IMG/VR virus record: IMGVR_UViG_3300018005_000012
Span: 1 to 64,000 of that record
Strand: one strand, 5' to 3'
From: a virus
DNA: 64,000 nucleotides
How positions within the stretch are numbered: position 1 is the first letter of the stretch; every line of letters starts with the position of its first letter. Of the stretch, positions 1-64,000 are shown in pieces. The notes under the pieces are model-generated. The model worked only from the letters and a program-made list of their open reading frames with translations. It searched no databases and was not told the origin of the DNA. The position numbers and the translations under genes were made by a program.

Positions 1-47
1 AGAAAAATGAGTAACGCAGGGACGAATGAGTGGGACTCTGCAACAGG

Positions 48-272
48 TTAAGATACTACAGGTCTAGGACTCAACATCTTCGCTATCATCCTTCCTATAG
101 TCTCTACGTTATCTGAGTAGGTCTCTTCAGGTGTTGCGAGAACACCAGCCCTGCCATCGTGCACGATATGAGCCAGCCCCTTGGTTAGGGTTATCATAGA
201 GCAGGTCTCATCATTCTCCCAGTGGCCCAAAATCACGGTATTTTCCTCTTCTTTTAGTCTTTTCCATCCCAT
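48..272 (-). CDS. Hypothetical protein, 74 aa
   Basis: I do not recognise this protein. It is soluble-looking, with a single Cys and no membrane segment. An archaeal box TTTAAGTA lies about 36 nt upstream of its ATG on the minus strand (301-308), slightly further than the 28-33 nt typical of lead genes here. Bases 1-47 beyond its stop hold no complete gene. Confidence 0.6.
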   Translation of the reverse strand: MGWKRLKEEENTVILGHWENDETCSMITLTKGLAHIVHDGRAGVLATPEETYSDNVETIGRMIAKMLSPRPVVS

Positions 273-318
273 TATGGTCGCATTACCCTCGTTATCAACC
301 TACTTAAACATTATCCTT

Positions 319-699
319 CTAGAGGTTGATTTGGGCTTCCAAAGCATCAATTTGGGGCTTGAAAGCGTCTAATCTGGCCTTTAGAGCCATATCGTTTCGG
401 TTCTTGGCTATTGAGAGGCCCATAGTAAGCATCGTCCTTACGAACACAATCTTGTCCTCCGCCTCTCTCATCTTCCCCTCGTCTATGCTACTCTTAATGG
501 TGGCAATCGTATCCTGAATCACGGCAAACGGGTCTATGGCTTGCGGTGGTTGCGTTGTAGGTTCGTCTCCTGAAGCCTCTGGGTTGACTCCTCCATCCTC
601 TAGGAGTTCGGCCTTATAACGGGGATTGTCACTGCTCATGGAGATAACCACCTCTTGATTCTCGCCAATGCTTCTCACACTTACGGTCTGTTTCTCCAT
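319..699 (-). CDS. Hypothetical protein, 126 aa, helical C-terminal half
   Basis: No family is recognised. The N-terminal third is polar and Pro/Gln-rich (a TTQPPQ stretch near residue 49). The C-terminal 70 residues look alpha-helical with heptad-like spacing of hydrophobic residues, suggesting a small helical bundle or coiled coil. It lies downstream of the 53-aa membrane gene on the same strand and may share its transcript. Confidence 0.6.
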   Translation of the reverse strand: MEKQTVSVRSIGENQEVVISMSSDNPRYKAELLEDGGVNPEASGDEPTTQPPQAIDPFAVIQDTIATIKSSIDEGKMREAEDKIVFVRTMLTMGLSIAKNRNDMALKARLDAFKPQIDALEAQINL

Positions 700-780
700 T
701 GGCAGTGCAGACTATCGTAGCAGGCTTATTGCAACCTCTAACATCACAGAAGCCGAGAGGTGCATTGAGGCTTACTTCGC

Positions 781-942
781 TCAAGCGAGGAACACCAAGA
801 CAAGACCAAGGGCCATCCTCAGTCCTCTACCCACTTGCCAATACATATTGTCTTTCACTCCGCCACCCCAGATATACCAGTAGACTAGGTTGGCCGCACC
901 CTCTATTGCGAAGAAGGCTCCCACGAGTTGTATCCACAGCAT
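781..942 (-). CDS. Small membrane protein, 53 aa
   Basis: Two hydrophobic segments (about residues 2-22 and 38-53) separated by a Gly-rich, Trp/Tyr-containing loop make this a two-pass membrane protein. A longer open frame runs upstream to 1101, but the ATG at 942 is chosen because it sits 29 nt from the CTTATTAAG box of the divergent promoter at 964-972, the spacing used throughout the window. Function unknown. Confidence 0.6.
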   Translation of the reverse strand: MLWIQLVGAFFAIEGAANLVYWYIWGGGVKDNMYWQVGRGLRMALGLVLVFLA

Positions 943-963
943 ATCAACCCCTACAGCAGAAGA

Positions 964-972
964 CTTAATAAG
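964..972. promoter_or_regulatory. Bidirectional TATA element
   Basis: CTTAATAAG reads as a TATA-like box on both strands. The first T lies exactly 29 nt from the ATG at 994 (plus) and 29 nt from the ATG at 942 (minus). The plus side is followed by CCATAGGGGTGGTATGG, an element repeated almost exactly ahead of the minus-strand gene starting at 57363. Confidence 0.6.
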
Positions 973-993
973 TGTTTCCACCATAGGGGTGGT

Positions 994-1197
994 ATGGCAC
1001 TGGCAAACCAAAAGGAGTTGGCAAAGGCTGAAGGAAAGGTCACGACTGTCTATGAAGCAGGTATAACTGTGGTAAACTTCAACGCCAACATCACCGTCCA
1101 ACTTCCGCCAGAAGCCCGACAGAGGATTATAGATGCTCTCAACGAAGCGTTCCGCAGGGTTGTATCTGAACTAGGTCTCACACCAGTAACTCCATAA
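994..1197 (+). CDS. Small protein with N-terminal LANQxEL motif, 67 aa
   Basis: Begins MALANQKELAKAEGK, one of seven proteins in the window sharing the N-terminal motif M-x-L-A-N-x-x-E-L. The rest is a short predicted beta hairpin (ITVVNFNANITVQL) followed by an amphipathic helix (residues 39-60), so a compact dimerising fold is possible. The start is fixed by the promoter at 964-972. No known function. Confidence 0.7.
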   Translation: MALANQKELAKAEGKVTTVYEAGITVVNFNANITVQLPPEARQRIIDALNEAFRRVVSELGLTPVTP

Positions 1198-1235
1198 TAG
1201 ACTGGTTTAAGTAGAGGGCCAACCTATGATAGTCT

Positions 1236-1433
1236 GTGCATTGGTATTCCGTGACCCTGCTTCTTTTCGCTGTGGGTCTGCTTTGGAAGGCCCAAGTGCC
1301 AGTGCCTTGGCCCGATGCGTGGTGTCCCTTCCCCATTCCTTGGCTCATAGTATGGGCTGTGGGTTGGGGTCTCATTATACACTACGTTCAAGTTAATGAC
1401 AGAAAAAGGGAAAGGAGTCTTTCGGACTCCTAA
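1236..1433 (+). CDS. Small membrane protein, 65 aa
   Basis: Two hydrophobic, Trp-rich segments (about residues 3-19 and 34-52) flank a Pro/Trp-rich loop, and the tail is basic and polar. The GTG start is chosen because TTTAAGTAG at 1206-1214 lies 30 nt upstream, matching the leaderless promoter rule of this genome. Function unknown. Confidence 0.55.
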   Translation: MHWYSVTLLLFAVGLLWKAQVPVPWPDAWCPFPIPWLIVWAVGWGLIIHYVQVNDRKRERSLSDS

Positions 1434-1439
1434 CTATTA

Positions 1440-2042
1440 CTACCCACTTATGTTGAAGGTGAAGATGGCCGCATCTGTTCCCGACCCAACGCTATCCACA
1501 TGGATTGTCCATGCTAGTTGAGTAGGCTGCCCACCACTAAGGGTTGAAGGTATTGTGATTGGATAGGACAGATTGACAGGGGGTTGAGCACCGCATCCAT
1601 TTGGATTTGGATTGCAAGGTTGGAAGTTTTGGAGTGTGAATTGACCATCACTTTGGACGGTTAGTGAACCTTGGAAGGTGATGCTATTCAGAGTTCCACT
1701 TAGAGTGCCCGAATTTCCGAATGCTATCATCAATTGGAATTGGTCTCCTACATAGACGGTTGTAAGGACTGGCCCATTATATTGCGAAGGCTGTGTTGCA
1801 CAGGTTACAGATGTTTGGTCGGGTGAAACGGTGCAAGGTTCACTGTAGCCTTCTCCTCCACTTCCCCAATTAAGTTGTGCATTCATGATGAATACATTGG
1901 CAGGAGTTGGTGGGTATGTTGTGATGGTGAGAGTCCCTGTAGTGGCTGTAAGTAATGAAGCCGCATAGACGGCTAACACTCCCATTACTAGGAGTGCCGC
2001 TAACGTGAGTAGTGCCGAATGTTTTCGCAGACTTGTCTGCAT
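1440..2042 (-). CDS. Secreted or surface-anchored beta-rich protein, about 200 aa
   Basis: An N-terminal signal segment (basic SLRKHS, then hydrophobic LLTLAALLVMGVLAVYAA) precedes a Thr/Gly/Pro-rich, beta-strand-rich ectodomain with several Cys that could form disulfides (PCTV, TCAT, PCNP, GCGA). It is probably exported or displayed on the virion or host surface. A TTG lies at 2048, but the ATG at 2042 is 31 nt from TTTTTATACC (about 2065-2073). Family not recognised. Confidence 0.65.
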   Translation of the reverse strand: MQTSLRKHSALLTLAALLVMGVLAVYAASLLTATTGTLTITTYPPTPANVFIMNAQLNWGSGGEGYSEPCTVSPDQTSVTCATQPSQYNGPVLTTVYVGDQFQLMIAFGNSGTLSGTLNSITFQGSLTVQSDGQFTLQNFQPCNPNPNGCGAQPPVNLSYPITIPSTLSGGQPTQLAWTIHVDSVGSGTDAAIFTFNISG

Positions 2043-2078
2043 CGGCAATCCCTATGGCGACAGGGTATAAAAAGATTC

Positions 2079-2309
2079 TTACCAACCAAACCTTTTCTTA
2101 TGTCGTCTATGTATGTCTTCTTTACACTTTTCCCCATGACATCTTTCACAAAGAAGTTGCATATTTTTCAAAGAAGTCTCTGAACCGCCCTCGCATACAG
2201 GTTTAATGTGGTCAAAATCAAATGGGCCTTTTTTGGTGTGACATCTAGCACACTCATTACCCAACTGTAAAGCGGCTAGTCTTCGTATGGTAACGTAAGT
2301 ATTAGCCAT
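2079..2309 (-). CDS. HNH endonuclease, 76 aa
   Basis: A minimal HNH nuclease. CARC near residue 20 pairs with LCERCH near residue 53 as the zinc-binding Cys pairs, with FDFDHIKP (catalytic D-H) and the Asn of SLKNMQLL between them. It is probably a free-standing homing endonuclease, one of several inserted between modules. A CTTTTTATAG box 30 nt upstream (about 2331-2339) supports the ATG at 2309. Confidence 0.85.
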   Translation of the reverse strand: MANTYVTIRRLAALQLGNECARCHTKKGPFDFDHIKPVCEGGSETSLKNMQLLCERCHGEKCKEDIHRRHKKRFGW

Positions 2310-2319
2310 GTCCAGACCT

Positions 2320-2828
2320 CACATTTCAGCCTATAAAAAGATTCGGGCCAGAGAGGGCCGGAAAGCCCTTTGTCATTCGGTCATTAGTTGGCATCGAACC
2401 AACGACTGGCAAGTATGTAATGAAGACTGAAGTATTTAAACCTTGTCGGCAAACGCAAGTTTCTCATGTGGCCCTACGAGGGTTCAAGTCGGCCACATGA
2501 CTACGGCCTGCATTAGCCAACTGGACACCCCTCAAACATTGGCATTTGCAAGCACCTTGCGTTTGGCCCATCTACCCTATGGTTGGTAGGGTTATTAAGG
2601 ATTGTGGGTGGGGCTTGCACCCACATCTCGGTGCTCTTGCGTTGTCCTTGGTTCACCTGCCCCATTCGGCTCCCCAAGTAAGACAGAGGCTCGACCTTCC
2701 ACCTTCCGATGGAAAGCACCCGAACTAGGGGCCTATCCCAAGCCCTTTGGGGCCAGTAACAAGCCTTGTGGGGTTCGCTAACTACCCCCTGTCGCTCACC
2801 AACCCTTAGTGGGCAGGGTTATTAAGTG
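2320..2828 (-). ncRNA. Structured non-coding stretch with three minus-strand promoter-like boxes
   Basis: No convincing ORF. On the minus strand three TATA-like boxes occur: CTTAATAA at about 2819-2826, CTTAATAA at about 2592-2599 and TTTAAATAC near 2432-2440. Strong hairpins lie downstream of them: a 9-bp stem CATGTGGCC/GGCCACATG (2465-2473, 2491-2499) and an 8-bp stem TGTGGGTG/CACCCACA (2603-2625). At 2387-2403 a tRNA T-arm-like hairpin reads GTTGG-TTCGATG-CCAAC on the minus strand. Small RNAs are a reasonable inference, but none matches a family I know. Confidence 0.35.
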
Positions 2829-3089
2829 TTACCAACAACTGAAGTCGGTGATGTTGAACTCCTTCTTACAGACGTTACAGATACAGACGTAGACGGTTCC
2901 TATTGAACTGGGGGTGATTCTGTAGGTGCTATCACTTGCATCCACCCCACCCGGAACTCGGCCCATAACATTCAGTTGTTTCTTTGCCATGTAATCGCTC
3001 CAGTGATTTTGAACGTGCTCTAGAAACCTGTCCAACTCCTCTTTCTCTTTAGCGTTCAACTCCTGCCTCAGATACTCTTCTACGTTCAT
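2829..3089 (-). CDS. Hypothetical protein, 86 aa, single CxxC at C-terminus
   Basis: Helical N-terminal half with many Glu/Lys residues. The C-terminal part is beta-like and contains VCICNVCKKEF, a single zinc-knuckle-like Cys cluster plus a final Cys. It overlaps the upstream gene by 4 nt, so it is translated from the same minus-strand operon (3513 to 2829). Function unknown. Confidence 0.65.
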   Translation of the reverse strand: MNVEEYLRQELNAKEKEELDRFLEHVQNHWSDYMAKKQLNVMGRVPGGVDASDSTYRITPSSIGTVYVCICNVCKKEFNITDFSCW

Positions 3090-3412
3090 TGTCTTGCCTT
3101 CCTTATGAGAGCCTTGCTCCGAGCCTCGCCACAGGGTTCCATTTTACTCTTGGTGTTTTTGAGCCGCCAGTGAAGCCTCTTGTTGAACATCTCTAACATC
3201 ACTATCAACTCGTTCACGGCTTGAATGTCACGTTGGATGTCGTCCTTAGTGAAGTTGACGATGTAGGGGCTGTCGTCTAAAATCTTGTAGTGCTCGGTAG
3301 CACCGTTGCTAACAGTGACCCCAAAGTAGATGTCATCGAAGAAGAACTCGAAACAAGTGTCTCGTATCCAGACCTGCTTGACTGTGTGAATCATTTCTTT
3401 CCACTCTTCCAT
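3086..3412 (-). CDS. Hypothetical protein, 108 aa
   Basis: Second gene of a three-gene minus-strand operon; its ATG lies inside the end of the 40-aa upstream gene and its stop overlaps the next start. N-terminal half predicted beta-rich (CFEFFFDDIYFGVTV), C-terminal half helical and basic. No recognised family. Confidence 0.65.
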   Translation of the reverse strand: MEEWKEMIHTVKQVWIRDTCFEFFFDDIYFGVTVSNGATEHYKILDDSPYIVNFTKDDIQRDIQAVNELIVMLEMFNKRLHWRLKNTKSKMEPCGEARSKALIRKARQ

Positions 3413-3513
3413 TTGCGATACTCGTTGAGGCTCATCTTCAGCCGATTGGCCTCGGCCTGCTCTTCTCTGTCTTGTCTGGCGAACTCAGCGAAGTCCTCAT
3501 CTTGGTTACACAT
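3391..3513 (-). CDS. Small charged protein, 40 aa
   Basis: A short, strongly helical and highly charged peptide (Glu/Arg/Lys-rich) starting MCNQDEDFAEFARQ. It is the lead gene of the operon: TTATAAACC at about 3535-3542 lies 29 nt upstream of its ATG, matching the promoter spacing of this virus. It overlaps the next gene by 22 nt. No known function. Confidence 0.5.
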   Translation of the reverse strand: MCNQDEDFAEFARQDREEQAEANRLKMSLNEYRKWKSGKK

Positions 3514-3779
3514 ACACAGGGGTAGGAAGGTAGGGTTTATAAGGATTCTGACCCACCGTGGCTCGGAGCCTCTGAAGGGTGCACCCTTCGCTCATCCGGC
3601 CCCGGTCTCGTTTGAACAAGACTTTATGGTGGGCCTACCAGAGCCAGTGGGTTGACAGAGGGTAGGCTACCAGACTATATAAAGGTTTTCAACCGGATTC
3701 CTATTGTGTGGGCAAGCGTTTGGGTAGGCCCCAACAAATGAACAGTCCTTTATATATGTCTGGTAATCAGGGTGAACAC

Positions 3780-3793
3780 CTACTTATAAGTAG
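3780..3793. repeat. Perfect 14-bp palindrome containing a TATA core
   Basis: CTACTTATAAGTAG is its own reverse complement, so it can act as a TATA box in both directions or as an operator. A close relative, CACTTATAAGTG, lies at 59696-59707 and serves as the promoter of the endonuclease VII gene there. Confidence 0.6.
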
Positions 3794-3934
3794 TCTGCTA
3801 ATAGGGAGGTAGGTAGGTAGGCATACTGGATAAAGGTATGTATAGAAGCCCATGCGAACTGTGCTTTGCTATCTAAGGGGCCTCCCCACCCCTATATAAG
3901 GGTTCCTAGATTAACAATCCTTACTGTGGCTACT

Positions 3935-3975
3935 GCAAAAGTTCCAATGGAAACACTGCATACTTGCACTGCGGC
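3935..3975 (+). repeat. 41-nt direct repeat, copy A
   Basis: Matches copy B (4000-4040) at 35 of 41 positions, with a 65-nt period. The core TTCCAATGGAAACACTGCAT contains a TTCC-N3-GGAA palindrome. The arrangement resembles replication iterons or operator pairs. Confidence 0.7.
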
Positions 3976-3999
3976 CATGTAAGACTTGTAAGTCGCCTT

Positions 4000-4040
4000 G
4001 CAATAGTTCCACTGGAAACACTGCATATTTGCAAAGCCGC
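4000..4040 (+). repeat. 41-nt direct repeat, copy B
   Basis: Second copy of the repeat at 3935-3975; the palindrome core here is TTCCACTGGAA (4007-4017). The differences are mostly outside the palindrome and the shared AACACTGCATA tail. Confidence 0.7.
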
Positions 4041-4168
4041 ACCACAGTTCTTGCAACTTGCCCTACTATATAAAGGTTGTCATCCCTCGTCTGCCCCCTC
4101 TCTTATATAAAGTATCCTACCGAAATCCATAAGGGTGGCAGGCGTTTTCATGGCGACTGGCACGAACC

Positions 4169-4253
4169 TTTATATAGCCTACGATTGGGGGGCAAGCGGG
4201 GGCGGCAAGTGACAAAATGTTTATATAGCCTATAATTCGGGGGTAGGCGGGGG
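4169..4253 (+). repeat. Tandem pair of TATA plus G-run units
   Basis: Two 34-nt units (4169-4202 and 4220-4253) share TTTATATAGCCTA followed by two runs of five or six G. Each puts a G-rich tract where transcription from the TATA box would start, and each could form a quadruplex. No ORF follows. Confidence 0.6.
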
Positions 4254-4365
4254 AACGAACAACTATATAAAGGTATCAATGGAAACACTGGTCTCACTTA
4301 TAAGGGTTAGGGGATATAGGGTATACCCTCGCAACTGGCGGTGGCTTTATATAGGCGACCTGCAC

Positions 4366-4376
4366 TTCCGATGGAA
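4366..4376. repeat. TTCC-N3-GGAA palindrome
   Basis: TTCCGATGGAA, followed by AACTTATGGAAAC. Other members are at 2704-2714, 3942-3952, 4007-4017 and 4677-4687, with a half-conserved copy (CAATGGAAACACTG) near 4277. Confidence 0.55.
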
Positions 4377-4617
4377 ACTTATGGAAACGCACAAACAATA
4401 GGGCGCAAGATAGGCATCACTTCATTGCTATTGCCCTCTATTGTAAGTGGGTTTGCAGATAGGATAGATGATAGATAGATACACCCTATTCAGATGATGT
4501 CACCCTACCCTAGTATGCAATACCCTACTCCACAACATAATGCAGACAGATGAAGGATGCAAGACTTATGAGATTCTTGGTGCGAGCCATGCAAGAATTA
4601 CATGGTTGGCTCAAGCC

Positions 4618-4650
4618 TAGTCAAGCCCTAGTCAGGCCCTAGTCAAGCCC
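4618..4650 (+). repeat. Three 11-nt direct repeats
   Basis: TAGTCAAGCCC, TAGTCAGGCCC, TAGTCAAGCCC in immediate tandem, preceded by a partial copy. They may be binding sites within the putative origin or control block. Confidence 0.65.
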
Positions 4651-4974
4651 TACGACTGGTCGCATTTCCATACCACTTCCAACGGAAGCACTGGTTGTGA
4701 GCCGACCTTTATATAAGTCATGTTGCCGGAGGGATGGGTGCTTGAGGGAGGGGTATACGGTATATGGCAAGAAACTACATATCTAGTCCACGCCTATTAT
4801 ATTATTGAGGGACTGAGGACACCCAAATGGGTGGTGTGGGTTGACCCGTAATAACGGCAACGGCCCCACTTCAGAACCTTCCGAGTTTGGGAGACGCAGA
4901 CAGTGCGATAGGGTCGGGTCATTCCCGACTTAAACACTCGGTTAAAAAAATCTCCCATTTTTGGCTTGAGGAAT

Positions 4975-5394
4975 ATGAACACAAATAACCCAAAGGGCGA
5001 GAGAGAACGACAGCCTTCCACCACGGCATTTTCTAGTAGTGGGAAGGGCAATGAAAGGTCGCACATACTCGTGGCCGTTCAAGAGTTGGGCATTCAGTTC
5101 GGTGGCCGACCTAACACCGTGAGGCGTGAGGTTCTCGTGGACATAGGCAATGCCAAGAACCAAGAGGACGCAGAGGTTAAGGCGAAGGCGAGAGCCGCTA
5201 AGAAGTGGCATACAAACGTGGTCTGTCTTCAAGTCTCAGCCGTCAGAATAGCCGAGCCAGTCAAACAAGTGTGGCGGGATTCAGCCGTGGACTCGCATTA
5301 TTCATACCCTGAGACGAAGACACCCAAGCCCGAACCCGTCCAGCAATTCGTTCAAGCAGGGCCTAACTTCTTCATAAAGGTGAGGACTGAGTAA
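4975..5394 (+). CDS. Hypothetical protein, about 139 aa; first gene of the long operon
   Basis: No family recognised. A Ser/Asn-rich N-terminal tail precedes a probable alpha/beta domain (ILVAVQELGIQF onward) with a helical, Ala/Lys-rich middle and a Pro-rich C-terminus. Starts at TTG 4966 or ATG 4975; ATG is preferred because the GTTAAAAAA box (about 4941) lies 33 nt upstream. The next gene begins 1 nt after its stop, so it probably leads the 5-16 kb operon. Confidence 0.65.
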   Translation: MNTNNPKGERERQPSTTAFSSSGKGNERSHILVAVQELGIQFGGRPNTVRREVLVDIGNAKNQEDAEVKAKARAAKKWHTNVVCLQVSAVRIAEPVKQVWRDSAVDSHYSYPETKTPKPEPVQQFVQAGPNFFIKVRTE

Positions 5395-5395
5395 A

Positions 5396-5827
5396 TTGGA
5401 AATTCGCATACCTGCCGCAGACTGGATAAAGTTCGGAGAGTTGGCAGAGGACTTACGGGAGTGGAATATCGAGACCCACGTTTCTAAGGGTCATACTATG
5501 CGAAACGGATTCCTGAGTATTCGGGTTAACCTGACTCCCCACTATACCCTAGAGCAATGCGACACTTATCGCAAGATGTCAAACGGGAGAAGGATTTTCG
5601 TACTGTGTTATCACGGACATAAGGCTTGGTTAGACATCCTCTTTCAGAGAATCCCACTGGCGAAGGTTCGTTCAGTGATGACAGAGCAATTTCCAGACCA
5701 CTGGATGACTAAGGCAAACTTTCACAGCATGGCATACCAAATACAATTCGTGAATGTTGGGTCGCAAATGGAACCGCAAGAGTTCGCAGAGCAATGCGAA
5801 TGCAACGAAGGAGAGAGTTCAAATTGA
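5396..5827 (+). CDS. Hypothetical protein, 143 aa
   Basis: TTG start in the junction TAA-A-TTG, a spacing repeated in this operon (also at 11799). Mixed alpha/beta sequence with aromatic-rich segments. Not recognised. The C-terminus CECNEGESSN overlaps the next gene by 4 nt through TTGA. Confidence 0.65.
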   Translation: MEIRIPAADWIKFGELAEDLREWNIETHVSKGHTMRNGFLSIRVNLTPHYTLEQCDTYRKMSNGRRIFVLCYHGHKAWLDILFQRIPLAKVRSVMTEQFPDHWMTKANFHSMAYQIQFVNVGSQMEPQEFAEQCECNEGESSN

Positions 5828-6375
5828 GTCTTCACTTCGATAGACACGGAATGTGGAAGGGCACTAGAAAGTTGGCATCAGTCGGGCCAATTATCCGAGA
5901 CCCAACTCAGCCGTGGCCAGCAATACCGTGGGAGCGAGAACCAACTCAGCCGCAACCCCAAGCAATCCGCATAACCGTGAGAGACACACCGAACTTTGGC
6001 CTAGAGGTCGGGGTCGGGATTAAGGGACTTAAGGGCAATTGGGGTATGACCTTCGCTAAGGGCTATTCAGTGGTGGACGTTAAGAGAATTGCTGAGAATC
6101 TAAAGTCCTTTTCCGAAGTGCGACCTAACGAGTTTCCCTATATGGAAAGCCTAATGGAAGCAATCAGTGAATGCTCAGTCCACGAATTGGTTCATCTATT
6201 TGGCAAAGTCGGGCATTCAAGATACGATAAGTGGAGCAACACAGATTTTAACAACTTAACCACTGCAATGGGTCTCCCCATAAAGCGAAGGATGTTAGAG
6301 GCTGTTAAGAACTATACACCACCCAAGCGGAAGGTTCACACCATCCGAGTCATTGACCTAGAGGGGAGCGAGTGA
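5824..6375 (+). CDS. Hypothetical protein, 183 aa, HEXXH-like motif
   Basis: TTG start overlapping the previous stop. A Pro/Gln-rich segment (residues about 30-55) is followed by a beta-rich domain (AIRITVRDTPNFGLEVGVG) and a helical C-terminal half. The latter includes VHELVHLFGKVGH, which matches HEXXH but has the third His one residue off the metzincin spacing, so peptidase activity is only a possibility. It sits immediately upstream of the amidoligase genes. Confidence 0.6.
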   Translation: MSLHFDRHGMWKGTRKLASVGPIIRDPTQPWPAIPWEREPTQPQPQAIRITVRDTPNFGLEVGVGIKGLKGNWGMTFAKGYSVVDVKRIAENLKSFSEVRPNEFPYMESLMEAISECSVHELVHLFGKVGHSRYDKWSNTDFNNLTTAMGLPIKRRMLEAVKNYTPPKRKVHTIRVIDLEGSE

Positions 6376-6376
6376 T

Positions 6377-6574
6377 TTGACCCACTGGATTCACAGTCTC
6401 ATCAGAGAGACTTTAGGCCAGAGATTGCCCCAAGAAGTGTCTAACGAACTTGAAGACATTCTAAGACACGATATTTTTCATTCAACCCTAGACTGGCAGA
6501 CTAAGGAGCAATTACAGGAAGGGATACATATAGCCTATGCGACTTGGCTTCACTTTTGCGGGGGAGTTCTTTAG
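6377..6574 (+). CDS. Hypothetical small helical protein, 65 aa
   Basis: TTG start 1 nt after the previous stop. Predicted entirely helical (IRETLGQRLPQEVSNELEDI and following). No recognised family. Part of the tightly packed operon. Confidence 0.6.
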   Translation: MTHWIHSLIRETLGQRLPQEVSNELEDILRHDIFHSTLDWQTKEQLQEGIHIAYATWLHFCGGVL

Positions 6575-6576
6575 AC

Positions 6577-6762
6577 TTGGCCGATAAAATCTTAGAGTTC
6601 CACTTTAAGGTCGAGAGACTAGATAAAGCCGTGGCTTATCTTCCAGAGGGAAGAGTTCAGGTCTTTTCAGTCCTACAAACCTTAGACATCTTGACGGATA
6701 AGATACTCGTCTCACCCACCGAAGTTAGACAACTCTTAAAGAGGGTCGGGGTTTCGATTTGA
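6577..6762 (+). CDS. Hypothetical small helical protein, 61 aa
   Basis: The frame is open from 6544, but TTG at 6577, two bases after the preceding stop, fits the junction style of this operon better. Helical, with alternating charged and Leu/Val residues suggesting a coiled coil or small bundle. Unknown function. Confidence 0.55.
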   Translation: MADKILEFHFKVERLDKAVAYLPEGRVQVFSVLQTLDILTDKILVSPTEVRQLLKRVGVSI

Positions 6763-6902
6763 GCAAACGATTAGAGACAGTCAACGAGAAGGGCCAGTTA
6801 GATACACCCTATTGGCAGTGCGTCTTTTGTCGGGCCATCTACCCTATGAAAGCGTGGGCTGACAAGTGCGAGAGAGACGACACACTAGGAAGAGGTTTTT
6901 AA
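6759..6902 (+). CDS. Small zinc-knuckle protein, 47 aa
   Basis: TTG start overlapping the preceding TGA. Contains WQCVFCRAIYPMKAWADKC, a C-x2-C plus distal Cys that could bind one zinc. Probably a nucleic-acid or protein-binding mini-protein. It is the last gene before a short gap (6903-6918). Confidence 0.5.
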   Translation: MSKRLETVNEKGQLDTPYWQCVFCRAIYPMKAWADKCERDDTLGRGF

Positions 6903-6918
6903 CATAACACCCACAAAA

Positions 6919-7008
6919 ATGAATCGTAGACATTATAAGCAAGTATGTCCTAACACGGACTCAATGAACACAAACACCTTAAGCCAAGCGGGAGACCGAA
7001 ATAGATGA
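6919..7008 (+). CDS. Possible 29-aa peptide
   Basis: ATG-initiated frame MNRRHYKQVCPNTDS ending in a TGA that overlaps the next ATG (7005) in the ATGA arrangement used by neighbouring genes. The coupling is the main evidence; the peptide itself shows no recognisable feature. Confidence 0.3.
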   Translation: MNRRHYKQVCPNTDSMNTNTLSQAGDRNR

Positions 7009-7166
7009 CGTTATCAGACGACCTTCCAGTTAACTATATCCTCACTGAGATAAACGAGACTAAGAAGAGCCTCACTTACAAACAGGTTAAGCCCGAAGAG
7101 ATTCAGGACTTCACAAACGCAAGAAAAGCCCTTCAATCGTATGAAGACTTGGCGATTTTAGTATGA
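7005..7166 (+). CDS. Hypothetical helical protein, 53 aa
   Basis: Starts inside the preceding TGA and ends in an ATGA overlap with the first amidoligase gene, so the two are translationally coupled. Helical and Asn/Lys-rich. It could be a small partner or substrate of the amidoligase; that is only inferred from position. Confidence 0.6.
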   Translation: MTLSDDLPVNYILTEINETKKSLTYKQVKPEEIQDFTNARKALQSYEDLAILV

Positions 7167-8257
7167 CAAACCTTCCTCTAACGTTGGATTGCTTCATGAC
7201 CAACGAAACAACAACCGACACTTTACCAAGTAAAAAGTCAGGATGGATTATAGACGAAAAGCAAAAGACTAGAGAAGACTTCACCGAGTATCTAACAAAC
7301 CGTTTAATGGTCTGCCTAGAGATGGAACTGAATTACAAGACCGGAATACATGACAGCACTATAGAATCAGTCTCTAAAGATGAGTTCGGGGTTGATGCCA
7401 CCGAATACGGATTGCCCGAATGTCCAGTATGCGGAGAGAACGATTGCATTAGACACGACCCACCGAAGACCATCCGAGTGATAAGGCATGACTCCACGGT
7501 GAGAGGAAAGGAAATAATCGTGTGGGGAAGCCCAATATCAACGGAAGAGTTTGCAAAAAGACTCCCACTAGAAAATATCAAAAAATACTTCGTGCCAAGA
7601 CCCCAAGACTCACTACACACACACACACTGATTCCAAACCAGAATAAGGCAATTCCGATTCAAATTGCACAGAACACTTGGCAACTCTTTAGAGCCTATT
7701 ATCCTGCTTGGGTGCATATTTTCGGCAACTACAGAAAGCACTTTCTGAGAAGCAACTGGGCGCAGTGGAAGAATTACCAAGTGAACGCACTAGACACGGC
7801 TTGGTGGCCTTATGCGTGTCACAAATTTCAGGGTGGGCTTCACTTCGCAAATTGCAATAAGGACTACGATGGAAATCTCTCTTCATTCGATGCGGAAATT
7901 CGCACACAGGACGCAAGCACAAACCTAGAGCAAATCGTTTCAGCGAGAGCATTGAGCAAAGCGATTTTCCTTAAGGCCGCACAACTGAGCAATGAGGGAG
8001 TTATCGAGATGCCCGAAGAAAGGAAGGAAATCATTCTCCCAATAATTGAGGCATTGAATAGCGGATGTGCGAAAATTTGGAGAGAGGGCAAGAGGACTTA
8101 CGATATGGAATTAGAATCGAAGCATGGCCGATTCATGAAGGAACTGGCCGCAGAGTTCTTTAGCCAAGTCCGACCCTTACTCTCAGAGTTTGAGGCCAGA
8201 TGCGTGGGTAATTGCATTGCTAATCCTATTAGACTCAGGAGGACAAAATTCGCATGA
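7163..8257 (+). CDS. Amidoligase A (glutamine-synthetase-fold, Amidoligase_2-like), 364 aa
   Basis: Recognised by the metal-binding ExE strand (CLEMEL, E53/E55), the HxH strand (LHTHTL, H152/H154), a Trp/Phe/Tyr-rich helix (WQLFRAYYPAWVHIFGNY) and the DAEIRTQDA block (E245, R247). These match the putative amidoligase family related to glutamine synthetase and gamma-glutamylcysteine ligase, which makes amide bonds with ATP. A zinc knuckle C87-x2-C90-x4-C95-x2-H98 is inserted between the ExE and HxH strands. Its paralogue follows at 8549, and a class II GATase and an ATP-grasp ligase are downstream. It is coupled to both neighbours by ATGA overlaps. The substrate is unknown. Confidence 0.75.
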   Translation: MTNLPLTLDCFMTNETTTDTLPSKKSGWIIDEKQKTREDFTEYLTNRLMVCLEMELNYKTGIHDSTIESVSKDEFGVDATEYGLPECPVCGENDCIRHDPPKTIRVIRHDSTVRGKEIIVWGSPISTEEFAKRLPLENIKKYFVPRPQDSLHTHTLIPNQNKAIPIQIAQNTWQLFRAYYPAWVHIFGNYRKHFLRSNWAQWKNYQVNALDTAWWPYACHKFQGGLHFANCNKDYDGNLSSFDAEIRTQDASTNLEQIVSARALSKAIFLKAAQLSNEGVIEMPEERKEIILPIIEALNSGCAKIWREGKRTYDMELESKHGRFMKELAAEFFSQVRPLLSEFEARCVGNCIANPIRLRRTKFA

Positions 8258-8541
8258 CTACCGCAAAATCAAACCGACACATTAAAATACCCTGCGGTGA
8301 AGGTAGAGGCATGAGCAAATCGCAACCGATTCCACTAAAGGTAAAGAACGAAGGTAGAGTGTTCGCTATAACCCTAGCCGTTTCTAAGAATCGGCTTATT
8401 GAATTGCTTCACGGTGAGGGCATGGCAATGGGCGTTATTTCGGTGAGACGGGTCACGGAAGACGAAAAGGACGCACTTGAAGCGGCAAAAGAGGACAATG
8501 ACTATGCCAACACTAAAAGCGATTATGGATTCATGGAGTAA
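8254..8541 (+). CDS. Hypothetical protein between the two amidoligases, 95 aa
   Basis: Starts in an ATGA overlap with amidoligase A. A beta-rich middle (PIPLKVKNEGRVFAITLAV) and an acidic helical C-terminus ending KSDYGFME. Its place between two amidoligases makes it a candidate accessory subunit or acceptor protein, but no family is recognised. Confidence 0.65.
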   Translation: MTTAKSNRHIKIPCGEGRGMSKSQPIPLKVKNEGRVFAITLAVSKNRLIELLHGEGMAMGVISVRRVTEDEKDALEAAKEDNDYANTKSDYGFME

Positions 8542-8548
8542 ATAGAAA

Positions 8549-10123
8549 TTGCTCCCCACCGAGACGATTGAGTTCACAGAAGACCCGATAACGGCAGACG
8601 ACTTAAGCACTCACGAAGGAAGTGCGAGTCATTCCTCTTGTCCCTATTGCGGGGCGAAGGTTTCAAGTCACATGATACCCGAAGAGCCGGACACCGTGGA
8701 GCATGAGCATAGAATCATCGAAAACATACAGATTTGCCGAAGACTCTATGAATGTAATGCTCTAGGACTGACTAACCAATTCTACACTTATCAGGACTTG
8801 AACACTCTAACCAATTGGACTATTGCAAAGGTCGCACAGGGGAAGACCGAGAAAGCAGACGACACCGAGAGGCTTCAATTCGGAAAGAAGAAACTGGCCG
8901 AAGCCATCAAACCCATTTGGCGTTTCAAGACGAAGTTAGCCACGAAAGACGACTTCACCGATTATCTGGCCAAGAATCTAGTCTTAGGGCTAGAATTAGA
9001 GTTCGACTATAAGGATGCACTCGACCCAATTTCAGATTCCGCAGTAAAGCGAGCCTTCGGGGTTAGCACTACAGACTACCATCACCACCCTGAATGTCCG
9101 ATATGCGGAAACGAAATGTGCTGGAACCATCTTCCCGACAACCTGATAAGAGGCATCGAAAGAGATGCTTCAATTCGTGGGTGGGAGTTCTTAATCTACG
9201 GGAGCCATATCTCTAGCGAAGACTTTGCCAAACGTCTACCACTGGCCAAGTTTAGAGACCACTTCATAGTCAACGAGAGAGACGGACTCCACGTTCACGC
9301 CATGCTGAAACACGACATCGCCAGACTACCTAACGTTATCGTGAAGAATTTGTGGCAACTCTTCCGCTATTACTATCCGGCTTGGGTCAATCTCTTCGGC
9401 AACTATTCACAGAGTCAGGGATTCTTGAGACATTCGGGCTATAACGGCCATGACTATGTGACTTTCACATCATTCAGTAAATCGCCTTTCCTAACTCGGT
9501 GGGCACAGGACGTTAAGATGCAAAGATGTGCCCTTTACCTTAAGGAGACACCTATCGAGAACGAAGATATGGATTCATTTGACGTTGAGATTCGGACAAG
9601 TGATGGGAGCATGGATTTGGAACAACTCGTGGCCGTCAGGTCAATCACTAAAGCGTTGATATTGAGAGCCGCACAACTTAGCAACTTCGGACTCATCAGT
9701 GTAGAAAGCAACACCGAAACTTGGGAGAGGGTGAAGGATGTGGTTAGCAAAATCAATCTGAGGTCTGGATTCAAGAAAGACGACATTGAGTTCATGCAAA
9801 AGCATACAGTGAGTTTGGTTAGAGAATTGGCCCCGTTCCTTAGTGAGTTTGAGCGAACCTGCATTAAGCATCTACTTGAAAAACCAGTGAGAGAGCGAGA
9901 GAATCACCCGACATCACACGACTTAGGCTTAGACCTGAGCGAGAACGCCAAGCACCTTAAGAAACTAATTGCTGTCGGTGGCATTGAGACGGACACCGAA
10001 GAGGCGTGGTTCGGGAAGGTCGCACACATAATGGGTCTGCCAACTGACGAAGTTAAGACCGCACTTCGCCAACTAAAGGCGTATTTTGACAACGAAACAC
10101 ACCAAATGGTAGTGATTGGCTAA
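8549..10123 (+). CDS. Amidoligase B (Amidoligase_2-like), 524 aa
   Basis: Paralogue of the 7163-8257 product with the same core: LGLELEF (E149, E151), zinc knuckle C183-x2-C186-x4-C191-x2-H194, RGWEFLIYGS, DGLHVHAML (H248, H250), WQLFRYYYPAWVNLFGNY and FDVEIRTSDGSMDLEQL (E347, R349). It differs by a longer N-terminus carrying a CPYC zinc-ribbon half and His residues, and by a C-terminal extension of about 70 residues that looks like a winged helix. TTG start 7 nt after the previous stop; the GATase ATG follows its stop directly. It presumably forms an amide bond using ammonia or an amino donor from the adjacent GATase. Confidence 0.8.
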   Translation: MLPTETIEFTEDPITADDLSTHEGSASHSSCPYCGAKVSSHMIPEEPDTVEHEHRIIENIQICRRLYECNALGLTNQFYTYQDLNTLTNWTIAKVAQGKTEKADDTERLQFGKKKLAEAIKPIWRFKTKLATKDDFTDYLAKNLVLGLELEFDYKDALDPISDSAVKRAFGVSTTDYHHHPECPICGNEMCWNHLPDNLIRGIERDASIRGWEFLIYGSHISSEDFAKRLPLAKFRDHFIVNERDGLHVHAMLKHDIARLPNVIVKNLWQLFRYYYPAWVNLFGNYSQSQGFLRHSGYNGHDYVTFTSFSKSPFLTRWAQDVKMQRCALYLKETPIENEDMDSFDVEIRTSDGSMDLEQLVAVRSITKALILRAAQLSNFGLISVESNTETWERVKDVVSKINLRSGFKKDDIEFMQKHTVSLVRELAPFLSEFERTCIKHLLEKPVRERENHPTSHDLGLDLSENAKHLKKLIAVGGIETDTEEAWFGKVAHIMGLPTDEVKTALRQLKAYFDNETHQMVVIG

Positions 10124-11797
10124 ATGTGTAGACTAGCACTGATAATCTCGAAAATTCCAGTCAATCGGTTCGAGACCGCATTCAAGTCGGCTTGGGCTGA
10201 TGGCAATGACGATGGCGTGGGAATTTACTGGCGAGACATGGAAGGAACACGACACTTGGCTAGATTCCCGAAGTCGGCAGACTTGGCGAAGGTCGGGACA
10301 ACTTATGACCGAATGCTGATTCACTTCCGCAAATCCACGAAGGGCGAAGGGACTCATCCCTTCACTTGTAAAGACAGACCCAAACTTGACAGTAGAAATT
10401 GGCTTCTCGTTCATAATGGATGTGTGGCAGACGGTGAGGCTAGGAAGGAATTAGAGAAGACCCACACATTTTCGACAGAGATAGACAGCGAGATTTTCAT
10501 TCACATTTGGGGAGAGATTAAGGAAAAAGACTTAGCGAAGAGAGCCAAGAAATTCAGTGAGGCCAGAGAAAAGTTGGGGATAACAGGGTGGGCGAACCTG
10601 ATTTTCTACAACGTGATTTCGGATGAATGGGTCGCATTTAGCGATGGCTCGATAGGTTTTGTTTACAACAAAGATACGCTAATAATTTGCTCGGATGACA
10701 CATGGTTCGACACGATAGAGGCCACCAAACGGAAGATTCACAACTTGGTCTTAGCCACTGGCGATATTGCTTACGGAAAGGGATTGAAGTATAAGGTAAA
10801 GGAGGGCGTTTGGAAGATTCGCTCTGCTATACCGACAACTTCGGCCAGTCTTACAAACGTAGACGGAAGGGCACTTTACCGTGGGTGCGGCATGGACGCA
10901 GATGTGTGGGAGCCAGCGTATGATAAGCCAACACAGAGAAAAGAAGCCGGATGGGATGCCACTGAAAGGTCATTCGTAGATACGAAGGGAAACGCATTAA
11001 ATTGGGATGCTAGTAAACGGGCCTTCGTGGATGCAAAGGGGTATCCCGTAGACAGCAACTACACCCAATATGGCAACCCTAACGGACACTATTTCACACC
11101 TTCAGAGTTCACAGACCAGAATAACGATGAGTATTGCGACATTTGTTTCATGACTAGAGAGTATCACACTCTTAAACCCGCACTTGATAATGACGGGGAT
11201 GACGGAGACGAAGATGCACGAGAGAGAGAGACAGCCGAGATTGACAGTATCGCAAACAGCCGCATTGACGAAAGCGTTTGGAATAGGCCACACCCGTTCA
11301 CTCGCAACTTCAATAAGGGAACCATCACTTGTATGTGTGGTTCAACGGTAAGTTATGGGACATTGCACTTGGCTCACGAGTTCAAGCCTATCATAGCCAA
11401 GAACGGTAAACCAACTTCATATTGTTTCGTTTGTGGCAACATGAAGACTATGGGAAACCATAAGGAAGAAAACTCTGAAACTCACTTCTTTACCCCTCTG
11501 AGATTTGAAGTTAACCAAAGCAACGGCTCGACAACTTATATAGATTCACCCATTTGTGGACGGTGCGGATTCAGAAACGAAGTCCATCCTATGTCTTATA
11601 ACGTTCAAATCAAACAATCTACACAGAGTAGCGAGACAATGAGAGTTGAACGCATGAGGCCGATGGGTTGCGGTTGCAAACCTGACGAGAGACCACAACC
11701 TATTATTTGCACTTATCACTGGGGTCAGGGATTTAGAGATGCAGACAATCAGGGCTATCTCGTCAAAAAGATAGCATTCGATAGTGGGGCAGAGTAA
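10124..11797 (+). CDS. Class II glutamine amidotransferase fused to zinc ribbons, 557 aa
   Basis: Begins MCRLALI, giving the N-terminal nucleophile Cys2 after Met removal. Other class II (Ntn) motifs are present: DDGVGIYW (residues 29-36), HFR (67-69), VHNGCV (H97-N98-G99) and DSE (121-123). The first 220 residues form the glutaminase domain. The C-terminal half has a twofold repeat (GWDATERSFVD, NWDASKRAFVD, about residues 281-310) and at least five Cys/His clusters (CDIC, CMCG, CFVCG, CGRCG, CGC). It releases ammonia from glutamine, presumably for the neighbouring ligases. No synthetase domain is fused, so the acceptor is undefined. Confidence 0.8.
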   Translation: MCRLALIISKIPVNRFETAFKSAWADGNDDGVGIYWRDMEGTRHLARFPKSADLAKVGTTYDRMLIHFRKSTKGEGTHPFTCKDRPKLDSRNWLLVHNGCVADGEARKELEKTHTFSTEIDSEIFIHIWGEIKEKDLAKRAKKFSEAREKLGITGWANLIFYNVISDEWVAFSDGSIGFVYNKDTLIICSDDTWFDTIEATKRKIHNLVLATGDIAYGKGLKYKVKEGVWKIRSAIPTTSASLTNVDGRALYRGCGMDADVWEPAYDKPTQRKEAGWDATERSFVDTKGNALNWDASKRAFVDAKGYPVDSNYTQYGNPNGHYFTPSEFTDQNNDEYCDICFMTREYHTLKPALDNDGDDGDEDARERETAEIDSIANSRIDESVWNRPHPFTRNFNKGTITCMCGSTVSYGTLHLAHEFKPIIAKNGKPTSYCFVCGNMKTMGNHKEENSETHFFTPLRFEVNQSNGSTTYIDSPICGRCGFRNEVHPMSYNVQIKQSTQSSETMRVERMRPMGCGCKPDERPQPIICTYHWGQGFRDADNQGYLVKKIAFDSGAE

Positions 11798-11798
11798 A

Positions 11799-12356
11799 TT
11801 GGTAGACATCTATATTCGTAAGTCGGGACAGGATGAGAGCCAAATTCCAAAGGGCATCAAGATAAAGGATGATGATAAAAAGATTCGGATTGCGGGAGCC
11901 GTTATCAGAGTCACAGTCATGCCACGGAGATATGGGAATGACTACAAGATTTCGGTTTGGCTTCCAAACGGAAAGCAACTAGAGGCCAGCGATGAGCATG
12001 GGTATATCAACTTCGTGGACTTCGCTAAGGGACTCGTTGAGGCCGCAACTGGAACCAAGCCAAAGGACGGGACAGAGAAGAAGGTTGTGGACATCAACGG
12101 ATTCCCCGCTAAAATCAGTGAGCGAGAGGATGACAAAACCATGACCATTGAAGCAACCATTGACCCATTAGACGAGAACTACTCGATGCCTAAGAAGGAA
12201 GAGGTCAAACCCATTATGCCCCAAGTCCAGAATCAGCCAAGTCTACCTGAGAGAATCAGGGCAGATATGTCAGACGCAAACAAACAGAAGGAGGGCGAAA
12301 CCATTGAAGAATGGGTGGCTCGATTGCAAGATGACGACTTTAGGGGGTATGCCTAG
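11799..12356 (+). CDS. Hypothetical protein in amidoligase cassette, 185 aa
   Basis: TTG start in the junction TAA-A-TTG. N-terminal beta-rich domain (KIRIAGAVIRVTVMPRRYG, KISVWLPNG), then an acidic linker and a helical C-terminus ending DDDFRGYA. The next ATG follows the stop directly. It could be an acceptor protein or ssDNA-binding-like factor, but I recognise no family. Confidence 0.65.
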   Translation: MVDIYIRKSGQDESQIPKGIKIKDDDKKIRIAGAVIRVTVMPRRYGNDYKISVWLPNGKQLEASDEHGYINFVDFAKGLVEAATGTKPKDGTEKKVVDINGFPAKISEREDDKTMTIEATIDPLDENYSMPKKEEVKPIMPQVQNQPSLPERIRADMSDANKQKEGETIEEWVARLQDDDFRGYA

Positions 12357-12755
12357 ATGCCATCAGGAATCACGAGACGAAGTATAGATAACTACCAAAG
12401 ACTGGTAGCGGGATATAGGCGAAGTGTGGGCAAGTTCATAGCCAATTACAAGAGTCTCGCACCCAAGATAGACATACTGTGCAGACTGATGGAAGCACAA
12501 AAACTTTTCACGATGACTAAGAAGTGGGGCAACCCCATACAAAGGGATGAGGTTATGAGGCTATTTAAGATTCGTTCACTAGGCATTTTCCTTCAATGTA
12601 GATGTGACGATTCGGAATGCAGTTGGGCAAACTACGATGAGGGGGAAGATGTGACCTATTGCGAGTGCATCGCTAACAATGAGATGGGTTGCCGTGGACT
12701 TTTTGTGGTGGCATTTGACCATGAGGGCAACGTATTAGGATACGAAGTAGAATGA
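12357..12755 (+). CDS. Cys-cluster protein, 132 aa
   Basis: Helical N-terminal 75 residues, then a Cys-rich module: LQCRCDDSECSWANY followed by YCECIANNEMGCRG. The same arrangement (C-x-C-x4-C-x-W, then C-x-C-x6-7-C) recurs in the next gene, so the two are partial paralogues. It is probably a zinc-binding fold. ATGA overlap with the next gene. Confidence 0.65.
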   Translation: MPSGITRRSIDNYQRLVAGYRRSVGKFIANYKSLAPKIDILCRLMEAQKLFTMTKKWGNPIQRDEVMRLFKIRSLGIFLQCRCDDSECSWANYDEGEDVTYCECIANNEMGCRGLFVVAFDHEGNVLGYEVE

Positions 12756-13768
12756 TACTCAAACTCGGCTTCGGAGAGACCTGTGCTGTGAAAGAGTTAG
12801 AGTTGGCCCACGAAGAATTAGTAAACCACACTTCGCCAAATGAGCGAGACATTCAGACTTACGCATTGACTGAGACAGTCCGACTTCTCAACTTTAGAGT
12901 GCGGTGTATGTGTCATGATGTAAGATGTAATTGGTGGGACAGAGGGGCTTGTAGATGCAACGGGGCTTTGAATTGTCTACATATAGGCTTCGAGATAAGG
13001 AATACTGATGAAATAAATCTAATCACAGACGGGGAAACGGAAACGGCCAAGAGACAGATTCCTCAAGACCATTTGGAACGACAACCCAACGAAGCCTTCA
13101 TTGTTTGGAAGGTCAGGGTGGCTTACGAAGTCTACCAAAGGGCCAGTGAGATTCATAATATGCCAGAGGATGGCATAGTTCAGTATCGGTATGAGAATTG
13201 GAGAGAGGAACCCATTGACGAAAGACGCAACAACTTCGAGAGAACGGTGAACGATGTGAGAGGGATAGGGGTTGAGAGACATGGCAACATGAGCCAAGTG
13301 GTGGGTTGCTTCTCATGTGGCAGAATCTTCGAGAACGAAACCTATCTCAATGCTCATGTTGATTTGCACAGATACAGGGAAGAGGTTGACCACACCTTTG
13401 CACAAATAGTCACACCTATTTCCGTCTCTTCAGTAAGAGCAACTCCACCCGACTACCGACCACCTATCCCCGTTGTCGCACCCACACCCACACCAACAAG
13501 ACGGCCAAGAGCAATCCATCGTAGTCCCATACGAATTGACCAAATAGACCGAGAATCAGACGAGAGTGATGACCACTTTAGAGAGGCCGTTGCAAACTTC
13601 GTTGAAGACATTAGAGGTGGAGATGGAGACCGTGGCGAATTTCCAGAGGCAGTGGGTTGTTCCTTATGCGGTGCTGTCTACACAACTGAGAGCGACTACT
13701 TCGCCCATGCAGTTGATGACCACGTTCTCACCCTTTCAGAATCAGAGAGATATGAGGTAAACCCATGA
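12752..13768 (+). CDS. Multi-zinc-finger protein, 338 aa
   Basis: The N-terminal region carries a Cys module (RCMCHDVRCNWWDRGACRC, about residues 50-68) homologous to that of the preceding gene. Two classical C2H2 fingers follow: CFSCGRIFENETYLNAHVDLH (C-x2-C-x12-H-x3-H) and, at the C-terminus, CSLCGAVYTTESDYFAHAVDDH (last spacing x4). A Pro/Thr/Arg-rich linker separates them. Likely a DNA- or RNA-binding regulator. ATGA overlaps couple it to both neighbours, including the ATP-grasp gene. Confidence 0.75.
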   Translation: MILKLGFGETCAVKELELAHEELVNHTSPNERDIQTYALTETVRLLNFRVRCMCHDVRCNWWDRGACRCNGALNCLHIGFEIRNTDEINLITDGETETAKRQIPQDHLERQPNEAFIVWKVRVAYEVYQRASEIHNMPEDGIVQYRYENWREEPIDERRNNFERTVNDVRGIGVERHGNMSQVVGCFSCGRIFENETYLNAHVDLHRYREEVDHTFAQIVTPISVSSVRATPPDYRPPIPVVAPTPTPTRRPRAIHRSPIRIDQIDRESDESDDHFREAVANFVEDIRGGDGDRGEFPEAVGCSLCGAVYTTESDYFAHAVDDHVLTLSESERYEVNP

Positions 13769-14550
13769 CCCCTCTCATTGTCTTCGTAGATTGTGGTCTC
13801 TCGCTCTCAGAAACGCCAGACCGCATTATCTCACGGCTTGAAGAGAAGGGACTAAGAGTTGTGAGGAATCCACGAGAGAGACCCACTGAAGACTATGTGG
13901 TGATTCGATGGGGGTCGGCCAGATTCCCTGAGTTGGATGCGACAGCGAAAGCCGTCCTCAACTCTGCCGAAGCCATCGAATCCAATCTCCATAAGAACAG
14001 GGCACACGCCAAATTTTTAGAGGCCGAAGTCAGTGCCCCGCTATTCTGGCGAACCTTTAGAGAGGCAAGAGAAGAGTGCCGAAGGTTAGGGTGCGACTTC
14101 CTGCGGAGACGCACACACCACATTCAGGGTCGGGACATCATTCGCCTAAGTCCTACTGACCACTTGAAACGTAGACAGAGAAGTGGATACTACGTTCAAT
14201 ACATAGAGAAGGATGCAGAGTTCAGACTTCACATCTTCGGAGACAAGTGCATAGGCTTGGCCGAAAAGAAGCCAAAGGAGAATCCTAACAAGACTATTTG
14301 GAACTTTGAAAATGGGTGGGATTTAGTCTACTACCCACAAGAGGATAGAGAGAGTGAGGTTCCCCACTACAACAAGATGGTGGCTGAATCGGTAAAGGCA
14401 TTGAAGAGTCTGGGTCTGGACTTTGGTGCGGTGGACTTGATAATGTGCGGAGACAAACCGTATATCCTAGAGGCTAACACGAGTCCTAAGTTGTATCAGA
14501 CCAAACGCTACACCAAGCATTTCGAGAGATGGGTGGAGAGCCAAGCATGA
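13765..14550 (+). CDS. ATP-grasp ligase (RimK/COOH-NH2 ligase-like), 261 aa
   Basis: The C-terminal ATP-grasp signature is clear: GAVDLIMCGDKPYILEANTSP (D224, E236, N238), preceded by the YYVQYIEKDAEFRLHIFGD block that contributes nucleotide-binding residues. The N-terminal 80 residues form the pre-ATP-grasp part. Enzymes of this group join a carboxylate to an amine with ATP via an acyl phosphate. With two amidoligases and a glutaminase in one operon it probably completes a pathway that adds amino acids or small peptides to a target. The target is not evident. Confidence 0.75.
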   Translation: MTPLIVFVDCGLSLSETPDRIISRLEEKGLRVVRNPRERPTEDYVVIRWGSARFPELDATAKAVLNSAEAIESNLHKNRAHAKFLEAEVSAPLFWRTFREAREECRRLGCDFLRRRTHHIQGRDIIRLSPTDHLKRRQRSGYYVQYIEKDAEFRLHIFGDKCIGLAEKKPKENPNKTIWNFENGWDLVYYPQEDRESEVPHYNKMVAESVKALKSLGLDFGAVDLIMCGDKPYILEANTSPKLYQTKRYTKHFERWVESQA

Positions 14551-14786
14551 GACCTGAAGCAATCCGTCACTTGGAAATCTACCGAAGACCTATCTGGGGT
14601 TGCCGTTGCACAGAGGATAGTGTGAAGGGTATGGAGACCGAAGGAACGAAGACCGAGAGTATATGGGAATTTCTACTAGATGAAGTTAAACCAAGTGACC
14701 ATTTGCCGTGGTGGGAATGGTGCGCTCAAAAAGACTTGATGGAAGAGCAAATGATTCTCAACTACTCGGATGGGTATGGCGCATGA
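14547..14786 (+). CDS. Hypothetical acidic Trp-rich protein, 79 aa
   Basis: ATGA overlap with the ATP-grasp gene. Contains WGCRC near the N-terminus and a WWEWC motif later, so it may bind metal. Acidic overall; ends SDGYGA. It may belong to the amidoligase cassette. Unknown family. Confidence 0.55.
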   Translation: MRPEAIRHLEIYRRPIWGCRCTEDSVKGMETEGTKTESIWEFLLDEVKPSDHLPWWEWCAQKDLMEEQMILNYSDGYGA

Positions 14787-15193
14787 GCAATCGCCAATAC
14801 GGACATCAAGAGAATTGTTCGGGTTATATTCCCGAAGAACTTTGGAGAGCAATTAACAAAGTTTACGAATACACTGGAAACGAGCCGAGATACAATCTTG
14901 TTGCCAGAACTAAAGTGGCTGGCCCACGACCTGATAGATGTCAATTTCCAAATTGCACTAAGCCAGCAACCGATAGGGCACATAAGATTCCATACAAATA
15001 CTATAGGATTCTTGGTCTATGCCCTCGATGCGTTCTTGATGTTTCGACAAATTTAGTGTGGACTTGTCATGAACATAATTACTTGGTAGAGTTATCAGAG
15101 TCAGAATGTCTCAACGAACTTAAGAAGAAAGGCGTTAAGTTAGCACCCTACTTGAATGATACTTTTACAAACTCCCAGAGGGAGATAACATGA
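14783..15193 (+). CDS. HNH-like zinc protein, 136 aa
   Basis: The C-terminal half shows CQFPNCTKPATDRAHKIPY, then CPRC and WTCHEHN, an order of Cys pairs and His that resembles an HNH nuclease with A-H in place of D-H. The catalytic assignment is uncertain; it could be a plain zinc-binding protein. ATGA overlap with both neighbours argues for operon membership rather than a recent insertion. Confidence 0.5.
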   Translation: MSNRQYGHQENCSGYIPEELWRAINKVYEYTGNEPRYNLVARTKVAGPRPDRCQFPNCTKPATDRAHKIPYKYYRILGLCPRCVLDVSTNLVWTCHEHNYLVELSESECLNELKKKGVKLAPYLNDTFTNSQREIT

Positions 15194-15372
15194 GCAATCT
15201 ACTAATATCTGGAACGGTGTGTCCGAAGTGCGAGTCCCAAGATTGGGGATGGCGAACAGAAGACGAATACGTTCCGCAGGGGAAGAGAAAATGCTACACT
15301 TGCGGCCAACTCTTCTGGGTCTCCGATAAGCCTAGTGAGTCTAGTCTTCCAATGGGAAAGATGTTAGCATGA
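15190..15372 (+). CDS. Zinc-ribbon mini-protein, 60 aa
   Basis: CPKCESQDWGW and CYTCGQLFW, about 20 residues apart, form a complete C4 zinc ribbon of the type found in transcription-associated proteins. A GGGAGATAAC stretch just upstream may act as ribosome-binding site. ATGA overlap at both ends. Confidence 0.7.
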   Translation: MSNLLISGTVCPKCESQDWGWRTEDEYVPQGKRKCYTCGQLFWVSDKPSESSLPMGKMLA

Positions 15373-15587
15373 CCGACAAACTTGTAGTGGGGCTTGGCAT
15401 CGTGGTCTTCATATTTGGTATACTCTGGACTGTGATGGCCTTTGGGCCTAATTGCTATGCCCCACCAGACAACTTTCTTTCGGTAGCAACTTGTCAAACT
15501 TCTCAAAACATGGGGGGAAATGATGGGATGGTTGTGGCCCTTATGGGAATAGTAGTTGCCATCATTGGAAAGAGGATGCAAACATGA
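15369..15587 (+). CDS. Two-pass membrane protein, 72 aa
   Basis: Hydrophobic segments at about residues 4-25 and 53-68 flank a short loop with two Cys that could form a disulfide outside the cell. Function unknown; one of several tiny membrane proteins in this operon. Confidence 0.65.
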   Translation: MTDKLVVGLGIVVFIFGILWTVMAFGPNCYAPPDNFLSVATCQTSQNMGGNDGMVVALMGIVVAIIGKRMQT

Positions 15588-15955
15588 GTCTCATTAAGTT
15601 CAACGACCCTGAAAGGAACGAATTGATGCTCACATATTGGGCCAACATTCTAGCATTCATTGACCCCAAACACATAGATGTCATTGTCATTTCTGGCGAT
15701 TGGCATAAAGTGAGGGGAGACAAATGGGTGAGATTCATGAAGGTCTATTGCCACGAAATTCTCCATGTGTCTCTCTCAGAAATCGGACAGGAAAAGGCAT
15801 CGCACAAGTTGGACGGCCTTTACGAACTCTTCGTCTCATTCGAGAAGGATAACAGTGCCAAGCACTACAGGTATACAGGTCTGCCCTATTATCTCATCGA
15901 GATGTTGCCGCATTTGAAGAGAGGGAAGATACCCAAGTGGATGTTGAAAGCATGA
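15584..15955 (+). CDS. Putative zincin (HEXXH) protein, 123 aa
   Basis: YCHEILHVSLSE contains HEXXH (H57, E58, H61) in a predicted helix following a beta-rich N-terminal part (IDVIVISGDW), the order of small SprT/ImmA-like metallopeptidases. No third ligand is obvious, so activity is uncertain. A second small HEXXH protein is encoded at 59695-59955. Confidence 0.5.
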   Translation: MSLIKFNDPERNELMLTYWANILAFIDPKHIDVIVISGDWHKVRGDKWVRFMKVYCHEILHVSLSEIGQEKASHKLDGLYELFVSFEKDNSAKHYRYTGLPYYLIEMLPHLKRGKIPKWMLKA

Positions 15956-16062
15956 TTCAAAGGCCAGTCTGCACAAACACCTTTCATACGAAGATGCGGA
16001 ATCAGAATTGGTGGTTCCTATCTATGGCCACGCACTATTATGTGTCGAAGTGGGTCGCATGA
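15952..16062 (+). CDS. Small protein, 36 aa
   Basis: Short ATG-initiated frame in the ATGA-overlap chain (stop inside the next start). Trp/Tyr-rich (NWWFLS, HYYVSKW). Supported by coupling on both sides; no recognisable domain. Confidence 0.45.
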   Translation: MIQRPVCTNTFHTKMRNQNWWFLSMATHYYVSKWVA

Positions 16063-16241
16063 CACCCCGTTTTTGGATTCAATGTTGGAAATGTGGGCGA
16101 GATGCACAAGCCTACTTCGATACGGGCCAAGCATGGTGTGATTCCTGTATGGAGGAAGTAGCAAATTGCACCTGCCAATCTTTGACATTTCGCCAAAAAG
16201 ACCTAAGTAGTCTAGTCACCATAGGGGAGTATAGGATATGA
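16059..16241 (+). CDS. Zinc-ribbon mini-protein, 60 aa
   Basis: CWKCGRDAQAYFDTGQAWCDSC forms a C4 ribbon, followed by CTC. The ATG at 16059 in an ATGA overlap is preferred over the upstream start of the same frame at 16008. Confidence 0.65.
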   Translation: MTPRFWIQCWKCGRDAQAYFDTGQAWCDSCMEEVANCTCQSLTFRQKDLSSLVTIGEYRI

Positions 16242-16663
16242 CAACGAATAAGAACACCATAAGAAGGACGAAGATAGGAGAAGTATGCGTAGATACAGGG
16301 TCACTTGTCATCTGTGACCCATGCAATCTCGCTGAAATGACCGCTAAACTTGATGTGGAAACGTGCATTAAGATGATAGGCAATAAGGGGAAGGACTTTG
16401 GCGTAGTTCAAGACCGGACAGGTAAAGTGACTACATGGGGAAAGAACGCACCAATGGGAATCATCTCAAGGGCTGGATTGGGCGATGGCTTCTATCCAGT
16501 CTATGCAATCACAGACGAGTTGGGTGGTTGGGGTAGACGGGTAATGGCTCTCGAAATTGACCTCTCTCCGACCAAGCCGCAGATTGCCTATCTCAAGAGT
16601 TTGAGACACAAAACTATGCAAAACGACAAAAAAGCCTATAAAGGTCGCAGACAGAGGGTATAG
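16238..16663 (+). CDS. Conserved phage-type protein (DUF4241-like), 141 aa
   Basis: The pattern GEVCVDTGSLVICDPC near the N-terminus and GDGFYPVYAITD later resembles a family widespread in phages and bacteria whose members begin with a V-D-S-G ... D-P-C/Y signature. Its biochemical role is not established. Last gene before an internal promoter. Confidence 0.5.
   Translation: MTTNKNTIRRTKIGEVCVDTGSLVICDPCNLAEMTAKLDVETCIKMIGNKGKDFGVVQDRTGKVTTWGKNAPMGIISRAGLGDGFYPVYAITDELGGWGRRVMALEIDLSPTKPQIAYLKSLRHKTMQNDKKAYKGRRQRV
16636..16644 (+). promoter_or_regulatory. Internal promoter
   Basis: CTATAAAGG followed by ACAGAGGGTA, with the ATG at 16667 lying 31 nt from the box. The box plus AGAGGG arrangement recurs at 22035 and 24618. 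Confidence 0.65.
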
Positions 16664-16666
16664 TAT

Positions 16667-16771
16667 ATGACCAAAGAAGAACAAAAACTGTTGGTGGGAC
16701 GGGAGATAGACGGCCTAGCCCAACTTGTAAAGGACATTGTGGACGGGCCAAGTGAGGGGAGCGAGAAGTAG
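16667..16771 (+). CDS. Small helical protein, 34 aa
   Basis: MTKEEQKLLVGREIDG and onward, a charged amphipathic helix. Its start is fixed by the promoter at 16636. The TAG stop shares its last base with the next GTG start. Confidence 0.5.
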   Translation: MTKEEQKLLVGREIDGLAQLVKDIVDGPSEGSEK

Positions 16772-16932
16772 TGGCCCACATCTTTACACGAGACGAACTA
16801 ATAGCCCTATTAGCGAAATGCCCAGAGGGTGGTGGTGTTTGTGCCTCTTGCGGAGACACTTTCACGAAAGAACAGTTAAAGAAGGGTGAGGAGCCAGAGT
16901 TCACTTCTTGTGAGTGTGATAACGATGACTAA
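16771..16932 (+). CDS. Zinc-knuckle mini-protein, 53 aa
   Basis: GTG start. Contains CASCGDTFTKEQLKK, a C-x2-C-x3-F-T-(R/K) element also found in the proteins at 16925 and 25171, and a C-terminal CEC. The three look like one family of viral mini zinc proteins. Confidence 0.55.
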   Translation: MAHIFTRDELIALLAKCPEGGGVCASCGDTFTKEQLKKGEEPEFTSCECDNDD

Positions 16933-17104
16933 GTTCCCCATGACAATCGTGGACTCGGCAACGAGAATCCATGTAGTAAGGCGAAGTCCGACAGGGTATT
17001 ACACTTGCGATGTTTGCCTCAACTCTTTCACACGAGAAGAGTTGGAGAAGACCCATGAAGTTGTCAACCCAAATGCTTATAAGGGATGGAATGTGGGGAG
17101 ATAG
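16925..17104 (+). CDS. Zinc-knuckle mini-protein, 59 aa
   Basis: YYTCDVCLNSFTREELEKTH is a C2H-type finger half related to those at 16771 and 25171. The start at 16925 overlaps the previous gene by 8 nt; the longer frame from 16886 is less likely. A likely nucleic-acid-binding role is inferred. Confidence 0.6.
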   Translation: MTKFPMTIVDSATRIHVVRRSPTGYYTCDVCLNSFTREELEKTHEVVNPNAYKGWNVGR

Positions 17105-17105
17105 T

Positions 17106-17336
17106 ATGACCTACATCGCTACCTATAGAGATGGTAAAGTGATTCTCAAAGGAGAGGTAGATGGTTGGTATCTTGCGTGGGCTTACAAACAAGCAAAGAA
17201 GGAAGCCAAAAATAACGGATGGATACTGCTAAGTGTCGAGCCAAAGGACTATCCACCTATCCCTCAGATAGTTCATTCTGAGAAACCGAGAGGAGAACGG
17301 TGGGAACGGCCCATCTTAAGAGCGAAGATAGCATGA
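17106..17336 (+). CDS. Hypothetical protein, 76 aa
   Basis: Begins MTYIATYRDGKVIL, a beta hairpin, then an amphipathic helix (WAYKQAKKEAKNNGW) and a second strand, a small alpha/beta fold. The ATG follows the preceding TAG by 1 nt. Not recognised. Confidence 0.6.
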   Translation: MTYIATYRDGKVILKGEVDGWYLAWAYKQAKKEAKNNGWILLSVEPKDYPPIPQIVHSEKPRGERWERPILRAKIA

Positions 17337-17497
17337 CGGGTCTCTACAGAGTGACTTACTTCATTGGAACCCCCGACTCTCAGATTAAGATAAGTGAGAT
17401 GCTCGATGCCAACAGTGCAGAAGAGGCCATTGCCTTAGTCAAAGCCAAACACCCCACGGACTTGGGGAAAATATCATCGGTGGCCATGCTCAGATGA
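17333..17497 (+). CDS. Hypothetical protein, 54 aa
   Basis: Starts in an ATGA overlap. Strand (GLYRVTYFIG), helix (NSAEEAIALVKAK) and a final strand give a compact alpha/beta mini-fold reminiscent of small phage proteins. No function assigned. Confidence 0.6.
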   Translation: MTGLYRVTYFIGTPDSQIKISEMLDANSAEEAIALVKAKHPTDLGKISSVAMLR

Positions 17498-17694
17498 CAA
17501 GAGAAGCATTCAAGCCTATCGTCTTTCTCAAGCCCAAGTCAGTGACCATCGAGAACTTGATACAGGGAGCGATGTGTCTAGTCGTGGACAGTAAGGGATG
17601 GACACATACCTTCTACACTCGTGTAGACTCAGTATCCATGAATGAACGGACAGACATCTCACGCAAAGTCAAGAAAGGGCGATTGACAGAATGA
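17494..17694 (+). CDS. Hypothetical protein, 66 aa
   Basis: ATGA overlap at both ends. Beta-rich (CLVVDSKGWTHTFYTRVDSV) with a basic C-terminus. No recognised family. Confidence 0.6.
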   Translation: MTREAFKPIVFLKPKSVTIENLIQGAMCLVVDSKGWTHTFYTRVDSVSMNERTDISRKVKKGRLTE

Positions 17695-17897
17695 AAGCCA
17701 CTCGTAACGAATCAGCCAAGACCTTCATACTCGAAGCCGACTCGGAAGACCTAGAGACAATTCTTAATGCTCTTGAATTTGCTCATGCAAAATGGTGGTT
17801 CCCAAAGCCAGCAAAGAGAGCCATAACAATGTATGACAAACTCAGAGAAGACTTGAATGTAGACTTCAATTCAGATGGTGAATTAGTTCTACAATGA
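17691..17897 (+). CDS. Hypothetical protein, 68 aa
   Basis: ATGA overlap at both ends. Strand-helix-helix pattern with SAKTFILEADSEDLETILNA. Unknown function. Confidence 0.6.
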   Translation: MKATRNESAKTFILEADSEDLETILNALEFAHAKWWFPKPAKRAITMYDKLREDLNVDFNSDGELVLQ

Positions 17898-18010
17898 GAC
17901 CCAAAGGCAAGATGCGAAGCCCACACAAGAAGGAATGGTGTCCAGAGCATGGGATTCACCATTGCACAACACACGGCAAACACAAGAGAGGCCGGAGAAT
18001 AGGGCCATGA
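17894..18010 (+). CDS. Basic Cys/His mini-protein, 38 aa
   Basis: Strongly basic, with WCPEHGIHHCTTHGKHK, whose two Cys and several His could bind one zinc. Supported by ATGA overlaps on both sides. Too short for family assignment; nucleic-acid binding is plausible from its charge. Confidence 0.5.
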   Translation: MRPKGKMRSPHKKEWCPEHGIHHCTTHGKHKRGRRIGP

Positions 18011-18132
18011 AATATCGTTGCTGGAAATGCAAAACTGTTCTTGATGGAAGTTTAGAGGACTTTCTGAAGCACGAATCCAAATGTGATTGTAATGCTTTCG
18101 ATAATATCGAAGATGAGGCAATAAAGCCATGA
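18007..18132 (+). CDS. Zinc-finger mini-protein, 41 aa
   Basis: YRCWKCKTVLDGSLEDFLKH followed by ESKCDC is a C2HC-type finger spanning almost the whole protein. ATGA overlaps with both neighbours. Confidence 0.6.
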   Translation: MKYRCWKCKTVLDGSLEDFLKHESKCDCNAFDNIEDEAIKP

Positions 18133-18224
18133 CTGAAGAAGTTCCCTGCCCCTTCTGTGCGACAACGTGTAGTTCCGATTGGAGTCTACGGGCACACATG
18201 AAACAACAACATGGTCTTCCATAA
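18129..18224 (+). CDS. Single C2H2 zinc finger, 31 aa
   Basis: The whole protein is essentially one finger: CPFCATTCSSDWSLRAHMKQ then QH (C-x2-C-x12-H-x4-H). It overlaps the previous gene by ATGA and its TAA shares a base with the next ATG. One of the smallest genes in the window. Confidence 0.6.
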   Translation: MTEEVPCPFCATTCSSDWSLRAHMKQQHGLP

Positions 18225-18535
18225 TGGCTCGTGGATACGTCAAGAATAGGATACGAAGTGCCCCTCACTACTATGTCACGTTGCGTGACGTAGAAGAGCC
18301 GCCTCACGAAGCCAAAGGCATTAAGGGATTGGTCATGGACTTGAAGTTGGACTTTCGCCCACAAGCAGACATCGAAGATTACATGGACGTTCCATCGGAG
18401 TCTGTTAGTGGAGTTAGTCAGATGTTTCTAGGGCTTGAGATGGATGAGGTTCAAGCCATCCTTCGCTATCTCAACACCCACGGAATGTTTAAGAGCGAGT
18501 GGTTCCAAGCCCTTACTAGGGGAGAAAGCGTATGA
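18224..18535 (+). CDS. Hypothetical protein, 103 aa
   Basis: The ATG at 18224 in a TAATG junction is chosen over the in-frame ATG at 18179. An N-terminal basic segment and a beta strand (HYYVTLRDVEE) precede acidic helices. Not recognised. Confidence 0.6.
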   Translation: MARGYVKNRIRSAPHYYVTLRDVEEPPHEAKGIKGLVMDLKLDFRPQADIEDYMDVPSESVSGVSQMFLGLEMDEVQAILRYLNTHGMFKSEWFQALTRGESV

Positions 18536-18630
18536 CCAAAGGGTACGATGAAGAAAATTGTCCGTGGGACTGTTGTCCACTCGGATGTCACTGTCAAGAT
18601 TGTGTGGGATGCACACCGGAGATGGACTAA
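18532..18630 (+). CDS. Cys-rich micro-protein, 32 aa
   Basis: Seven Cys among 32 residues (C10, C14, C15, C19, C21, C24, C27 in CPWDCCPLGCHCQDCVGC). Either a metal-thiolate cluster or a disulfide knot. Real coding is supported by an ATGA overlap upstream and a TAATTG junction downstream. Confidence 0.5.
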   Translation: MTKGYDEENCPWDCCPLGCHCQDCVGCTPEMD

Positions 18631-19191
18631 TTGCATAAGCGGACTGACCACTACAGTTGTGACCACAATGTTCAAAACAGTGAGGGCATCAATTTCCTCA
18701 AGTGTCCTCTCTGCCATGTGGGAGACTACAACGGCTCACTGGTTGAGTCAGATGGGAGAGAGGAACCAGAGGCTAGGATAGTTCAAGAGCCTAATTCCTA
18801 TACCGAGTATGCGTATGGACAATTCGGTGGAGCATCAGAAATCCATCGAAATCCAGATGGAACCTATGGGACATCAATCTTGCAACCAATCAATCCTGCT
18901 CAATGGGCAAGTATCTCTAGTGCTTCAACCGCAAGCGTAACACCACAAGCCTACACATCCTTTTCCATCAGCCCACCCCAAACAGTAAGCAATGGTGGAA
19001 CCGTGGCCTTTGATGGTTCGGCTTATGTTGAAACACAATCAATACCGGAAGGCCATCCCTTCCCATCTTCAGACCACGACCCTGCCACTTGTCGGATTTG
19101 CATAGTCGCAAGACGAAGAGAAGAAGAGCATGATGAAGAGATAGACATCGAGAACCACGAGAACTACAGTGAGACAAATGGCCAAGAGTAA
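18631..19191 (+). CDS. Zinc protein with low-complexity middle, 186 aa
   Basis: TTG start directly after the preceding stop. N-terminal YSCDHNVQN ... CPLCHVG module, a Ser/Thr/Gln/Pro-rich middle (residues about 60-140), then SSDHDPATCRICIVARR and an acidic tail. Likely a flexible adaptor; function unknown. Confidence 0.6.
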   Translation: MHKRTDHYSCDHNVQNSEGINFLKCPLCHVGDYNGSLVESDGREEPEARIVQEPNSYTEYAYGQFGGASEIHRNPDGTYGTSILQPINPAQWASISSASTASVTPQAYTSFSISPPQTVSNGGTVAFDGSAYVETQSIPEGHPFPSSDHDPATCRICIVARRREEEHDEEIDIENHENYSETNGQE

Positions 19192-19282
19192 AGAGAAGGT
19201 TGTGTGTTGGAGATGTGGAGGAGAGGTAGTCTCCATAAAGAAGTTCCTCATGTGCAAAGAATGTGGGGCGTTGAGCAGTTGA
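19178..19282 (+). CDS. Zinc-ribbon micro-protein, 34 aa
   Basis: VVCWRCGGEVVSIKKFLMCKEC is a minimal C4 ribbon occupying nearly the whole protein. It overlaps the previous gene by 14 nt and ends just before an internal promoter. Confidence 0.55.
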   Translation: MAKSKEKVVCWRCGGEVVSIKKFLMCKECGALSS

Positions 19283-19292
19283 TACCACAACC

Positions 19293-19300
19293 TTTAAAAG
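19293..19300 (+). promoter_or_regulatory. Internal promoter
   Basis: TTTAAAAG followed by ACGAAGGGATG; the ATG at 19317 lies 24 nt from the box. Confidence 0.55.
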
Positions 19301-19316
19301 GGTCACAAACGAAGGG

Positions 19317-19418
19317 ATGCCGTTGAGCCAAGAAGATGGGGAGTTAGAAGACGAGGACTTTGACGAAGACTTCGATGAAGAGGGCTTCGAGCAAGAAAGC
19401 GAGGAAGAGGACTTATAA
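19317..19418 (+). CDS. Hyper-acidic micro-protein, 33 aa
   Basis: Almost entirely Asp/Glu/Phe/Leu (GELEDEDFDEDFDEEGFEQ), with about half of its residues acidic and only one or two uncharged polar ones. It resembles DNA-mimic or histone-binding tails in composition only. The TAA shares its last base with the next ATG, and the promoter at 19293 supports expression. Confidence 0.5.
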   Translation: MPLSQEDGELEDEDFDEDFDEEGFEQESEEEDL

Positions 19419-19549
19419 TGCCAAGTGAATATCACTGGCGATGCACGAGTTGTGGTGTCCTCATCATCGAGAAGACTAGAGACTCGTGGGAAGAGACCAA
19501 GAAACATACGCTTCGGTGCAAAAGCGAGGGCTTTCATCTTGAGCCGTAA
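19418..19549 (+). CDS. Zinc-finger mini-protein, 43 aa
   Basis: WRCTSCGVLIIEKTRDSWEE followed by KKHTLRC makes a C2HC finger. TAATG junction with the previous gene and an 11-nt overlap with the next. Confidence 0.55.
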   Translation: MPSEYHWRCTSCGVLIIEKTRDSWEETKKHTLRCKSEGFHLEP

Positions 19550-20261
19550 GCCGTTTCATCGAAAGGTTTGGCTGGCCTTTCGACTCATTCCTAACGAGAA
19601 AACCTATACTTGTAGCGGAATGCTTACACGAAACAAAATAGACAAAGAGGCTGGCATTGAGGAAGGAATCATAGGTGGTGTGGAGATTGGCCAAGACGAA
19701 ATTGAGAGACGGGACTTTCTCGGTGGAGAAGTGGAATATGGATTTGAGCAAAAGGTTCTCCATTTACAATGGATTCCCTTTGCAGAGAGACCAGACAAAG
19801 GAATTGACTTCATTTCCCCACCAGACATCATCAGCCAAGTGAAAGGCAGAAGTTCATGGATTGCAGACTGTGGCTTGGGTAGAGAACTCTGGCCACATAG
19901 GGCTGAGATATTCATAGTGTGCCAACAGCATAATGACGACCCCACTGTTTACGTTGTCAAAGGGTGGTTCACAAAAGAAATGTTCTTTGAGAGACACATT
20001 CACTACGACAATAAGCAACACTTGGGAGATTGCTTCATAACAACTTCATGCCCCTATTGTGGCAAAGGTGGAAAGGGTGAAAGAATAGGCCAACCGTGGA
20101 TACAAGACGAAGACTTAGAGCCTATAGACACCTATCTTCAAGAATATTGGCCAGAGAAACTACGAGAACTCTATGAACGAATGAAGCAAACTGGCAATGG
20201 TCAACTACTAATAGAGGAAGACTGTAGCAGAATGTTTATTAAGGGTGCGGAGATAGGGTAG
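19539..20261 (+). CDS. Hypothetical zinc-ribbon protein, 240 aa
   Basis: TTG start chosen because it lies near the end of the preceding gene; the frame is open from 19425. The central region GIDFISPPDIISQVKG has the D ... Q-x-K look of a PD-(D/E)XK nuclease core but with tight spacing, so this is only a hint. A CPYCGKG zinc half-site lies near residue 180. Unknown function. Confidence 0.6.
   Translation: MSRKPFHRKVWLAFRLIPNEKTYTCSGMLTRNKIDKEAGIEEGIIGGVEIGQDEIERRDFLGGEVEYGFEQKVLHLQWIPFAERPDKGIDFISPPDIISQVKGRSSWIADCGLGRELWPHRAEIFIVCQQHNDDPTVYVVKGWFTKEMFFERHIHYDNKQHLGDCFITTSCPYCGKGGKGERIGQPWIQDEDLEPIDTYLQEYWPEKLRELYERMKQTGNGQLLIEEDCSRMFIKGAEIG
20235..20243 (+). promoter_or_regulatory. Internal promoter
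   Basis: TTTATTAAG, then GATAGGGTAGG, with the ATG at 20265 30 nt from the box. Confidence 0.6.
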
Positions 20262-20264
20262 GCC

Positions 20265-20357
20265 ATGAGAAAAGACGACATCATTGCAGTGGTCATAGTC
20301 GTGGTAGCGGTCATCTTCATGGCTTGGGCTATCTCAACGTGGGGGTATTCACCATGA
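20265..20357 (+). CDS. Single-pass membrane peptide, 30 aa
   Basis: A charged start (MRKDD) and one hydrophobic segment (IIAVVIVVVAVIFMAWAI). The promoter at 20235 fixes the start; an ATGA overlap links it to the next gene. Confidence 0.5.
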   Translation: MRKDDIIAVVIVVVAVIFMAWAISTWGYSP

Positions 20358-20629
20358 GCAAAGACGATGCTCCCTACTTACAAGATGTAAAGGAGTTGGA
20401 AGCCTTTCTGAAGGGATACAAACGAGATGTCCACATGACAGCGAAGGTGTTATCAGCATTGGCAAAGTCAATGGACGCACACCCTCAACTGAGGCTAGGG
20501 CAGTTGCTTGTAGCGGTAATCAAGAAAGCCTATCCCAACGATGAGGGATTTGAAGGACGTTTGTTCTACATCTACGATGAAGATTTCGTGAATGCCATAA
20601 ACGCATTTGATGGTGAGTTAATAGTATGA
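20354..20629 (+). CDS. Hypothetical helical protein, 91 aa
   Basis: ATG in an ATGA overlap (the frame is open from 20324). Predicted helical throughout, with HPQLRLGQLLVAVIKKAYPN in the centre and a terminal acidic segment (FYIYDEDFVNAI). This resembles small phage helical proteins of unknown role. Confidence 0.6.
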   Translation: MSKDDAPYLQDVKELEAFLKGYKRDVHMTAKVLSALAKSMDAHPQLRLGQLLVAVIKKAYPNDEGFEGRLFYIYDEDFVNAINAFDGELIV

Positions 20630-20799
20630 GGTCTTGTGCGTGGTGCGGGATGGACATTCCAGAGGATACACACATACAGGTGACGGAGTTCCACACTTGC
20701 GGCTCTACGACTTGGGACTTTGACAACTACGATTGCATACCCTTCTGGCTAAAGGCCAATTGTAAGACCGATGTTCTCGGTGAGTTGCATGAGTCTTGA
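20626..20799 (+). CDS. Cys-containing mini-protein, 57 aa
   Basis: Begins MRSCAWCGMDIPEDTHIQVTE, a zinc-ribbon half, with later TCG, DC and NC that may complete it. ATGA overlap upstream and an 11-nt overlap downstream. Confidence 0.55.
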   Translation: MRSCAWCGMDIPEDTHIQVTEFHTCGSTTWDFDNYDCIPFWLKANCKTDVLGELHES

Positions 20800-21016
20800 A
20801 ACACCGCACCTCAACCTCTCCATCAGCATCTACGTTGACGGAGCACTTGCCGCAGAAGTCACGAAGGAAGACGCTCCCCTATTTCAAGAAGCCTACCGAA
20901 GACTCTTCCCTACTGCCACCATTGAATCCTTTACCGTCCTCCAATTGGCTAAGAAACGAAAGAAGGCCGAAAGGGAAGCCCAAGAAACCCCACAGGAAGG
21001 ATTGGAAGTAGAGTGA
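20789..21016 (+). CDS. Hypothetical protein, 75 aa
   Basis: Starts MSLETPHLNLSISIYVDG. A beta hairpin is followed by helices and a basic, Lys/Glu-rich tail. Another frame is open here (20796-21011), but this one continues the overlap chain (GTG of the next gene overlaps its stop). Confidence 0.55.
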   Translation: MSLETPHLNLSISIYVDGALAAEVTKEDAPLFQEAYRRLFPTATIESFTVLQLAKKRKKAEREAQETPQEGLEVE

Positions 21017-21330
21017 TAGCAACTATAAAGGCATGGATAGCGGGTTCGTTCATACACTTGTCAGCCGCCCTCATAACAATCTTTCTCTGCTTAAACTACA
21101 GCCGCATCCACGAAGCAGGACTCCTCAATGTCTACCTCATAAATGGTGGATTGACATGGGCTATCGCTCCTGTGCAAGCGATACTCGCTTTCGTCATCTT
21201 AGGAGTTATCCTGATTTTCAACAAGAAGGAGATATTCGTAGCAAAGGCCATAGTGAGTATGTATGTCATCATGTTCGCTTACGACCTATTTCTCAATGTC
21301 TACTTCTTAATGTGGGTGGGGGCAATATGA
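21013..21330 (+). CDS. Multi-pass membrane protein, 105 aa
   Basis: Three hydrophobic segments (about residues 5-25, 43-70 and 78-103). GTG start in a GTGA overlap. It and its neighbour form a small membrane pair. Holin-like or envelope roles are possible but unsupported. Confidence 0.65.
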   Translation: MIATIKAWIAGSFIHLSAALITIFLCLNYSRIHEAGLLNVYLINGGLTWAIAPVQAILAFVILGVILIFNKKEIFVAKAIVSMYVIMFAYDLFLNVYFLMWVGAI

Positions 21331-21704
21331 GATTCTCTACCAAGTTCTGGCTATTTGCCATGCTGTTCCTTCTTGCTTCCTACTTCACAGCATCCGTCAT
21401 ACTGCTTGTCCTCTTCTTTAGTCTTGTAATAGTGGCTCTCTATGGAGCCGCCTACTATCGAGGAAAGGAAGTTGCAATTGCGGCCATTGAGAAGGCCAAG
21501 TTGGAGATAGGAAGCAACCTCAAGTGTGAACTCTGTGGGGCCGTTCCTCACCTGACGGAACTAGACAACAAGTTCGTGTGCGATGCTTGTATGCTCAAAC
21601 ACTGGGCATCACATTGTCCAGTGTGTGGAATGGATGTGCCACTTGAGGATGTGAAGGGGAGACTAAACCACTTGAACGAGCATGAGAAGAAGGGAGAGAT
21701 ATGA
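21327..21704 (+). CDS. Membrane-anchored zinc-finger protein, 125 aa
   Basis: Two hydrophobic segments (about residues 6-45) anchor a C-terminal domain with CELCGAVPH ... CDAC (zinc ribbon) and CPVCGMDVPLEDVKGRLNHL then NEH (C2H2 finger). The finger is closely similar to the one encoded at 22258. A frame open from 21033 is not used. Confidence 0.7.
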   Translation: MRFSTKFWLFAMLFLLASYFTASVILLVLFFSLVIVALYGAAYYRGKEVAIAAIEKAKLEIGSNLKCELCGAVPHLTELDNKFVCDACMLKHWASHCPVCGMDVPLEDVKGRLNHLNEHEKKGEI

Positions 21705-21949
21705 GAGATAGAGTTCACTGGAAGCCTACCAAGTATGAGAGAGTCATTGACCGTAAGGACATCATGGAGAGGATTGACTGTAAGGAGTGCGGCTTCATTG
21801 CAGTTGGTAGACTCAGAAAAGGAGAGGAGTGTAGGGCTTGTGGCTCGAAACAGATGGGTGAATACTTGGGCACAGCAACCGGACTTGTCACTGGAGACTT
21901 TAAGTTGATGATGAGTCACCTTATCAAAATGGGAGTGAAAGTCATATGA
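21701..21949 (+). CDS. Zinc-ribbon protein, 82 aa
   Basis: DCKECGFIAVGRLRKGEECR followed by ACGS gives a C4 ribbon in the middle of a basic protein. ATGA overlaps at both ends. Likely nucleic-acid-binding. Confidence 0.65.
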   Translation: MRDRVHWKPTKYERVIDRKDIMERIDCKECGFIAVGRLRKGEECRACGSKQMGEYLGTATGLVTGDFKLMMSHLIKMGVKVI

Positions 21950-22074
21950 AATACTCCTATCACTTGGTCATTCCACCAAAGCCAGAGGAACCTGAAACGC
22001 TCACAGAACCCGAACAACACGCAACGGTAGAAAGTTTATTAAGGCTGTTGACAGAGGGTAAGGGGCATGAGTGA
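21946..22074 (+). CDS. Small protein, 42 aa
   Basis: Pro/Glu-rich (VIPPKPEEPETLTEPE) with a short helical tail. Its 3' end contains the promoter of the next gene. Supported by an ATGA overlap with the upstream gene. Confidence 0.45.
   Translation: MKYSYHLVIPPKPEEPETLTEPEQHATVESLLRLLTEGKGHE
22035..22043 (+). promoter_or_regulatory. Internal promoter
   Basis: TTTATTAAG, then ACAGAGGGTAAGGGG, with the ATG at 22067 32 nt downstream. Confidence 0.65.
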
Positions 22075-22261
22075 ACTAGAAGAGTTGGCAGAGAAACTGT
22101 CAAAGGCAAAAGCACCCAACAACATGGGGCCATATGGCGAGTGGAACTACTACAGAATAGCCGACATTGACGGGGTCATTGCAGACTTGAAGAAACTCAG
22201 TAAGACTAAACAAGCCAAAACCTATGGCACAGGTTACGGTGCAAACGGGCCTATAATATGA
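22067..22261 (+). CDS. Hypothetical protein, 64 aa
   Basis: A helical start (SELEELAEKLSKAKA), a WNYYRIADIDGVIADLKKL segment and a Gly/Tyr-rich tail. Led by the promoter at 22035; ATGA overlap with the next gene. Unknown. Confidence 0.6.
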   Translation: MSELEELAEKLSKAKAPNNMGPYGEWNYYRIADIDGVIADLKKLSKTKQAKTYGTGYGANGPII

Positions 22262-22473
22262 CCAAAGAGGAGTGGGAATTGATGGAATATCTCTGGCTTT
22301 TGGGTCTTCAACATCCCGATGAGTTATGGAAGTGGGTATACCATGTCTGCTACATCAAAGATTGGTCGAAATACTGTCCAGTGTGTTGGAAGGATATGTC
22401 ACTTGATGATACCAAAGCGAGGGTAGACCACATAGCCAAGCATAAAAAGAGGGGGGCGGGGTGGATAGAATGA
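22258..22473 (+). CDS. C2H2 zinc-finger protein, 71 aa
   Basis: The C-terminal finger CPVCWKDMSLDDTKARVDHI then AKH matches the finger of the 21327 protein position by position (C-P-V-C, D-x-K-x-R, H-x3-H). The N-terminal half is helical and Trp-rich. Probably a duplicated finger module. Confidence 0.65.
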   Translation: MTKEEWELMEYLWLLGLQHPDELWKWVYHVCYIKDWSKYCPVCWKDMSLDDTKARVDHIAKHKKRGAGWIE

Positions 22474-22619
22474 GTGGTGATATTCAATGTGTATTCGGTA
22501 TCATAATAATGTTTCTAGGAGTGGCTTCTTTCATCACCAGTCCACAGTCGTTGCTGGCCGCTTGTATGTATGGAGGTGGCCTAATCGTGTTAGGAATGGG
22601 TTTGGGTGACTCGAAGTGA
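22470..22619 (+). CDS. Two-pass membrane protein, 49 aa
   Basis: Hydrophobic segments at about residues 7-22 and 28-45 separated by SPQS. ATGA overlap upstream and GTGA overlap downstream. Function unknown. Confidence 0.55.
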   Translation: MSGDIQCVFGIIIMFLGVASFITSPQSLLAACMYGGGLIVLGMGLGDSK

Positions 22620-22831
22620 GTGAAGCACTTAAGGCGAGAGACAAGATGACCAAACTTGAAGAGGTCGAACCTAAGTTGGAGTCTGTGGCAGTTGAAGCGG
22701 AACGTGCCCATGCCACCATAAAACTGTCAGAGATAGATGCTGAGTTGGCTAAGGAGATAACCACAGACCGCAGAAACGCTCTTCTCAAAGAGAGGCTAGA
22801 TGTCCTAGTGGGGTTGATGAAACGAAGATGA
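22616..22831 (+). CDS. Coiled-coil protein, 71 aa
   Basis: GTG start overlapping the previous stop. A continuous charged helix (EEVEPKLESVAVEAERAHA and on) ends in a basic tail. Probably dimeric. No family recognised. Confidence 0.6.
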   Translation: MSEALKARDKMTKLEEVEPKLESVAVEAERAHATIKLSEIDAELAKEITTDRRNALLKERLDVLVGLMKRR

Positions 22832-23001
22832 AAGTGAGAGGCGGCAATAGGAGTTTCGAGTTCATCGTAAGCAATCAGGGAACGCTAACCTATACTGACA
22901 AGAAGAATCTTAAGAGGCAACTTCAATTGAGGAACAAGACTGGCCATTCGGTTTCAGTCAGACTCAGCCGAAGGAAGATGATTTTGGTGACTATCAAATG
23001 A
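22828..23001 (+). CDS. Small basic protein, 57 aa
   Basis: Beta-rich with many Arg/Lys/Asn residues (SFEFIVSNQGTLTYTD, SVSVRLSRRKMILVTIK). ATGA overlaps at both ends. The charge suggests nucleic-acid contact. Confidence 0.55.
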   Translation: MKVRGGNRSFEFIVSNQGTLTYTDKKNLKRQLQLRNKTGHSVSVRLSRRKMILVTIK

Positions 23002-23279
23002 AAGCGTTTGTTTACGACATCACCATATCGGAAAGTGTGATGGACATGATGCACGGATTCACCTACGACATAAGAGAACTCTACGTTCCTGACCTTAAGA
23101 TATACGCCAACTTGGGTGGCCAACAGGGGCAGATATTCGTCTACCAAAACGATGAGAAGAGATGGAAAACAGGACACAACTTCAAAGATGTGACCATCAC
23201 ACCAAAGTTCGCCAAGATGCTAAAGCAGGCTTTGAGAAGCAAGAATCTAGAGAAAGAACTAAAGAGGGTTCTAGCATGA
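22998..23279 (+). CDS. Hypothetical protein, 93 aa
   Basis: A beta-rich N-terminal two thirds (FVYDITISESV, LYVPDLKIYANLGG) and a helical Lys/Glu-rich C-terminus. Not recognised. ATGA overlaps at both ends. Confidence 0.6.
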   Translation: MKAFVYDITISESVMDMMHGFTYDIRELYVPDLKIYANLGGQQGQIFVYQNDEKRWKTGHNFKDVTITPKFAKMLKQALRSKNLEKELKRVLA

Positions 23280-23401
23280 CCCACCAAGTCGTTACAGTTT
23301 GGATTGATTGGGAAGGGGTTCAAATGGCCATCTGCACTTGTGGCTTCTACACTAAAGTTCAGGACATCCAAGAGCATATTGAGAGGCACAACAAATCATG
23401 A
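23276..23401 (+). CDS. Zinc-finger mini-protein, 41 aa
   Basis: Ends with CTCGFYTKVQDIQEHIERH, a C-x-C-x13-H-x3-H finger, following a strand (VVTVWIDWEG). ATG in an ATGA overlap; the longer frame from 23162 is not used. Confidence 0.6.
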   Translation: MTHQVVTVWIDWEGVQMAICTCGFYTKVQDIQEHIERHNKS

Positions 23402-23505
23402 CTTTTGCGAGACGCAAAAAGTGGAACGTAATAAAGAAGCGAAGGAAGATTTCCCATCAGAAGGTCATTGAGAATCGGGCCAATAAGGAGAAGAAGAAGG
23501 AATGA
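23398..23505 (+). CDS. Highly basic micro-protein, 35 aa
   Basis: Almost half of the residues are Lys or Arg (MTFARRKKWNVIKKRRKI...). It probably binds nucleic acid non-specifically. ATGA overlaps on both sides support coding. Confidence 0.5.
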   Translation: MTFARRKKWNVIKKRRKISHQKVIENRANKEKKKE

Positions 23506-23612
23506 ATCCCCCAAGTAAGCGAGAGCAGAATAGGATACTGGCCTTCCTTTGGGCTATGTGCGTCATCGGCTTCCTCACCATCTGTGCCATCTGGATGTCG
23601 AGTGTATTATGA
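23502..23612 (+). CDS. Single-pass membrane peptide, 36 aa
   Basis: A polar basic start followed by one hydrophobic segment (ILAFLWAMCVIGFLTICAIW). ATGA overlaps with both neighbours. Confidence 0.5.
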   Translation: MNPPSKREQNRILAFLWAMCVIGFLTICAIWMSSVL

Positions 23613-23710
23613 CCAAATGCGATTGTGGGTCGGGCCTACCAATGCTTGGGGTCTGTCAAATCTGTTTCCAAACCTACTGTGAGAAATGCAAAGGAGACCA
23701 TAGAAGTTGA
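23609..23710 (+). CDS. Zinc-binding micro-protein, 33 aa
   Basis: Six Cys and a His (CDCGSGLPMLGVCQICFQTY, then CEKC and H) resemble a B-box or RING-like half. ATGA overlap upstream, TTGA overlap downstream. Confidence 0.5.
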   Translation: MTKCDCGSGLPMLGVCQICFQTYCEKCKGDHRS

Positions 23711-23952
23711 CCTTAGCCAACCAGAGGGAACTCGATAAAGCCACAATGTTTACAGAGATAAAATCAAATGATGTGGGTATCGGTATACGATGTCCACATT
23801 GTTCAGCAGGATTTCGTAGCAATGAAGGTAGTCATCTGATAGCGAGCATTCTAGGTCACATTCTTAATTTTCATGGACACCAAGTTTTTCAAGAATATAT
23901 ATACAACCATCAAACAAGATTGGACGTTCCTCCAGAGGAGATAATAGATTGA
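23707..23952 (+). CDS. LANQxEL-motif zinc-finger protein, 81 aa
   Basis: TTG start giving MTLANQRELDKATMF, the shared N-terminal motif. The body has RCPHCSAGFRSNEGSHLIAS then H and FHGH, a C2H2-like finger with a long linker. The TGA overlaps the next TTG. Confidence 0.7.
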   Translation: MTLANQRELDKATMFTEIKSNDVGIGIRCPHCSAGFRSNEGSHLIASILGHILNFHGHQVFQEYIYNHQTRLDVPPEEIID

Positions 23953-23970
23953 CGTTATCAACGGCAATCC

Positions 23971-23977
23971 TTATATT
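23971..23977 (+). promoter_or_regulatory. Internal promoter
   Basis: TTATATT with GGAAGAGGGAGTA between it and the ATG at 24000 (29 nt). It lies inside the longer frame that starts at TTG 23949. Confidence 0.5.
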
Positions 23978-23999
23978 GCCCTTGGTGGAAGAGGGAGTA

Positions 24000-24137
24000 A
24001 TGAGCCGCTACCAATGCACTGCTTGTGATTACTCTACGATGTTTGAAGGTGGGGCGGGACACCACTCAAAAGAAACGGGACACTTCGTTCAAGAAACAGA
24101 TGAGCCGCCAAGAGATAGGAAGGTAAAGCATCAGTGA
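24000..24137 (+). CDS. Zinc-finger mini-protein, 45 aa
   Basis: MSRYQCTACDYSTMFEGGAG followed by HHSKETGH is a C2H2 finger covering the N-terminal half. TTG 23949, coupled to the previous stop, would add 17 hydrophobic residues. The ATG at 24000 fits the promoter at 23971. Both forms could be made. Confidence 0.55.
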   Translation: MSRYQCTACDYSTMFEGGAGHHSKETGHFVQETDEPPRDRKVKHQ

Positions 24138-24622
24138 TTGTCTGCTACGTTGATGGATTATGCGAACCAGAACGATGGGAAGGGGTGGCCACCTATGGTG
24201 TAGTTATCCGAAAGGATGACGGAGAACTCGTCTACATGGGTAGTGGGATGATAGGAGAGGGCAAAGGCTTCACCAATCAAGTTTCCGAATACTACGCTGT
24301 GATAGATGCCCTCAAGTCTTTGATTGGCCACTACCTAGCCAACGAAGAGACCATAATCTACACCGACTCCAAACTGGTAGCGGAGCAAATGAACGGCCAT
24401 TGGAAGGCCGTGAAAGGGGCATACCTGCCTTACTTCCTCAAAGCCAGAGACTATCAGACTCAGTTCAGTCATCTCAAGTTCCAGTGGATTCCGAGAGAGG
24501 AGAACAAAGAAGCAGATAAGATGTCTCGTCTGGCTTATGAGAGTTGGATGTTGGCCACTGGCCGCAAGCCCCGATATGGGAAACGAAAGCCCAAAACTAT
24601 GGGAAAGAGACAGAATGTTTAA
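24134..24622 (+). CDS. Ribonuclease H type 1, 162 aa
   Basis: Complete catalytic set of the RNase HI fold: YVDGLCEP (D7), SEYYAVIDAL (E52), IYTDSKLVAEQM (D78) and NKEADKMSR (D128). It cleaves RNA in RNA-DNA hybrids, most likely removing replication primers. Length is close to the family norm. GTG start in a GTGA overlap with the upstream gene; its 3' end carries the next promoter. Confidence 0.9.
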   Translation: MIVCYVDGLCEPERWEGVATYGVVIRKDDGELVYMGSGMIGEGKGFTNQVSEYYAVIDALKSLIGHYLANEETIIYTDSKLVAEQMNGHWKAVKGAYLPYFLKARDYQTQFSHLKFQWIPREENKEADKMSRLAYESWMLATGRKPRYGKRKPKTMGKRQNV

Positions 24623-24625
24623 ATA
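24618..24625 (+). promoter_or_regulatory. Internal promoter
   Basis: TTTAAATA then ACAGAGGGGTAGG, with the ATG at 24649 31 nt downstream. One of the cleanest examples of the promoter class. Confidence 0.75.
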
Positions 24626-24648
24626 GGTTGCGAACAGAGGGGTAGGTA

Positions 24649-24846
24649 ATGACAACAAAATGGGGTTGGAAGATGCGGTTCTTTGCGGTCTTCCTTGCGT
24701 CAGCCGTGACTCTGCTCCTAATGGGTGCAGTATGGCTGGTTGTTGAGGCTTACTCTCTTAGTCCACTTGTTGGAACAGCAGTAGTTCTTGGAGAAATATG
24801 TCTCGGAAGTTTCTTCCTTTGGGATTTTGCAGAGGATTATCCATGA
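24649..24846 (+). CDS. Two-pass membrane protein, 65 aa
   Basis: Hydrophobic segments at about residues 9-31 and 38-57, basic N-terminus (TTKWGWKMR), acidic C-terminus. Its own promoter at 24618 suggests substantial expression. Function unknown. Confidence 0.65.
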   Translation: MTTKWGWKMRFFAVFLASAVTLLLMGAVWLVVEAYSLSPLVGTAVVLGEICLGSFFLWDFAEDYP

Positions 24847-24977
24847 CTCTGATAGAAGAGTTGCTGGATTGGGAGAAGGTTGAGAAGGCCAAGAGATGGG
24901 GCGGCACACAGATGATAGTCGAGATTTCAGTGCTTGAGGCCATCAGAGAGGCCGAAGAGAAGAGTGGAAAACCATGA
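24843..24977 (+). CDS. Small helical protein, 44 aa
   Basis: Charged helix-rich peptide (TLIEELLDWEKVEKAKRWG). ATGA overlaps on both sides. No recognised family. Confidence 0.5.
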   Translation: MTLIEELLDWEKVEKAKRWGGTQMIVEISVLEAIREAEEKSGKP

Positions 24978-25174
24978 CCCTTTGCACTATACCTTCGCAC
25001 AAGCATGGTATGAGACTAGCACAGGGCCAGACCGAGTGCAACGGCCTCAAGAACGGAATGCACAAATTCAATGGTCGAGTCGTCCAACTCAGGACGGATG
25101 CTATACCTCTCCACCTTTGCTCCAAGTGCAATCTCATGGCCGCTTACTTTGAGTGCAACGGTGAGGTCAAGTGA
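24974..25174 (+). CDS. Zinc-binding protein, 66 aa
   Basis: Cys/His sites are spread along the chain (TLCTIPSHKH, ECNG, HLCSKC, ECNG) and could make one zinc-binding domain. Chosen over overlapping frames because it keeps the ATGA/GTGA chain. Confidence 0.55.
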   Translation: MTLCTIPSHKHGMRLAQGQTECNGLKNGMHKFNGRVVQLRTDAIPLHLCSKCNLMAAYFECNGEVK

Positions 25175-25326
25175 AACACAATTTGTGGTGTAGCATTCGC
25201 TACTTTTTTGTGGGACACCGATACTACTCCGGCATCGTTGTCAACCCCACACAGCCCATAGGCGAGGGTCTCTACAAGTGCGACATCTGCCATCGTGAGT
25301 TCACACGAAAAGAGGCACAAGTCTAA
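25171..25326 (+). CDS. Zinc-knuckle mini-protein, 51 aa
   Basis: GTG start in a GTGA overlap. Ends with LYKCDICHREFTRKEAQV, the C-x2-C-x3-F-T-R element shared with the proteins at 16771 and 16925. The next ATG follows the stop directly. Confidence 0.6.
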   Translation: MKHNLWCSIRYFFVGHRYYSGIVVNPTQPIGEGLYKCDICHREFTRKEAQV

Positions 25327-25941
25327 ATGCTCCTATTCAAGACTATAACTGGTGCTCATCTTTGGCGGATGGAACATGAGGGGTCGGATGAGGATGTCTT
25401 TGAATGCTACCAAGCCCCCACTCTCGACATCCTGAGAGGGAACGCTTTCATGAAGAGCACCTTCGATGCTAAGGTAGCAAACCAAGACATAGCCCGTCAC
25501 GAGTTGGGAACCGTCATCGAGCAACTACTTAAGGGCAACCTGAACTTCGTAGTGGGTGTGATGTCACCCATCGTAGAAGAAACCAGTGAGACCCATAAGG
25601 ATTTGATTGCACTCTTTAGAGCAATGCCGCCCAAGAACCTCTACCATTCGGTGAGAGGCATGGCCGTTCACAACGTTAAACTCTACCAAGACGAACTCGA
25701 CTTCAAGCCTAAGAAGGTCAACGCCATACTAAGGCTCCTCTTCATGGGCGAGGCTTATCTCAGGTCAGGAGTGTTGCTCTTTGAGCCATACTACGGCACA
25801 CGCTCTGAGATAGACCCTATGTTGGAGAGACTCGATAAAGCCTATCAGGATTCGCCTCTCATAGACCAAATACCAGAACTCCTGCTTCGTGACATTCTCC
25901 TTAAGGCCAGACTGGTTAACTTGGGTGAGCCTATTTCGTGA
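25327..25941 (+). CDS. Predicted nucleotidyltransferase (RlaP-like), 204 aa
   Basis: GSDEDVFECYQAP near residue 20 matches the G-S-x-D-x-D metal-binding core of the nucleotidyltransferase superfamily. The later pattern (LLKGNLNFVVGVMSP, SVRGMAVHN, AILRLLFMGEAYL) fits the RlaP-type family found in phages and bacteria. These enzymes transfer a nucleotide to an unknown acceptor. TAAATG junction upstream and GTGA overlap downstream. Confidence 0.65.
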   Translation: MLLFKTITGAHLWRMEHEGSDEDVFECYQAPTLDILRGNAFMKSTFDAKVANQDIARHELGTVIEQLLKGNLNFVVGVMSPIVEETSETHKDLIALFRAMPPKNLYHSVRGMAVHNVKLYQDELDFKPKKVNAILRLLFMGEAYLRSGVLLFEPYYGTRSEIDPMLERLDKAYQDSPLIDQIPELLLRDILLKARLVNLGEPIS

Positions 25942-26204
25942 GCCTTGCCAATAGCAGAGAATTAAGACAAGCCAAACTTTGTGGCAAATGTTCTAAACCA
26001 TTAGGAAAGGAGAGAACTATCGTTGATAAGACTGGAAAATATCATACTAACTGTTGGAAAGAATGGGCAATGAATGACCCCGATTATCAGTCTCAACTAG
26101 CAATATACAAAGCAGACCCACACCCACAATACTATATGTTAGACCCTGCCGACTTGGACAAGCCATTCGACCCTGCCGATGCCATCATGTTGGTGATACA
26201 ATGA
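25938..26204 (+). CDS. LANQxEL-motif zinc protein, 88 aa
   Basis: GTG start, MSLANSRELRQAKL, then LCGKCSKPLGKERTIVDKTG and KYHTNCW, a LIM/treble-clef-like zinc site. The C-terminal part is acidic. One of four LANQxEL proteins carrying a zinc domain. Confidence 0.7.
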   Translation: MSLANSRELRQAKLCGKCSKPLGKERTIVDKTGKYHTNCWKEWAMNDPDYQSQLAIYKADPHPQYYMLDPADLDKPFDPADAIMLVIQ

Positions 26205-26518
26205 AAATCACCCTCAAGTGCGGATGCACAGGGACTCTGAATAAGCGAAAGAAGACCCTTGCTATTTCCTACATTTGCGAGAAACATCTAGCCGTCATAA
26301 TGAAGAGAGTCCATGAGGAATTGTGGGGTGAACTTGATTGGCGAAAGATAGCGAAACAATACGACAGTTACATGAAACAATACGACACACTTCACGTTCC
26401 ATCAAACACACTATACTGGCTCCATTGGCTATCCGAACAAAGGCCAAAGGCTCTTAGAGGCGAACTCTCATATAGAGGAATCCCAATTGTCACTAGCAAA
26501 CCAAAAGGAACTCAATGA
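26201..26518 (+). CDS. Hypothetical zinc-site protein, 105 aa
   Basis: LKCGCTGTLNKRKKTLAISY then ICEKH suggests an N-terminal zinc site; the rest is helical and Tyr/Lys-rich. ATGA overlap upstream. Its C-terminal codons overlap the next gene by 32 nt. Confidence 0.6.
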   Translation: MKITLKCGCTGTLNKRKKTLAISYICEKHLAVIMKRVHEELWGELDWRKIAKQYDSYMKQYDTLHVPSNTLYWLHWLSEQRPKALRGELSYRGIPIVTSKPKGTQ

Positions 26519-26735
26519 CCAATATCGGGAGATGCGTCACGAGTTCGACATTCCCGATGACCTGACTGAAGAAGACTTCTTCCCTGAGAAGTTCGGCCCT
26601 TGCTTCTTCTGTGGTAAGATGGTGTCAGATTACGATTTTTGTTGGGGTTGTGAGCATTTCGTATGTAAAGATTGTAACGACCCCAATAAGATTCTACACG
26701 AACAGCACAGAGTAGAAGAACACTTAACCCCGTAG
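26487..26735 (+). CDS. LANQxEL-motif zinc-finger protein, 82 aa
   Basis: TTG start, MSLANQKELNDQYREM. The body contains CFFCGKMVSDYDFCWGCEHF followed by CKDC and HEQH, a probable cross-brace double zinc site. Last gene of the long plus-strand operon; it converges with a minus-strand gene by 12 nt. Confidence 0.7.
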   Translation: MSLANQKELNDQYREMRHEFDIPDDLTEEDFFPEKFGPCFFCGKMVSDYDFCWGCEHFVCKDCNDPNKILHEQHRVEEHLTP

Positions 26736-26957
26736 AATCTCATTCCTTGGGTTGTAGGGTTTGCAATCACACGCACCCACTGGTTGATTGCATCCTGAAC
26801 AGACCTCCGGTTCTAGAGCACTTAGACGATAGGTAGACCGTCCACACCAACAGGGTTGGTGCTCACGCTTGATGACCTGAGCAACCTGATTCTTAGAGAT
26901 GCTCTTAGCCTCTATTCTCCCTGTCAACTTCCTCTTTGGTGCGGTCATCAAGACCAT
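26724..26957 (-). CDS. Basic zinc-ribbon protein, 77 aa
   Basis: A basic N-terminal half is followed by CWCGRSTYRLSALEPEVCSG and CNQPVGACDC, a Cys-rich zinc domain. TTATATAG on the minus strand near 26980-26986 lies 29 nt from the ATG at 26957. Likely nucleic-acid-binding. Confidence 0.65.
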   Translation of the reverse strand: MVLMTAPKRKLTGRIEAKSISKNQVAQVIKREHQPCWCGRSTYRLSALEPEVCSGCNQPVGACDCKPYNPRNEILRG

Positions 26958-26993
26958 AGGATGAGTCTCGTTTGAATGCTATATAAGCATTTC

Positions 26994-27689
26994 CTAAGAG
27001 GTAAGGTAGTCTACCACAAGTTGCTTGGGCACTTGAGACTGGAAGAGCATTTGAAGGTTGGATGACTCTGCCGTTGAAATCGCCCACATCACTGGCTTAT
27101 TGGAAGTCGCATCAATACCAAAGATAGGAGCCTCTCCACCGACAGCATTCAAGACATCCATACCTGTCATCATAAAGCGGAATGCTCCCGTCTTGAAGTC
27201 GAAGGTTGAACCTTCTTCTGCTCCCACTGGTTCGACTGCCATCATTTTGGGAGGCTCCATGAACTTCTGAGTCACTTCATCAATCAGATTGTTAGAAGAA
27301 TCTCGAAACTGAAAGGTGAAGGTGACGTTCCCATCGTAGGTGAATTGAATCGTCACATCGCCAGCATTGAAGTCGGCCACCTTCGCCTTCGTTGGGATTT
27401 CAGCAAACGAAGGTGAAGCCTGAGGTTCCAAGTAAACATAGGCAGGCCCACCCATATCCACAATCTTTGCTGGAGCCGCACCACCCCCATACCCTATGTA
27501 TTGGACATCAGCATACAAAACCAACTGAGTGTAAGCCTTTAGAGAGAGAAAATTATATTGAATAGAGTAACCAGAGATGGGAGAACATCCACCGATACAA
27601 GAGAGATTTGAAGTGAAGATAGGAAGTTTCGTATTCTGAACTAAAGGCCCACCTCTGCCAGCGAATCTAATCGGATTTTTGAGAACCAC
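26994..27689 (-). CDS. Beta-rich, possibly structural protein, 231 aa
   Basis: GTG start 3 nt after the stop of the HerA-like gene. Alternating hydrophobic strands (VTIQFTYDGNVTFTFQF, YIQYGGG-type turns) suggest a beta sandwich of the kind seen in virion decoration or tail proteins. No family recognised. Co-transcription with a putative DNA-translocating ATPase is consistent with a virion role, but this is inference. Confidence 0.55.
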   Translation of the reverse strand: MVLKNPIRFAGRGGPLVQNTKLPIFTSNLSCIGGCSPISGYSIQYNFLSLKAYTQLVLYADVQYIGYGGGAAPAKIVDMGGPAYVYLEPQASPSFAEIPTKAKVADFNAGDVTIQFTYDGNVTFTFQFRDSSNNLIDEVTQKFMEPPKMMAVEPVGAEEGSTFDFKTGAFRFMMTGMDVLNAVGGEAPIFGIDATSNKPVMWAISTAESSNLQMLFQSQVPKQLVVDYLTS

Positions 27690-27691
27690 GT

Positions 27692-29632
27692 TTATCGCCC
27701 TGCATGGGTGTTAAGATGATTGAGATAGTCTTTCTCATACTTGAAAGCCTGCCCATCGAACTCACAACGGAAGGCCCCCTCTTGCTTCTCTGCCTCTGGT
27801 TCTTCAGTGGGTTCCTCTTCAGGTGGCTCTCCTTCAGGTGGGAGTTCGGGTTCCTTACCCCCCTCGCCAATAGATGGCGTGGGTGGCCCCTTCTCCTTTG
27901 GCTCGCTAGGTTCCTTCCCCTTCTCTGGCTCTGGCTCTTTGCCCTTCTCCTTATCCTTCCCCTTCGGCTTCTTGGGTGGAGTAGGCTTTGCAGTAGGCTT
28001 GGTAGTAGGCTTCTCAGGAACCTTACCCACCCACATCTGTTCTCCATTGTGGAAGAGGATGGCCTCAAACTCCTGAAGGTCACGGAAGACTGTTTCATCC
28101 TGTGCAAACCAATCAATCAGAACGTCCAAGTCCTGAGGTAGAATGTGTTGGAAAGTGAAGATGTAGGGCGAGTTGGCTAGGATGTCCTTGTTAACATCAG
28201 CCGTTCTTCGAGCCGCAAAGATGCCGCCCACATTGTAGTTACGACCAACGTTGACCAACTCATTGAGCATACTTCCGGGCTTGGAGTTGTAACGGTCAAC
28301 CTCGTCCAACACTATCATACAATCTCCTCTCTCCAATGCTGCATAGATTATCTCATCTACACCCGCTTGGTCGGAAGGCGTGACCTGATGATAGTCTATG
28401 TTTGGCTGACCATTATACTCAGCAAAATTACCAAGAGCATCCAATAGGATAAACTGATAGTCCTTAAGGATGTCCGATAGAAGCACCTTGATGAGATTGG
28501 TCTTGCCCGAACCCGTCTTACCGAGTATGGTAATCTTGTCCGAGACATCAACCTCAAGTTTGGGCTTCTCTTTGCTCTTCGCTTCTACAGTCGCAGGGTC
28601 AGTGCCAGCGACCTTCTGGGCCTCTGGCGAGAGTTGGGACTCAGGCTCCTTGCCCTTATCCTTCTCTGCAATGCGTGGGTCTTTGAGTTCCTCGGTTTTC
28701 CGACCTTGATATTCGCTATGACCACACTCATCGCAAATCCATGAGTTTGTATCTCCACCATAATAAGACATCGCACCCCCACATTCAGGACAGACCACTT
28801 CCTCGCTCTTAGACTGCCCTTCTTTTTGCTCTTTGATAACCTCGTTACAATCTGCACAGTTGTTAGGGCAGACATCATTATCCATAACACACTCTACACA
28901 AGAAGGTTCACAATCCAAAGAATATTCTTTCTTACCATAGGTTTTTGATTCCCAATCTCGTTGTGGAAAACAGGTAGGGCATTCGGCATATCTTCCTTCA
29001 TGATGCAGTATCTTGTGTTCTTCCTCACTGAACTGGGCTTCGCCTGTGAACTCTGAACTCTCTTCCTGAAGTTCGTCTCCATTATCTTCATCTGGCCCAA
29101 ACTCCAATTCAATGAAGTCTTCAACATCTCCAATTGGATACGAGTAACCACACTGAGAGCAAACCCACTTCCCCGCCTTCAGTGCGTCTGCTTGCTCTTC
29201 TGGCCCCATAGCCCACGGAAAGCCACAGTCGGGACAATCGAAGAGAATGTAATCATCAACATCGCCCTCTCCCTTACCAGTAGGTGCTGTCATTTGAGTG
29301 CTAGTAGGAGTGAATTGGCTCTGAGTGAATGGACTAACATTCTGTTGTGTAGTGGGGTTCAATTGCTGAGAAGGGTCGCCTTGGCTCTGTCCTTCCCAAC
29401 CCTGTCCTGTTGAAGCGTCACCCTGCTCACCATACCACTTCTCTTTCCATTCTGGATGATGCTGAAGAACGTGCTTGTCCATGTCCTCACTAGCCATCTC
29501 AGCCAAGTCCTGCCCACAGTCTGGGCAGACGGTATCAGAAGACGACTGTTCAAATCTAACAGGGTCAGAAGGCTTGGAGCCAACACGGTGGTTAGGCCAA
29601 TCTAAGACTTTCCTCACACTTTTGTCACTCAA
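27692..29632 (-). CDS. HerA/FtsK-like P-loop ATPase with zinc fingers, 646 aa
   Basis: The ATPase core is clear: Walker A ILGKTGSGKTNLIK (371-378) and Walker B CMIVLDEVDRY (D443, E444), with FAARRTADVNKDILANSPYI as the following sensor region. This matches HerA/FtsK-type DNA translocases. N-terminal 310 residues hold five or more zinc sites (CPDCGQD with H-x4-H, CPDCGFP/CSQCGY, CPTC, CEPSCVEC, CPECGG/CDECGH). After the ATPase comes a Pro/Lys/Glu-rich linker and a terminal C2H2-like finger (CEFDGQAF...HLNTH). It could pump DNA, segregate genomes or act with nucleases. Its coexistence with a terminase is unusual. Confidence 0.75.
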   Translation of the reverse strand: MSDKSVRKVLDWPNHRVGSKPSDPVRFEQSSSDTVCPDCGQDLAEMASEDMDKHVLQHHPEWKEKWYGEQGDASTGQGWEGQSQGDPSQQLNPTTQQNVSPFTQSQFTPTSTQMTAPTGKGEGDVDDYILFDCPDCGFPWAMGPEEQADALKAGKWVCSQCGYSYPIGDVEDFIELEFGPDEDNGDELQEESSEFTGEAQFSEEEHKILHHEGRYAECPTCFPQRDWESKTYGKKEYSLDCEPSCVECVMDNDVCPNNCADCNEVIKEQKEGQSKSEEVVCPECGGAMSYYGGDTNSWICDECGHSEYQGRKTEELKDPRIAEKDKGKEPESQLSPEAQKVAGTDPATVEAKSKEKPKLEVDVSDKITILGKTGSGKTNLIKVLLSDILKDYQFILLDALGNFAEYNGQPNIDYHQVTPSDQAGVDEIIYAALERGDCMIVLDEVDRYNSKPGSMLNELVNVGRNYNVGGIFAARRTADVNKDILANSPYIFTFQHILPQDLDVLIDWFAQDETVFRDLQEFEAILFHNGEQMWVGKVPEKPTTKPTAKPTPPKKPKGKDKEKGKEPEPEKGKEPSEPKEKGPPTPSIGEGGKEPELPPEGEPPEEEPTEEPEAEKQEGAFRCEFDGQAFKYEKDYLNHLNTHAGR

Positions 29633-29984
29633 CTTGTATCACCAAATAGTTGCTTGCCATTCTAAGCAGATTCGGGTCATCTTTGAAACACCCAAGACCA
29701 CGATTGCAGTTTTCACATAAGACCCCTCTCAATTTGTTGGTCTTATGGTCGTGGTCGAGATGCTTGTTACGACCTTCAACTTCTACTCCACAAATCATAC
29801 AATGAGAACTTGAATCGTAAACTGCTTGTGCTTCTTTCACATTCAATCCTCTAGTTTTCCAAGCACCGTGCCTTCCATTGAACTTCACACGCTCTGGATT
29901 CAAGGCTTTCCATTGTCTTAAATACTCTGGATTCTGCCTTCCATCAGGAAGCGAGTATGGAACCGTTGGTCTCTTATCAGACAT
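29625..29984 (-). CDS. Endonuclease VII-like nuclease, 119 aa
   Basis: CMICGVEVEGRNKHLDHDHK then GVLCENCNRGLGCFKDDP is the recombination endonuclease VII signature (two C-x2-C pairs around L-D-H-D-H). Known members resolve branched DNA or act as homing endonucleases; here a homing-type insertion is likely. Promoter TTTAAATAGG at 30009-30017 lies 33 nt upstream. It overlaps the HerA-like gene by 8 nt. Confidence 0.85.
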   Translation of the reverse strand: MSDKRPTVPYSLPDGRQNPEYLRQWKALNPERVKFNGRHGAWKTRGLNVKEAQAVYDSSSHCMICGVEVEGRNKHLDHDHKTNKLRGVLCENCNRGLGCFKDDPNLLRMASNYLVIQVE

Positions 29985-30008
29985 ACTACATTGAATAAGC
30001 CCCTTCTC

Positions 30009-30017
30009 CTATTTAAA
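30009..30017 (-). promoter_or_regulatory. Promoter of the endonuclease VII gene
   Basis: TTTAAATAG on the minus strand followed by GAGAAGGGGC; the ATG at 29984 is 33 nt away. Confidence 0.65.
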
Positions 30018-30045
30018 CGTAGCCACTCCCTCGTAACGCAAACTC

Positions 30046-30053
30046 TTATAAAG
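30046..30053 (+). promoter_or_regulatory. Portal gene promoter
   Basis: TTATAAAG with the ATG at 30078 32 nt downstream. A second box, TTTAAATA, lies at 30066-30073, too close to the ATG to use the usual spacing. Confidence 0.55.
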
Positions 30054-30077
30054 GAGAAACGCCACTTTAAATATAGT

Positions 30078-31976
30078 ATGTCTGATAACTCCACCGATGA
30101 CAAACCGAGAGATAACGTCATCACTGGCACACTGAAACGTCTGGGGTTCATCTCAGCCGCACCAAACAATCTGGTGACAGGAAAAGGATTGAGCGACCCA
30201 ACTGCCCAAGCATCCTACAAGCCGCCCTTGGAATCTCAGTTAGGACAGATTGATAGGGGTGAGGCGTGGTGGAGAGACTTCGCTTGGGAAGAGTATGCGA
30301 CCAAAGACCTGCCCGGTCTCGGTCTAGGCTTCACGGTCTACCCGTATGTTGCCGTCTGGGAGAAGATATGGGGAGCCGTCCCTACCGAAGACTACGAGAA
30401 GTATAAACAATACTACGTTCAGGAGCCGTTCATCAGAGCCACGATAGACTTCCACACACAGATGACTATCTCACAGGGCTATGAGTTGGACTACCCACTC
30501 GCTACTGTAGTGAAGGACGTTAAGGCTTTCCTTGACAGACACGATTTCGTCAATCTACTGAAGGTCATGGTGAAGGATATGCTCGTCTTCGGTAACTCCT
30601 ACACAGAGGTTGTCAGAACTTGGTTCTGCCACGAGACGGGTCACGACCTACAGGAACTAAGGATTTCCTATGAGACACAGGGAAAGGATGGAGAACCGGG
30701 ATACTGGTGGACAGACAGAGTGGACGTTGCCGATAAGCACAACAAGTTGTATCCGACCCACAAGTTGGAGAACCCCTATGGTGAGATTACCCGCTTCAAG
30801 CCACTCGACCCCATGTATATGCGTGTCAGAAGGGATGCCTACGGAACCATCCTTGGGTATGTCCAGTATTACGTTTTTCCGTTGGTCACGTTCTTGGCTG
30901 ACGAGATAGTTCACCTAAGATATATGCCTACCTCTTGGACTTACGAATCAGTCTACGGAGTTTCAATGCTGAGACCTATCCTCTTCCATCAGGAACTCAT
31001 GAAGAACTATGAGCAAACGATGGGAGCCATCATGAATGTCTTCCTGAAACCGATGTTCCTAGTCCATGTTGGCACTTCAGATAACGGCCTGCCTACAGGA
31101 GAAGTAACCAACCAACAGTATAATGCGGTAAGGAGATACTTCCAGTCGAGCCAGCCCGGACAGTCCATCGTAATCAGAGCCTCAAGTCCCGTGAAGGTAG
31201 AGCCAATCAACCCACCCATTGACAGAATGCAGACCACATCCTTCTGGCTTCAGTGGTTACACAACATGAGAACCTACGCCCTATCTGTTCCCAAGTTCTT
31301 CACCGACCCTGCTGGACTCAACAGAGCCACAGCCCAGACAGTAGAGAGAGGATACTTTACTTTCATCAGTTCCAACCGCCAGTCCTTGAACAGCCAACTA
31401 GAACGGAGCATCATGATAATGGTGTTGAAGTCGCTCTATGGTAAGGTTGCAGACGAACTCATCCATGAGTATGATGTGCCCAAGTTTATCTGGAAACCAG
31501 TGAAAGAGGACTCCCTAGAGGACAAAGCAAAAACTTATTTACCCCTCTACGCAAGCCGTATCCTGACAAGAGATGAAGTCAGAAAGGCACTCGGCTTTGA
31601 GCCACTGGATGAGGAAGCGTTGGAACAGGAGATAGGTGAGACAATGCCACCTATGGCTCAGACAGGAGCAGGAGCACCCGGAGTGACACATGAAGGAACA
31701 CCGACCTTCGGTAGTCCAGATGAGAAGATGGCCACAAGACCGCCTGACGTTGGTGTATCGCCAAACGTAGGAGCCGAACCAGAATGGGGAGCAGACATGG
31801 CAGAGAAGACCGAACAAGGAGAAAGACTAACAGAGGTAGAAGACGACATAGATGCCTTGAGACAGGAGTTTAGTGCTCTTAAGAGAGAGGCACAAGGCTT
31901 GTTAGATATGCCCACTACAGAGGACATAGAAAAGAATCTAACAGAAATGAAGAAACGGCTTGGCGGGAAGCAATGA
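30078..31976 (+). CDS. Portal protein, 632 aa
   Basis: The layout fits phage portals: an N-terminal arm, MTISQGYELDYPLATVVKDV, the conserved clip-proximal region MLVFGNSYTEVVRTW, EIVHLRYMPTSW and VYGVSMLRPILFHQEL, a long helical stem/crown region, RATAQTVERGYFTF, and a Glu-rich C-terminal tail. It forms the dodecameric DNA entry channel of the capsid and partners the terminase at 60040. The ATG at 30078 is preferred to an in-frame ATG at 29991 because of the promoter. Confidence 0.85.
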   Translation: MSDNSTDDKPRDNVITGTLKRLGFISAAPNNLVTGKGLSDPTAQASYKPPLESQLGQIDRGEAWWRDFAWEEYATKDLPGLGLGFTVYPYVAVWEKIWGAVPTEDYEKYKQYYVQEPFIRATIDFHTQMTISQGYELDYPLATVVKDVKAFLDRHDFVNLLKVMVKDMLVFGNSYTEVVRTWFCHETGHDLQELRISYETQGKDGEPGYWWTDRVDVADKHNKLYPTHKLENPYGEITRFKPLDPMYMRVRRDAYGTILGYVQYYVFPLVTFLADEIVHLRYMPTSWTYESVYGVSMLRPILFHQELMKNYEQTMGAIMNVFLKPMFLVHVGTSDNGLPTGEVTNQQYNAVRRYFQSSQPGQSIVIRASSPVKVEPINPPIDRMQTTSFWLQWLHNMRTYALSVPKFFTDPAGLNRATAQTVERGYFTFISSNRQSLNSQLERSIMIMVLKSLYGKVADELIHEYDVPKFIWKPVKEDSLEDKAKTYLPLYASRILTRDEVRKALGFEPLDEEALEQEIGETMPPMAQTGAGAPGVTHEGTPTFGSPDEKMATRPPDVGVSPNVGAEPEWGADMAEKTEQGERLTEVEDDIDALRQEFSALKREAQGLLDMPTTEDIEKNLTEMKKRLGGKQ

Positions 31977-32116
31977 AAAGCGACAATGAGACGTTCTTCG
32001 CTTGCATTCGCCACCCCTGTTCTCTAACCTTTAGAGAGGTTTTCTTTCTGATACATCTAGGTTTCGAGCCATGCCCAATGTGCGGCTGTCCTTTAGGTTC
32101 TCACAAAGAAGTGTGA
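31973..32116 (+). CDS. Zinc-ribbon mini-protein, 47 aa
   Basis: CIRHPCSLTFREVFFLIHLG followed by CPMCGCPLGSH: two Cys pairs about 20 residues apart form a zinc ribbon. ATGA overlap with the portal gene. Function unknown. Confidence 0.6.
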   Translation: MKSDNETFFACIRHPCSLTFREVFFLIHLGFEPCPMCGCPLGSHKEV

Positions 32117-32122
32117 GAATCC

Positions 32123-32131
32123 TTTTATACC
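32123..32131 (+). promoter_or_regulatory. Promoter of the RPA-like gene
   Basis: TTTTATACC followed by ACAGTAGGGGGTGG; the ATG at 32153 is 30 nt downstream. Confidence 0.65.
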
Positions 32132-32152
32132 CTGCTACAGTAGGGGGTGGTA

Positions 32153-32992
32153 ATGACGCAACCTACAATCGAGGAAATGCTCCGCAAATACCCCGCCCTC
32201 AAACGGTTTGAGAGCAACCCAGACGCAGTTCGCCAACTCTTCGCAGAACTCAATCCTAAGAAGAGCCTCTCTGATTTAGGAGAGGGAGACTATGTGAATG
32301 GGATTGATGTCCTGATTGTGAGAGTCATTGGCACATCCTACTATGTGGGATGTCCAGTGTGCTACCGCAAGAAGGAAGGCGTTGAGATTGGCACATCATT
32401 CGACTGCACCGATGTCAAGTGCCATACACAGAGAGTCGCAACCAAACTGACCAAGTGGACACTGCTAGGTGGAGACGAAAAGACAAAGGCCATTCTCGAC
32501 TTCCCACCCTTCGCCTACAAGATAGAAGACGGAAACGAATACTTGGCGAAGGTTGTCAACATCAAAGGAAGAGTGCAAAAGATGACCGACCAAAAGCAGA
32601 ATGGACAGGTGGTAGGGAAGACCCCCGTAATCATGGTGAGAGACATGACTGTTGTCTCAGACATAAGAGACGCAGAAGTGGAACCTCTCGCAGAGATAAT
32701 CACCAAATCTACGTTGGCAGAAGCCGCCCAAATACCGTTGACTCCGACTGCCACAGCACCTACTCAAGCGTCTCCACCTGCTCCACCCGTCCCAACCATC
32801 CCCGAAGCCAAACTCAAAGCGTTCAACACTTGGATGACCATCATGAAGACGGTGACAGATGCCCAACTGAAGAACCACGTTGAGAACAACCTCAAGTTGA
32901 AGTTGGATGACGTTCTGCCTCTTGTGGACAAGCACTTCCTAGACAACAACCAGACAACCGTATTTACGCTGAGACCTGAACCTACACACTGA
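32153..32992 (+). CDS. RPA-like single-stranded DNA-binding protein, 280 aa
   Basis: Residues about 45-180 read as an OB fold (DYVNGIDVLIVRVIGTSYY ... YLAKVVNIKGRVQKM ... TPVIMVRDMTVVSD) interrupted by a C4 zinc element (CPVCYRK ... CTDVKC), the hallmark of archaeal RPA-type proteins. The linker (about 190-220) is Pro/Ala/Thr-rich and a small helical domain follows. It should coat ssDNA during replication. Start fixed by the promoter at 32123. Confidence 0.7.
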   Translation: MTQPTIEEMLRKYPALKRFESNPDAVRQLFAELNPKKSLSDLGEGDYVNGIDVLIVRVIGTSYYVGCPVCYRKKEGVEIGTSFDCTDVKCHTQRVATKLTKWTLLGGDEKTKAILDFPPFAYKIEDGNEYLAKVVNIKGRVQKMTDQKQNGQVVGKTPVIMVRDMTVVSDIRDAEVEPLAEIITKSTLAEAAQIPLTPTATAPTQASPPAPPVPTIPEAKLKAFNTWMTIMKTVTDAQLKNHVENNLKLKLDDVLPLVDKHFLDNNQTTVFTLRPEPTH

Positions 32993-33021
32993 GGTTCGGG
33001 TCTTCCCCTTTTCTGAACACC

Positions 33022-33030
33022 TTTAAATAG
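33022..33030 (+). promoter_or_regulatory. Promoter of the JAMM-like gene
   Basis: TTTAAATAG with the ATG at 33055 33 nt downstream. Confidence 0.65.
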
Positions 33031-33054
33031 TCCCGTCACTCTTATCTCCTTAGT

Positions 33055-34146
33055 ATGCAACCGCCTTACGCACCTGCATCGCCCCAACAGCCAGCACCGA
33101 AGCAGGGCCAGCCGAACTATCCTAACATCGAGAAGTTCAATGAAGAGCAACCCAAAGGGCCATGTGCACTTTGCGACCAACCGTGGGAAAATCATTGGAC
33201 TATAGACGACCATGAGTATATGCCACTAAAGACGGAAGAGCCAGCCCCTAGTGATGTTTGTCAAGAATGTGGAGACTTGCTTTCAGTAGAAGAGATAGAA
33301 AAGGGTGAGATATACTGTTCTAACTGTAAAACCGATGTTATGGAGAAACAGGAACCAGACCCTAGCAATCCTGATAGAGAGTTGGACACTGACCCTGAGA
33401 TTCCAGAGCCAGTAGAGCCGGGTGAGGACGAGGACGAGAAGAAGCCTTTTGACGGTAAGCCAGTCACAACCGAAGGGCTAGAGGTTCCAGACAAGATTGA
33501 GATACCTGAGAGGCTCTACAACGACCTGATGATGATGATTGAATACTCCGTGAGTAATGACAATGAAGCGGGTGGCTTCCTCATAGTTGCCAAGCATGGT
33601 GAACTAGGTGTAGTGGGAGAGCAGTTTGGGAAGGACAGGGAGATAGTGCTGGAGCCTAACGAGCAACTCCATGAAGGGGAGTCTCTCATTGGAACAGTCC
33701 ATATGCACCCCGTAACTCCAACGGCCAGCACTGGCGATGTCTCTGGTTACTTGGGCGATGAAAACGAGAAGGTCATGGTGGTCGTGGGACAGGACAAGTC
33801 TATCAACTTCTTCTTCAAGACCCCCTTCACAGCCGAAGGAGACTACGGAGAGGAGATAAGCGACAACTTCGAGCAGGAAGACATGGATATGCTGGCCGAA
33901 GGGCTAGGCTTCATCTGGTATCGGGGCGAGGAATCGGACAGGACTACCCTCAACCTCATGTCCAATACGGTGGACAACGTGGAGTTGAACATCGTAGAAG
34001 ACGTTTGGCCCGTTGAAGACCTCGTGAAAGGGCTAGGGATTAAGGGCAGACCTGACATACCGGAAGAGTATTCAACCAAAAAACAGCCACTTCGTCTTCA
34101 GATACCGTTCCATCTACACTGCAACGAGAGAAGGCTAATTGGATAG
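33055..34146 (+). CDS. Zinc-ribbon protein with JAMM/MPN-like domain, 363 aa
   Basis: N-terminal part is Pro/Gln-rich, then has CALCDQPWENHW and a C4 ribbon CQECGDLL ... CSNC. A Pro/Glu/Asp linker leads to a domain with NEAGGFLIV (candidate Glu) and GTVHMHPVTPTASTGDVSGY. The latter matches H-x-H-P ... S-x2-D of JAMM isopeptidases, with one residue fewer than the usual spacing between P and S. JAMM enzymes cut isopeptide bonds of ubiquitin-like tags or process phage tail proteins. Here it could be a virion protease or a tag-removing enzyme; catalysis needs proof. Confidence 0.6.
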   Translation: MQPPYAPASPQQPAPKQGQPNYPNIEKFNEEQPKGPCALCDQPWENHWTIDDHEYMPLKTEEPAPSDVCQECGDLLSVEEIEKGEIYCSNCKTDVMEKQEPDPSNPDRELDTDPEIPEPVEPGEDEDEKKPFDGKPVTTEGLEVPDKIEIPERLYNDLMMMIEYSVSNDNEAGGFLIVAKHGELGVVGEQFGKDREIVLEPNEQLHEGESLIGTVHMHPVTPTASTGDVSGYLGDENEKVMVVVGQDKSINFFFKTPFTAEGDYGEEISDNFEQEDMDMLAEGLGFIWYRGEESDRTTLNLMSNTVDNVELNIVEDVWPVEDLVKGLGIKGRPDIPEEYSTKKQPLRLQIPFHLHCNERRLIG

Positions 34147-34153
34147 CATAATC

Positions 34154-34162
34154 TTTAAATAG
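34154..34162 (+). promoter_or_regulatory. Orphan promoter
   Basis: TTTAAATAG followed by ACCATAGGGTGTG, the full promoter pattern, but only a 12-codon frame follows. Transcription could yield a short RNA ending near the palindrome at 34236-34254. Confidence 0.5.
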
Positions 34163-34235
34163 TCTGCTACCATAGGGTGTGTGCGAACCATCAGATGTAT
34201 GACACCCATACTTGCCGTGTGAATGAAGCGTGATT

Positions 34236-34254
34236 GGGGGTATAGTATACCCCC
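34236..34254. repeat. 19-bp inverted repeat
   Basis: GGGGGTATA-G-TATACCCCC: two perfect 9-bp arms around one base. It is an operator or hairpin between the orphan promoter and the next gene. Confidence 0.65.
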
Positions 34255-34294
34255 TAAACGCAATGTTTAATAGGTATGAATGTGAAAAGGGGGT

Positions 34295-34534
34295 ATGGTA
34301 GCCCTCTCAGACGTTGGGAAATATCTGAAGGAAGAGGCCAAGTTCCTTGGTGTTACTCTGTTGGCAACAGCCGCAGGGGGCATCGTTGGAGCAGTGATAG
34401 CATGGGTCATTTCACTATTCAGTGGAGTGCCCGTTCTCTCATCGGCAATCGTTCAGCCTGCCTTTGTAGCCCTAGCACCGCTAGGAGCATTGGCTGGCTT
34501 TGCGACCTCTTTCATACGCAGGATGTTGGCGTAA
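34295..34534 (+). CDS. Small membrane protein, 79 aa
   Basis: Two hydrophobic segments (about residues 17-40 and 48-70) with Gly/Ala-rich faces and a basic tail (SFIRRMLA). Size and topology resemble holins, but nothing proves that role. TTTAATAGG lies 29 nt upstream. Its stop codon falls within the loop of a terminator hairpin. Confidence 0.6.
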   Translation: MVALSDVGKYLKEEAKFLGVTLLATAAGGIVGAVIAWVISLFSGVPVLSSAIVQPAFVALAPLGALAGFATSFIRRMLA

Positions 34535-34561
34535 GGAAATCTACGCCAACACGGTTTTTTT
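34525..34561 (+). terminator. Intrinsic-type terminator
   Basis: A 9-bp stem GTTGGCGTA/TACGCCAAC (34525-34533 and 34542-34550), an 8-base spacer AGGAAATC and a run of seven T (34555-34561). This is a textbook hairpin plus U-tract; archaeal terminators usually need only the U-tract. Confidence 0.7.
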
Positions 34562-34605
34562 CTAACCTAGCCTATATCTTTATATAGGTCACTCTCTAAG
34601 GAAAT

Positions 34606-34989
34606 GTGTTGCCAAAGAAAACATGGGGTGTTATTGAAATTAGAAGAACCACCAGTGGGTGGTGGGATGGAGTTGTCAACATTGAAGCGTTGGTTGAAGC
34701 AGTTCCAGAGGTTACGGGGCCACTCTTCGATGTAGACAATGATAAGGGGCTGAAGCCTATAGCCGCCAGACGAGAAGTGCCAGCCGACAGGTCTTTCATG
34801 ACTGAGACTCTCTTGAAGGAAATGGGCATCCTTCATTACAACGACTCGTGGATAGGCTCGGATGAGATAGAAGAGGTCTTCAGCGTTACAAGACCGAAGA
34901 AGGGATGGGCCACCGTCTTCAATCTCATTAAGAACTTTGCCTCACAGTATGGCGGAGAGAACGTAAGGCTGATTGTCTGGTTTAGTTAG
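34606..34989 (+). CDS. Hypothetical protein, 127 aa
   Basis: GTG (34606) or TTG (34609) start 27-30 nt after TTTATATAG at 34579-34587. An alpha/beta sequence beginning LPKKTWGVIEIRRTT with two similar W-containing segments (GWWDGVVN, GWATVFN). Not recognised. Confidence 0.6.
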   Translation: MLPKKTWGVIEIRRTTSGWWDGVVNIEALVEAVPEVTGPLFDVDNDKGLKPIAARREVPADRSFMTETLLKEMGILHYNDSWIGSDEIEEVFSVTRPKKGWATVFNLIKNFASQYGGENVRLIVWFS

Positions 34990-35005
34990 GATTTTGCTTA
35001 GAATC

Positions 35006-35014
35006 TTTATATAG
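35006..35014 (+). promoter_or_regulatory. Promoter of the Thr-rich protein gene
   Basis: TTTATATAG, then ACTAAGGGTAGCCG, with the ATG at 35036 30 nt downstream. Confidence 0.7.
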
Positions 35015-35035
35015 GTTGCTCACTAAGGGTAGCCG

Positions 35036-35995
35036 ATGAACATATCCAGAAAGACAGCAACACGAGTTCTTCCTTCACTCATAGTCGCAACTCTACTTGT
35101 TCTGGCCATCATGATACCAGTAGTGTTGGCATGGAACGGAACCTGTAGCGAAACCTATCCATCAGACACTAACCTTGGCACAGCATCCGTATCAGCAAAC
35201 GGAATTTATCATGTTGTGCAAGGAGACCCATTCACAATTCCTAGTCTCACTGGTTGGTGTTGGAATCTGAATGTGAATGTGCCAACGAAGGGCACGACCA
35301 CAACCACAGTAACTTCGCCTACCACTACAACTAAGACGATGCCGACTACAGTGACGAGCACCGTTACTGGCCCAACAACAACTAAGACCGCTACAACAAC
35401 CCTTCCAGCAAATACAGTGACAAACACACAAACTTCTACAGAAACGCAAAGTGTCACTACAACTGAAACAGAGACCCTTCCGGTCACTACTACACAGACT
35501 CTTACACAGACTAGCACCGAAGTCCAGACTCAGAGTGTAACGCAAACTGAGACAACAACCGTAACTAACACGGTAACTGGTGAGGGTCAGAATGTGACTG
35601 AGACAGTAACAGAGACTAACACACAAGTTGTTCCTGTAGTAACGACTCAGACTGTTACAGAAACAACAACAGAGTTTGGTATTGGATTTGTTACTCAAGT
35701 GATAACAACGACTCTACCGAACCCGAACACTGTTACTCAGACCACAACTCAGACTAACACCCAACCGACCACAGTAACGGCACAAGGCCCAACGATAACA
35801 ACGACAGAACAGGGGCCGACTGGAACCGTAACACACACAGTCACACAAACTGTCACTCACACACCACTAACCACTCCTCCGCCCACTGGCAACTTCCCCA
35901 TCTTAGGACTTCCGTTCCTAGTATGGCTTTGGGTATTGGTGGCTGGCGGCTGTGGTATCGTCATAGGTTACACCGTCACACGGAAGAAACCGTAA
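35036..35995 (+). CDS. Thr-rich surface protein with C-terminal membrane anchor, 319 aa
   Basis: A signal peptide (basic start, then VLPSLIVATLLVLAIMIPVVLA) is followed by a small Cys-containing head (about residues 35-80, containing CSET and WCWN). Next come about 190 residues of Thr/Val/Gln-rich mucin-like stalk with degenerate T-x-T-x-T repeats. A final hydrophobic segment (PFLVWLWVLVAGGCGIVIGY) and RKKP tail complete the protein. Type I membrane topology, probably heavily O-glycosylated, exposed on the cell or virion surface. A long reverse-strand frame here is a shadow. Confidence 0.8.
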   Translation: MNISRKTATRVLPSLIVATLLVLAIMIPVVLAWNGTCSETYPSDTNLGTASVSANGIYHVVQGDPFTIPSLTGWCWNLNVNVPTKGTTTTTVTSPTTTTKTMPTTVTSTVTGPTTTKTATTTLPANTVTNTQTSTETQSVTTTETETLPVTTTQTLTQTSTEVQTQSVTQTETTTVTNTVTGEGQNVTETVTETNTQVVPVVTTQTVTETTTEFGIGFVTQVITTTLPNPNTVTQTTTQTNTQPTTVTAQGPTITTTEQGPTGTVTHTVTQTVTHTPLTTPPPTGNFPILGLPFLVWLWVLVAGGCGIVIGYTVTRKKP

Positions 35996-36018
35996 AGGGA
36001 CTCAGGGATTAGTCCCTG
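35996..36018. terminator. Hairpin between convergent genes
   Basis: Overlapping stems CAGGGA-TTAG-TCCCTG (36003-36018) and AGGGACT/AGTCCCT (35996-36017), followed by a pyrimidine-rich tract. Probably terminates the plus-strand transcript. Confidence 0.5.
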
Positions 36019-36032
36019 ATTCCTTCCCCCTT

Positions 36033-36347
36033 TTAAATAAGAACGTGCAAGAAGTAGAGTATCGTTGCTAAGGCCGCACCAGACGCAATTACTCCGCCTA
36101 TGGTAGCGAAGAGTTTAATCGTAAAGTCCCTGTAGTCTGTGCCCTTCTGCACTCCTCTTTCGAGAACACCAACACGCTCTGCCAAGACAGTGCTGTTGTG
36201 ATTCATAATGGCACAACTCTCTTTAATCGAGTCTATCTTCACTCCAAGTGTGGCTCTATCGGCTTTGCTCTCAGCAATGAAATCAGTCAACTTATCATTC
36301 AGTTGAAGTAACAAATCTCGTGTGGTTGAACCATTCTCAGCCATCAC
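36033..36347 (-). CDS. Coiled-coil protein with C-terminal membrane helix, 104 aa
   Basis: Residues 10-70 form a charged helical segment, then a hydrophobic C-terminal segment (FATIGGVIASGAALATILYF). The arrangement resembles small haemolysin XhlA-type phage membrane proteins, a lysis-associated family, but the match is only by architecture. Its start overlaps the preceding stop by 4 nt. Confidence 0.6.
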   Translation of the reverse strand: MMAENGSTTRDLLLQLNDKLTDFIAESKADRATLGVKIDSIKESCAIMNHNSTVLAERVGVLERGVQKGTDYRDFTIKLFATIGGVIASGAALATILYFLHVLI

Positions 36348-37189
36348 GCTTCACCCTTCTCTGGCGTTGGCTCTGAGGGAGTGGGCGAAGTCAGACTTCT
36401 CATATACTCTCTTGGCGAGGCCATATGGATAGTCTCTTCGGGTGGTTCTTCGACTGTCTCTTCTGGCGTTGGGAAGCCCATCTCCTTTGCCTCCTTTAGT
36501 GCTGTCATGATACTGTTGACGACCTCAATCGCACTATCTATGTCCTCGAAGTCCAAGTCTTCGATAGTGGCCAAATAACTCTCGATTCCCTGAACGAGAT
36601 TGGTTGCATCAGTTAAAGCATCAGTCAAGACCGACTTGACCATCTTAGCATCAAGCGGTGCTTCCTCTTCCCCTTTACTTGCTTCTTGATAAGTCTTACA
36701 AGGGCAATCTGCCGCACCGGGAAAATAAGAGGTGGGTGCATGACAACCATCTTCTTGATGATAACCTTCTACATGACCACATACACACTTGCCCTCTTCC
36801 TCTCGCATGGGTATGTCTTCTGGAGCAGTGAACGGTGTCCTTTTAGTTGCAAACTCTCCAGTCTCGGCTTGGTGTTGACTTACATGATGACTCCTCTTTT
36901 CGGGGTCAGAAGGTAGTTTGTTTCCACAGACTGGACACGGATGGCCTGATTCCTCATCCTCACTTCTGCTTACCTCAATAGGCTCGGTGGGTGAGACCTT
37001 ACTGTTAGGAGTAAGACACTCTTCGGCTTTTCTGAGAGCATCTTCAGCCTTCTCGTAGTAGGCCATCTCAGTCCCCCTTACCTTATCAATCTCAGTCATA
37101 GGGTCGTCCCGACTGTAGAACTCTTCGGCCTTAGAGACATCCTCTTCGGCCTTCTGAAGCAGGGCTGGCCAACTCAGTTTGTAACTCAT
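36344..37189 (-). CDS. Zinc-binding helical protein, 281 aa
   Basis: Helical Glu-rich N-terminal segment, then CPVCGNKLPSDPEKRSHHVS with QH (C2H2 finger) and a Cys/His cluster KCVCGHVEGYHQ ... CPCKTY, followed by an acidic helical C-terminal half. The same kind of finger-plus-acidic-helix arrangement occurs in the 62097 protein. Role unknown; a scaffold or adaptor is possible. Confidence 0.65.
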   Translation of the reverse strand: MSYKLSWPALLQKAEEDVSKAEEFYSRDDPMTEIDKVRGTEMAYYEKAEDALRKAEECLTPNSKVSPTEPIEVSRSEDEESGHPCPVCGNKLPSDPEKRSHHVSQHQAETGEFATKRTPFTAPEDIPMREEEGKCVCGHVEGYHQEDGCHAPTSYFPGAADCPCKTYQEASKGEEEAPLDAKMVKSVLTDALTDATNLVQGIESYLATIEDLDFEDIDSAIEVVNSIMTALKEAKEMGFPTPEETVEEPPEETIHMASPREYMRSLTSPTPSEPTPEKGEA

Positions 37190-37236
37190 CCTATATCAAG
37201 TCTTTATAGGGTTGGGAACTATTTAAAGGTGCTGTC

Positions 37237-37944
37237 CTACAGCAATTCATGAGGCGACTTCAGAAAGACTTTCCAATCTATCGGAGTCGGTTTACGCTGG
37301 TAGAGTTGATAGAACTCATTGACGTAGTTCTCTGGATATTGGCTCCGTCTCAGAATCTCTTGAAGTGAGAGAGTAGGGTCTACTGGGATTTTCCATCGCA
37401 CAGGGGTAGGATGCTCAGGGTCAACCGAGTGCTTGGTGAGGGTGATGCGACAAATCCTGTCCAGACTTATGAAGACTCGCTTATCGTGAAGATACTGAAG
37501 CCAAGTGGCTAGGTTCCAATAGAGTTCGTCCCGATACTCACGCAACTCTTTGTAGGTAGCGGGAGTGATGTAGATGTAGAAGTGGAAACCCTTACCCGCA
37601 CTGAAGAACATATCCACGTTGTTCCAGAACCGAGTGCCAAAGAACTTTGCCTTCTCCAAGACACTGGTGAAGGTATCACCATCTTTCACATCTATGTCTA
37701 CAAAGAGTCGGTTAATCACCACTGCATCCTTCTGCTCTTGTGGCCACTCTTTGGTCTTAAGAGGGGCATAGAATGGGAAGTAGGCATCTTCAACCCCAAT
37801 CAATCTATCTAATACATAACTATAATATTCGCTGATTGTGCTCACATGGTATCTATACAACCCTACGTCTGCCGGAATCTGAGGCAGGTCTCTGTCCCAA
37901 TAGGCTTTCGCCAGACTAAGTAATGGCATATTTGATTGAGTCAA
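37237..37944 (-). CDS. PrimPol-type primase (AEP superfamily), 235 aa
   Basis: Motif I RLFVDIDVKDG (D83, D85), motif II FFSAGKGFHFYIYI (S115, H121) and motif III LDRICRITL (D162) of the archaeo-eukaryotic primase fold are all present. It should make primers for replication. It overlaps the helicase gene by 29 nt, and the primase-helicase pair is typical of archaeal plasmids and viruses. The protein is short and lacks an extra C-terminal domain. Confidence 0.85.
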   Translation of the reverse strand: MTQSNMPLLSLAKAYWDRDLPQIPADVGLYRYHVSTISEYYSYVLDRLIGVEDAYFPFYAPLKTKEWPQEQKDAVVINRLFVDIDVKDGDTFTSVLEKAKFFGTRFWNNVDMFFSAGKGFHFYIYITPATYKELREYRDELYWNLATWLQYLHDKRVFISLDRICRITLTKHSVDPEHPTPVRWKIPVDPTLSLQEILRRSQYPENYVNEFYQLYQRKPTPIDWKVFLKSPHELL

Positions 37945-39262
37945 GATTCATGGCCTTTATTTGTTCCACATAAGTCTGAGCCTGTTCAATTACATCGTCC
38001 ACAATCTTCTCCAAGTCGCCCACCATCAGAACCTCCACTGCGGCCAATCTTGGCAGATTGTCCACCAGAGCACAATTCAAAGCCCCACCCCGAATGTGAG
38101 GGAAGGAGTGAGCGTAGTGGGCTTTGAGAAAGGATGAGACTTCTATTATCTCACAATTCTCAATCTCCTCAAAAAGCCCTCTCTCATAGACAGGTGTATT
38201 GCAAAAGTCCCGAACCTTGTGATTGAACCAGAACTTCCTCAGAGTCAGGGTTATCCTCTCTTCTAAGGCCCGATAGTCATCAATCAATCCCTTGTGCAAA
38301 TCGCTGTCGTATCCCATATCTTGTAGCGGAGCATAGTCTCCATATGCGAGAATCCCAAACCGTCTCCCCATTGCGTAACTATTTCTGCAAAGGAAGCCGA
38401 GAATATCTCTGAAGACGGAGACATGAGTTCCCTGTAGAGCGAGAGGATTGGCCGTCACTACAAAGGGACACGCACCTGTCACCGATAGTGTTGTGCCACC
38501 GCCAGCCACCGTTGCCCTTCCCGATTCCAGAAAGCCCAACAAGAATCCTGCCATGTTCTCTACCGTCTGGCTCTCAATCTGGTCTATGGCAAGCGGATAG
38601 TATTGCTCATGGAACAAGCCGTAAGCCTTGTCGTCAGTCCACTTGGCCGACCCTAGAAGGGTGTTCTTGGTGGCCTTATCAATCAGTCTACCAGCCAACT
38701 CGAAGAAGGTGCTCTTGCCAGTGTTGGGCGGGGTAATCTGCAACTCGTGAGGCTGATACCTCATGACATAGCCTCTTGGCAGGGTGGCCCTGTTAGCCAA
38801 AACCAGAGCAGGGTCTCTTGTGCAATTGTATTCCATGATGCCCTTGATGAGATTGTTATACTCTTCGGTGGGTTTGTCAGCCACAACATCGAGCCACCTA
38901 CCAAGAGTAGCGTCATTGAACTGATAGTCCGTCCCGAAAACATACATTCCCAAATCGTTCCATTCTTCGAGCCTTGGGTCGCCTCTCTGAATCTTATTCA
39001 TGATGTAACCCTGCTCCTTCAGTTCAAAAATCCCATCTAAATCCTTAATAGTCATCTCAGTGAGAGGTAAGGCAGACTTCTTGCTATGGATAACACTCTT
39101 GGTATCCACGATGTAGATAGGCGGAGTTATCACTGTCGGATAGGCCCGATAGAGTTTGGCCCCAACGGTAATGAAGATTCCGTTGTCAGTCTTCTCAATC
39201 TCCGACTTCTGATAGATGGGTTCGACTTGCTCAAACGTATTGAGCACTTTGTTTTCGGACAA
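37916..39262 (-). CDS. AAA+ replicative helicase (MCM-like), 448 aa
   Basis: Walker A PPNTGKSTFF (178-187), Walker B PLAIDQIES (D227) and sensor 1 PFVVTANP (N272) define an AAA+ core of MCM/SF3-like type. The N-terminal 150 residues probably form the DNA-binding collar. TTG start 30 nt after TTAAATAGG; the sequence ACGAAGGGTAAG precedes the start as at other promoters. It should unwind DNA with the adjacent primase. Confidence 0.75.
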   Translation of the reverse strand: MSENKVLNTFEQVEPIYQKSEIEKTDNGIFITVGAKLYRAYPTVITPPIYIVDTKSVIHSKKSALPLTEMTIKDLDGIFELKEQGYIMNKIQRGDPRLEEWNDLGMYVFGTDYQFNDATLGRWLDVVADKPTEEYNNLIKGIMEYNCTRDPALVLANRATLPRGYVMRYQPHELQITPPNTGKSTFFELAGRLIDKATKNTLLGSAKWTDDKAYGLFHEQYYPLAIDQIESQTVENMAGFLLGFLESGRATVAGGGTTLSVTGACPFVVTANPLALQGTHVSVFRDILGFLCRNSYAMGRRFGILAYGDYAPLQDMGYDSDLHKGLIDDYRALEERITLTLRKFWFNHKVRDFCNTPVYERGLFEEIENCEIIEVSSFLKAHYAHSFPHIRGGALNCALVDNLPRLAAVEVLMVGDLEKIVDDVIEQAQTYVEQIKAMNLDSIKYAIT

Positions 39263-39283
39263 CTACTTACCCTTCGTGAGTAT

Positions 39284-39292
39284 CCTATTTAA
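39284..39292 (-). promoter_or_regulatory. Promoter of the helicase-primase operon
   Basis: TTAAATAGG on the minus strand, 30 nt from the TTG at 39262, with ACGAAGGGTAAG between. Confidence 0.65.
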
Positions 39293-39311
39293 CTGTTCTC
39301 ACCCATAATTC

Positions 39312-39320
39312 TTTAAATAG
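39312..39320 (+). promoter_or_regulatory. Promoter of the 39345 gene
   Basis: TTTAAATAG then GTAGGGTATGG; the ATG at 39345 is 33 nt downstream. Back-to-back with the helicase promoter. Confidence 0.65.
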
Positions 39321-39344
39321 GCCGATTGCGTAGGGTATGGTAGC

Positions 39345-40013
39345 ATGGCAGAGACGGAGAAGCCAGTTGAGAAGCCGACAAAAGAGGCATTGGAAGACCT
39401 TTATCCAGATGTGGATATGCCCCACCTTCAGACTGTCATTCAACTGCTCTATCACACTGGCTATGAGATTGACGACATTGAGAGCATGGATGCCACTCCC
39501 TATGTAAGAGTCTATGTGGGTGGTGAAGAGTGGTTCATCATGAGCGATACTGAGGCCGATGAATATGCCGAAGAGGACGCAGAGAACTTGTTTGACGAGA
39601 TGGAAATGGATGCGTTGCCCGGAGACTGGCCCGACTTCATAATGAACAAAGATGACTTCGATAGTGCTCTGGCTGAAGCCATTCAGAACTACATTGAAAC
39701 CGCTAGAGAGGAGCCGTCCAACGACCCTACAACCTACGATAGCAAACTAGACGAGGAGATGGCCGGAGCCAATACCGCCTCAGAACAGGACTTCGAGGAT
39801 TATCTCACTACTCAATGGGTTCCAGATGGAGACGTTATCCAGTGGTTCATCAGCGAGTATGGCCACGAAGCCTTTAAGGAGACAGCCAATGTTGATACTG
39901 CGGCTCTCGCCAAACACATCATGGAAACAGATGGCAGGGGTTCCATCATCTCTGACTACAATGGAGAAGAGATTGACCTTGGTAAAGGTTACTACGCCTA
40001 CAGATTAGCATAA
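39345..40013 (+). CDS. Acidic phage-type protein, 222 aa
   Basis: Strongly acidic. The stretch EEWFIMSDTEADEYAEED resembles a recurring element of phage hypothetical proteins (W-x-V-x-T-D-x-E-A-D). The C-terminal part VIQWFISEYGHEAF ... ETDGRGSIISDYNG EEID is also typical of such proteins. No biochemical role is known to me; the charge could mimic DNA. Confidence 0.55.
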   Translation: MAETEKPVEKPTKEALEDLYPDVDMPHLQTVIQLLYHTGYEIDDIESMDATPYVRVYVGGEEWFIMSDTEADEYAEEDAENLFDEMEMDALPGDWPDFIMNKDDFDSALAEAIQNYIETAREEPSNDPTTYDSKLDEEMAGANTASEQDFEDYLTTQWVPDGDVIQWFISEYGHEAFKETANVDTAALAKHIMETDGRGSIISDYNGEEIDLGKGYYAYRLA

Positions 40014-40018
40014 AATCC

Positions 40019-40027
40019 TTTTATACC
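40019..40027 (+). promoter_or_regulatory. Promoter of the RecA-like gene
   Basis: TTTTATACC then ACGAAGGGTAGCC, with the ATG at 40048 29 nt away. Confidence 0.65.
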
Positions 40028-40047
40028 CTGCTAACGAAGGGTAGCCT

Positions 40048-41028
40048 ATGAAATTCCTCGAATTAGACGAACCCATGATACCATACATCTGTATGGGAAC
40101 CTGCGGTAAGAAGCAGGCCGGAAAGAGCCTCTACTCTCGTGAGTTGGGCTATAAGATAATCAAAGAAGAGGGGGGCGAAATTCTATGGCTGTCCACCGAA
40201 GAGCCTACTGACTTCATGTTCACCATCGAGATTGAAGAGCATGAGGGGTGGGATAAGGTCTTCGCTAAGAAGTATGGTGTCGAACCTATCGTCCATTGGG
40301 AGTATCTTCCGAATGCGGAAGAGGTCATGCGATACATCGGAGTGGATGGCAGAATCATCATTACTGAGGCAGAACCAGTCGAACCTAAACCTCTGAAAGA
40401 CATAAAGGGAGAGACACCAGAAGCGAGAGCAAAGAGAGAAGAGGAAGTCAAGAAAGCGGCAAACGACAGACAGAAGGGCATCAAGTTGGAGTTCAAGACC
40501 ATTAAGGTGGACACCGACCATTCGCCACTCGCCAAGATGCTGGAAGAGCACGACATCCGTTACATCGTTCTCGACTCCCTTACCACGCCATTCGACCAAC
40601 TCCTAATAGGTGGGAGACAGAACTTCGGCATCAGAGCACAACTTGAGGAAGCCTTCCTGAACACCACTCAACAGTTGGTCGTCAAGAGGGGCAAAGTGAC
40701 CAAAAAGAACATCTACGTCATGACCACCAATCACATCACCAACGACCCAACAGACCGTTTCACAAAACTGATGATTGAAAAGGAGTTAGTAGAGAAGGGT
40801 GGTGGGGCGGTGGGTTACAATCTCAAAGTCCTCTACGGCTTCAAACCAAAGCAAACGCCTCACGGTTCGAGAGAGGTCTGGGTGATAAGGTTCCCCAACC
40901 TACCGGACTATGGCAAGATGTATAACCTACTCATCACCAACAAGGGCTTCACCAAGACATCGAAAGACGAATTGAAGGATGTAAAAGAAGAGCAAAAGGC
41001 TGAGAGAAAAGAAGCGAAAGAAGCATGA
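40048..41028 (+). CDS. RecA/RadA-like P-loop ATPase, 326 aa
   Basis: Walker A GTCGKKQAGKSLYS (20-27) and Walker B RYIVLDSLTTP (D176), with WLSTEEPTDF after strand 2 and VMTTNHITNDP as sensor region, fit the RecA/RadA/KaiC group. A charged insertion (about residues 105-150, Glu/Lys-rich) separates the two halves. Probably a recombination or replication-loading ATPase. It heads the operon ending with DNA polymerase. Confidence 0.75.
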   Translation: MKFLELDEPMIPYICMGTCGKKQAGKSLYSRELGYKIIKEEGGEILWLSTEEPTDFMFTIEIEEHEGWDKVFAKKYGVEPIVHWEYLPNAEEVMRYIGVDGRIIITEAEPVEPKPLKDIKGETPEARAKREEEVKKAANDRQKGIKLEFKTIKVDTDHSPLAKMLEEHDIRYIVLDSLTTPFDQLLIGGRQNFGIRAQLEEAFLNTTQQLVVKRGKVTKKNIYVMTTNHITNDPTDRFTKLMIEKELVEKGGGAVGYNLKVLYGFKPKQTPHGSREVWVIRFPNLPDYGKMYNLLITNKGFTKTSKDELKDVKEEQKAERKEAKEA

Positions 41029-41180
41029 CTCAATTAGCCAATGAAAAGGAGTTGGAAAAGGCACGAGAGTCATCAGTAGAGTTGTTGGATAGAGAGGCTC
41101 GTCTCCAACTTCTAAAGGACAACCTAAACGAAATCAAAAGGAGAGTAGAAATAAGACATGAGCAACTTAGACAAGTTTAA
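41025..41180 (+). CDS. LANQxEL-motif coiled-coil peptide, 51 aa
   Basis: Starts MTQLANEKELEKARESSVE, a variant of the shared N-terminal motif with one extra residue, then continues as a charged helix (LLKDNLNEIKRRVEIRHEQL). ATGA overlap with the RecA-like gene and a 23-nt overlap with the next gene. Confidence 0.6.
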   Translation: MTQLANEKELEKARESSVELLDREARLQLLKDNLNEIKRRVEIRHEQLRQV

Positions 41181-41559
41181 TACAGCCAACTTCAAGGCCC
41201 AATTCCATACGGAAGGGGAATACACCGGAAGCGGAGACATGGGCGGCAGTTACGAGTATATCGCCAAACTCCTGCTCAATCCTGTATCGGATGGTCGGAA
41301 CAGACTCCTATGGTTGGTTCTGGCTCCCTATGCTGTATCCATCCTCAAACTGGATAGAGAGAAGGCCATAGACTTGGTGACAGAATACATAAAAGCCTGT
41401 CACGAACTCAAACCCTGTCAGGATGTGATTGATAAGGTGGAGCAATATGTGGACAATGCGGCAAACGTGGAGAACGGATTAAAGCCGCCTCACTTGGATA
41501 CTCTCCAACAGAGCGACCCAGAACTATATGAGATAGTTCAAGAGGCGATTAGAGAATGA
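41158..41559 (+). CDS. Hypothetical helical protein, 133 aa
   Basis: Mostly helical (AKLLLNPVSDGRNRLLWLV, KAIDLVTEYIKACHELKP). Archaeal replication operons sometimes carry small helical primase-associated proteins, and this one lies between RecA-like and polymerase genes, but no family is recognised. ATGA overlap downstream. Confidence 0.6.
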   Translation: MSNLDKFNTANFKAQFHTEGEYTGSGDMGGSYEYIAKLLLNPVSDGRNRLLWLVLAPYAVSILKLDREKAIDLVTEYIKACHELKPCQDVIDKVEQYVDNAANVENGLKPPHLDTLQQSDPELYEIVQEAIRE

Positions 41560-41744
41560 GTCTAGCCAATGAGGAACAACTTTTAGAAGCGAAGTTCGAG
41601 TCCTTCATACCATTTCGTCCTTTGCTTTTGGATGAACACAAAGCAATTTTTGTAATGATTAACTCAAAGGTAGTTGACGATTGGTTTGTGCTGACCGTTA
41701 AATTGACTAATGGAGACACAATAGTATTTGGTGAGATGAGATGA
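41556..41744 (+). CDS. LANQxEL-motif small protein, 62 aa
   Basis: MSLANEEQLLEAKFESF, then a beta-rich body (IFVMINSKVVDDWFVLTVKL) resembling a small beta barrel. ATGA overlaps on both sides. Unknown function. Confidence 0.65.
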   Translation: MSLANEEQLLEAKFESFIPFRPLLLDEHKAIFVMINSKVVDDWFVLTVKLTNGDTIVFGEMR

Positions 41745-41890
41745 GTCTAGCCAACCAACAGGAACTTGATGAGACCAGAGAACCGTGGTGGTCACACTTG
41801 GATTCTACAACCTACGCATCAATAACGATTCCAACTTGTATGTATGGGATGCCCCGTATCCATGTCTCAAGAGAGGCGATTTCAGAATGA
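41741..41890 (+). pseudogene. LANQxEL start with body in a different frame, 49 aa
   Basis: Begins MSLANQQELDETREPWW, the shared motif, in an ATGA overlap with the previous gene. It then runs in a frame that gives no recognisable domain and stops at 41890. The conserved-looking body is in the -1 frame from about 41785. Either a frameshifted gene, a programmed shift, or a sequence error. Confidence 0.5.
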
Positions 41891-42081
41891 TTCCCTTCTA
41901 TCTCTTAGTCAATCAAGTGGAACTTGCTCGTGCAAAACACGCCAAGTGCCCTAGTAAGCACTCGTGGAATTTAGAGATTGATACTTGCAAAGACTGTGGA
42001 ATCTTGAGAGAAGAATACGAGGACTTCATCGTTGCAAAACTTACCTTAAGAGAGGCGTTTGGAATTGATACCATTCGATAG
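41785..42081 (+). CDS. Zinc-ribbon protein, up to 98 aa, probably the body of the preceding LANQxEL gene
   Basis: Contains CPSKHSWNLEIDTCKDCGIL, a zinc-ribbon-like module, after an aromatic beta-rich part (LGFYNLRINNDSNLYVWDAP). The only upstream start in this frame is GTG 41785 inside the 41741 frame. Joining the two frames by a -1 shift near CCGTGGTGGTC would give an ordinary LANQxEL zinc protein. Overlaps the polymerase start by 23 nt. Confidence 0.55.
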   Translation: MVVTLGFYNLRINNDSNLYVWDAPYPCLKRGDFRMIPFYLLVNQVELARAKHAKCPSKHSWNLEIDTCKDCGILREEYEDFIVAKLTLREAFGIDTIR

Positions 42082-44173
42082 TGCGACCTATACCACACAG
42101 AACGGGAAGGTCAAGATGAAGGTCTATAGGAATGGAGAGGTCGAACTCATAGACCCCACACCCATGCCCTACTGTTACGCCCCGGCCAAGTATGAGATTC
42201 AGACGCAAGCCAAGATGACGAGAACAGACTTCAGGACTTTCGATACGGGAGAGGGCGTGAAGAGATACACCTTCCCACAGCCTATGAACGTAAAGGCGTT
42301 CCGTTCATTCCAAGAGGCGAAGGGCATTCCTATCTATGAAGCCGACAAAAAGTATGTTGGAGTTTGGATGGCAGACAATGAGTTCGTATGCGATGACTAT
42401 CCTAACCAAGCCGCATGGGACACAGAAGAAGACGACTCGAAAGCCAAGCCCGACCCAGAGACGGCCAACGTTCCAATCACAGCCATAGGCATAGTCTATA
42501 AGGGCCAGAGGTATGCGTGGACTGGTATAGAGAAGGAGATTCTTAAGGGGGCAGTGGACTTCATAGTGGAGAACAAGATTCATATGTTGAAGGGTTGGAA
42601 CACCCACTTCTGGGACGTTCCTTTCTTCGCCAAACGACTGGCCTTTGCGGGTATCAAATTCGACTTCAGTTCCGTCAGGTTCCTAGACTTAGCCCTCTGC
42701 TATCGTTTCATGGAAAAGAACTTCCGAAGTCAGTGGTCGTTGGAGAAGGTAGGCAGACGACTGTTCAATGAGCAGAAGCCCTTCGTCAATACCAGACTCA
42801 GCACCCTACCGCCAGAGCAACTAAAGGAGAGGGTGTTGTGGGATGCGGAGATGACTAATAGGATAGACGATAAGAAGGGGTATACTGGGGTGGCTACACA
42901 ACTGGCCAAGCAGAGCCATATCTTTCCAGACCAGATATTCGGAATCCACCCCCTCAAGAAGTCCATCACCATTACTCCTGTCTTAGACCAATACTTTCTG
43001 CGGTATGCCCATAAGATTAACTATGTATTACCATGTAAGTCGGGGTATAAGCAGAGGCCAAAATATACAGGAGCATGGGTCGAAGTCTTCGAGCAAGGGT
43101 TCTTTGAGGATGTGCTACAGTATGATGTAGACTCCCTATATCCCAACATCATCCTAGCGTATAAGTTGGCCCCATTGAACAGGTTCGAGTTGGTGGAACC
43201 TATCGTCAAAGACCTGCTTGCTGGCAAGCGAAACGCTAAAGACGAGGTAGAGAGATGGGCTATGAAAATCACGGTCAATGCCCTGTATGGTCTCTTCGCT
43301 AGTTCTTACTACAGATTTAAGGCCGTAGAGGTGGCAGATGCTATAACCTACCACGGAAGGGACATCGTTACCCATACAGCAGAGTTCCTAAGAAGTATGG
43401 GTTATACGGTCTACTACATAGATACGGACTCTTGCTTCGTGAAGGGTAAGTTCGATGAGGCGGAGACTATAAGAGACCTGATGAACACTTATATTCAGAG
43501 GACATACAACGTGGACAATATCAAGTTCGGGTTGGAGAACGATTGGAGGCTGCTCGGATTCCCAAGAGGAGCCAAAGGAGAGAAGACCAAGAAGCGTTAC
43601 TATGGTATAGTCCATGTCAACAAGAAGGGTGAAGTGGTGGACAAGTTTGAAGAGGCTGGCATGGAAGGGTTGCGTGGAGATTGGTGCGAGTTGGCGAGGA
43701 ACGTGCAAGACGCAATCAAGAGGTTCCAAGTCACAAAGGTTCCGAAGGAGAAGATGCTTGAGTTCTATGAGGATACGAAAGTCAACTTATACAAAGGACT
43801 CTACGACCCCCTTCTGGTTATGGAGAAACATATGGGGAAGGATGTCTCAGAGTATGGTCAAATGAAGAAGGATGAGAAGACGGGGAAGATAAGAAAGATG
43901 CCCACCCCACAACACGTTAAGGCTTTGCGAGATGCGATGGAACATGGATGGGTTCCCAACGATATGGTTCAGTATGGTGTGGTTCAATACTATATGTGTA
44001 GAGGAGCCATACCCAAACTGGTCAATCTAGTGAAGCAGGGTGAGATAGACTATGCTTGGTATTGTAGTCACCAGATAGACCCCATAGTGTGGAGACTTGG
44101 CCTCATCGAAGAGATGACCAAGTATAAGAAGGAGAAGGTTCAGCCATCAGACCAAACAACTCTTGTTTCTTGA
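42059..44173 (+). CDS. polB: Family B DNA polymerase, 704 aa
   Basis: Exonuclease motifs: AAWDTEEDD (D121, E123) and GWNTHFWDVPFF (N181-D186). Polymerase motifs: A QYDVDSLYPNII (D356), B KITVNALYGLFAS (403-411) and C YYIDTDSCF (D455, D457), with a KKRYYG motif later. So both proofreading and synthesis are intact. At 704 residues it is short for cellular PolB, as usual in viruses. TTG start overlapping the preceding gene; it converges with an HNH gene at 44147. It should replicate the viral genome with the primase and helicase. Confidence 0.95.
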   Translation: MELIPFDSATYTTQNGKVKMKVYRNGEVELIDPTPMPYCYAPAKYEIQTQAKMTRTDFRTFDTGEGVKRYTFPQPMNVKAFRSFQEAKGIPIYEADKKYVGVWMADNEFVCDDYPNQAAWDTEEDDSKAKPDPETANVPITAIGIVYKGQRYAWTGIEKEILKGAVDFIVENKIHMLKGWNTHFWDVPFFAKRLAFAGIKFDFSSVRFLDLALCYRFMEKNFRSQWSLEKVGRRLFNEQKPFVNTRLSTLPPEQLKERVLWDAEMTNRIDDKKGYTGVATQLAKQSHIFPDQIFGIHPLKKSITITPVLDQYFLRYAHKINYVLPCKSGYKQRPKYTGAWVEVFEQGFFEDVLQYDVDSLYPNIILAYKLAPLNRFELVEPIVKDLLAGKRNAKDEVERWAMKITVNALYGLFASSYYRFKAVEVADAITYHGRDIVTHTAEFLRSMGYTVYYIDTDSCFVKGKFDEAETIRDLMNTYIQRTYNVDNIKFGLENDWRLLGFPRGAKGEKTKKRYYGIVHVNKKGEVVDKFEEAGMEGLRGDWCELARNVQDAIKRFQVTKVPKEKMLEFYEDTKVNLYKGLYDPLLVMEKHMGKDVSEYGQMKKDEKTGKIRKMPTPQHVKALRDAMEHGWVPNDMVQYGVVQYYMCRGAIPKLVNLVKQGEIDYAWYCSHQIDPIVWRLGLIEEMTKYKKEKVQPSDQTTLVS

Positions 44174-44548
44174 AGCACGAATCTCCTTCTTTACCGATGC
44201 TTTCACAAATTGACAACTCATACAAAGCACTTGAACATCTTCGGGATAGTTATTGGTCTTAAGCCAACGATAAAGAGCAGTCCCACTTCGATAGACATTG
44301 GCTCTTTGTATTTTGCCATCACCATTAATATGGTCAATCGAAAGTGCTCGTGAATCGTGAACAGGACATAATCCCTTGTGCCAACAATCTTCGCCTTGAC
44401 ACATACAATGGGGCGGATTGGTTCCAGAATAGTGGACAAGAACTTCAAACTTCAATTGATGATGGATTTTCTGTTGAAGTAACTTATGTTTGACATACTG
44501 CTCTGGCTTCTTTTTCCAATATTCTTTCATCTGCTCATAGGTAGTCAA
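44147..44548 (-). CDS. HNH endonuclease, 133 aa (family 1)
   Basis: HCMCQGEDCWHKGLCPVHDS then ALSIDHINGDGKIQR (D-H) and WLKTNNYPEDVQVLCMSC. The same I-D-H-I ... WLI-K-x-N-x-P ... Q-V-L-C-x-x-C pattern occurs in the genes at 55443 and 57755. A free-standing homing endonuclease. TTG start 31 nt after TTTATAAG (near 44572-44579). Confidence 0.8.
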   Translation of the reverse strand: MTTYEQMKEYWKKKPEQYVKHKLLQQKIHHQLKFEVLVHYSGTNPPHCMCQGEDCWHKGLCPVHDSRALSIDHINGDGKIQRANVYRSGTALYRWLKTNNYPEDVQVLCMSCQFVKASVKKEIRASRNKSCLV

Positions 44549-44581
44549 CGGTATCTCTATAAGATTGCTTTCTTATAAACA

Positions 44582-44839
44582 TTACTTGTAAGCAGTAGGT
44601 AGTGGTGTATCGCCTTCTTTCTCCATACGGTCATTTACTTCCTTAATGAAAGAATCGAAATTATGGGCATTGAGAAGAGTCATCTCCAAGTCAGACTTGT
44701 AGTTGGCCATTATCACACTCATCTTCCTGCTCTGGTCTTTGATGATGCCAAAGCACCCTACTAGGAGAAGGGTATCAATGAGAGTAATCGCACCGAACAG
44801 AACTAGAAGAGCCACAGTGATTAAGTCCAATTTAAACAC
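44582..44839 (-). CDS. Membrane-anchored helical protein, about 85 aa
   Basis: One long hydrophobic segment (LITVALLVLFGAITLIDTLL) near the N-terminus, then a charged helical tail. Start uncertain: ATG 44884, GTG 44839 or TTG 44830; 44839 avoids most of the overlap with the neighbouring gene. Function unknown. Confidence 0.5.
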   Translation of the reverse strand: MFKLDLITVALLVLFGAITLIDTLLLVGCFGIIKDQSRKMSVIMANYKSDLEMTLLNAHNFDSFIKEVNDRMEKEGDTPLPTAYK

Positions 44840-45269
44840 CCTTGCATTGGAGCCACCACTCCATTGCTTTATTGTTAATCTCATCCATTCTCCATCCCGT
44901 TCTCAGATTATGTCTCACATCATTATGTAGACTTGAAGGAATGTAGATGGCAACAGATGGAGTCACATGATGAAGATGTGCTCCTTCAAAGGACTTATTT
45001 AGAATGAAATCGGTAGGAAGGTCACGTTCCCTTCTATCCTTATAAAGCCGTCCCTTCTCTGGATGCTCTCTTGCCCATTTTCGCTTATAGCCCAAAACCT
45101 TCTCTCGGTTAAAACTTTGCCATTTGGCAACCACTTTCTTAGAACAAGACTTACATACAAACTGAGGAGAAGATGTCCCACGGTCATTGTGAAACGTCCA
45201 ATAGAAGTCGGTAAGAGGCTTAATCTGATGACAAGCATTACACTCTTTAGGGTCAGACGATTTGTTCAA
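44832..45269 (-). CDS. HNH-like endonuclease, 145 aa
   Basis: An N-terminal zinc element ECNACHQIKPLTDFYWTFH ... CKSCSKK, a Lys/Arg-rich helical middle and a C-terminal AHLHHVTPSVAIYIPSSLHN segment that resembles an HNH active-site hairpin (H-H, N). TATA-like TTATATAC about 34 nt upstream of the TTG start. Probably another mobile endonuclease. Confidence 0.6.
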   Translation of the reverse strand: MNKSSDPKECNACHQIKPLTDFYWTFHNDRGTSSPQFVCKSCSKKVVAKWQSFNREKVLGYKRKWAREHPEKGRLYKDRRERDLPTDFILNKSFEGAHLHHVTPSVAIYIPSSLHNDVRHNLRTGWRMDEINNKAMEWWLQCKGV

Positions 45270-45312
45270 GGTATAGGGTATATCCCTTCTTCGGAGTATA
45301 TAAGGATTCTAA

Positions 45313-45702
45313 TCAGGTAGGGAGATTGTAGGTCTCGGTCATAGTCACATCTACAACATAGTAGAAGGGTTGGCCACCCTCATGTTTCGTTCCTATCTGT
45401 GTAATCCTAACCAGATGTCCAACGCTTTCTACATCTATTAGAAGTTGGTCTTGTGATTGCATCCCCGCAAGCAGAGTTTCGATGTCCTCGTGACCAGTGA
45501 AGTCTTGCGGAACCGCTATCTCCATGTTGTATTCGGCATTGTAAGCACCCACTATAAGAGAGACATCTGAGAAGGCTTGGACTCGTGAATAGGTCTTGAG
45601 TTTGGCCTTTCTCGACTCATCAAAACTGACAACCTCTAAGTTTATCGGAACTCCCAATGGAGTTCCTGTAGGACTAGCAGGCACAAGTGTAATCTGTGTC
45701 AT
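45313..45702 (-). CDS. Tail-associated protein, 129 aa
   Basis: Beta-rich sequence beginning TQITLVPASPTGTPLGVPIN and ending in paired strands (PFYYVVDVTMTETYNL), of the kind seen in small baseplate or tail-completion proteins. Last gene of the tail module, with its own TTAAATAG promoter 30 nt upstream. Assignment rests mainly on position. Confidence 0.5.
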   Translation of the reverse strand: MTQITLVPASPTGTPLGVPINLEVVSFDESRKAKLKTYSRVQAFSDVSLIVGAYNAEYNMEIAVPQDFTGHEDIETLLAGMQSQDQLLIDVESVGHLVRITQIGTKHEGGQPFYYVVDVTMTETYNLPT

Positions 45703-45745
45703 CGAGTAATGAAGGAGCGAAGTTCTATTTAACTCTATTGAGCCT

Positions 45746-47632
45746 CTACAAGTCGTTTATGTTGTAGATGCCATCCTCACAAAGAATCACAGGTGTCCCA
45801 TTGTAAGACAGCATTTGCACCGTTGCAAAGGGAGCGTAAGCATCAGTAAAAGTAACTTTACTATCTGGAAGATGCTTGGTTGTTGCCAAAGTGAAAGCGG
45901 GATAGTTGTAAATGTAGACCGTAGCAGGAGTGCCTCGTGTCGCAACATAGAACTTATTGCCTATGAGCAACATTCTACCGACTATTCCTTGAGCATTCGG
46001 AACCGTAAGGACGAGAGTAGGGGTAATATTGCCACCACCACTTAGAGTCAATTTATAGACATGACCCACACCATCGCCACAATAAACGTTGCCATCTAGA
46101 TAAGCCAAAGCCCCTACAGAGTGGGCAAAAACACCAGACGCAAGCCAAGTTAATGGAGGAGTAAAGGCCATAACCGTCCCTAATTGAGCGACAATCCACC
46201 AAATATTACTTCCATCGTATAGTGATTCGTTTCCAGCAGTGACCTGATGAGGGTCAAATGTGTTCACTTGAAAAGATAGGGTCGGGTCATATTCAAAAAG
46301 CCATCCGCCCTCGCTGAAATATACGTTGCCACCAGCCGCTATAGTCAGGACTGTCATAGTGTTAAGAGGACTAAAATACGTTGCCACAAGAGTCATGGTG
46401 ATTGGGTCTATTTCGGTAATTGGAACCTCCGGTGGGGGAATGGGAAAGGTAAATGTATCGTAGGCCGCATAGAGATATACTCCATCATACCAAAGATTGT
46501 AGGCATTGAGACCACCACCAAGCCCCTGATTGAAAGTAGCAACAACAGTTCCATAGATATCTACCTTGTAAATATTACCTACACTTGCACCAGTATCATA
46601 AGTAGAAACATAGAAGTAAGTTCCATCTGTGGCCATTGCAAGGCAATCGCTAAGAGATATGATTGGGGGCACTGGCACTGGAACAGGTGGGGCAGTAGTA
46701 TCAATATTTGTTTCACCATCCGCCTTTATCAGACTGAAGGAGATGTCATACAACTCCTGTCCTGTAGCGGTGACAGCAATAGAATCTGTAGTCGGAAGAG
46801 GCACACCAACCCATCCCGCTTCACTGTGTCTCTTTACATCACTAAGGTATCCAGTAGCCTGTTGGGTGGGAGTGACGAGTTCCAAAGGAATGGCTCTCAC
46901 AAGTTTGTCCTCTAGCCACCGATAGGCCGCTACAGTAATCTTCGGTATTGTTACTGCCTTAGACCTGCTCGAAATGCCCAACTGCTGGATGATGTCTATG
47001 TCGTTGGGAATGGTCTGAGATTGAGTCTTCTTTGGAATAGAAACGTTCAAACTTTGCCCACCCTGATTGATGTAGTCACCAGACCCAAGAGCCACATAGT
47101 CTATAACGGCTCCATTATCAGCATACATGGCAATTCCCCAAACATCAGAAGCAGGAGAAATCGCATATGTGTAATGAGTATAGAGACTCGAAGATAAAGT
47201 AAAGTTCTTACTGAGAATCACACCAAAAGCGGAGTTTAGAAGTTCGATAGTAAGAGTGGAACTCACACCAAGGTTCTTTGCCCTGAGGCGAATAGAACCT
47301 ATAGTGTTATGAGGAAGAGCAACGGGGAAGTCCTTCTCTATCACAACAACACCAATCTGATTTGGAAGAGTGAGTTCGTCTCCATTTGAAAGGACTGGAC
47401 TAGGAGCACCAAAGGCTCCATATGTGGTCACACCACCAGTCATTGTGCTAGGACTGGCTGTATTGGAGAAGGTAATAGCATTGTCAGTGGTGTTATCCCA
47501 CCAACCGAGCATTCCAGCAGGAACACCGGGGCTTACAAACAGACCAGATTCATGGTCGGCTTGTTTGAAGGAATCGTCTTTCCAAACCAACCGCCTTATC
47601 TCAAGACCAATTGGTATTATAGTTGAAGCCAT
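45746..47632 (-). CDS. Tail fibre or receptor-binding protein with beta-propeller, 628 aa
   Basis: N-terminal beta-sandwich region (about 1-180). The C-terminal 300 residues contain repeats of the type DGTYFYVSTY, DGVYLYAAYD, DGNVYCGDGVGHVYKL, typical of NHL/YVTN-like beta-propellers. A Pro/Val-rich linker (PVPVPPI) divides them. It probably forms the host-binding tip. No Cys-rich or enzymatic motif seen. Confidence 0.65.
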   Translation of the reverse strand: MASTIIPIGLEIRRLVWKDDSFKQADHESGLFVSPGVPAGMLGWWDNTTDNAITFSNTASPSTMTGGVTTYGAFGAPSPVLSNGDELTLPNQIGVVVIEKDFPVALPHNTIGSIRLRAKNLGVSSTLTIELLNSAFGVILSKNFTLSSSLYTHYTYAISPASDVWGIAMYADNGAVIDYVALGSGDYINQGGQSLNVSIPKKTQSQTIPNDIDIIQQLGISSRSKAVTIPKITVAAYRWLEDKLVRAIPLELVTPTQQATGYLSDVKRHSEAGWVGVPLPTTDSIAVTATGQELYDISFSLIKADGETNIDTTAPPVPVPVPPIISLSDCLAMATDGTYFYVSTYDTGASVGNIYKVDIYGTVVATFNQGLGGGLNAYNLWYDGVYLYAAYDTFTFPIPPPEVPITEIDPITMTLVATYFSPLNTMTVLTIAAGGNVYFSEGGWLFEYDPTLSFQVNTFDPHQVTAGNESLYDGSNIWWIVAQLGTVMAFTPPLTWLASGVFAHSVGALAYLDGNVYCGDGVGHVYKLTLSGGGNITPTLVLTVPNAQGIVGRMLLIGNKFYVATRGTPATVYIYNYPAFTLATTKHLPDSKVTFTDAYAPFATVQMLSYNGTPVILCEDGIYNINDL

Positions 47633-47640
47633 TATCTCAC

Positions 47641-48768
47641 CTAAAGACTATTGACCACCTGTATCACTGTGTATGCTGAAGTAGTGACCCCATTTGCATC
47701 GGTTCCTATCAATTTGAACAGCCCATGATAGGTAGTGGAGTCTCCACTTATAGGAATAGCCGGAGCCACATAAAGAGTAATTATGACAGGAAGAGGCGGA
47801 CTGTTTCTACTGAATCCAGAAGGTATCACAATCTGATTTGTGTAGACAGGATTAACACCACCAATGCCAAAATCGTAAGTCACACCATTATAGTAGATGG
47901 TGCTATTGGCAACATCTATTACGTTATCGGTTGGTTGAAATGCGTTGACTGGTTGACCAAGAGTAATGGTGACATCCGTTGGTGCGGTAGATTGGGGTTC
48001 AAGAGGATAGAAAGTGAAATACAAAACAGCAAAATTTGGCGGAGTAAGGCCAGCCCCATTAGGGAGCAAATTCACAGTATTGGCAAAGACCAACGGATTA
48101 GTTACAGGGTCAGGAGATTTGGTTGGGTCTGAGAGTATTTTTCCATACACTCCTAATCCATAATTTGTCACACTCGGTAAGACTACAAGTGTGAAACTAC
48201 AAGCGGCATACTTGGGATTGAGAGGGTCTGAATTATCTAAAGCATAGATGTTGACCTGATAAGAAGGTGGGTGATTGGGGTCAATAGCACCACCAGTGCC
48301 TAACGGATTTATCCAAAGAGTCTGATAGTTCATAGCCGCATAATAATGGAGAGGATTGGTCGTATCAGTCGAAGGAGTAAGAGTGAAAAAAGCGGGTGCT
48401 CCCTTCCAACCGTTCTCTATACTATCATAAGTGCCTGTAATCCAATTAGCAGGACTTGAACCTATCTGTCCTTGCCAATCGGCAGTAGTCGCATCAATCG
48501 GATTCAAATTTGGGTCTACAATGGTATCAATCCTTTGTATGAAGAAGGAAACGGCCAAGGTGTCATGGAAGCCTTTGATGGCAGAAAGATAGATTGTAAC
48601 ACTATCTTTGGTGGTTGCGGTAGCAGTATTAGTAGGAACTAAAGGGCCAGTGGGCGGATTGGGTGTTGAAGGGGGGTTGGCTGGAACGGTGTAGTTCTGA
48701 GGCACTTGAATCATGGCATTGTCTACGCCTATCTGGAAGTCGATTGAAAGCGTGGGCGGTGGAACCAT
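47641..48768 (-). CDS. Beta-rich tail protein, 375 aa
   Basis: Pro/Thr/Asn-rich, with Ig-like strands (DSVTIYLSAIKGFHDTLAVS, TDVTITLGQPVNAF) and no recognised family. It lies between the hub and propeller genes and carries its own TTTATAAG promoter 33 nt from the ATG. Probably a fibre or baseplate component. Confidence 0.55.
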   Translation of the reverse strand: MVPPPTLSIDFQIGVDNAMIQVPQNYTVPANPPSTPNPPTGPLVPTNTATATTKDSVTIYLSAIKGFHDTLAVSFFIQRIDTIVDPNLNPIDATTADWQGQIGSSPANWITGTYDSIENGWKGAPAFFTLTPSTDTTNPLHYYAAMNYQTLWINPLGTGGAIDPNHPPSYQVNIYALDNSDPLNPKYAACSFTLVVLPSVTNYGLGVYGKILSDPTKSPDPVTNPLVFANTVNLLPNGAGLTPPNFAVLYFTFYPLEPQSTAPTDVTITLGQPVNAFQPTDNVIDVANSTIYYNGVTYDFGIGGVNPVYTNQIVIPSGFSRNSPPLPVIITLYVAPAIPISGDSTTYHGLFKLIGTDANGVTTSAYTVIQVVNSL

Positions 48769-48807
48769 ACTAAGATTCTAGAGGGTCTGAGGGCTTATAA
48801 ATGTTCC

Positions 48808-51800
48808 TTACGGAGCCACATATCCGTGAGTTCCATACACCCTTCGTTGAGTGGGGTCGTATACAATAGCGTTGTTAGGATTGCTAGTTCCACCGCTAGT
48901 GTAAATCTTAGTGTGAGCAGGGTCACACAGAAAGGAGTAGTTGACATAGACAGTATAGACAGCGTTAGTAGAAGCAGTCTGTGTGAGAGCCTGTGGCGTT
49001 TGGGTTCCAACTGCAATCGTTCCATCGTCCTCAAAGACCGTGGTTGGAGCAGTCACAGTAGTAAGCAACTTGAGATTAGACGAGGGATAAGGATTGGCTG
49101 GACTATTGGCTCTGTAAATATTGTAACTCTGAGCATACGGAACGGCTGGCCAAGAGATTTCAATGGTTTGAACAGCCGGAGGCGGAACCCAAGCCGATTC
49201 GGATACTGCATTAAGAGCAGGTTCAGGCACACTGTTATTGTTAGTGTTGTCTAGAGGAAGATTGAATGTAGTGTTTGCTTGGGAATATTCGGTCTCGATG
49301 CCTTCTGGATTCAATGCCGCTATGACATACCAATATTGGTCGCCACCCACAAACGATGAGCCAACAGGAACAGCATTTCCAGTGTATGCAACATTCAATC
49401 CTTTTGGCTGTCCTGCGGCAGTAAGAGACTGAACAAAGGGTTGGGTATTGGATGTGGGGGCCGTAAGAAAGTCATCCGAGAATGAGGGAGTAGGCACATT
49501 AGTAATGTATTCAAAAAGAAGCGGGTCTTGAATCAGGTTTGTAGTATCGTAAAATCCTCGATAGATGTTGTAACGAATGACAGGAAGCCCTGTCGTTGGG
49601 TCTATAACTGCTGGCCAAGTGACAAGCACAGGACTTATGTTAGTGCCAAAATTGACACTAAAGGTCTCATACGACATACCAAACTCATTATTGTTAGAAT
49701 CAACAGGACAATATATGTAACAAGGGCTATTCGCTGGCCCTGCTATTACACCACCACTTACAGTAGGTGCGGGAAGAGACGAGAAGAGTGGAGTAGGACA
49801 CCAAGGCAGTGCTCGTGAGTTGCGAAGTATGATTTCATACTTTCCACTCAAGTTAGGGTTTCCAACATCGTCATAAAAGAAAGGAGCAGAAGTATCAGTT
49901 CGAGGAGGTGGAGGCGGTAAAGATGTATGAGACTTAGAGATGAGAGAAAGGATGTTGGCTAGTTGATTGAGTGGTTGAATTCCATCATATATGGCCATCC
50001 CGTCTGGTTGGATGACCGTCAAATAGACATCGTTTGGTGTGACAGATGTATTGCCAGTAGAAGTGGTTTGAGTATCAACTTCAACCCCAAATTGATAGAT
50101 AAGAATGTCGTCTCCTTTCACCGAGGCTCCACTTAGACTTATAGCATCCATAGTATTAGGTGTGGTCTGGGCAAAAATCGGGATGTCCAAAGACTCCTCA
50201 TCCGCAACCCACACTCCACTCATTAGGTCTGGCGGTTCGTCTGCAACTTTTACATTGAAAGGATTATTTCTGTTGGTAATGAAGTCACCACCACTCTGAT
50301 GGGTAGCCGCCCCTTCCGCTTGTCGCCCCCTTCCAAGCAAAGTCTTAGCGGCTGGCTCGACTACAGTATACATGAATTGCATTGCTCCTGCGGGAGACCC
50401 ATGTATTTGATTATAGTTGGCGGCATCCCAATCTGCTATCGGAACATTCTGAACAGGGAAGGACAGAGTAAGTGTAATATCCTCACCATCGTCTGGATTC
50501 CACGTTATGTCTATAGTCTTGATTCTAGCAGTGAAAGCGGCTGTTATGAGTCCTGTCGTTATACTATCGTAAGAACCTTCCAAAAGATTCCCATTGCTAT
50601 CTTCCATCACATTAGCAAGACTTGGAGCATTTACCAGAACATAGTCTCCCGGATACATCGTATGGGTGCTTGCGTAAACGTAGTCTGGCTTTATCACGAT
50701 GTTGGGGATAGGGTGCTGGAAGAAGTTGATGCTCGTCCCTACAAAGCGACTAATCTCTCCTTGGTCTACTACGTTGGAAAGGGATTGGTTAGTCTGTTTC
50801 AACCCATACTCAGCAATGCTTCTCTGATTGTCTATCGGAAGAGCCACCACATCCGACCCCTGAAAACTGCCGCCAGAGAGAACATAACTGTTGTTCATCA
50901 CCAAATAGTCGTAGGTGAGGTCAATTGAAACGATGCTATCTCCTTCTGAAAAGATTATAGTATCTATAGGTTCGTATCCGTTTGTCACTCCAAACTCTAC
51001 ATAAGACATTGGATACACAAGAGCAGACGGAAGTGTTCCGATAGGGTCATAAGAGTTGTCTCCGAGATGGATTCCTGTTCTGTTGTTGCCATTGCCCAAC
51101 TTACTATGAACAGGGTCGAAAAGCATCACAGTTACAGTCGGTAGTTTGGGCGTAACAAACTCAGGATGTGGAATAGTAGAAGTAGGAGTGGGGTAGTCTC
51201 CAATGTCCATTCTATACTCTGCAAGGAAAGGCTTGCCTTGGTTGGAATTGAATAGAGCAGATGTTACCAATCTATCCACCACAGCAGAGATAGACTGATA
51301 TTGAACATTCATATTATCATTCACCACAATAGTATCAAAATCAGTAACATATGGGGGTATTACACCTATATTCATATTCCCTGCTCCATCATCAGCCAAA
51401 TTAGCCAAGTGGAGTGGGGGAAGATGCCCAGTCGAATAGGACTCTTGAAAGGCAAAGGTAACGATGTCTGCCCAAAGTTGGCCAAAAGCCAGACCCAATG
51501 TTGGATTGAGATACACCAGATAAGGGTTGGTATTAGGCTGAAGTGGCGGTGGACTCTTACCTGCAATCTGAAAGAGACGGGTCTGAAGCATATACCACAG
51601 ACTGGCAATCTGAACGGTGGTAACAAGTCCATCATCGGCAACGTGATAGGTCGGATTTGTAGTCATTCCTCTGAACTTGAGAGTCGTAGTTGTGTCTGAA
51701 TTAACACGATAGATGTAGACCTCTCTAGCCGCATCAATCTTCTGGATTCCAGCGAGAGTGATGGTTGCATTGTCTTCGGAAGGGGCGATGTTGCGTTGAA

Positions 51801-51894
51801 ATTTGATGTCTTTGAGAGGAGCAAGATAGGTTGGAGTGGGCAGAGTATTGATGTCTGAGTTGTATGTGACCAAGTAGTTGATTTTGTTAGACAT
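48808..51894 (-). CDS. Tail hub/baseplate protein with fibronectin-like domains, 1028 aa
   Basis: The N-terminal 500 residues resemble distal tail hub proteins (DIKFQRNIAPSEDNATITL, VYIYRVNSDTTTTLKFRGM, then DNMNVQYQSISAVVDRLV). The C-terminal part has at least two fibronectin-III-like domains with W-P-A-V and Y-N-I-Y-R signatures (VTWPAV ... RYNIYRG; ISWPAVPYAQSYNIYRA). Located directly after the tape measure gene, as expected for siphovirus tails. Confidence 0.7.
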   Translation of the reverse strand: MSNKINYLVTYNSDINTLPTPTYLAPLKDIKFQRNIAPSEDNATITLAGIQKIDAAREVYIYRVNSDTTTTLKFRGMTTNPTYHVADDGLVTTVQIASLWYMLQTRLFQIAGKSPPPLQPNTNPYLVYLNPTLGLAFGQLWADIVTFAFQESYSTGHLPPLHLANLADDGAGNMNIGVIPPYVTDFDTIVVNDNMNVQYQSISAVVDRLVTSALFNSNQGKPFLAEYRMDIGDYPTPTSTIPHPEFVTPKLPTVTVMLFDPVHSKLGNGNNRTGIHLGDNSYDPIGTLPSALVYPMSYVEFGVTNGYEPIDTIIFSEGDSIVSIDLTYDYLVMNNSYVLSGGSFQGSDVVALPIDNQRSIAEYGLKQTNQSLSNVVDQGEISRFVGTSINFFQHPIPNIVIKPDYVYASTHTMYPGDYVLVNAPSLANVMEDSNGNLLEGSYDSITTGLITAAFTARIKTIDITWNPDDGEDITLTLSFPVQNVPIADWDAANYNQIHGSPAGAMQFMYTVVEPAAKTLLGRGRQAEGAATHQSGGDFITNRNNPFNVKVADEPPDLMSGVWVADEESLDIPIFAQTTPNTMDAISLSGASVKGDDILIYQFGVEVDTQTTSTGNTSVTPNDVYLTVIQPDGMAIYDGIQPLNQLANILSLISKSHTSLPPPPPRTDTSAPFFYDDVGNPNLSGKYEIILRNSRALPWCPTPLFSSLPAPTVSGGVIAGPANSPCYIYCPVDSNNNEFGMSYETFSVNFGTNISPVLVTWPAVIDPTTGLPVIRYNIYRGFYDTTNLIQDPLLFEYITNVPTPSFSDDFLTAPTSNTQPFVQSLTAAGQPKGLNVAYTGNAVPVGSSFVGGDQYWYVIAALNPEGIETEYSQANTTFNLPLDNTNNNSVPEPALNAVSESAWVPPPAVQTIEISWPAVPYAQSYNIYRANSPANPYPSSNLKLLTTVTAPTTVFEDDGTIAVGTQTPQALTQTASTNAVYTVYVNYSFLCDPAHTKIYTSGGTSNPNNAIVYDPTQRRVYGTHGYVAP

Positions 51895-51896
51895 GA

Positions 51897-52772
51897 TTAA
51901 TACACACCTCTTTGTCTCTGTGCCGCTAGAAGGGTCTTAGCCAAAGCCGTTTCCACTTCCTGTCTCACTCTTGCCAAGTCCACATTGCTTGAAGCGTTAA
52001 TGGTAATCTGAACGTTGCCCATTCCTGCTCCAGCCGTCCCACCTTTCGGAACCACGGTCTCGCCCTGATGGAGCGTATATGGGCCAGTTCTAGGAACATA
52101 GCCACCGCTTTGCATACCGGGTGCAGCAACATGGGGAACTGTAGCCGCCTGATATAGCCCAATTCCTAATGCGGCTATGCCACCAATAACCGGAATCATT
52201 GAAAGTGCCATTCTTGCACTACTCTCAGCCGCACTCGCACCGACCAACCCCAAAGAAATAGTAAACAAATTCATAGAGGTTATCACATCAGTAAAAGATG
52301 AAGTAATGGTCGCCAAGTTCTTGGCTGTTGCTGTAACATAGTCATTGAGAGCAACCATCTCGTTCTTCTTAGACTGAGTGTAGAGAGCACCAACATAACT
52401 TGCGGCTGTGGTTGCTCTCGTTGCCTGTTCTGAGCCTTTGCCATAGATATTGACAGCCGTTGCCTGCAAAGCAAGTGCCTGAGTATATTTATTCTGAGTC
52501 TGAATGACATTGATTTGAGCCTGATACAAATCCACCAACTCATCAATGTTACCAGATACCATGTCGGCTGTAGCATTGAAAATAGTCTGCCAATCCTTTA
52601 TAGCAGTCTGAAACGTTTTCACTCCCTGAATAGCCGCATTCTGAGTATCAGAAAGTGCGTGTAGTGCTTCATTATATTCTTTAACCGAAATAGCCTCGTG
52701 CTCCAGTGCCATTTTTAGGTCTTCTATACTTTCTGCTAAGTCGATAATCTCTTTCCCACTCAGAGTTGGCAT
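51897..52772 (-). CDS. Short tape measure protein, 291 aa
   Basis: Helical N-terminal 150 residues, a hydrophobic stretch (AALGIGLYQAAT region preceded by MIPVIGG) and then GGYVPRTGPYTLHQGETVVP, the C-terminal signature common to phage tape measure proteins. It follows the G/GT chaperone genes. At about 0.15 nm per residue it predicts a tail near 44 nm, very short for a siphovirus. Confidence 0.75.
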   Translation of the reverse strand: MPTLSGKEIIDLAESIEDLKMALEHEAISVKEYNEALHALSDTQNAAIQGVKTFQTAIKDWQTIFNATADMVSGNIDELVDLYQAQINVIQTQNKYTQALALQATAVNIYGKGSEQATRATTAASYVGALYTQSKKNEMVALNDYVTATAKNLATITSSFTDVITSMNLFTISLGLVGASAAESSARMALSMIPVIGGIAALGIGLYQAATVPHVAAPGMQSGGYVPRTGPYTLHQGETVVPKGGTAGAGMGNVQITINASSNVDLARVRQEVETALAKTLLAAQRQRGVY

Positions 52773-52786
52773 CCTACTCTATAAGT

Positions 52787-53331
52787 CTACGTCTCGCCTT
52801 TTAAGCCTTCCGCCTGTCCTAACTTCTTCTGTTCTCTCTCAAGTCTCCTCTTCTCGGCTTCAATGGTAAACTCATGGGCTAGAAGGAGTTCCCTTATCTC
52901 AAGACTGGTCATCTTAAGGGCTTCCTCTCTGGGGATGCCTATCTGGTCTTGGAGCACTTTCAGAACGACATACTTGTTGTATTTGTTCAGAATGGCCTTG
53001 GCTTCGTTTACTGTTTCTTGGTCTTTTCTTGTGGTAACTCCTGTAACGGTAAGTTCTTTAAGAGCGATAAAAAACTGGTTTCGTATTGGTTGAATCTTCG
53101 TATCTCAACCCAAAGATGCAATACCACTTCTCTATCCGCCACTTTCACCGCTTGTATGGACTCAAACTTAGGGGCGGCTGTCCCATAGAAGACAGTAAGG
53201 GCTTGCTGTTCCACAATCTTGTTTTGGTTGGCATCAACAAAGTCGTCCACGACAGCACCCTCTTCAAAGCCAAAACGCTTGATGGTGTAGGTCACTCCCT
53301 TAATCTTTAGAACCTTAGTGTCGGTAGTCAC
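52787..53331 (-). CDS. Tail assembly chaperone GT fusion made by -1 frameshift
   Basis: The first frame (53331 to 53008) gives the G-type protein. At 53068-53074 a T-TTT-TTA slippery heptamer, in the correct phase, allows a -1 shift into an open frame that continues FIALKELTVTGV and ends at the TAG 52787-52789. The T part is helical (IPREEALKMTSLEIRELLLA, then charged). This G/GT arrangement directly ahead of the tape measure gene is the classical tail chaperone design. GTG 53331 lies 30 nt from TTTATATAG; TTG 53337 is the alternative start. Confidence 0.75.
53008..53331 (-). CDS. Tail assembly chaperone G, about 107 aa
   Basis: Unshifted product ending LPLQELPQEKTKKQ. An alpha/beta N-terminal part (KVLKIKGVTYTIKRFGF) with conserved-looking acidic surface. 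It is made in excess over the GT fusion in known systems and helps load the tape measure. Confidence 0.7.
   Translation of the reverse strand: MTTDTKVLKIKGVTYTIKRFGFEEGAVVDDFVDANQNKIVEQQALTVFYGTAAPKFESIQAVKVADREVVLHLWVEIRRFNQYETSFLSLLKNLPLQELPQEKTKKQ
53068..53074 (-). promoter_or_regulatory. -1 ribosomal slippery site
   Basis: TTTTTTA read on the minus strand, with codon phase T-TTT-TTA in the G frame. The -1 frame is open from here to 52787. Confidence 0.75.
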
Positions 53332-53365
53332 AAACAATAGAAGGGCGAGAGACTATATAAATGTT

Positions 53366-53740
53366 TTACTCGCCACGAATGGCCCTTGCGTTCTCATCGA
53401 GCATTCTCTTCAAGTCTTTCGCCTCTAGTTCCTGTCTGAGTCTCATTACCTCACTTGCGGCAGAACCAGCCACTACGTTCTGATAGGGGTAATCTCGCAT
53501 GACCTCTGCAACAGAAGGAAGGACTTCTCCTCTTTCTCTTGCAATTTTCCCTATCTCTGCATCTCTTTTCGCACCCACATATATGCCCATAAGAGCGACT
53601 GGAACAATTATTGCGGTCATTGCTCCAATTCCTATCATTATCACTTCAATGTTTCCCATGAGTGTTCCTAGTGCCGTCATGCCAACTCCTATCAGACAGG
53701 CGATTCCGTATCCCCATCCACTTGTCATTTGTTTTTTCAC
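53366..53740 (-). CDS. Membrane protein in tail module, 124 aa
   Basis: Two adjacent hydrophobic segments (about residues 10-30 and 33-55) followed by a charged helical tail with heptad character (VMRLRQELEAKDLKRML). GTG start preceded by CAGGAGAG, a Shine-Dalgarno-like element. Role in tail assembly or infection unknown. Confidence 0.6.
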   Translation of the reverse strand: MKKQMTSGWGYGIACLIGVGMTALGTLMGNIEVIMIGIGAMTAIIVPVALMGIYVGAKRDAEIGKIARERGEVLPSVAEVMRDYPYQNVVAGSAASEVMRLRQELEAKDLKRMLDENARAIRGE

Positions 53741-53800
53741 TCTCCTGAGCAGTGGTATAGTGAGCAGGCTTTATAAGGTTTCTTGCCGAAATGTCAAGTT

Positions 53801-54952
53801 CTATGTGTGCACAGTGGCTCCAGTGGCAGTCCAGTCCAAGTTCAGAGCAACTAGGTCAGCAATGGGTAGGGTGAGGTCTATCTTAGGTAGCACCGCACCT
53901 GTATAGGTCAAATAGTAGGTGGTAGCGGTAGAAGACTTGTATCCAAGTTTCAAAGTAATCTCCTGTTGAGACAGACCAGATGGGGCGATATCCAAATCAA
54001 CAAGATATACATCACCACCACCAACAGTTGGAACAGGTGAAAATGCGGCAGTGGTTATTGTGGTTGCAGTGTTTGACAAGATTATCTGCTTTTGACCAGC
54101 CGCAGGGCCAGTGAAGTAAGTAAGAGTCATGCCAACAAAGGCATTGACTGTCCAACTTTTGGTGCTGTCAGTTAGTATCGTTGCTATTGCACTTGTAGTT
54201 GTGCCTTGAATATTCAAGATGTTGACCTCATTCGCTACATCAGTGAAAGTGGCAAAGGTGGCTGTGATAGTGCCATCGGCCTTGCGTATCAGAGTCGGAA
54301 TGCTTCTGATAACGTCTGTATCAAACTGAGGCACACGCTGTAGATTATTGGTGATAGTGCCAGTGAAGGTCAAAGCCTGCACTCGTGGAGTTCCGGTTGG
54401 AACCTGAACACTCTCTTGAGAGAAGTAGAATGGGATGTTGGTAGGGTCAACAATGCCGGGGTCAGTAGGGAAGGTAGGGCCAACAGGAAGCCCATTCATG
54501 ATGTTTTGACACCAATAGGTGACTTCGACTTCGAGTGCTCCCCCTGTCTTTCCGCTAATCCGCACACTATTAGCCACGGCTCCAGTAACGGTATAGGTCT
54601 GGAGTGTATCATAATTCTTGATGATGAAAACGTGAGAGACCGTATTGACTCCAAGACTGTTAATGTCGTCAATCAGCATTTTAATGTCCTGTGGCCAATA
54701 GGTGATGGTGAAGTCTACGTTTCTCTGTCCTTTCAGTAGGTAGGCAGGAAAATCAGTCATCCCATCCATTCTGTAGACAAAGATTGGATTCTTATCTATC
54801 GTTGCCTTCATATTCTGCACTGCACCAACCCAATTGTAGACGGTTCCACCGGGATTGGACGTAGAGAGAGGAGCAACCCCATAGATGGCTTCTGGATACC
54901 ATCCTACTGCGGCTCTCCAACCTGCGGCTATAAGCGGAAATGTAGTCGGCAT
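53801..54952 (-). CDS. Major tail tube protein, 383 aa
   Basis: Beta-rich throughout. Sequence pieces such as AAVGWYPEAIYGVAP, FTITYWPQDIKMLIDDIN and ALEVEVTYWCQNIMNG are typical of siphovirus/archaeal virus tail tube proteins, which stack as hexameric rings. The C-terminal 150 residues may be an added Ig-like domain. It heads the tail operon, with TTTAAATAG 33 nt upstream (about 54977-54985). A capsid role was considered less likely given the gene order. Confidence 0.65.
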   Translation of the reverse strand: MPTTFPLIAAGWRAAVGWYPEAIYGVAPLSTSNPGGTVYNWVGAVQNMKATIDKNPIFVYRMDGMTDFPAYLLKGQRNVDFTITYWPQDIKMLIDDINSLGVNTVSHVFIIKNYDTLQTYTVTGAVANSVRISGKTGGALEVEVTYWCQNIMNGLPVGPTFPTDPGIVDPTNIPFYFSQESVQVPTGTPRVQALTFTGTITNNLQRVPQFDTDVIRSIPTLIRKADGTITATFATFTDVANEVNILNIQGTTTSAIATILTDSTKSWTVNAFVGMTLTYFTGPAAGQKQIILSNTATTITTAAFSPVPTVGGGDVYLVDLDIAPSGLSQQEITLKLGYKSSTATTYYLTYTGAVLPKIDLTLPIADLVALNLDWTATGATVHT

Positions 54953-54993
54953 TCTAAGAAGATAAGGGCTTCCCTTCTATTTAAAGATGTCTT

Positions 54994-55398
54994 CTACAGA
55001 GCGTAAGTCATTAACAGTCCTTCTTCATCAGGATTCTGGTAGTAGTGAGGAATGGTCAAATTGGCCGTATACCCGAACTTCTCATACATCCGAATGGCAG
55101 GCTCGTTGCTCTTCCGCACCTGAAGTCCGGCCATCGGCAAGCCTCGCATCCTCATCGCTCTATGTGCCGCTTGCATCAGAAGTTCTCCTATGCCCTGCCT
55201 CTGGTGCTCCTTATCTACGGCCACAGAGATGACGAGACCCATCATCATATAGCCAATCTTCTCCTCTCTACACATAACGTAGCCCACCACCTTGCCATCC
55301 ACCTTGGCTACATAGAACATATCGCCAAACTGGTTGTAGTGAGTCGTCCAAAACATCGGTTGATAACGCTCTGGCATACTAGCCATGTTGAGTTTCAT
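54994..55398 (-). CDS. GNAT acetyltransferase (RimI-like), 134 aa from first ATG
   Basis: Acetyl-CoA site VAVDKEHQRQGIGELLM (Q-R-Q-G-I-G) and the RimI-like end QVRKSNEPAIRMYEKFGY are clear. The family usually starts about 20 residues earlier, and those residues are encoded (TFAITHATRADIPAC) up to 55446, but no standard start codon exists there, because the HNH gene ends just upstream. It may acetylate protein N-termini. Confidence 0.8.
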   Translation of the reverse strand: MKLNMASMPERYQPMFWTTHYNQFGDMFYVAKVDGKVVGYVMCREEKIGYMMMGLVISVAVDKEHQRQGIGELLMQAAHRAMRMRGLPMAGLQVRKSNEPAIRMYEKFGYTANLTIPHYYQNPDEEGLLMTYAL

Positions 55399-55442
55399 GC
55401 AAGCAGGGATGTCGGCTCGTGTGGCATGAGTAATAGCAAAAG

Positions 55443-55952
55443 TTACACTCGTTTTAACTCACCATTTTTTGCTCTCTTGATGAATTGACAACACATACAG
55501 AGGACTTGGTATCCCTCTGGAAAGTTGTTCTTGATGAGCCATGGATAGATTGCTTGGGTTCCTATTGCTTTTAAATGTTTGTTTCCACCACCTTCAATGT
55601 GGTCTATGCTAAGTGCTCGAATGTCTTTGGCTAGAGGACAATTCGGAAGATGTTTATGAAAGATGTCTCGACAATGGGGTTCAATAGCATCAGGGTCGAA
55701 AATTCTGGTGTAATGAAGCAGAACAATCTCTTTGTTCGTCACCCATCGCTCATGACTTGCGACAAGAATGAATTTGCGTTTCTGTCTGTAATAGCCTTTC
55801 TTTTGTTTCAACACTTGGGGTTTTCGACTAGCGTAATTCTCTTTGCTTCGTTTACATTGACATGACTTACACGCATAATAGTTCTGGCGAAAGGATGCTG
55901 GATACCAGTTATCTTCGGTAAGAGAGACACCACAATACTTGCAAACTGCCAT
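55443..55952 (-). CDS. HNH endonuclease, 169 aa (family 1)
   Basis: MAVCKYCGVSLTEDNW at the start aligns with MVNCNRCGVELTPENW of the 57755 gene, so ATG 55952 (28 nt from TTAAATAG) is chosen over TTG 55970. Zinc-binding N-terminal module, then ALSIDHIEGGGNKH and WLIKNNFPEGYQVLCMCC. A free-standing homing endonuclease, apparently inserted upstream of the GNAT gene. Confidence 0.85.
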   Translation of the reverse strand: MAVCKYCGVSLTEDNWYPASFRQNYYACKSCQCKRSKENYASRKPQVLKQKKGYYRQKRKFILVASHERWVTNKEIVLLHYTRIFDPDAIEPHCRDIFHKHLPNCPLAKDIRALSIDHIEGGGNKHLKAIGTQAIYPWLIKNNFPEGYQVLCMCCQFIKRAKNGELKRV

Positions 55953-56009
55953 ACCCATTCTTCGGCACAAGACTATTTAAGTCTTATGGAGAAAAGTGGT
56001 CTTTCAGCA

Positions 56010-56702
56010 TTAGGTAAATCCAAGTATCTCAACAAACTCCTGAAGATACTTCTTAGGGATAGTTTTCCCACTTCGATAGGTCTTCGGGAGTTTGCCCAAT
56101 ATTTCATCCTTTGAGAGAGGACTGTTTAAAAGGTCTTTGAGAGTAACACTTCCTATCGCTTTCGCAAACTGACTACCCATTGCATCTAGCAGATATTCTC
56201 TCTTCTGTTCAAGTGTCCAATCACGCTTCATACCCTCTCTTAAGGGGTAATCTTTCTTCTCCTTAGGCTTGCCCAACTTCACGTTCTGATGAGTGAGAAA
56301 GAGGGCGGTGTCATACTTATCCGTGGTGATGACCAATCCTACACCAAAGGCACGGAAGGCGGTCAATACCTCATAGAAGGCCATCTTCCTCTCTGGATGA
56401 TGGCTAAAGTAGTCCGACAAACTCAACCACTTCTTGACCGACCAATCGTAGAATCCTAGCCCTTCGAGAATAATGAAAGGCTCATAAGCATCCTTGTTGT
56501 TCGAGAGGTCTTTCAACTGTTCAAAGATACGTCCATCATGAACAGAGGCCAGAAAGTCCTTCAGTTCTTTCCTCTCATACATCCTGTTCTTCTCCACGCC
56601 CTGAATGATGATGTCAGTGCCAATCTCAGAGTCCACTACAGTATCGGGTGGCAGATACTCCTTCAGAGTCTCAAATTCCTGCTTGTTGAGGAAGAGCGTC
56701 AT
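56010..56702 (-). CDS. ERCC4/XPF-family nuclease, 230 aa
   Basis: The catalytic signature GVEKNRMYERKELKDFLAS (E-R-K at 43-45, D49), with D24 upstream, matches the XPF/Mus81/Hef nuclease fold. The C-terminal region (KDEILGKLPKTYRSGKTIPK) may be a helix-hairpin-helix-like DNA-binding part. It should cut branched or flap DNA in replication or recombination. ATGA overlap with the upstream gene. Confidence 0.8.
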   Translation of the reverse strand: MTLFLNKQEFETLKEYLPPDTVVDSEIGTDIIIQGVEKNRMYERKELKDFLASVHDGRIFEQLKDLSNNKDAYEPFIILEGLGFYDWSVKKWLSLSDYFSHHPERKMAFYEVLTAFRAFGVGLVITTDKYDTALFLTHQNVKLGKPKEKKDYPLREGMKRDWTLEQKREYLLDAMGSQFAKAIGSVTLKDLLNSPLSKDEILGKLPKTYRSGKTIPKKYLQEFVEILGFT

Positions 56703-57133
56703 AACCACTCACACATCTCTTTCAGAGATGAGAAGATTTGGAAAGCCTCTTTTGGAATATCGTAAAACTTCTCATTATCTCCGCCTGCCTTGTTGGGCAC
56801 AACGACCATCGGAGAAGCCTTGATTTTGTCTACTGAGGTTATGAACACTCTCTCCGAGATTTCAATCAAGAGGTCGAAGTTTAGCGACTCATCGGGAAGA
56901 TGGACAGTAGAAAAGTAGTCCAAATCGTAAAAACGCTTCTCTATTTGCAGTCTCTTCTGATTCCCATGAATTGAACACAAAATGTCAAATGGAGACCTAT
57001 CAGGAATAGTCTTTCCGGCCTCTCCCAAGACCTCGATTCCTGCCTCTTTCAATGCGACAACCACAGCATTTTGCCCTATCATACCTAGTTCCCCATGTTC
57101 CTTGTCATAGATTTTCCTAGTTCCTTCTGGCAC
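56699..57133 (-). CDS. PD-(D/E)XK-like nuclease, 144 aa
   Basis: GQNAVVVALKEAGIEV helix, then SPFDILCSIHGNQKRLQIEKR, whose D and E-x-K spacing fits the restriction-like nuclease core. It is followed by TSVDKIK. It may be a Holliday-junction resolvase-like enzyme, working with the adjacent ERCC4 nuclease. GTG start. Confidence 0.55.
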   Translation of the reverse strand: MPEGTRKIYDKEHGELGMIGQNAVVVALKEAGIEVLGEAGKTIPDRSPFDILCSIHGNQKRLQIEKRFYDLDYFSTVHLPDESLNFDLLIEISERVFITSVDKIKASPMVVVPNKAGGDNEKFYDIPKEAFQIFSSLKEMCEWL

Positions 57134-57135
57134 AT

Positions 57136-57363
57136 CTATCCCTTTAGCCCGAACCTTAATAAGTGTTTCAGCGTCTTGAGGCTGGTGTTCTCATCCCAAT
57201 TCACGTTCTTCTTGATAGACTTATCCCAACACTTATCACCCATTGGATAGCCCATTCCTGTAACACTTATCGTGGCCAACTCCTTCCCATTACAGAAGAG
57301 GCACAGTTTGTCGTCTATGGTCGGCACATTTCCCAACGGATTTGCTGTCGCTTTCTTGCCCAT
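57136..57363 (-). CDS. Small Cys-containing protein, 75 aa
   Basis: LCLFCNGKELATISVTGMGY and a later DKCWDKS suggest one zinc site. Its promoter is half of a bidirectional element (57385-57392), 28 nt from the ATG, followed by CCATAGGGGTGGTATGG as at 980-996. Confidence 0.6.
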   Translation of the reverse strand: MGKKATANPLGNVPTIDDKLCLFCNGKELATISVTGMGYPMGDKCWDKSIKKNVNWDENTSLKTLKHLLRFGLKG

Positions 57364-57384
57364 ACCACCCCTATGGCATAAACC

Positions 57385-57392
57385 TTTTTAAG
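57385..57392. promoter_or_regulatory. Bidirectional TATA element
   Basis: TTTTTAAG on the plus strand (30 nt to the ATG at 57415) and CTTAAAAA on the minus strand (28 nt to the ATG at 57363). Confidence 0.55.
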
Positions 57393-57414
57393 TCTTTCTG
57401 TCCATAGGTTGCCG

Positions 57415-57558
57415 ATGAGATTCGACATACAGCATCTCTGTGCCTGCAATTGCGGATGCAAAAGGATGTGTCCCATAGACTATGACTTGTGCATTGTCTG
57501 TGTAGCCAGTGGTCATGTAAAACCCTTAAATAGGGTGGCGAGAGAGGGTGTGGTATGA
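57415..57558 (+). CDS. Cys-rich mini-protein, 47 aa
   Basis: LCACNCGCKRMCPIDYDLCIVC holds eight Cys in about 22 residues, a dense metal-binding cluster. Basic tail. ATGA overlap with the next gene, whose promoter lies within its end. Confidence 0.55.
   Translation: MRFDIQHLCACNCGCKRMCPIDYDLCIVCVASGHVKPLNRVAREGVV
57526..57532 (+). promoter_or_regulatory. Promoter of the 57555 gene
   Basis: TTAAATA, then GAGAGAGGGTGTGG, with the ATG at 57555 29 nt downstream. Confidence 0.6.
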
Positions 57559-57707
57559 AAGAAGAAGAGTTCAAAGCCCAGAACCAGAAGGAAGCCCAAC
57601 TGTGTCCAAGAGGACACGCCCATGCTAGAGCCAGAGACGAAGGGAAACTCAAGTGTGAAAGTTGCGACTGTGCAGTAGTATGTAGGGTGGACACACTTAG
57701 AACTTGA
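57555..57707 (+). CDS. Zinc-binding mini-protein, 50 aa
   Basis: CPRGHAHARARDEGKLKCES then CDCAVVC: a Cys/His site followed by a Cys cluster, with a helical charged N-terminus. Start supported by promoter and ATGA overlap. Confidence 0.55.
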   Translation: MKEEEFKAQNQKEAQLCPRGHAHARARDEGKLKCESCDCAVVCRVDTLRT

Positions 57708-57754
57708 TATTTCGGCAAAAAGACTTAAATACTCGCTCCATATACATATAAGGT

Positions 57755-58279
57755 ATGGTCAACTGTAATAGGTGCGGAGTTGAGTTAACTCCTGAAAATT
57801 GGTCTGCAAAAGGAACACATGGATTCAGATGTAAAAATTGCCATGCCTTAACAATGAGAGAATGGCGACAAAAGAACCCACAAAAGGTTCTAGACTATCG
57901 CAAAGACTACGGTAACACTCATAGAAAGGAGATTCGTGAAGGAGATGCACGACACAGAGAAAGAGCCAAAATTATCGTCAACGAATACTATTCTAATGGA
58001 ACGAATGCGTGTGCAGACCCCCATCATTTGCATCTTCCCAATGACCCCATTGCTCGTGATATTCGTGCTCTTGAGATAGACCACATCGGAGATGATGGAC
58101 AAGACGAGAGAAAGAAACTTGGAAAGGTAGGGTCTGGATGGCTATTCTACGATTGGCTCATTAAACACAACTTTCCAAAGGGATACCAAGTGTTATGTGC
58201 CAGTTGTAACCGTATTAAGCAAATAGAACACCTTAAGAGAGAACGCTTAAATAGGTTAAAGCAGATACCCCTGCCATGA
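57755..58279 (+). CDS. HNH endonuclease, 174 aa (family 1)
   Basis: MVNCNRCGVELTPENW ... CKNCHAL zinc module, Lys/Arg-rich helix, CADPHHLHLPNDP, ALEIDHIGDDG (D-H) and WLIKHNFPKGYQVLCASCN. Paralogue of the 44147 and 55443 genes. TTAAATA at 57725 is 30 nt upstream. Confidence 0.85.
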   Translation: MVNCNRCGVELTPENWSAKGTHGFRCKNCHALTMREWRQKNPQKVLDYRKDYGNTHRKEIREGDARHRERAKIIVNEYYSNGTNACADPHHLHLPNDPIARDIRALEIDHIGDDGQDERKKLGKVGSGWLFYDWLIKHNFPKGYQVLCASCNRIKQIEHLKRERLNRLKQIPLP

Positions 58280-58598
58280 GACTCGTAAAGAGAGGTGATA
58301 AAACAATTGGCATATAGGAATCCTGATAGAGAAGACCCTGATAGCCATAGTTGCTTTCGGTAAGGCTCGTGAGATACAGCGAAGGACTGGCATCCTTCTA
58401 GGTCTGGAGAGTCATTCTATCATTTCTGAGATGTGTAGGCTCTGGGGTGTTAACAACGCAGACGAGTTCTATATGAGGATGAACTCAATGACCAATGCCG
58501 AACTTATAGCGGCTGTGGATGCGGCCAAGGCCAGACTAAGAAAGAAGAAAGGATTGACGGTGGCAGACCAAATAGAGGTGTTGGCTGGAGTTGCCTGA
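58276..58598 (+). pseudogene. Frameshifted small gene in the terminase-small-subunit position
   Basis: An ATG at 58276 lies about 29 nt from a TTAAATA box but stops after 13 codons (MRLVKRGDKTIGI). A frame one base back continues open to 58598 with AFGKAREIQRRTGILLGLES and ADEFYMRMNSMTNAELIAAV. A -1 shift, or loss of one TA in the ATATAG, would join them into about 105 residues. Its place before a gene and the terminase suggests a small terminase subunit, but no HTH is certain. The internal ATG at 58431 could give 55 residues alone. Confidence 0.4.
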
Positions 58599-59262
58599 TT
58601 CTCGCAAACTTTCCGACATTGAGAAGCAACTCGTCCAACAGAGCATTCAGAGGCACATGGACGAACTCTTCCAGTGGACTCAGGTGAAGATGGCTCTCCG
58701 TCTGCTTAAGGAAGACGAGGGCATAAATCAGGACGAATTGAAGTATGTGGAACAGGGGTTGAACGGGGTCTTCAACAACATCCTCAGAGACATCGTGCCA
58801 AGAGTGGAGAAGAGAAAGAAGACCTTCATTGAGATGACGGATGAAGACTTCGGTGAAATGGTCAAATCCGACCCTCTACTCTCTTACTTCCGAAAGGAAG
58901 ATTTCATCTACCACGTTACGGCCCCAGACTACGAAGAGAAGGAGCATCCCATCAAAGACCTCATCTATTCGCCACCTAGCAACAACCGTTTCATGCTAAT
59001 CGCAACCATAGGAAAGGACGCTCATGGCGTAGAGCAGAGTTGGGCAATCGTAGACTCCAATCCAGTCACCCAAGCAGTTGTTTCAACTAACAAAGATGGA
59101 ACTCCCAAAGATACGGTTGCTCACGGAGTCTACCGAATCTACTGTTTCAAGTGTAAGGAGTTCTTTACCTTTGAGTTGAATGCGGGACAAAACGTGGAGC
59201 AGATAGCCTGCGACAAATGCAACTCCACGATAATTGAGAAGAGGTTTAAGGTTCATCAGTAG
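58591..59262 (+). CDS. Hypothetical zinc-ribbon protein, 223 aa
   Basis: TTG start overlapping the previous stop. Helical N-terminal half (EKQLVQQSIQRHMDELFQWT), beta-rich second half, and a C-terminal ribbon YCFKCKEFFTFELNAGQN ... CDKCNS. Lies between the putative small terminase and TerL, so a packaging role is possible. Confidence 0.6.
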   Translation: MPDSRKLSDIEKQLVQQSIQRHMDELFQWTQVKMALRLLKEDEGINQDELKYVEQGLNGVFNNILRDIVPRVEKRKKTFIEMTDEDFGEMVKSDPLLSYFRKEDFIYHVTAPDYEEKEHPIKDLIYSPPSNNRFMLIATIGKDAHGVEQSWAIVDSNPVTQAVVSTNKDGTPKDTVAHGVYRIYCFKCKEFFTFELNAGQNVEQIACDKCNSTIIEKRFKVHQ

Positions 59263-59674
59263 TTTCGAGAACGTTGGCAAGAAGATAATTATCTGCCAAG
59301 GCTTTCCATTCCGTTTTTTCGAGAAACCCAAGTCCAGTATTGCAACCATTACAAAGTAAACCTCTTACCTTACCAGTTTTATGATTATGGTCAACTCCAT
59401 ATCCATGTTGAGTTCTTTTCAATGGCTTTTGGCAAATTGCACAAAGACCATTTTGAACTAACCACATTGTCTCAAAATCTTCTAAAGAGAGACCAAGTTT
59501 TTTCAAACGCATAATGAGAAATTCTTGTTTATCTCGTCTCTTAATGTGCCGAAGTCTTTCCTTTGCCTGTAGTTGTTCTCTATGTGATTTACGATATTCT
59601 CGATTGTATTCGTTCCAGTGCTCCCTATTTTTACGTCTCCATTCTCTGCAATATTCCTTATTATCATAAGGCAT
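59246..59674 (-). CDS. Endonuclease VII-like nuclease, 142 aa
   Basis: LCAICQKPLKRTQHGYGVDH-N-H then GLLCNGCNTGLGFLEKTEW is the endonuclease VII signature. The N-terminal part is Arg/Lys/Tyr-rich (CREWRRKNREHWNEYNREY), typical of mobile versions. ATG 59674 is 30 nt from the palindromic box CACTTATAAGTG; GTG 59698 is the alternative. Confidence 0.85.
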   Translation of the reverse strand: MPYDNKEYCREWRRKNREHWNEYNREYRKSHREQLQAKERLRHIKRRDKQEFLIMRLKKLGLSLEDFETMWLVQNGLCAICQKPLKRTQHGYGVDHNHKTGKVRGLLCNGCNTGLGFLEKTEWKALADNYLLANVLETTDEP

Positions 59675-59694
59675 ATAATTACCATAATACAGAC

Positions 59695-59955
59695 TCACTT
59701 ATAAGTGTTTCCATACTCTTCGGCCAAAGTTTCGTCAAGCCTTTCTGCTATAGAAATCAAATAAGTTAGATAATGATAAAACTCGTGAGCCAATGTTTGT
59801 TTTGAAACATTACTATTTACAACAATGACACATTTCCCAATATCAAATTGGGCTTCAAAATCATCGTGAATTTTGGTGGCCATCACTCCTATATAGGGAA
59901 CACGATACTTTTCACATAAACCATCTATCATTCGTTGGGCTTGTTCATGATTCAT
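59695..59955 (-). CDS. Putative small zincin (HEXXH), 86 aa
   Basis: QTLAHEFYHYLTYL gives HEXXH (H57, E58, H61), and ERLDETLAEEYGN downstream may supply a Glu ligand, as in ImmA/IrrE or SprT-like peptidases. It is short, with just a beta hairpin and two helices, so it may be a minimal or inactive version. Confidence 0.55.
   Translation of the reverse strand: MNHEQAQRMIDGLCEKYRVPYIGVMATKIHDDFEAQFDIGKCVIVVNSNVSKQTLAHEFYHYLTYLISIAERLDETLAEEYGNTYK
59696..59707. promoter_or_regulatory. Palindromic TATA element
   Basis: CACTTATAAGTG, self-complementary, 30 nt from the endonuclease VII ATG. Similar to the palindrome at 3780-3793. Confidence 0.55.
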
Positions 59956-60009
59956 TCAATCACCTTATAAGGCCATAATACAAGACCTTCACCCGCTTAG
60001 TCATAACAC

Positions 60010-60015
60010 TTATAA
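60010..60015 (+). promoter_or_regulatory. Terminase promoter
   Basis: TTATAA, 30 nt upstream of the ATG at 60040. A second box CTATATAAAC lies at about 60024-60033 but is too close to the start for the usual spacing. Confidence 0.5.
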
Positions 60016-60039
60016 CCACCCCAAACTATATAAACATTC

Positions 60040-61593
60040 ATGAGCAGTGTGAACGAAAGGCTCCTTAAGACCATAGAAACCGAGTTCGGTCAAATCAAGG
60101 ACATACAGCCAAAGGACGTAGAGTTAGACCTTAGTGACCCCGTTACATTTGTTGAGAAGTATGTGACCCTGCCAGAGAAGGCCCCACCCGAACAGAAGAC
60201 TTGGTTCGAGAAGCGGCCTTGGCTTCCAGAACTCTACCGAGATGAGAGCAAACGAATCGTCATAGTCAAGGGCAGACAGATGGAAGTCTCCGAGTATGCT
60301 GTCAATATGCTCTTCTATTGGGGTCTCAAGTGGCCGGGAAAGTATATCTACGCTTCATCTTCGGGTGAGAAGGCAGACAACTTCAGCCACGATAGGTTCC
60401 AAAAGCAACTGCTCCGAAGCCCCACTCTTCAAGCCCTCACAAGAGGGCAGGCTGTCAGAAGGATTGTCTATGGCAACTCTCAACTCTACTTCATGACAGG
60501 CTATGAAGACACCAAAACCTTGAGAAGCATTGACGCTGATGGCATCATTCTAGACGAGTTCCAAGACTATAGAGCCAACTCCGTCCCTATCGCAGAAGAG
60601 GGCATCCAACACAGTGCTCTGAAGAGGCTGTGGGTAATCGGAACGCCTCTGCTAACCGGAACCAACTTCTCCAATCTCTGGGATAACAGCACAAAGAAGG
60701 AATGGAAGGTGGATAAACAAGTGTGGGAAGTGGAGAATCCTGAGTCCGATAAGGCATGGACTGGATACCACATCAGTCAAGATTTCGCTGTGAATGTCTG
60801 GATTACACCAGAAGACATGGAATACAGACGCAAGAAGAAGCCACGACAGGAGTTCATGAACGAGGTCTTGGGGCTATTCTATGCTGGTCTTGGCAGACCA
60901 ACTGACTACGGTTACATGAGAACCCTCTTCAGTCCGGTCTTGACGAAGGGACAGTTTGCGGCAAACGATTTGCTACTGGCTGGTGTAGATTGGGGTGTCT
61001 CAAAGGCCAACACCGTCTTCTACGTCATCCGTCCCCGCCTCTTGGAGTTACCAGACATCTACACTCTCGACACCATCTACATCGAGAAGGTGGAAGACCC
61101 AGACCTCACCAAACAGATTACCAGAGTGGCCACCCTGCTCAAGACCTTTCCCATAAGACTAGCCATGCTAGACTATGGTTCAGGCTTCGTCCAGAATCAG
61201 ACACTCTTCAAGGAGTTCGGCAATCGTGTGATGCAAGTGGAGTTGGGCAGTGGCAAAGCGGGCCAACCCATCACCATTGAAAACACACCTTTTGGCAGAT
61301 TTGTGAAGGTGAACAGAACGTGGGCCATTGACACGGCTATGGATTACGTCACCAAACCAGAGAGGTTCAGAATCTACAGTGAGGTAGATGAAGGAACACG
61401 AGACTGGATTATCAGCGACTTCCTAGCGGAGTATCCAGAGAACAGCACGACTACGGGCAAGAAGATATGGGTTCACAACCCCGATACCACCGATGACGTT
61501 CTCATGGCCTTCGTCAACGCTGTAATAGGCTTCCACCTTCAGAAGGGCTCCACGGTATCGGGAAATGCCGAAGACTGGATTTCCTTCGTCTAG
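60040..61593 (+). CDS. terL: Terminase large subunit, 517 aa
   Basis: ATPase: a deviant Walker A VKGRQMEVSEY (77-84, with K-x-R-Q-M as in TerL but E instead of the usual G) and Walker B DGIILDEFQDY (D172, E173). The EFMNEVLGLFYAGLGRP linker is typical of terminases, and the nuclease domain starts with LLAGVDWGVSKANTV, with later Asp residues (AMLDYGSG, TTDDVLMAF). It packages DNA through the portal. Size fits the family. Confidence 0.9.
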   Translation: MSSVNERLLKTIETEFGQIKDIQPKDVELDLSDPVTFVEKYVTLPEKAPPEQKTWFEKRPWLPELYRDESKRIVIVKGRQMEVSEYAVNMLFYWGLKWPGKYIYASSSGEKADNFSHDRFQKQLLRSPTLQALTRGQAVRRIVYGNSQLYFMTGYEDTKTLRSIDADGIILDEFQDYRANSVPIAEEGIQHSALKRLWVIGTPLLTGTNFSNLWDNSTKKEWKVDKQVWEVENPESDKAWTGYHISQDFAVNVWITPEDMEYRRKKKPRQEFMNEVLGLFYAGLGRPTDYGYMRTLFSPVLTKGQFAANDLLLAGVDWGVSKANTVFYVIRPRLLELPDIYTLDTIYIEKVEDPDLTKQITRVATLLKTFPIRLAMLDYGSGFVQNQTLFKEFGNRVMQVELGSGKAGQPITIENTPFGRFVKVNRTWAIDTAMDYVTKPERFRIYSEVDEGTRDWIISDFLAEYPENSTTTGKKIWVHNPDTTDDVLMAFVNAVIGFHLQKGSTVSGNAEDWISFV

Positions 61594-61598
61594 TAGGC

Positions 61599-61607
61599 TT
61601 TAAATAA
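61599..61607 (+). promoter_or_regulatory. Promoter of the LAGLIDADG gene
   Basis: TTTAAATAA, 30 nt from the ATG at 61629. Confidence 0.65.
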
Positions 61608-61610
61608 GAC

Positions 61611-61626
61611 GAGTATTATAATACTC
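61611..61626. promoter_or_regulatory. 16-bp perfect palindrome at the transcription start
   Basis: GAGTATTATAATACTC lies between the TATA box and the ATG at 61629, where an operator would block initiation. An autoregulatory site for the homing endonuclease is one possibility. Confidence 0.5.
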
Positions 61627-61628
61627 AT

Positions 61629-62072
61629 ATGGATTGGTCTTACGTTGCTGGTCTGTTTGATGGGGAAGGTAGTGTTACATTCCTCAAAAATAAGGGGAGT
61701 TTCCATCTTATGATAAGCATTTCGGCTTCACATCAACCAACTCGACAAGCATTGGAAGAGTTCTTAACTCAGAGGGGGATTAGTTCGTCTACTTCCACTA
61801 CCAAAAATCCTTTGGGTCAAAGTAGTCGTATCGTAATAGAAAACTGGGATGGAGCAAGAAAGTTTTGTCATGCCATTCTTCCTTATGTAATCGAGAAGAA
61901 ACGTCATATTGCGATAGTATTCAAGATTTTCCAATTAAGAACAAAAGTGGCCTTGAATGATGAGATGTTTATCTCTCATACTGCCGAATTTGACGCTTTG
62001 CGGCAAGAACTTCATGCTCTAGCCAACAAAGGGCCGTCCCTTAAGAGAGAGTGGGAAAACACCTTTAAATAG
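61629..62072 (+). CDS. LAGLIDADG homing endonuclease, 147 aa
   Basis: A single dodecapeptide motif VAGLFDGEGSV near the N-terminus, followed by strands and DGARKFCHAILPYVIEKKRH, as in single-motif homodimeric LAGLIDADG enzymes. Free-standing between TerL and the next gene. Its last codons overlap the next promoter. Confidence 0.9.
   Translation: MDWSYVAGLFDGEGSVTFLKNKGSFHLMISISASHQPTRQALEEFLTQRGISSSTSTTKNPLGQSSRIVIENWDGARKFCHAILPYVIEKKRHIAIVFKIFQLRTKVALNDEMFISHTAEFDALRQELHALANKGPSLKREWENTFK
62064..62072 (+). promoter_or_regulatory. Promoter of the 62097 gene
   Basis: TTTAAATAG overlapping the end of the LAGLIDADG gene, 33 nt from the ATG at 62097. Confidence 0.65.
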
Positions 62073-62096
62073 TTCCCTCACCCTAATCATGTTAGT

Positions 62097-63683
62097 ATGG
62101 CACAGCCCCCAGATGAAGGAGTCATTCCTAGAGACCCAACAGTTTGGAATTACATTGAACCGAGTGCTCCTGCTCCAGAACCAGAGGCCCAACCACTAAG
62201 TCCTGAGACAGCACAATCTACACCTGCTCCTTACGATACAATAAATGTTGCTTTGGACGGATGGGAATATCGCATCTTCACAGAATGGTTGGGCGAAGAC
62301 GAGATAGAGCAAAAGAAGAATGTGGACATCTTCCTTGACATACTTAAAAAGTATGACTCCTCTGCGTCAGCCACTCATGAGAAATCTAAGAAACATTCCG
62401 GCTACTCTTGGGTATTTCGTTTCGGCTTGCTTGGCGACCCTGCAAACGTGACAGAAGCAATCGAGAATACCGATGCCCAACTCCTTAGTATGACCTCAAA
62501 TTGGAAAGTAAAAAACGGAACAGCGAAAGCACTTGTGAAAAGGATGGATGGAACAGAAGACGTTTACGAACTTCCTCCAGACCTAATCTCTTCCGACATC
62601 GCCACCACCATGTATAGACTTCTAGACTTGGTGCAAACTGGCGGGACTAAACCATCCCCTGAGACTGAATCCAGAACCTCAGAACTCCGCCAAATGACAT
62701 CTCCCGATTCTGATGAGTATTGCACAGAGCATAATAAGACGGGTGCAGAACACACCGATGAAGAGAGAGAACAAGACATATTAGGAGCAAAAGGAGAGGA
62801 AGGCTATCCAGAGGACAGAGTTGATATGAAATTGTCATACCCCTCAAGACCAGAACCAGTGCCAGAGCCAGAAGAGAAAGAACCGCTTATAGACATTCCG
62901 AGTCTTGTTGAAGGTATACAAAGAGGAGAGAAAGAGGACGAGGCTGGTCACAAGTGCCCAAATTGTGGGTCATACAATACCACCCCAATAAACGAAGCAA
63001 AAACTCAATACAGATGTCTGGACTGTCACGAGCCTTGGGAGTGTGAGAAATGCACCAAAGATTGGGAGAAGAGTGAAGATGATGGCATCGCTAGTCTTGA
63101 GTCAGAATTAGAAGGTTTAGAGACTGCCATTCAGAGCATGGACTTTGGAAATAAGAGTTGGACTCCGGGCTATCAGGCCGTTCCAAAGGCTCTGACTGAA
63201 GGTAAAGAGCCATTCAAACACAAACCAATCAAACCACGAATGGGAGACCTGCCCGGTTCCGAGACCACTGAATTTGACGAAACTGGAAGACCCAAGCAAT
63301 ATCCCTATCTTGAACAAGAACCCATGCCAGAGCCAGAGCCGCAACCCGACTGGGGCAGATGGAAAAAGGACGTAGATACCTACAGCACAGAGATGTCCAA
63401 TCTCATTGACACCGTTCTCAAAATCGGAGACGACCCAACAGGGACTCCTGAGGCGATAGAAAAGACTGGAAAGGTAGCCGCAGACAGAATGAAAGAGATT
63501 GTGGATTGGGCAACAGAGTTGCTTGAGAAGGTCACAAAACAGATGGAAACCTCTCTAGACGCAGGCCCAGACCCAGAGTATATCATAGACAGTCTCCAGA
63601 ACATGATTGACTACGGGAACCGTTTCCATATGCTTCTCATCCAAAGTCAAGAGAAGGCTAAGACGATGAGCATCCCACAGTAG
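62097..63683 (+). CDS. Acidic Pro-rich zinc protein, 528 aa
   Basis: A Pro-rich start, a helical/beta domain (about residues 50-190), an acidic linker, a central zinc element CPNCGSYNTTPINEAKTQYR ... CLDCHEPWECEKC, further linker, and a helical C-terminal domain (about 410-528). Overall like the 36344 product in having zinc plus acidic helices. A scaffold or virion-internal role is conceivable; no family recognised. Confidence 0.6.
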   Translation: MAQPPDEGVIPRDPTVWNYIEPSAPAPEPEAQPLSPETAQSTPAPYDTINVALDGWEYRIFTEWLGEDEIEQKKNVDIFLDILKKYDSSASATHEKSKKHSGYSWVFRFGLLGDPANVTEAIENTDAQLLSMTSNWKVKNGTAKALVKRMDGTEDVYELPPDLISSDIATTMYRLLDLVQTGGTKPSPETESRTSELRQMTSPDSDEYCTEHNKTGAEHTDEEREQDILGAKGEEGYPEDRVDMKLSYPSRPEPVPEPEEKEPLIDIPSLVEGIQRGEKEDEAGHKCPNCGSYNTTPINEAKTQYRCLDCHEPWECEKCTKDWEKSEDDGIASLESELEGLETAIQSMDFGNKSWTPGYQAVPKALTEGKEPFKHKPIKPRMGDLPGSETTEFDETGRPKQYPYLEQEPMPEPEPQPDWGRWKKDVDTYSTEMSNLIDTVLKIGDDPTGTPEAIEKTGKVAADRMKEIVDWATELLEKVTKQMETSLDAGPDPEYIIDSLQNMIDYGNRFHMLLIQSQEKAKTMSIPQ

Positions 63684-63690
63684 TCAAATC

Positions 63691-63699
63691 TTTAAATAC
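63691..63699 (+). promoter_or_regulatory. Promoter of the right-edge gene
   Basis: TTTAAATAC, 30 nt from the ATG at 63721. Confidence 0.65.
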
Positions 63700-63720
63700 T
63701 AAGAGAGACATACCCTTGCC

Positions 63721-64000
63721 ATGAGTCTTCCAGATGAAGTTCCAAAGACTGAGGCTCAGGTCATGGAGGTAATGAGAAACCTATTCTCATCCACATATGC
63801 TCTCGATAAACCCGACAGAGAACTTGTTTTCCGTCTCATGCAATATGGGAAGGATAAGGTCGGATTGGAGAAGGAAGAGATAGCCCTGCTCCAAGCGAAA
63901 GGACTGATGGATAAGGACGAGACTTTCCTCATTCCAGATGAGTTCTGGTTCAGAGGCTTGGTAACGCCTTCCTTCTGGCTTAAGTGTTTGTTGGCCTTTC
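63721..64000 (+). CDS. Hypothetical protein, truncated by the window edge
   Basis: At least 93 residues starting MSLPDEVPKTEAQVMEVMRN, predicted mostly helical, with KPDRELVFRLMQYGKDKVGL. Runs off the right end. Not recognised; it could belong to the head module. Confidence 0.6.
   Translation, partial: MSLPDEVPKTEAQVMEVMRNLFSSTYALDKPDRELVFRLMQYGKDKVGLEKEEIALLQAKGLMDKDETFLIPDEFWFRGLVTPSFWLKCLLAF

Follow-up and report, generated by a model that had tools for sequence, protein, structure and literature searches.

Amidoligases of the glutamine-synthetase (GS) fold and RimK-like ATP-grasp enzymes use ATP to turn a carboxylate into an acyl-phosphate, which they then link to an amine, and class II glutamine amidotransferases (GATases) hydrolyse glutamine via an N-terminal cysteine. 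A set of these enzymes has been described previously from bacteriophages (PMC3890496, PMC5498523). The cassette, known from LUZ24, PaP3, tf, UFV-P2, PA11, TC6, RIO-1 and phiEco32, is attributed to Iyer et al. 2009 and carries the published name "peptidoglycan modification" module, for which Iyer and Hardies are cited (PMC5498523, PMC6256558, PMC10580990). According to the published hypothesis, modification of the host wall serves to block superinfection (PMC5498523, PMC10580990, PMC6256558), and during infection with phage HP1 the predicted module genes are expressed first (PMC7082346). The phage papers surveyed contain no biochemical proof of the module's function, and action on peptidoglycan is only proposed there.

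Here, we describe a version of this cassette in a window of 64,000 nucleotides, which covers positions 1-64,000 of a 91,434-bp IMG/VR virus record. Nine genes, all on the plus strand, lie back to back over 7005-14550, spaced by -4 to +7 nt (Table 1); the placement of four enzyme genes in one tight operon by the initial annotation is thus borne out, with unchanged coordinates. For the ORF called at 11784/11799 the alignment with relatives begins at 11799. For a further small ORF, at 14529, the related loci offer no match, and it is therefore not a conserved part of the operon.

Table 1. Genes of the amide-ligation operon (window coordinates)
Feature	Coordinates	Strand	Evidence and remarks
53-aa leader ORF	7005..7166	+	overlaps the start of ligase A; 65% identity with sister virus G001 (E 5e-16); weak match in L058
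Amidoligase A, 364 aa	7163..8257	+	GS fold by homology to ligase B (36-38% identity); motifs; present in G001, L057, L058
95-aa protein between both ligases, last residue Glu	8254..8541	+	kept in G001 and L056/L057; dN/dS 0.23
Amidoligase B, 524 aa, N-terminal and internal zinc-binding stretches	8549..10123	+	fold and profile matches; present in G001, L056, L057, L058, L019
Class II glutamine amidotransferase, 557 aa, Cys2/HNG/DSE, Cys-rich C-terminal region	10124..11797	+	GATase_6; profile match; catalytic residues
p190 companion	11799..12356	+	ends in G-Y-[A/W/Y] in each of four virus lineages; no more than a candidate acceptor
p132 companion, six-cysteine domain in common with p338	12357..12755	+	kept in four virus lineages; invariant cysteines
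p338 companion, same six-cysteine domain and two C2H2-type zinc-finger matches	12752..13768	+	kept in four virus lineages; Pfam zf-C2H2 8.6e-5
RimK-like ATP-grasp ligase, 261 aa	13765..14550	+	PHROG 2599 (E 9.8e-33); 291 phage records; catalytic residues

In phage LUZ24, gp16-gp21 encode a COOH-NH2 ligase, a small protein, an amidoligase, a GATase, a small protein and RimK (domain names taken from the UFV-P2 counterpart; PMC3890496). The enzymes follow each other in the same order as in our operon, which is also true for UFV-P2 and, with variations, for TC6. A ligase (amidoligase or COOH-NH2 type) and a class II GATase are located near the ATP-grasp gene in 40 of the 44 IMG/VR loci with full flanks, and the amidoligase is encoded on the ATP-grasp strand in 56 of 57. 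In the phage cassette as well as here, a GS-fold amidoligase, a class II GATase and a RimK-like ATP-grasp enzyme form one co-directed cluster, and the latter two are homologous between both. Bacteriophages are thus already known to carry this enzyme set in this order, and our operon does not represent a new type of system. The operon nevertheless differs from the phage cassette: its second ligase is an internal duplicate without recognisable PF14395, the ligases contain a zinc knuckle, three companion proteins (p190, p132 and p338) are encoded between GATase and ATP-grasp, and the probable host is an archaeon. A gamma-glutamyl cyclotransferase, which frequently accompanies the phage module, was not recognised by Pfam among the scanned genes of the operon, which included only part of the small neighbours. 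Outside the cassette, the portal protein did not match those of the named phages.

The ATP-grasp ligase is homologous to 291 phage records (tblastn, to 2e-19) and matches a PHROG family annotated as S6 glutaminyl transferase. The LEANTSP motif noted earlier is present at residue 235, and K149, R154, K168, D224, E236 and N238 are invariant among nine sequences including phage enzymes. The protein shares the LExN motif and weak family matches with the RimK, MvdD and MptN ligases, but these matches are all far below the curated cut-offs, and the phage proteins are its closest relatives. In the ATP-grasp tree the four virus lineages described below form one group (SH-aLRT 100%), far from the phage proteins.

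Of the two amidoligases, ligase A contains E53ME, D110STVRGKE, H152TH, EIRTQD at 245 and CPVCGENDCIRH at 87, and ligase B contains E149LE, D206ASIRGWE, H248VH, EIRTSD at 347 and CPICGNEMCWNH at 183. The order ExE, D..RG.E, HxH, EIR equals that in phage Amidoligase_2 proteins, and across nine sequences, drawn from four virus lineages and one MAG contig, variation within the motifs is confined to the second motif's central R and to the I of EIR. The zinc knuckle reported for the amidoligases is found in both paralogues here and is absent from ligase A of the relative L058. A Pfam scan gave no hit for either ligase, none of the nine members searched singly matched PF12224 (Amidoligase_2), and ligase B had no match in the named phages by direct tblastn. 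A profile-profile comparison of the ligases with nine phage Amidoligase_2 proteins yielded an E value of 2e-4, and in the trimmed comparison the score of 37.0 exceeded those of 100 column shuffles (maximum 24.5) and 100 block shuffles (maximum 35.0). The first comparisons, made with four and five close sequences, were too weak, with block shuffles equalling the score; the match became convincing only once more divergent rows had been added.

The predicted structure of ligase B points in the same direction. The model has a pLDDT of 70-90 across most of the core and a mean of 62, which is due to the N-terminus not being resolved. Glutamine synthetase, Dop, and YbdK or related glutathione synthetase entries account for all of its first 19 matches in the PDB (best E 1.4e-4), and among viral structures the named top matches were mostly annotated amidoligases, including that of Pseudomonas phage tf. 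The TM-scores are low (0.2-0.5), so that the model supports membership of ligase B in the GS fold class and not a close relationship. Ligase B would thus have the fold of glutamine synthetase, YbdK and Dop but is only 9-13% identical to them in the alignments and differs in length, in the zinc insert and in the C-terminal region. Motifs, fold and profile comparison therefore agree with the proposal of two paralogous GS-fold amidoligases. The alternative that the second ligase is a COOH-NH2 ligase of type 2 (PF14395) was not supported, since a profile match was lacking and the ligases are as similar to each other as given in Table 1; to judge from their sequences, A and B are an internal duplicate pair. 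Gene content also varies in some of the phage modules described.

The third enzyme begins with MCR and contains HFR67, HPF78, HNG97 and DSE121, in accordance with the class II GATase assigned to this gene. It matches Pfam GATase_6 with an E value of 5.7e-6 and 26.8 bits, just below the curated cut-off of 27 bits, and also GATase_4. Direct tblastn against the named phages gave no match, and a profile comparison with the GATases of the phage cassette was significant (E 4.7e-6). The N-terminal Cys2 and the Arg, HNG and Asp glutamine-binding residues are invariant in five sequences, with G001 and L056/L057 counted on the premise of an AUC start. The AF2 model was poor (mean pLDDT 33.8) and was left out of the fold evidence.

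The start of this gene is unusual in G001 and L056/L057, in which the codon preceding the catalytic cysteine is ATC and not one of the usual start codons. In L056/L057 an in-frame TAG is located three codons upstream of the ATC; in G001 a TAA is found 16 codons upstream, without ATG, GTG or TTG in between. The stretch ATCTGTAGAATGGC is identical between the two lineages, though their proteins differ widely. AUC initiation would be the simplest reading of these sequences, and such a start perhaps keeps GATase levels low.

The initial annotation had proposed to search related genomes for the same gene set, and it does recur, in G001 and in two further lineages. G001 (105,748 bp) contains the same operon in the same gene order, with enzymes 66-82% identical to those of the window virus and dN/dS values of 0.11-0.15. 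For all operon genes for which dN/dS could be computed the range is 0.11-0.35, with ligase B and ATP-grasp being most constrained; the gene set is under purifying selection. L056/L057 and L058 were found by a search with the ATP-grasp alignment. L056 and L057 are 99.9% alike over 4 kb and are therefore counted as one lineage; L056 begins after ligase A. L057 and the 106,907-bp contig L058 both encode the two ligases, the GATase, p190, p132, p338 and the ATP-grasp enzyme, the last three in altered order. In addition, the 4.2-kb contig L019 from a Thaumarchaeota MAG contains ligase B, the GATase and a p190-like gene in unchanged order, with a weak p190 match. Of 400 Nitrososphaeria genomes searched, only the one with this virus-like contig was positive, so that L019 probably represents viral DNA that ended up in the MAG bin, and a cellular origin in Nitrososphaeria was rejected. 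Together, the four virus lineages and the MAG contig form, in these comparisons, a branch that is split deeply from its phage counterparts and is marked by ligase duplication and by three conserved companions. The catalytic motifs, whose conservation had been set as a test, are kept in the relatives, and conservation, selection and fold argue against chance motif matches. None of the outcomes that the initial annotation had named as refuting (other folds, loss of catalytic residues, lack of co-occurrence) was seen.

The host of these viruses is likely an archaeon, because an archaeal-type uS2 is encoded in three virus genomes (G000, G001 and G615) and a relative of the cassette is present in the Thaumarchaeota MAG contig. 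The uS2 protein is of the archaeal/eukaryotic type: it matches TIGR01012 with E 2e-38, with a score below the curated cut-off, compared with 2e-13 for the bacterial model, and archaeal-type 30S chains head its match list in the PDB. In the uS2 tree it forms a long branch without class placement, and the polymerase gave no informative host signal. The designation as an archaeal virus is thus likely rather than proven.

The type of host bears on what the enzymes may act on. Most archaea have no murein-type cell wall, and glutamyl isopeptide links occur in pseudomurein. It might be possible that the enzymes change the peptide links in host murein, or those in the wall of a pseudomurein methanogen, and thereby block superinfection. 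The literature interprets the homologous phage module in this way (PMC5498523, PMC10580990, PMC6256558). The isopeptide links of pseudomurein would provide a suitable target, and the host phylum is not proven: the comparison of uS2 covered PDB chains and, as the one archaeal phylum, genomes of Thermoproteota, which leaves room for a pseudomurein methanogen. However, the archaeal-type uS2 speaks against a bacterial host, and the sole relative in a cellular genome bin is from Thaumarchaeota, a group with neither murein nor pseudomurein. We therefore consider an action on the wall unlikely, and if the host is an archaeon, murein is an unlikely acceptor.

The reading we favour, with a probability of about 70%, is that the operon represents a divergent branch, carried by archaeal viruses, of the phage amidoligase/ATP-grasp/class II GATase cassette, and that it would conjugate amide or peptide units onto a non-murein acceptor. 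Both amidoligases and the ATP-grasp enzyme would successively add amino-acid units by amide bonds to this acceptor, either a protein or a molecule of the host surface, and the GATase might supply ammonia or trim glutamine amides. The purpose may be to take over the host or to keep out competing viruses, as has been suggested for the phage cassette. DNA base modification was also considered as a purpose, and no evidence for it was found.

The companion proteins could give a hint to the acceptor. The small proteins had been suggested as acceptors or adaptors, which remains plausible for those at 11799 and 12357, kept in all four virus lineages; the 95-aa protein is kept in three of four, without a counterpart in L058, and the ORF at 14529/14547 in none of those tested. 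All four p190 proteins end in G-Y-x, while the preceding stretch varies in sequence and length, which makes p190 a candidate acceptor but no more. p132 and the N-terminus of p338 have a common six-cysteine domain, and the zinc-finger match of p338 is just below the cut-off; both proteins could bind targets. It is conceivable that the ligases add amino acids to the p190 C-terminus or use p190 as a carrier, comparable to Pup or LysW, with p132 and p338 as adaptors. The retention of these three proteins in all four lineages, the p190 ending and the fact that the GS fold includes Dop, a Pup-handling enzyme, are consistent with such tagging. Against it stand the thin base of three residues across four related lineages, the different ending of the p190-like protein of L019 and the lack of significant similarity to Pup or LysW, including a LysW-like zinc ribbon sought in the ligases; moreover, none of the three companions is recognisable in phage cassettes. 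We are not aware of any Pup-like or LysW-like conjugation system in viruses. Protein tagging thus seems improbable, and its fully virus-run form, in which the two GS-fold ligases and the RimK-like ligase all modify or load p190 while p132 and p338 choose the target, is slightly more doubtful still.

A macromolecular partner is also suggested by the conserved zinc-rich companions themselves. This speaks against the idea that a free small molecule (a gamma-glutamyl or other short peptide) is made, or nitrogen scavenged during infection, without any macromolecule being modified. In its favour, small-molecule synthesis is a typical setting for GS-fold, ATP-grasp and class II GATase enzymes. Moreover, "novel metabolites" appears in the title of the 2009 description cited in a later paper (PMC10580990). 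We nevertheless regard this explanation as quite unlikely.

The haloarchaeal viruses phiCh1 and ChaoS9 have stand-alone class II glutamine amidotransferases and share this enzyme class with our operon; the text of the 2021 survey of archaeal tailed viruses mentions neither an amidoligase nor an ATP-grasp enzyme, nor an amide-ligation system (PMC8651126). The new part is the archaeal-virus branch, the type of cassette itself being already known from phages, in which homologous versions are widespread. If the host has no murein, the published wall function cannot be general. A selected version of the cassette in probable archaeal viruses would mean that the function is not specific for the wall, or that the enzymes have been re-aimed at another acceptor. 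In this way, the long-standing guess for phages becomes testable through an acceptor common to hosts with and without murein.

For the GATase, the class II glutamine amidotransferase of the amide-ligase operon, a conserved ATC codon occupies the expected start position in the sister virus (L001:11688) and in a further virus lineage carrying the operon (near-identical loci, L056:2001 and L057:3515). In these loci the ATC is located immediately 5´ of the catalytic Cys codon, and a canonical start is absent between it and the upstream in-frame stop. The companion proteins p132 (window 12357-12755) and p338 (window 12752-13768) are the operon's second duplicated gene pair, with a six-cysteine domain common to p132 and the p338 N-terminus. 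Small ORFs of the two other viruses (L001:16410, L056:8769) share the N-terminal peptide MQVLR(T/A)HKDEDSELVVRK and diverge thereafter; the common stretch is perhaps a repeated leader or a mobile segment.

Further genes of the virus (L003, stretch of the same record beyond the window)
Feature	Location	Strand	Remark
Archaeal-type ribosomal protein uS2	L003:11026-11706 (record ~75026-75706), outside window	-	
Archaeal RecJ-like DHH protein	L003:12550-13737	-	E 1.7e-11, under curated cut-off
RNase H-like/exonuclease	L003:13954-14610	-	apart from polymerase gene
HerA/A32-like packaging-type ATPase	window 27692-29632	-	zinc-ribbon matches
Family B DNA polymerase	window 42059-44173	+	
gpA-like terminase	window 60040-61593	+	separate packaging-type ATPase

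The RNase H-like/exonuclease may be the proofreading part of the family B DNA polymerase. Two packaging-type ATPases, the HerA/A32-like protein and the terminase, are encoded in the window.

According to a 2021 survey of archaeal tailed viruses, L21e was the first archaeal-virus ribosomal protein (PMC8651126). The uS2 of this virus contains an internal insertion compared with solved archaeal uS2 chains and has counterparts in the sister virus (83%) and in a further virus genome, G615 (55%).
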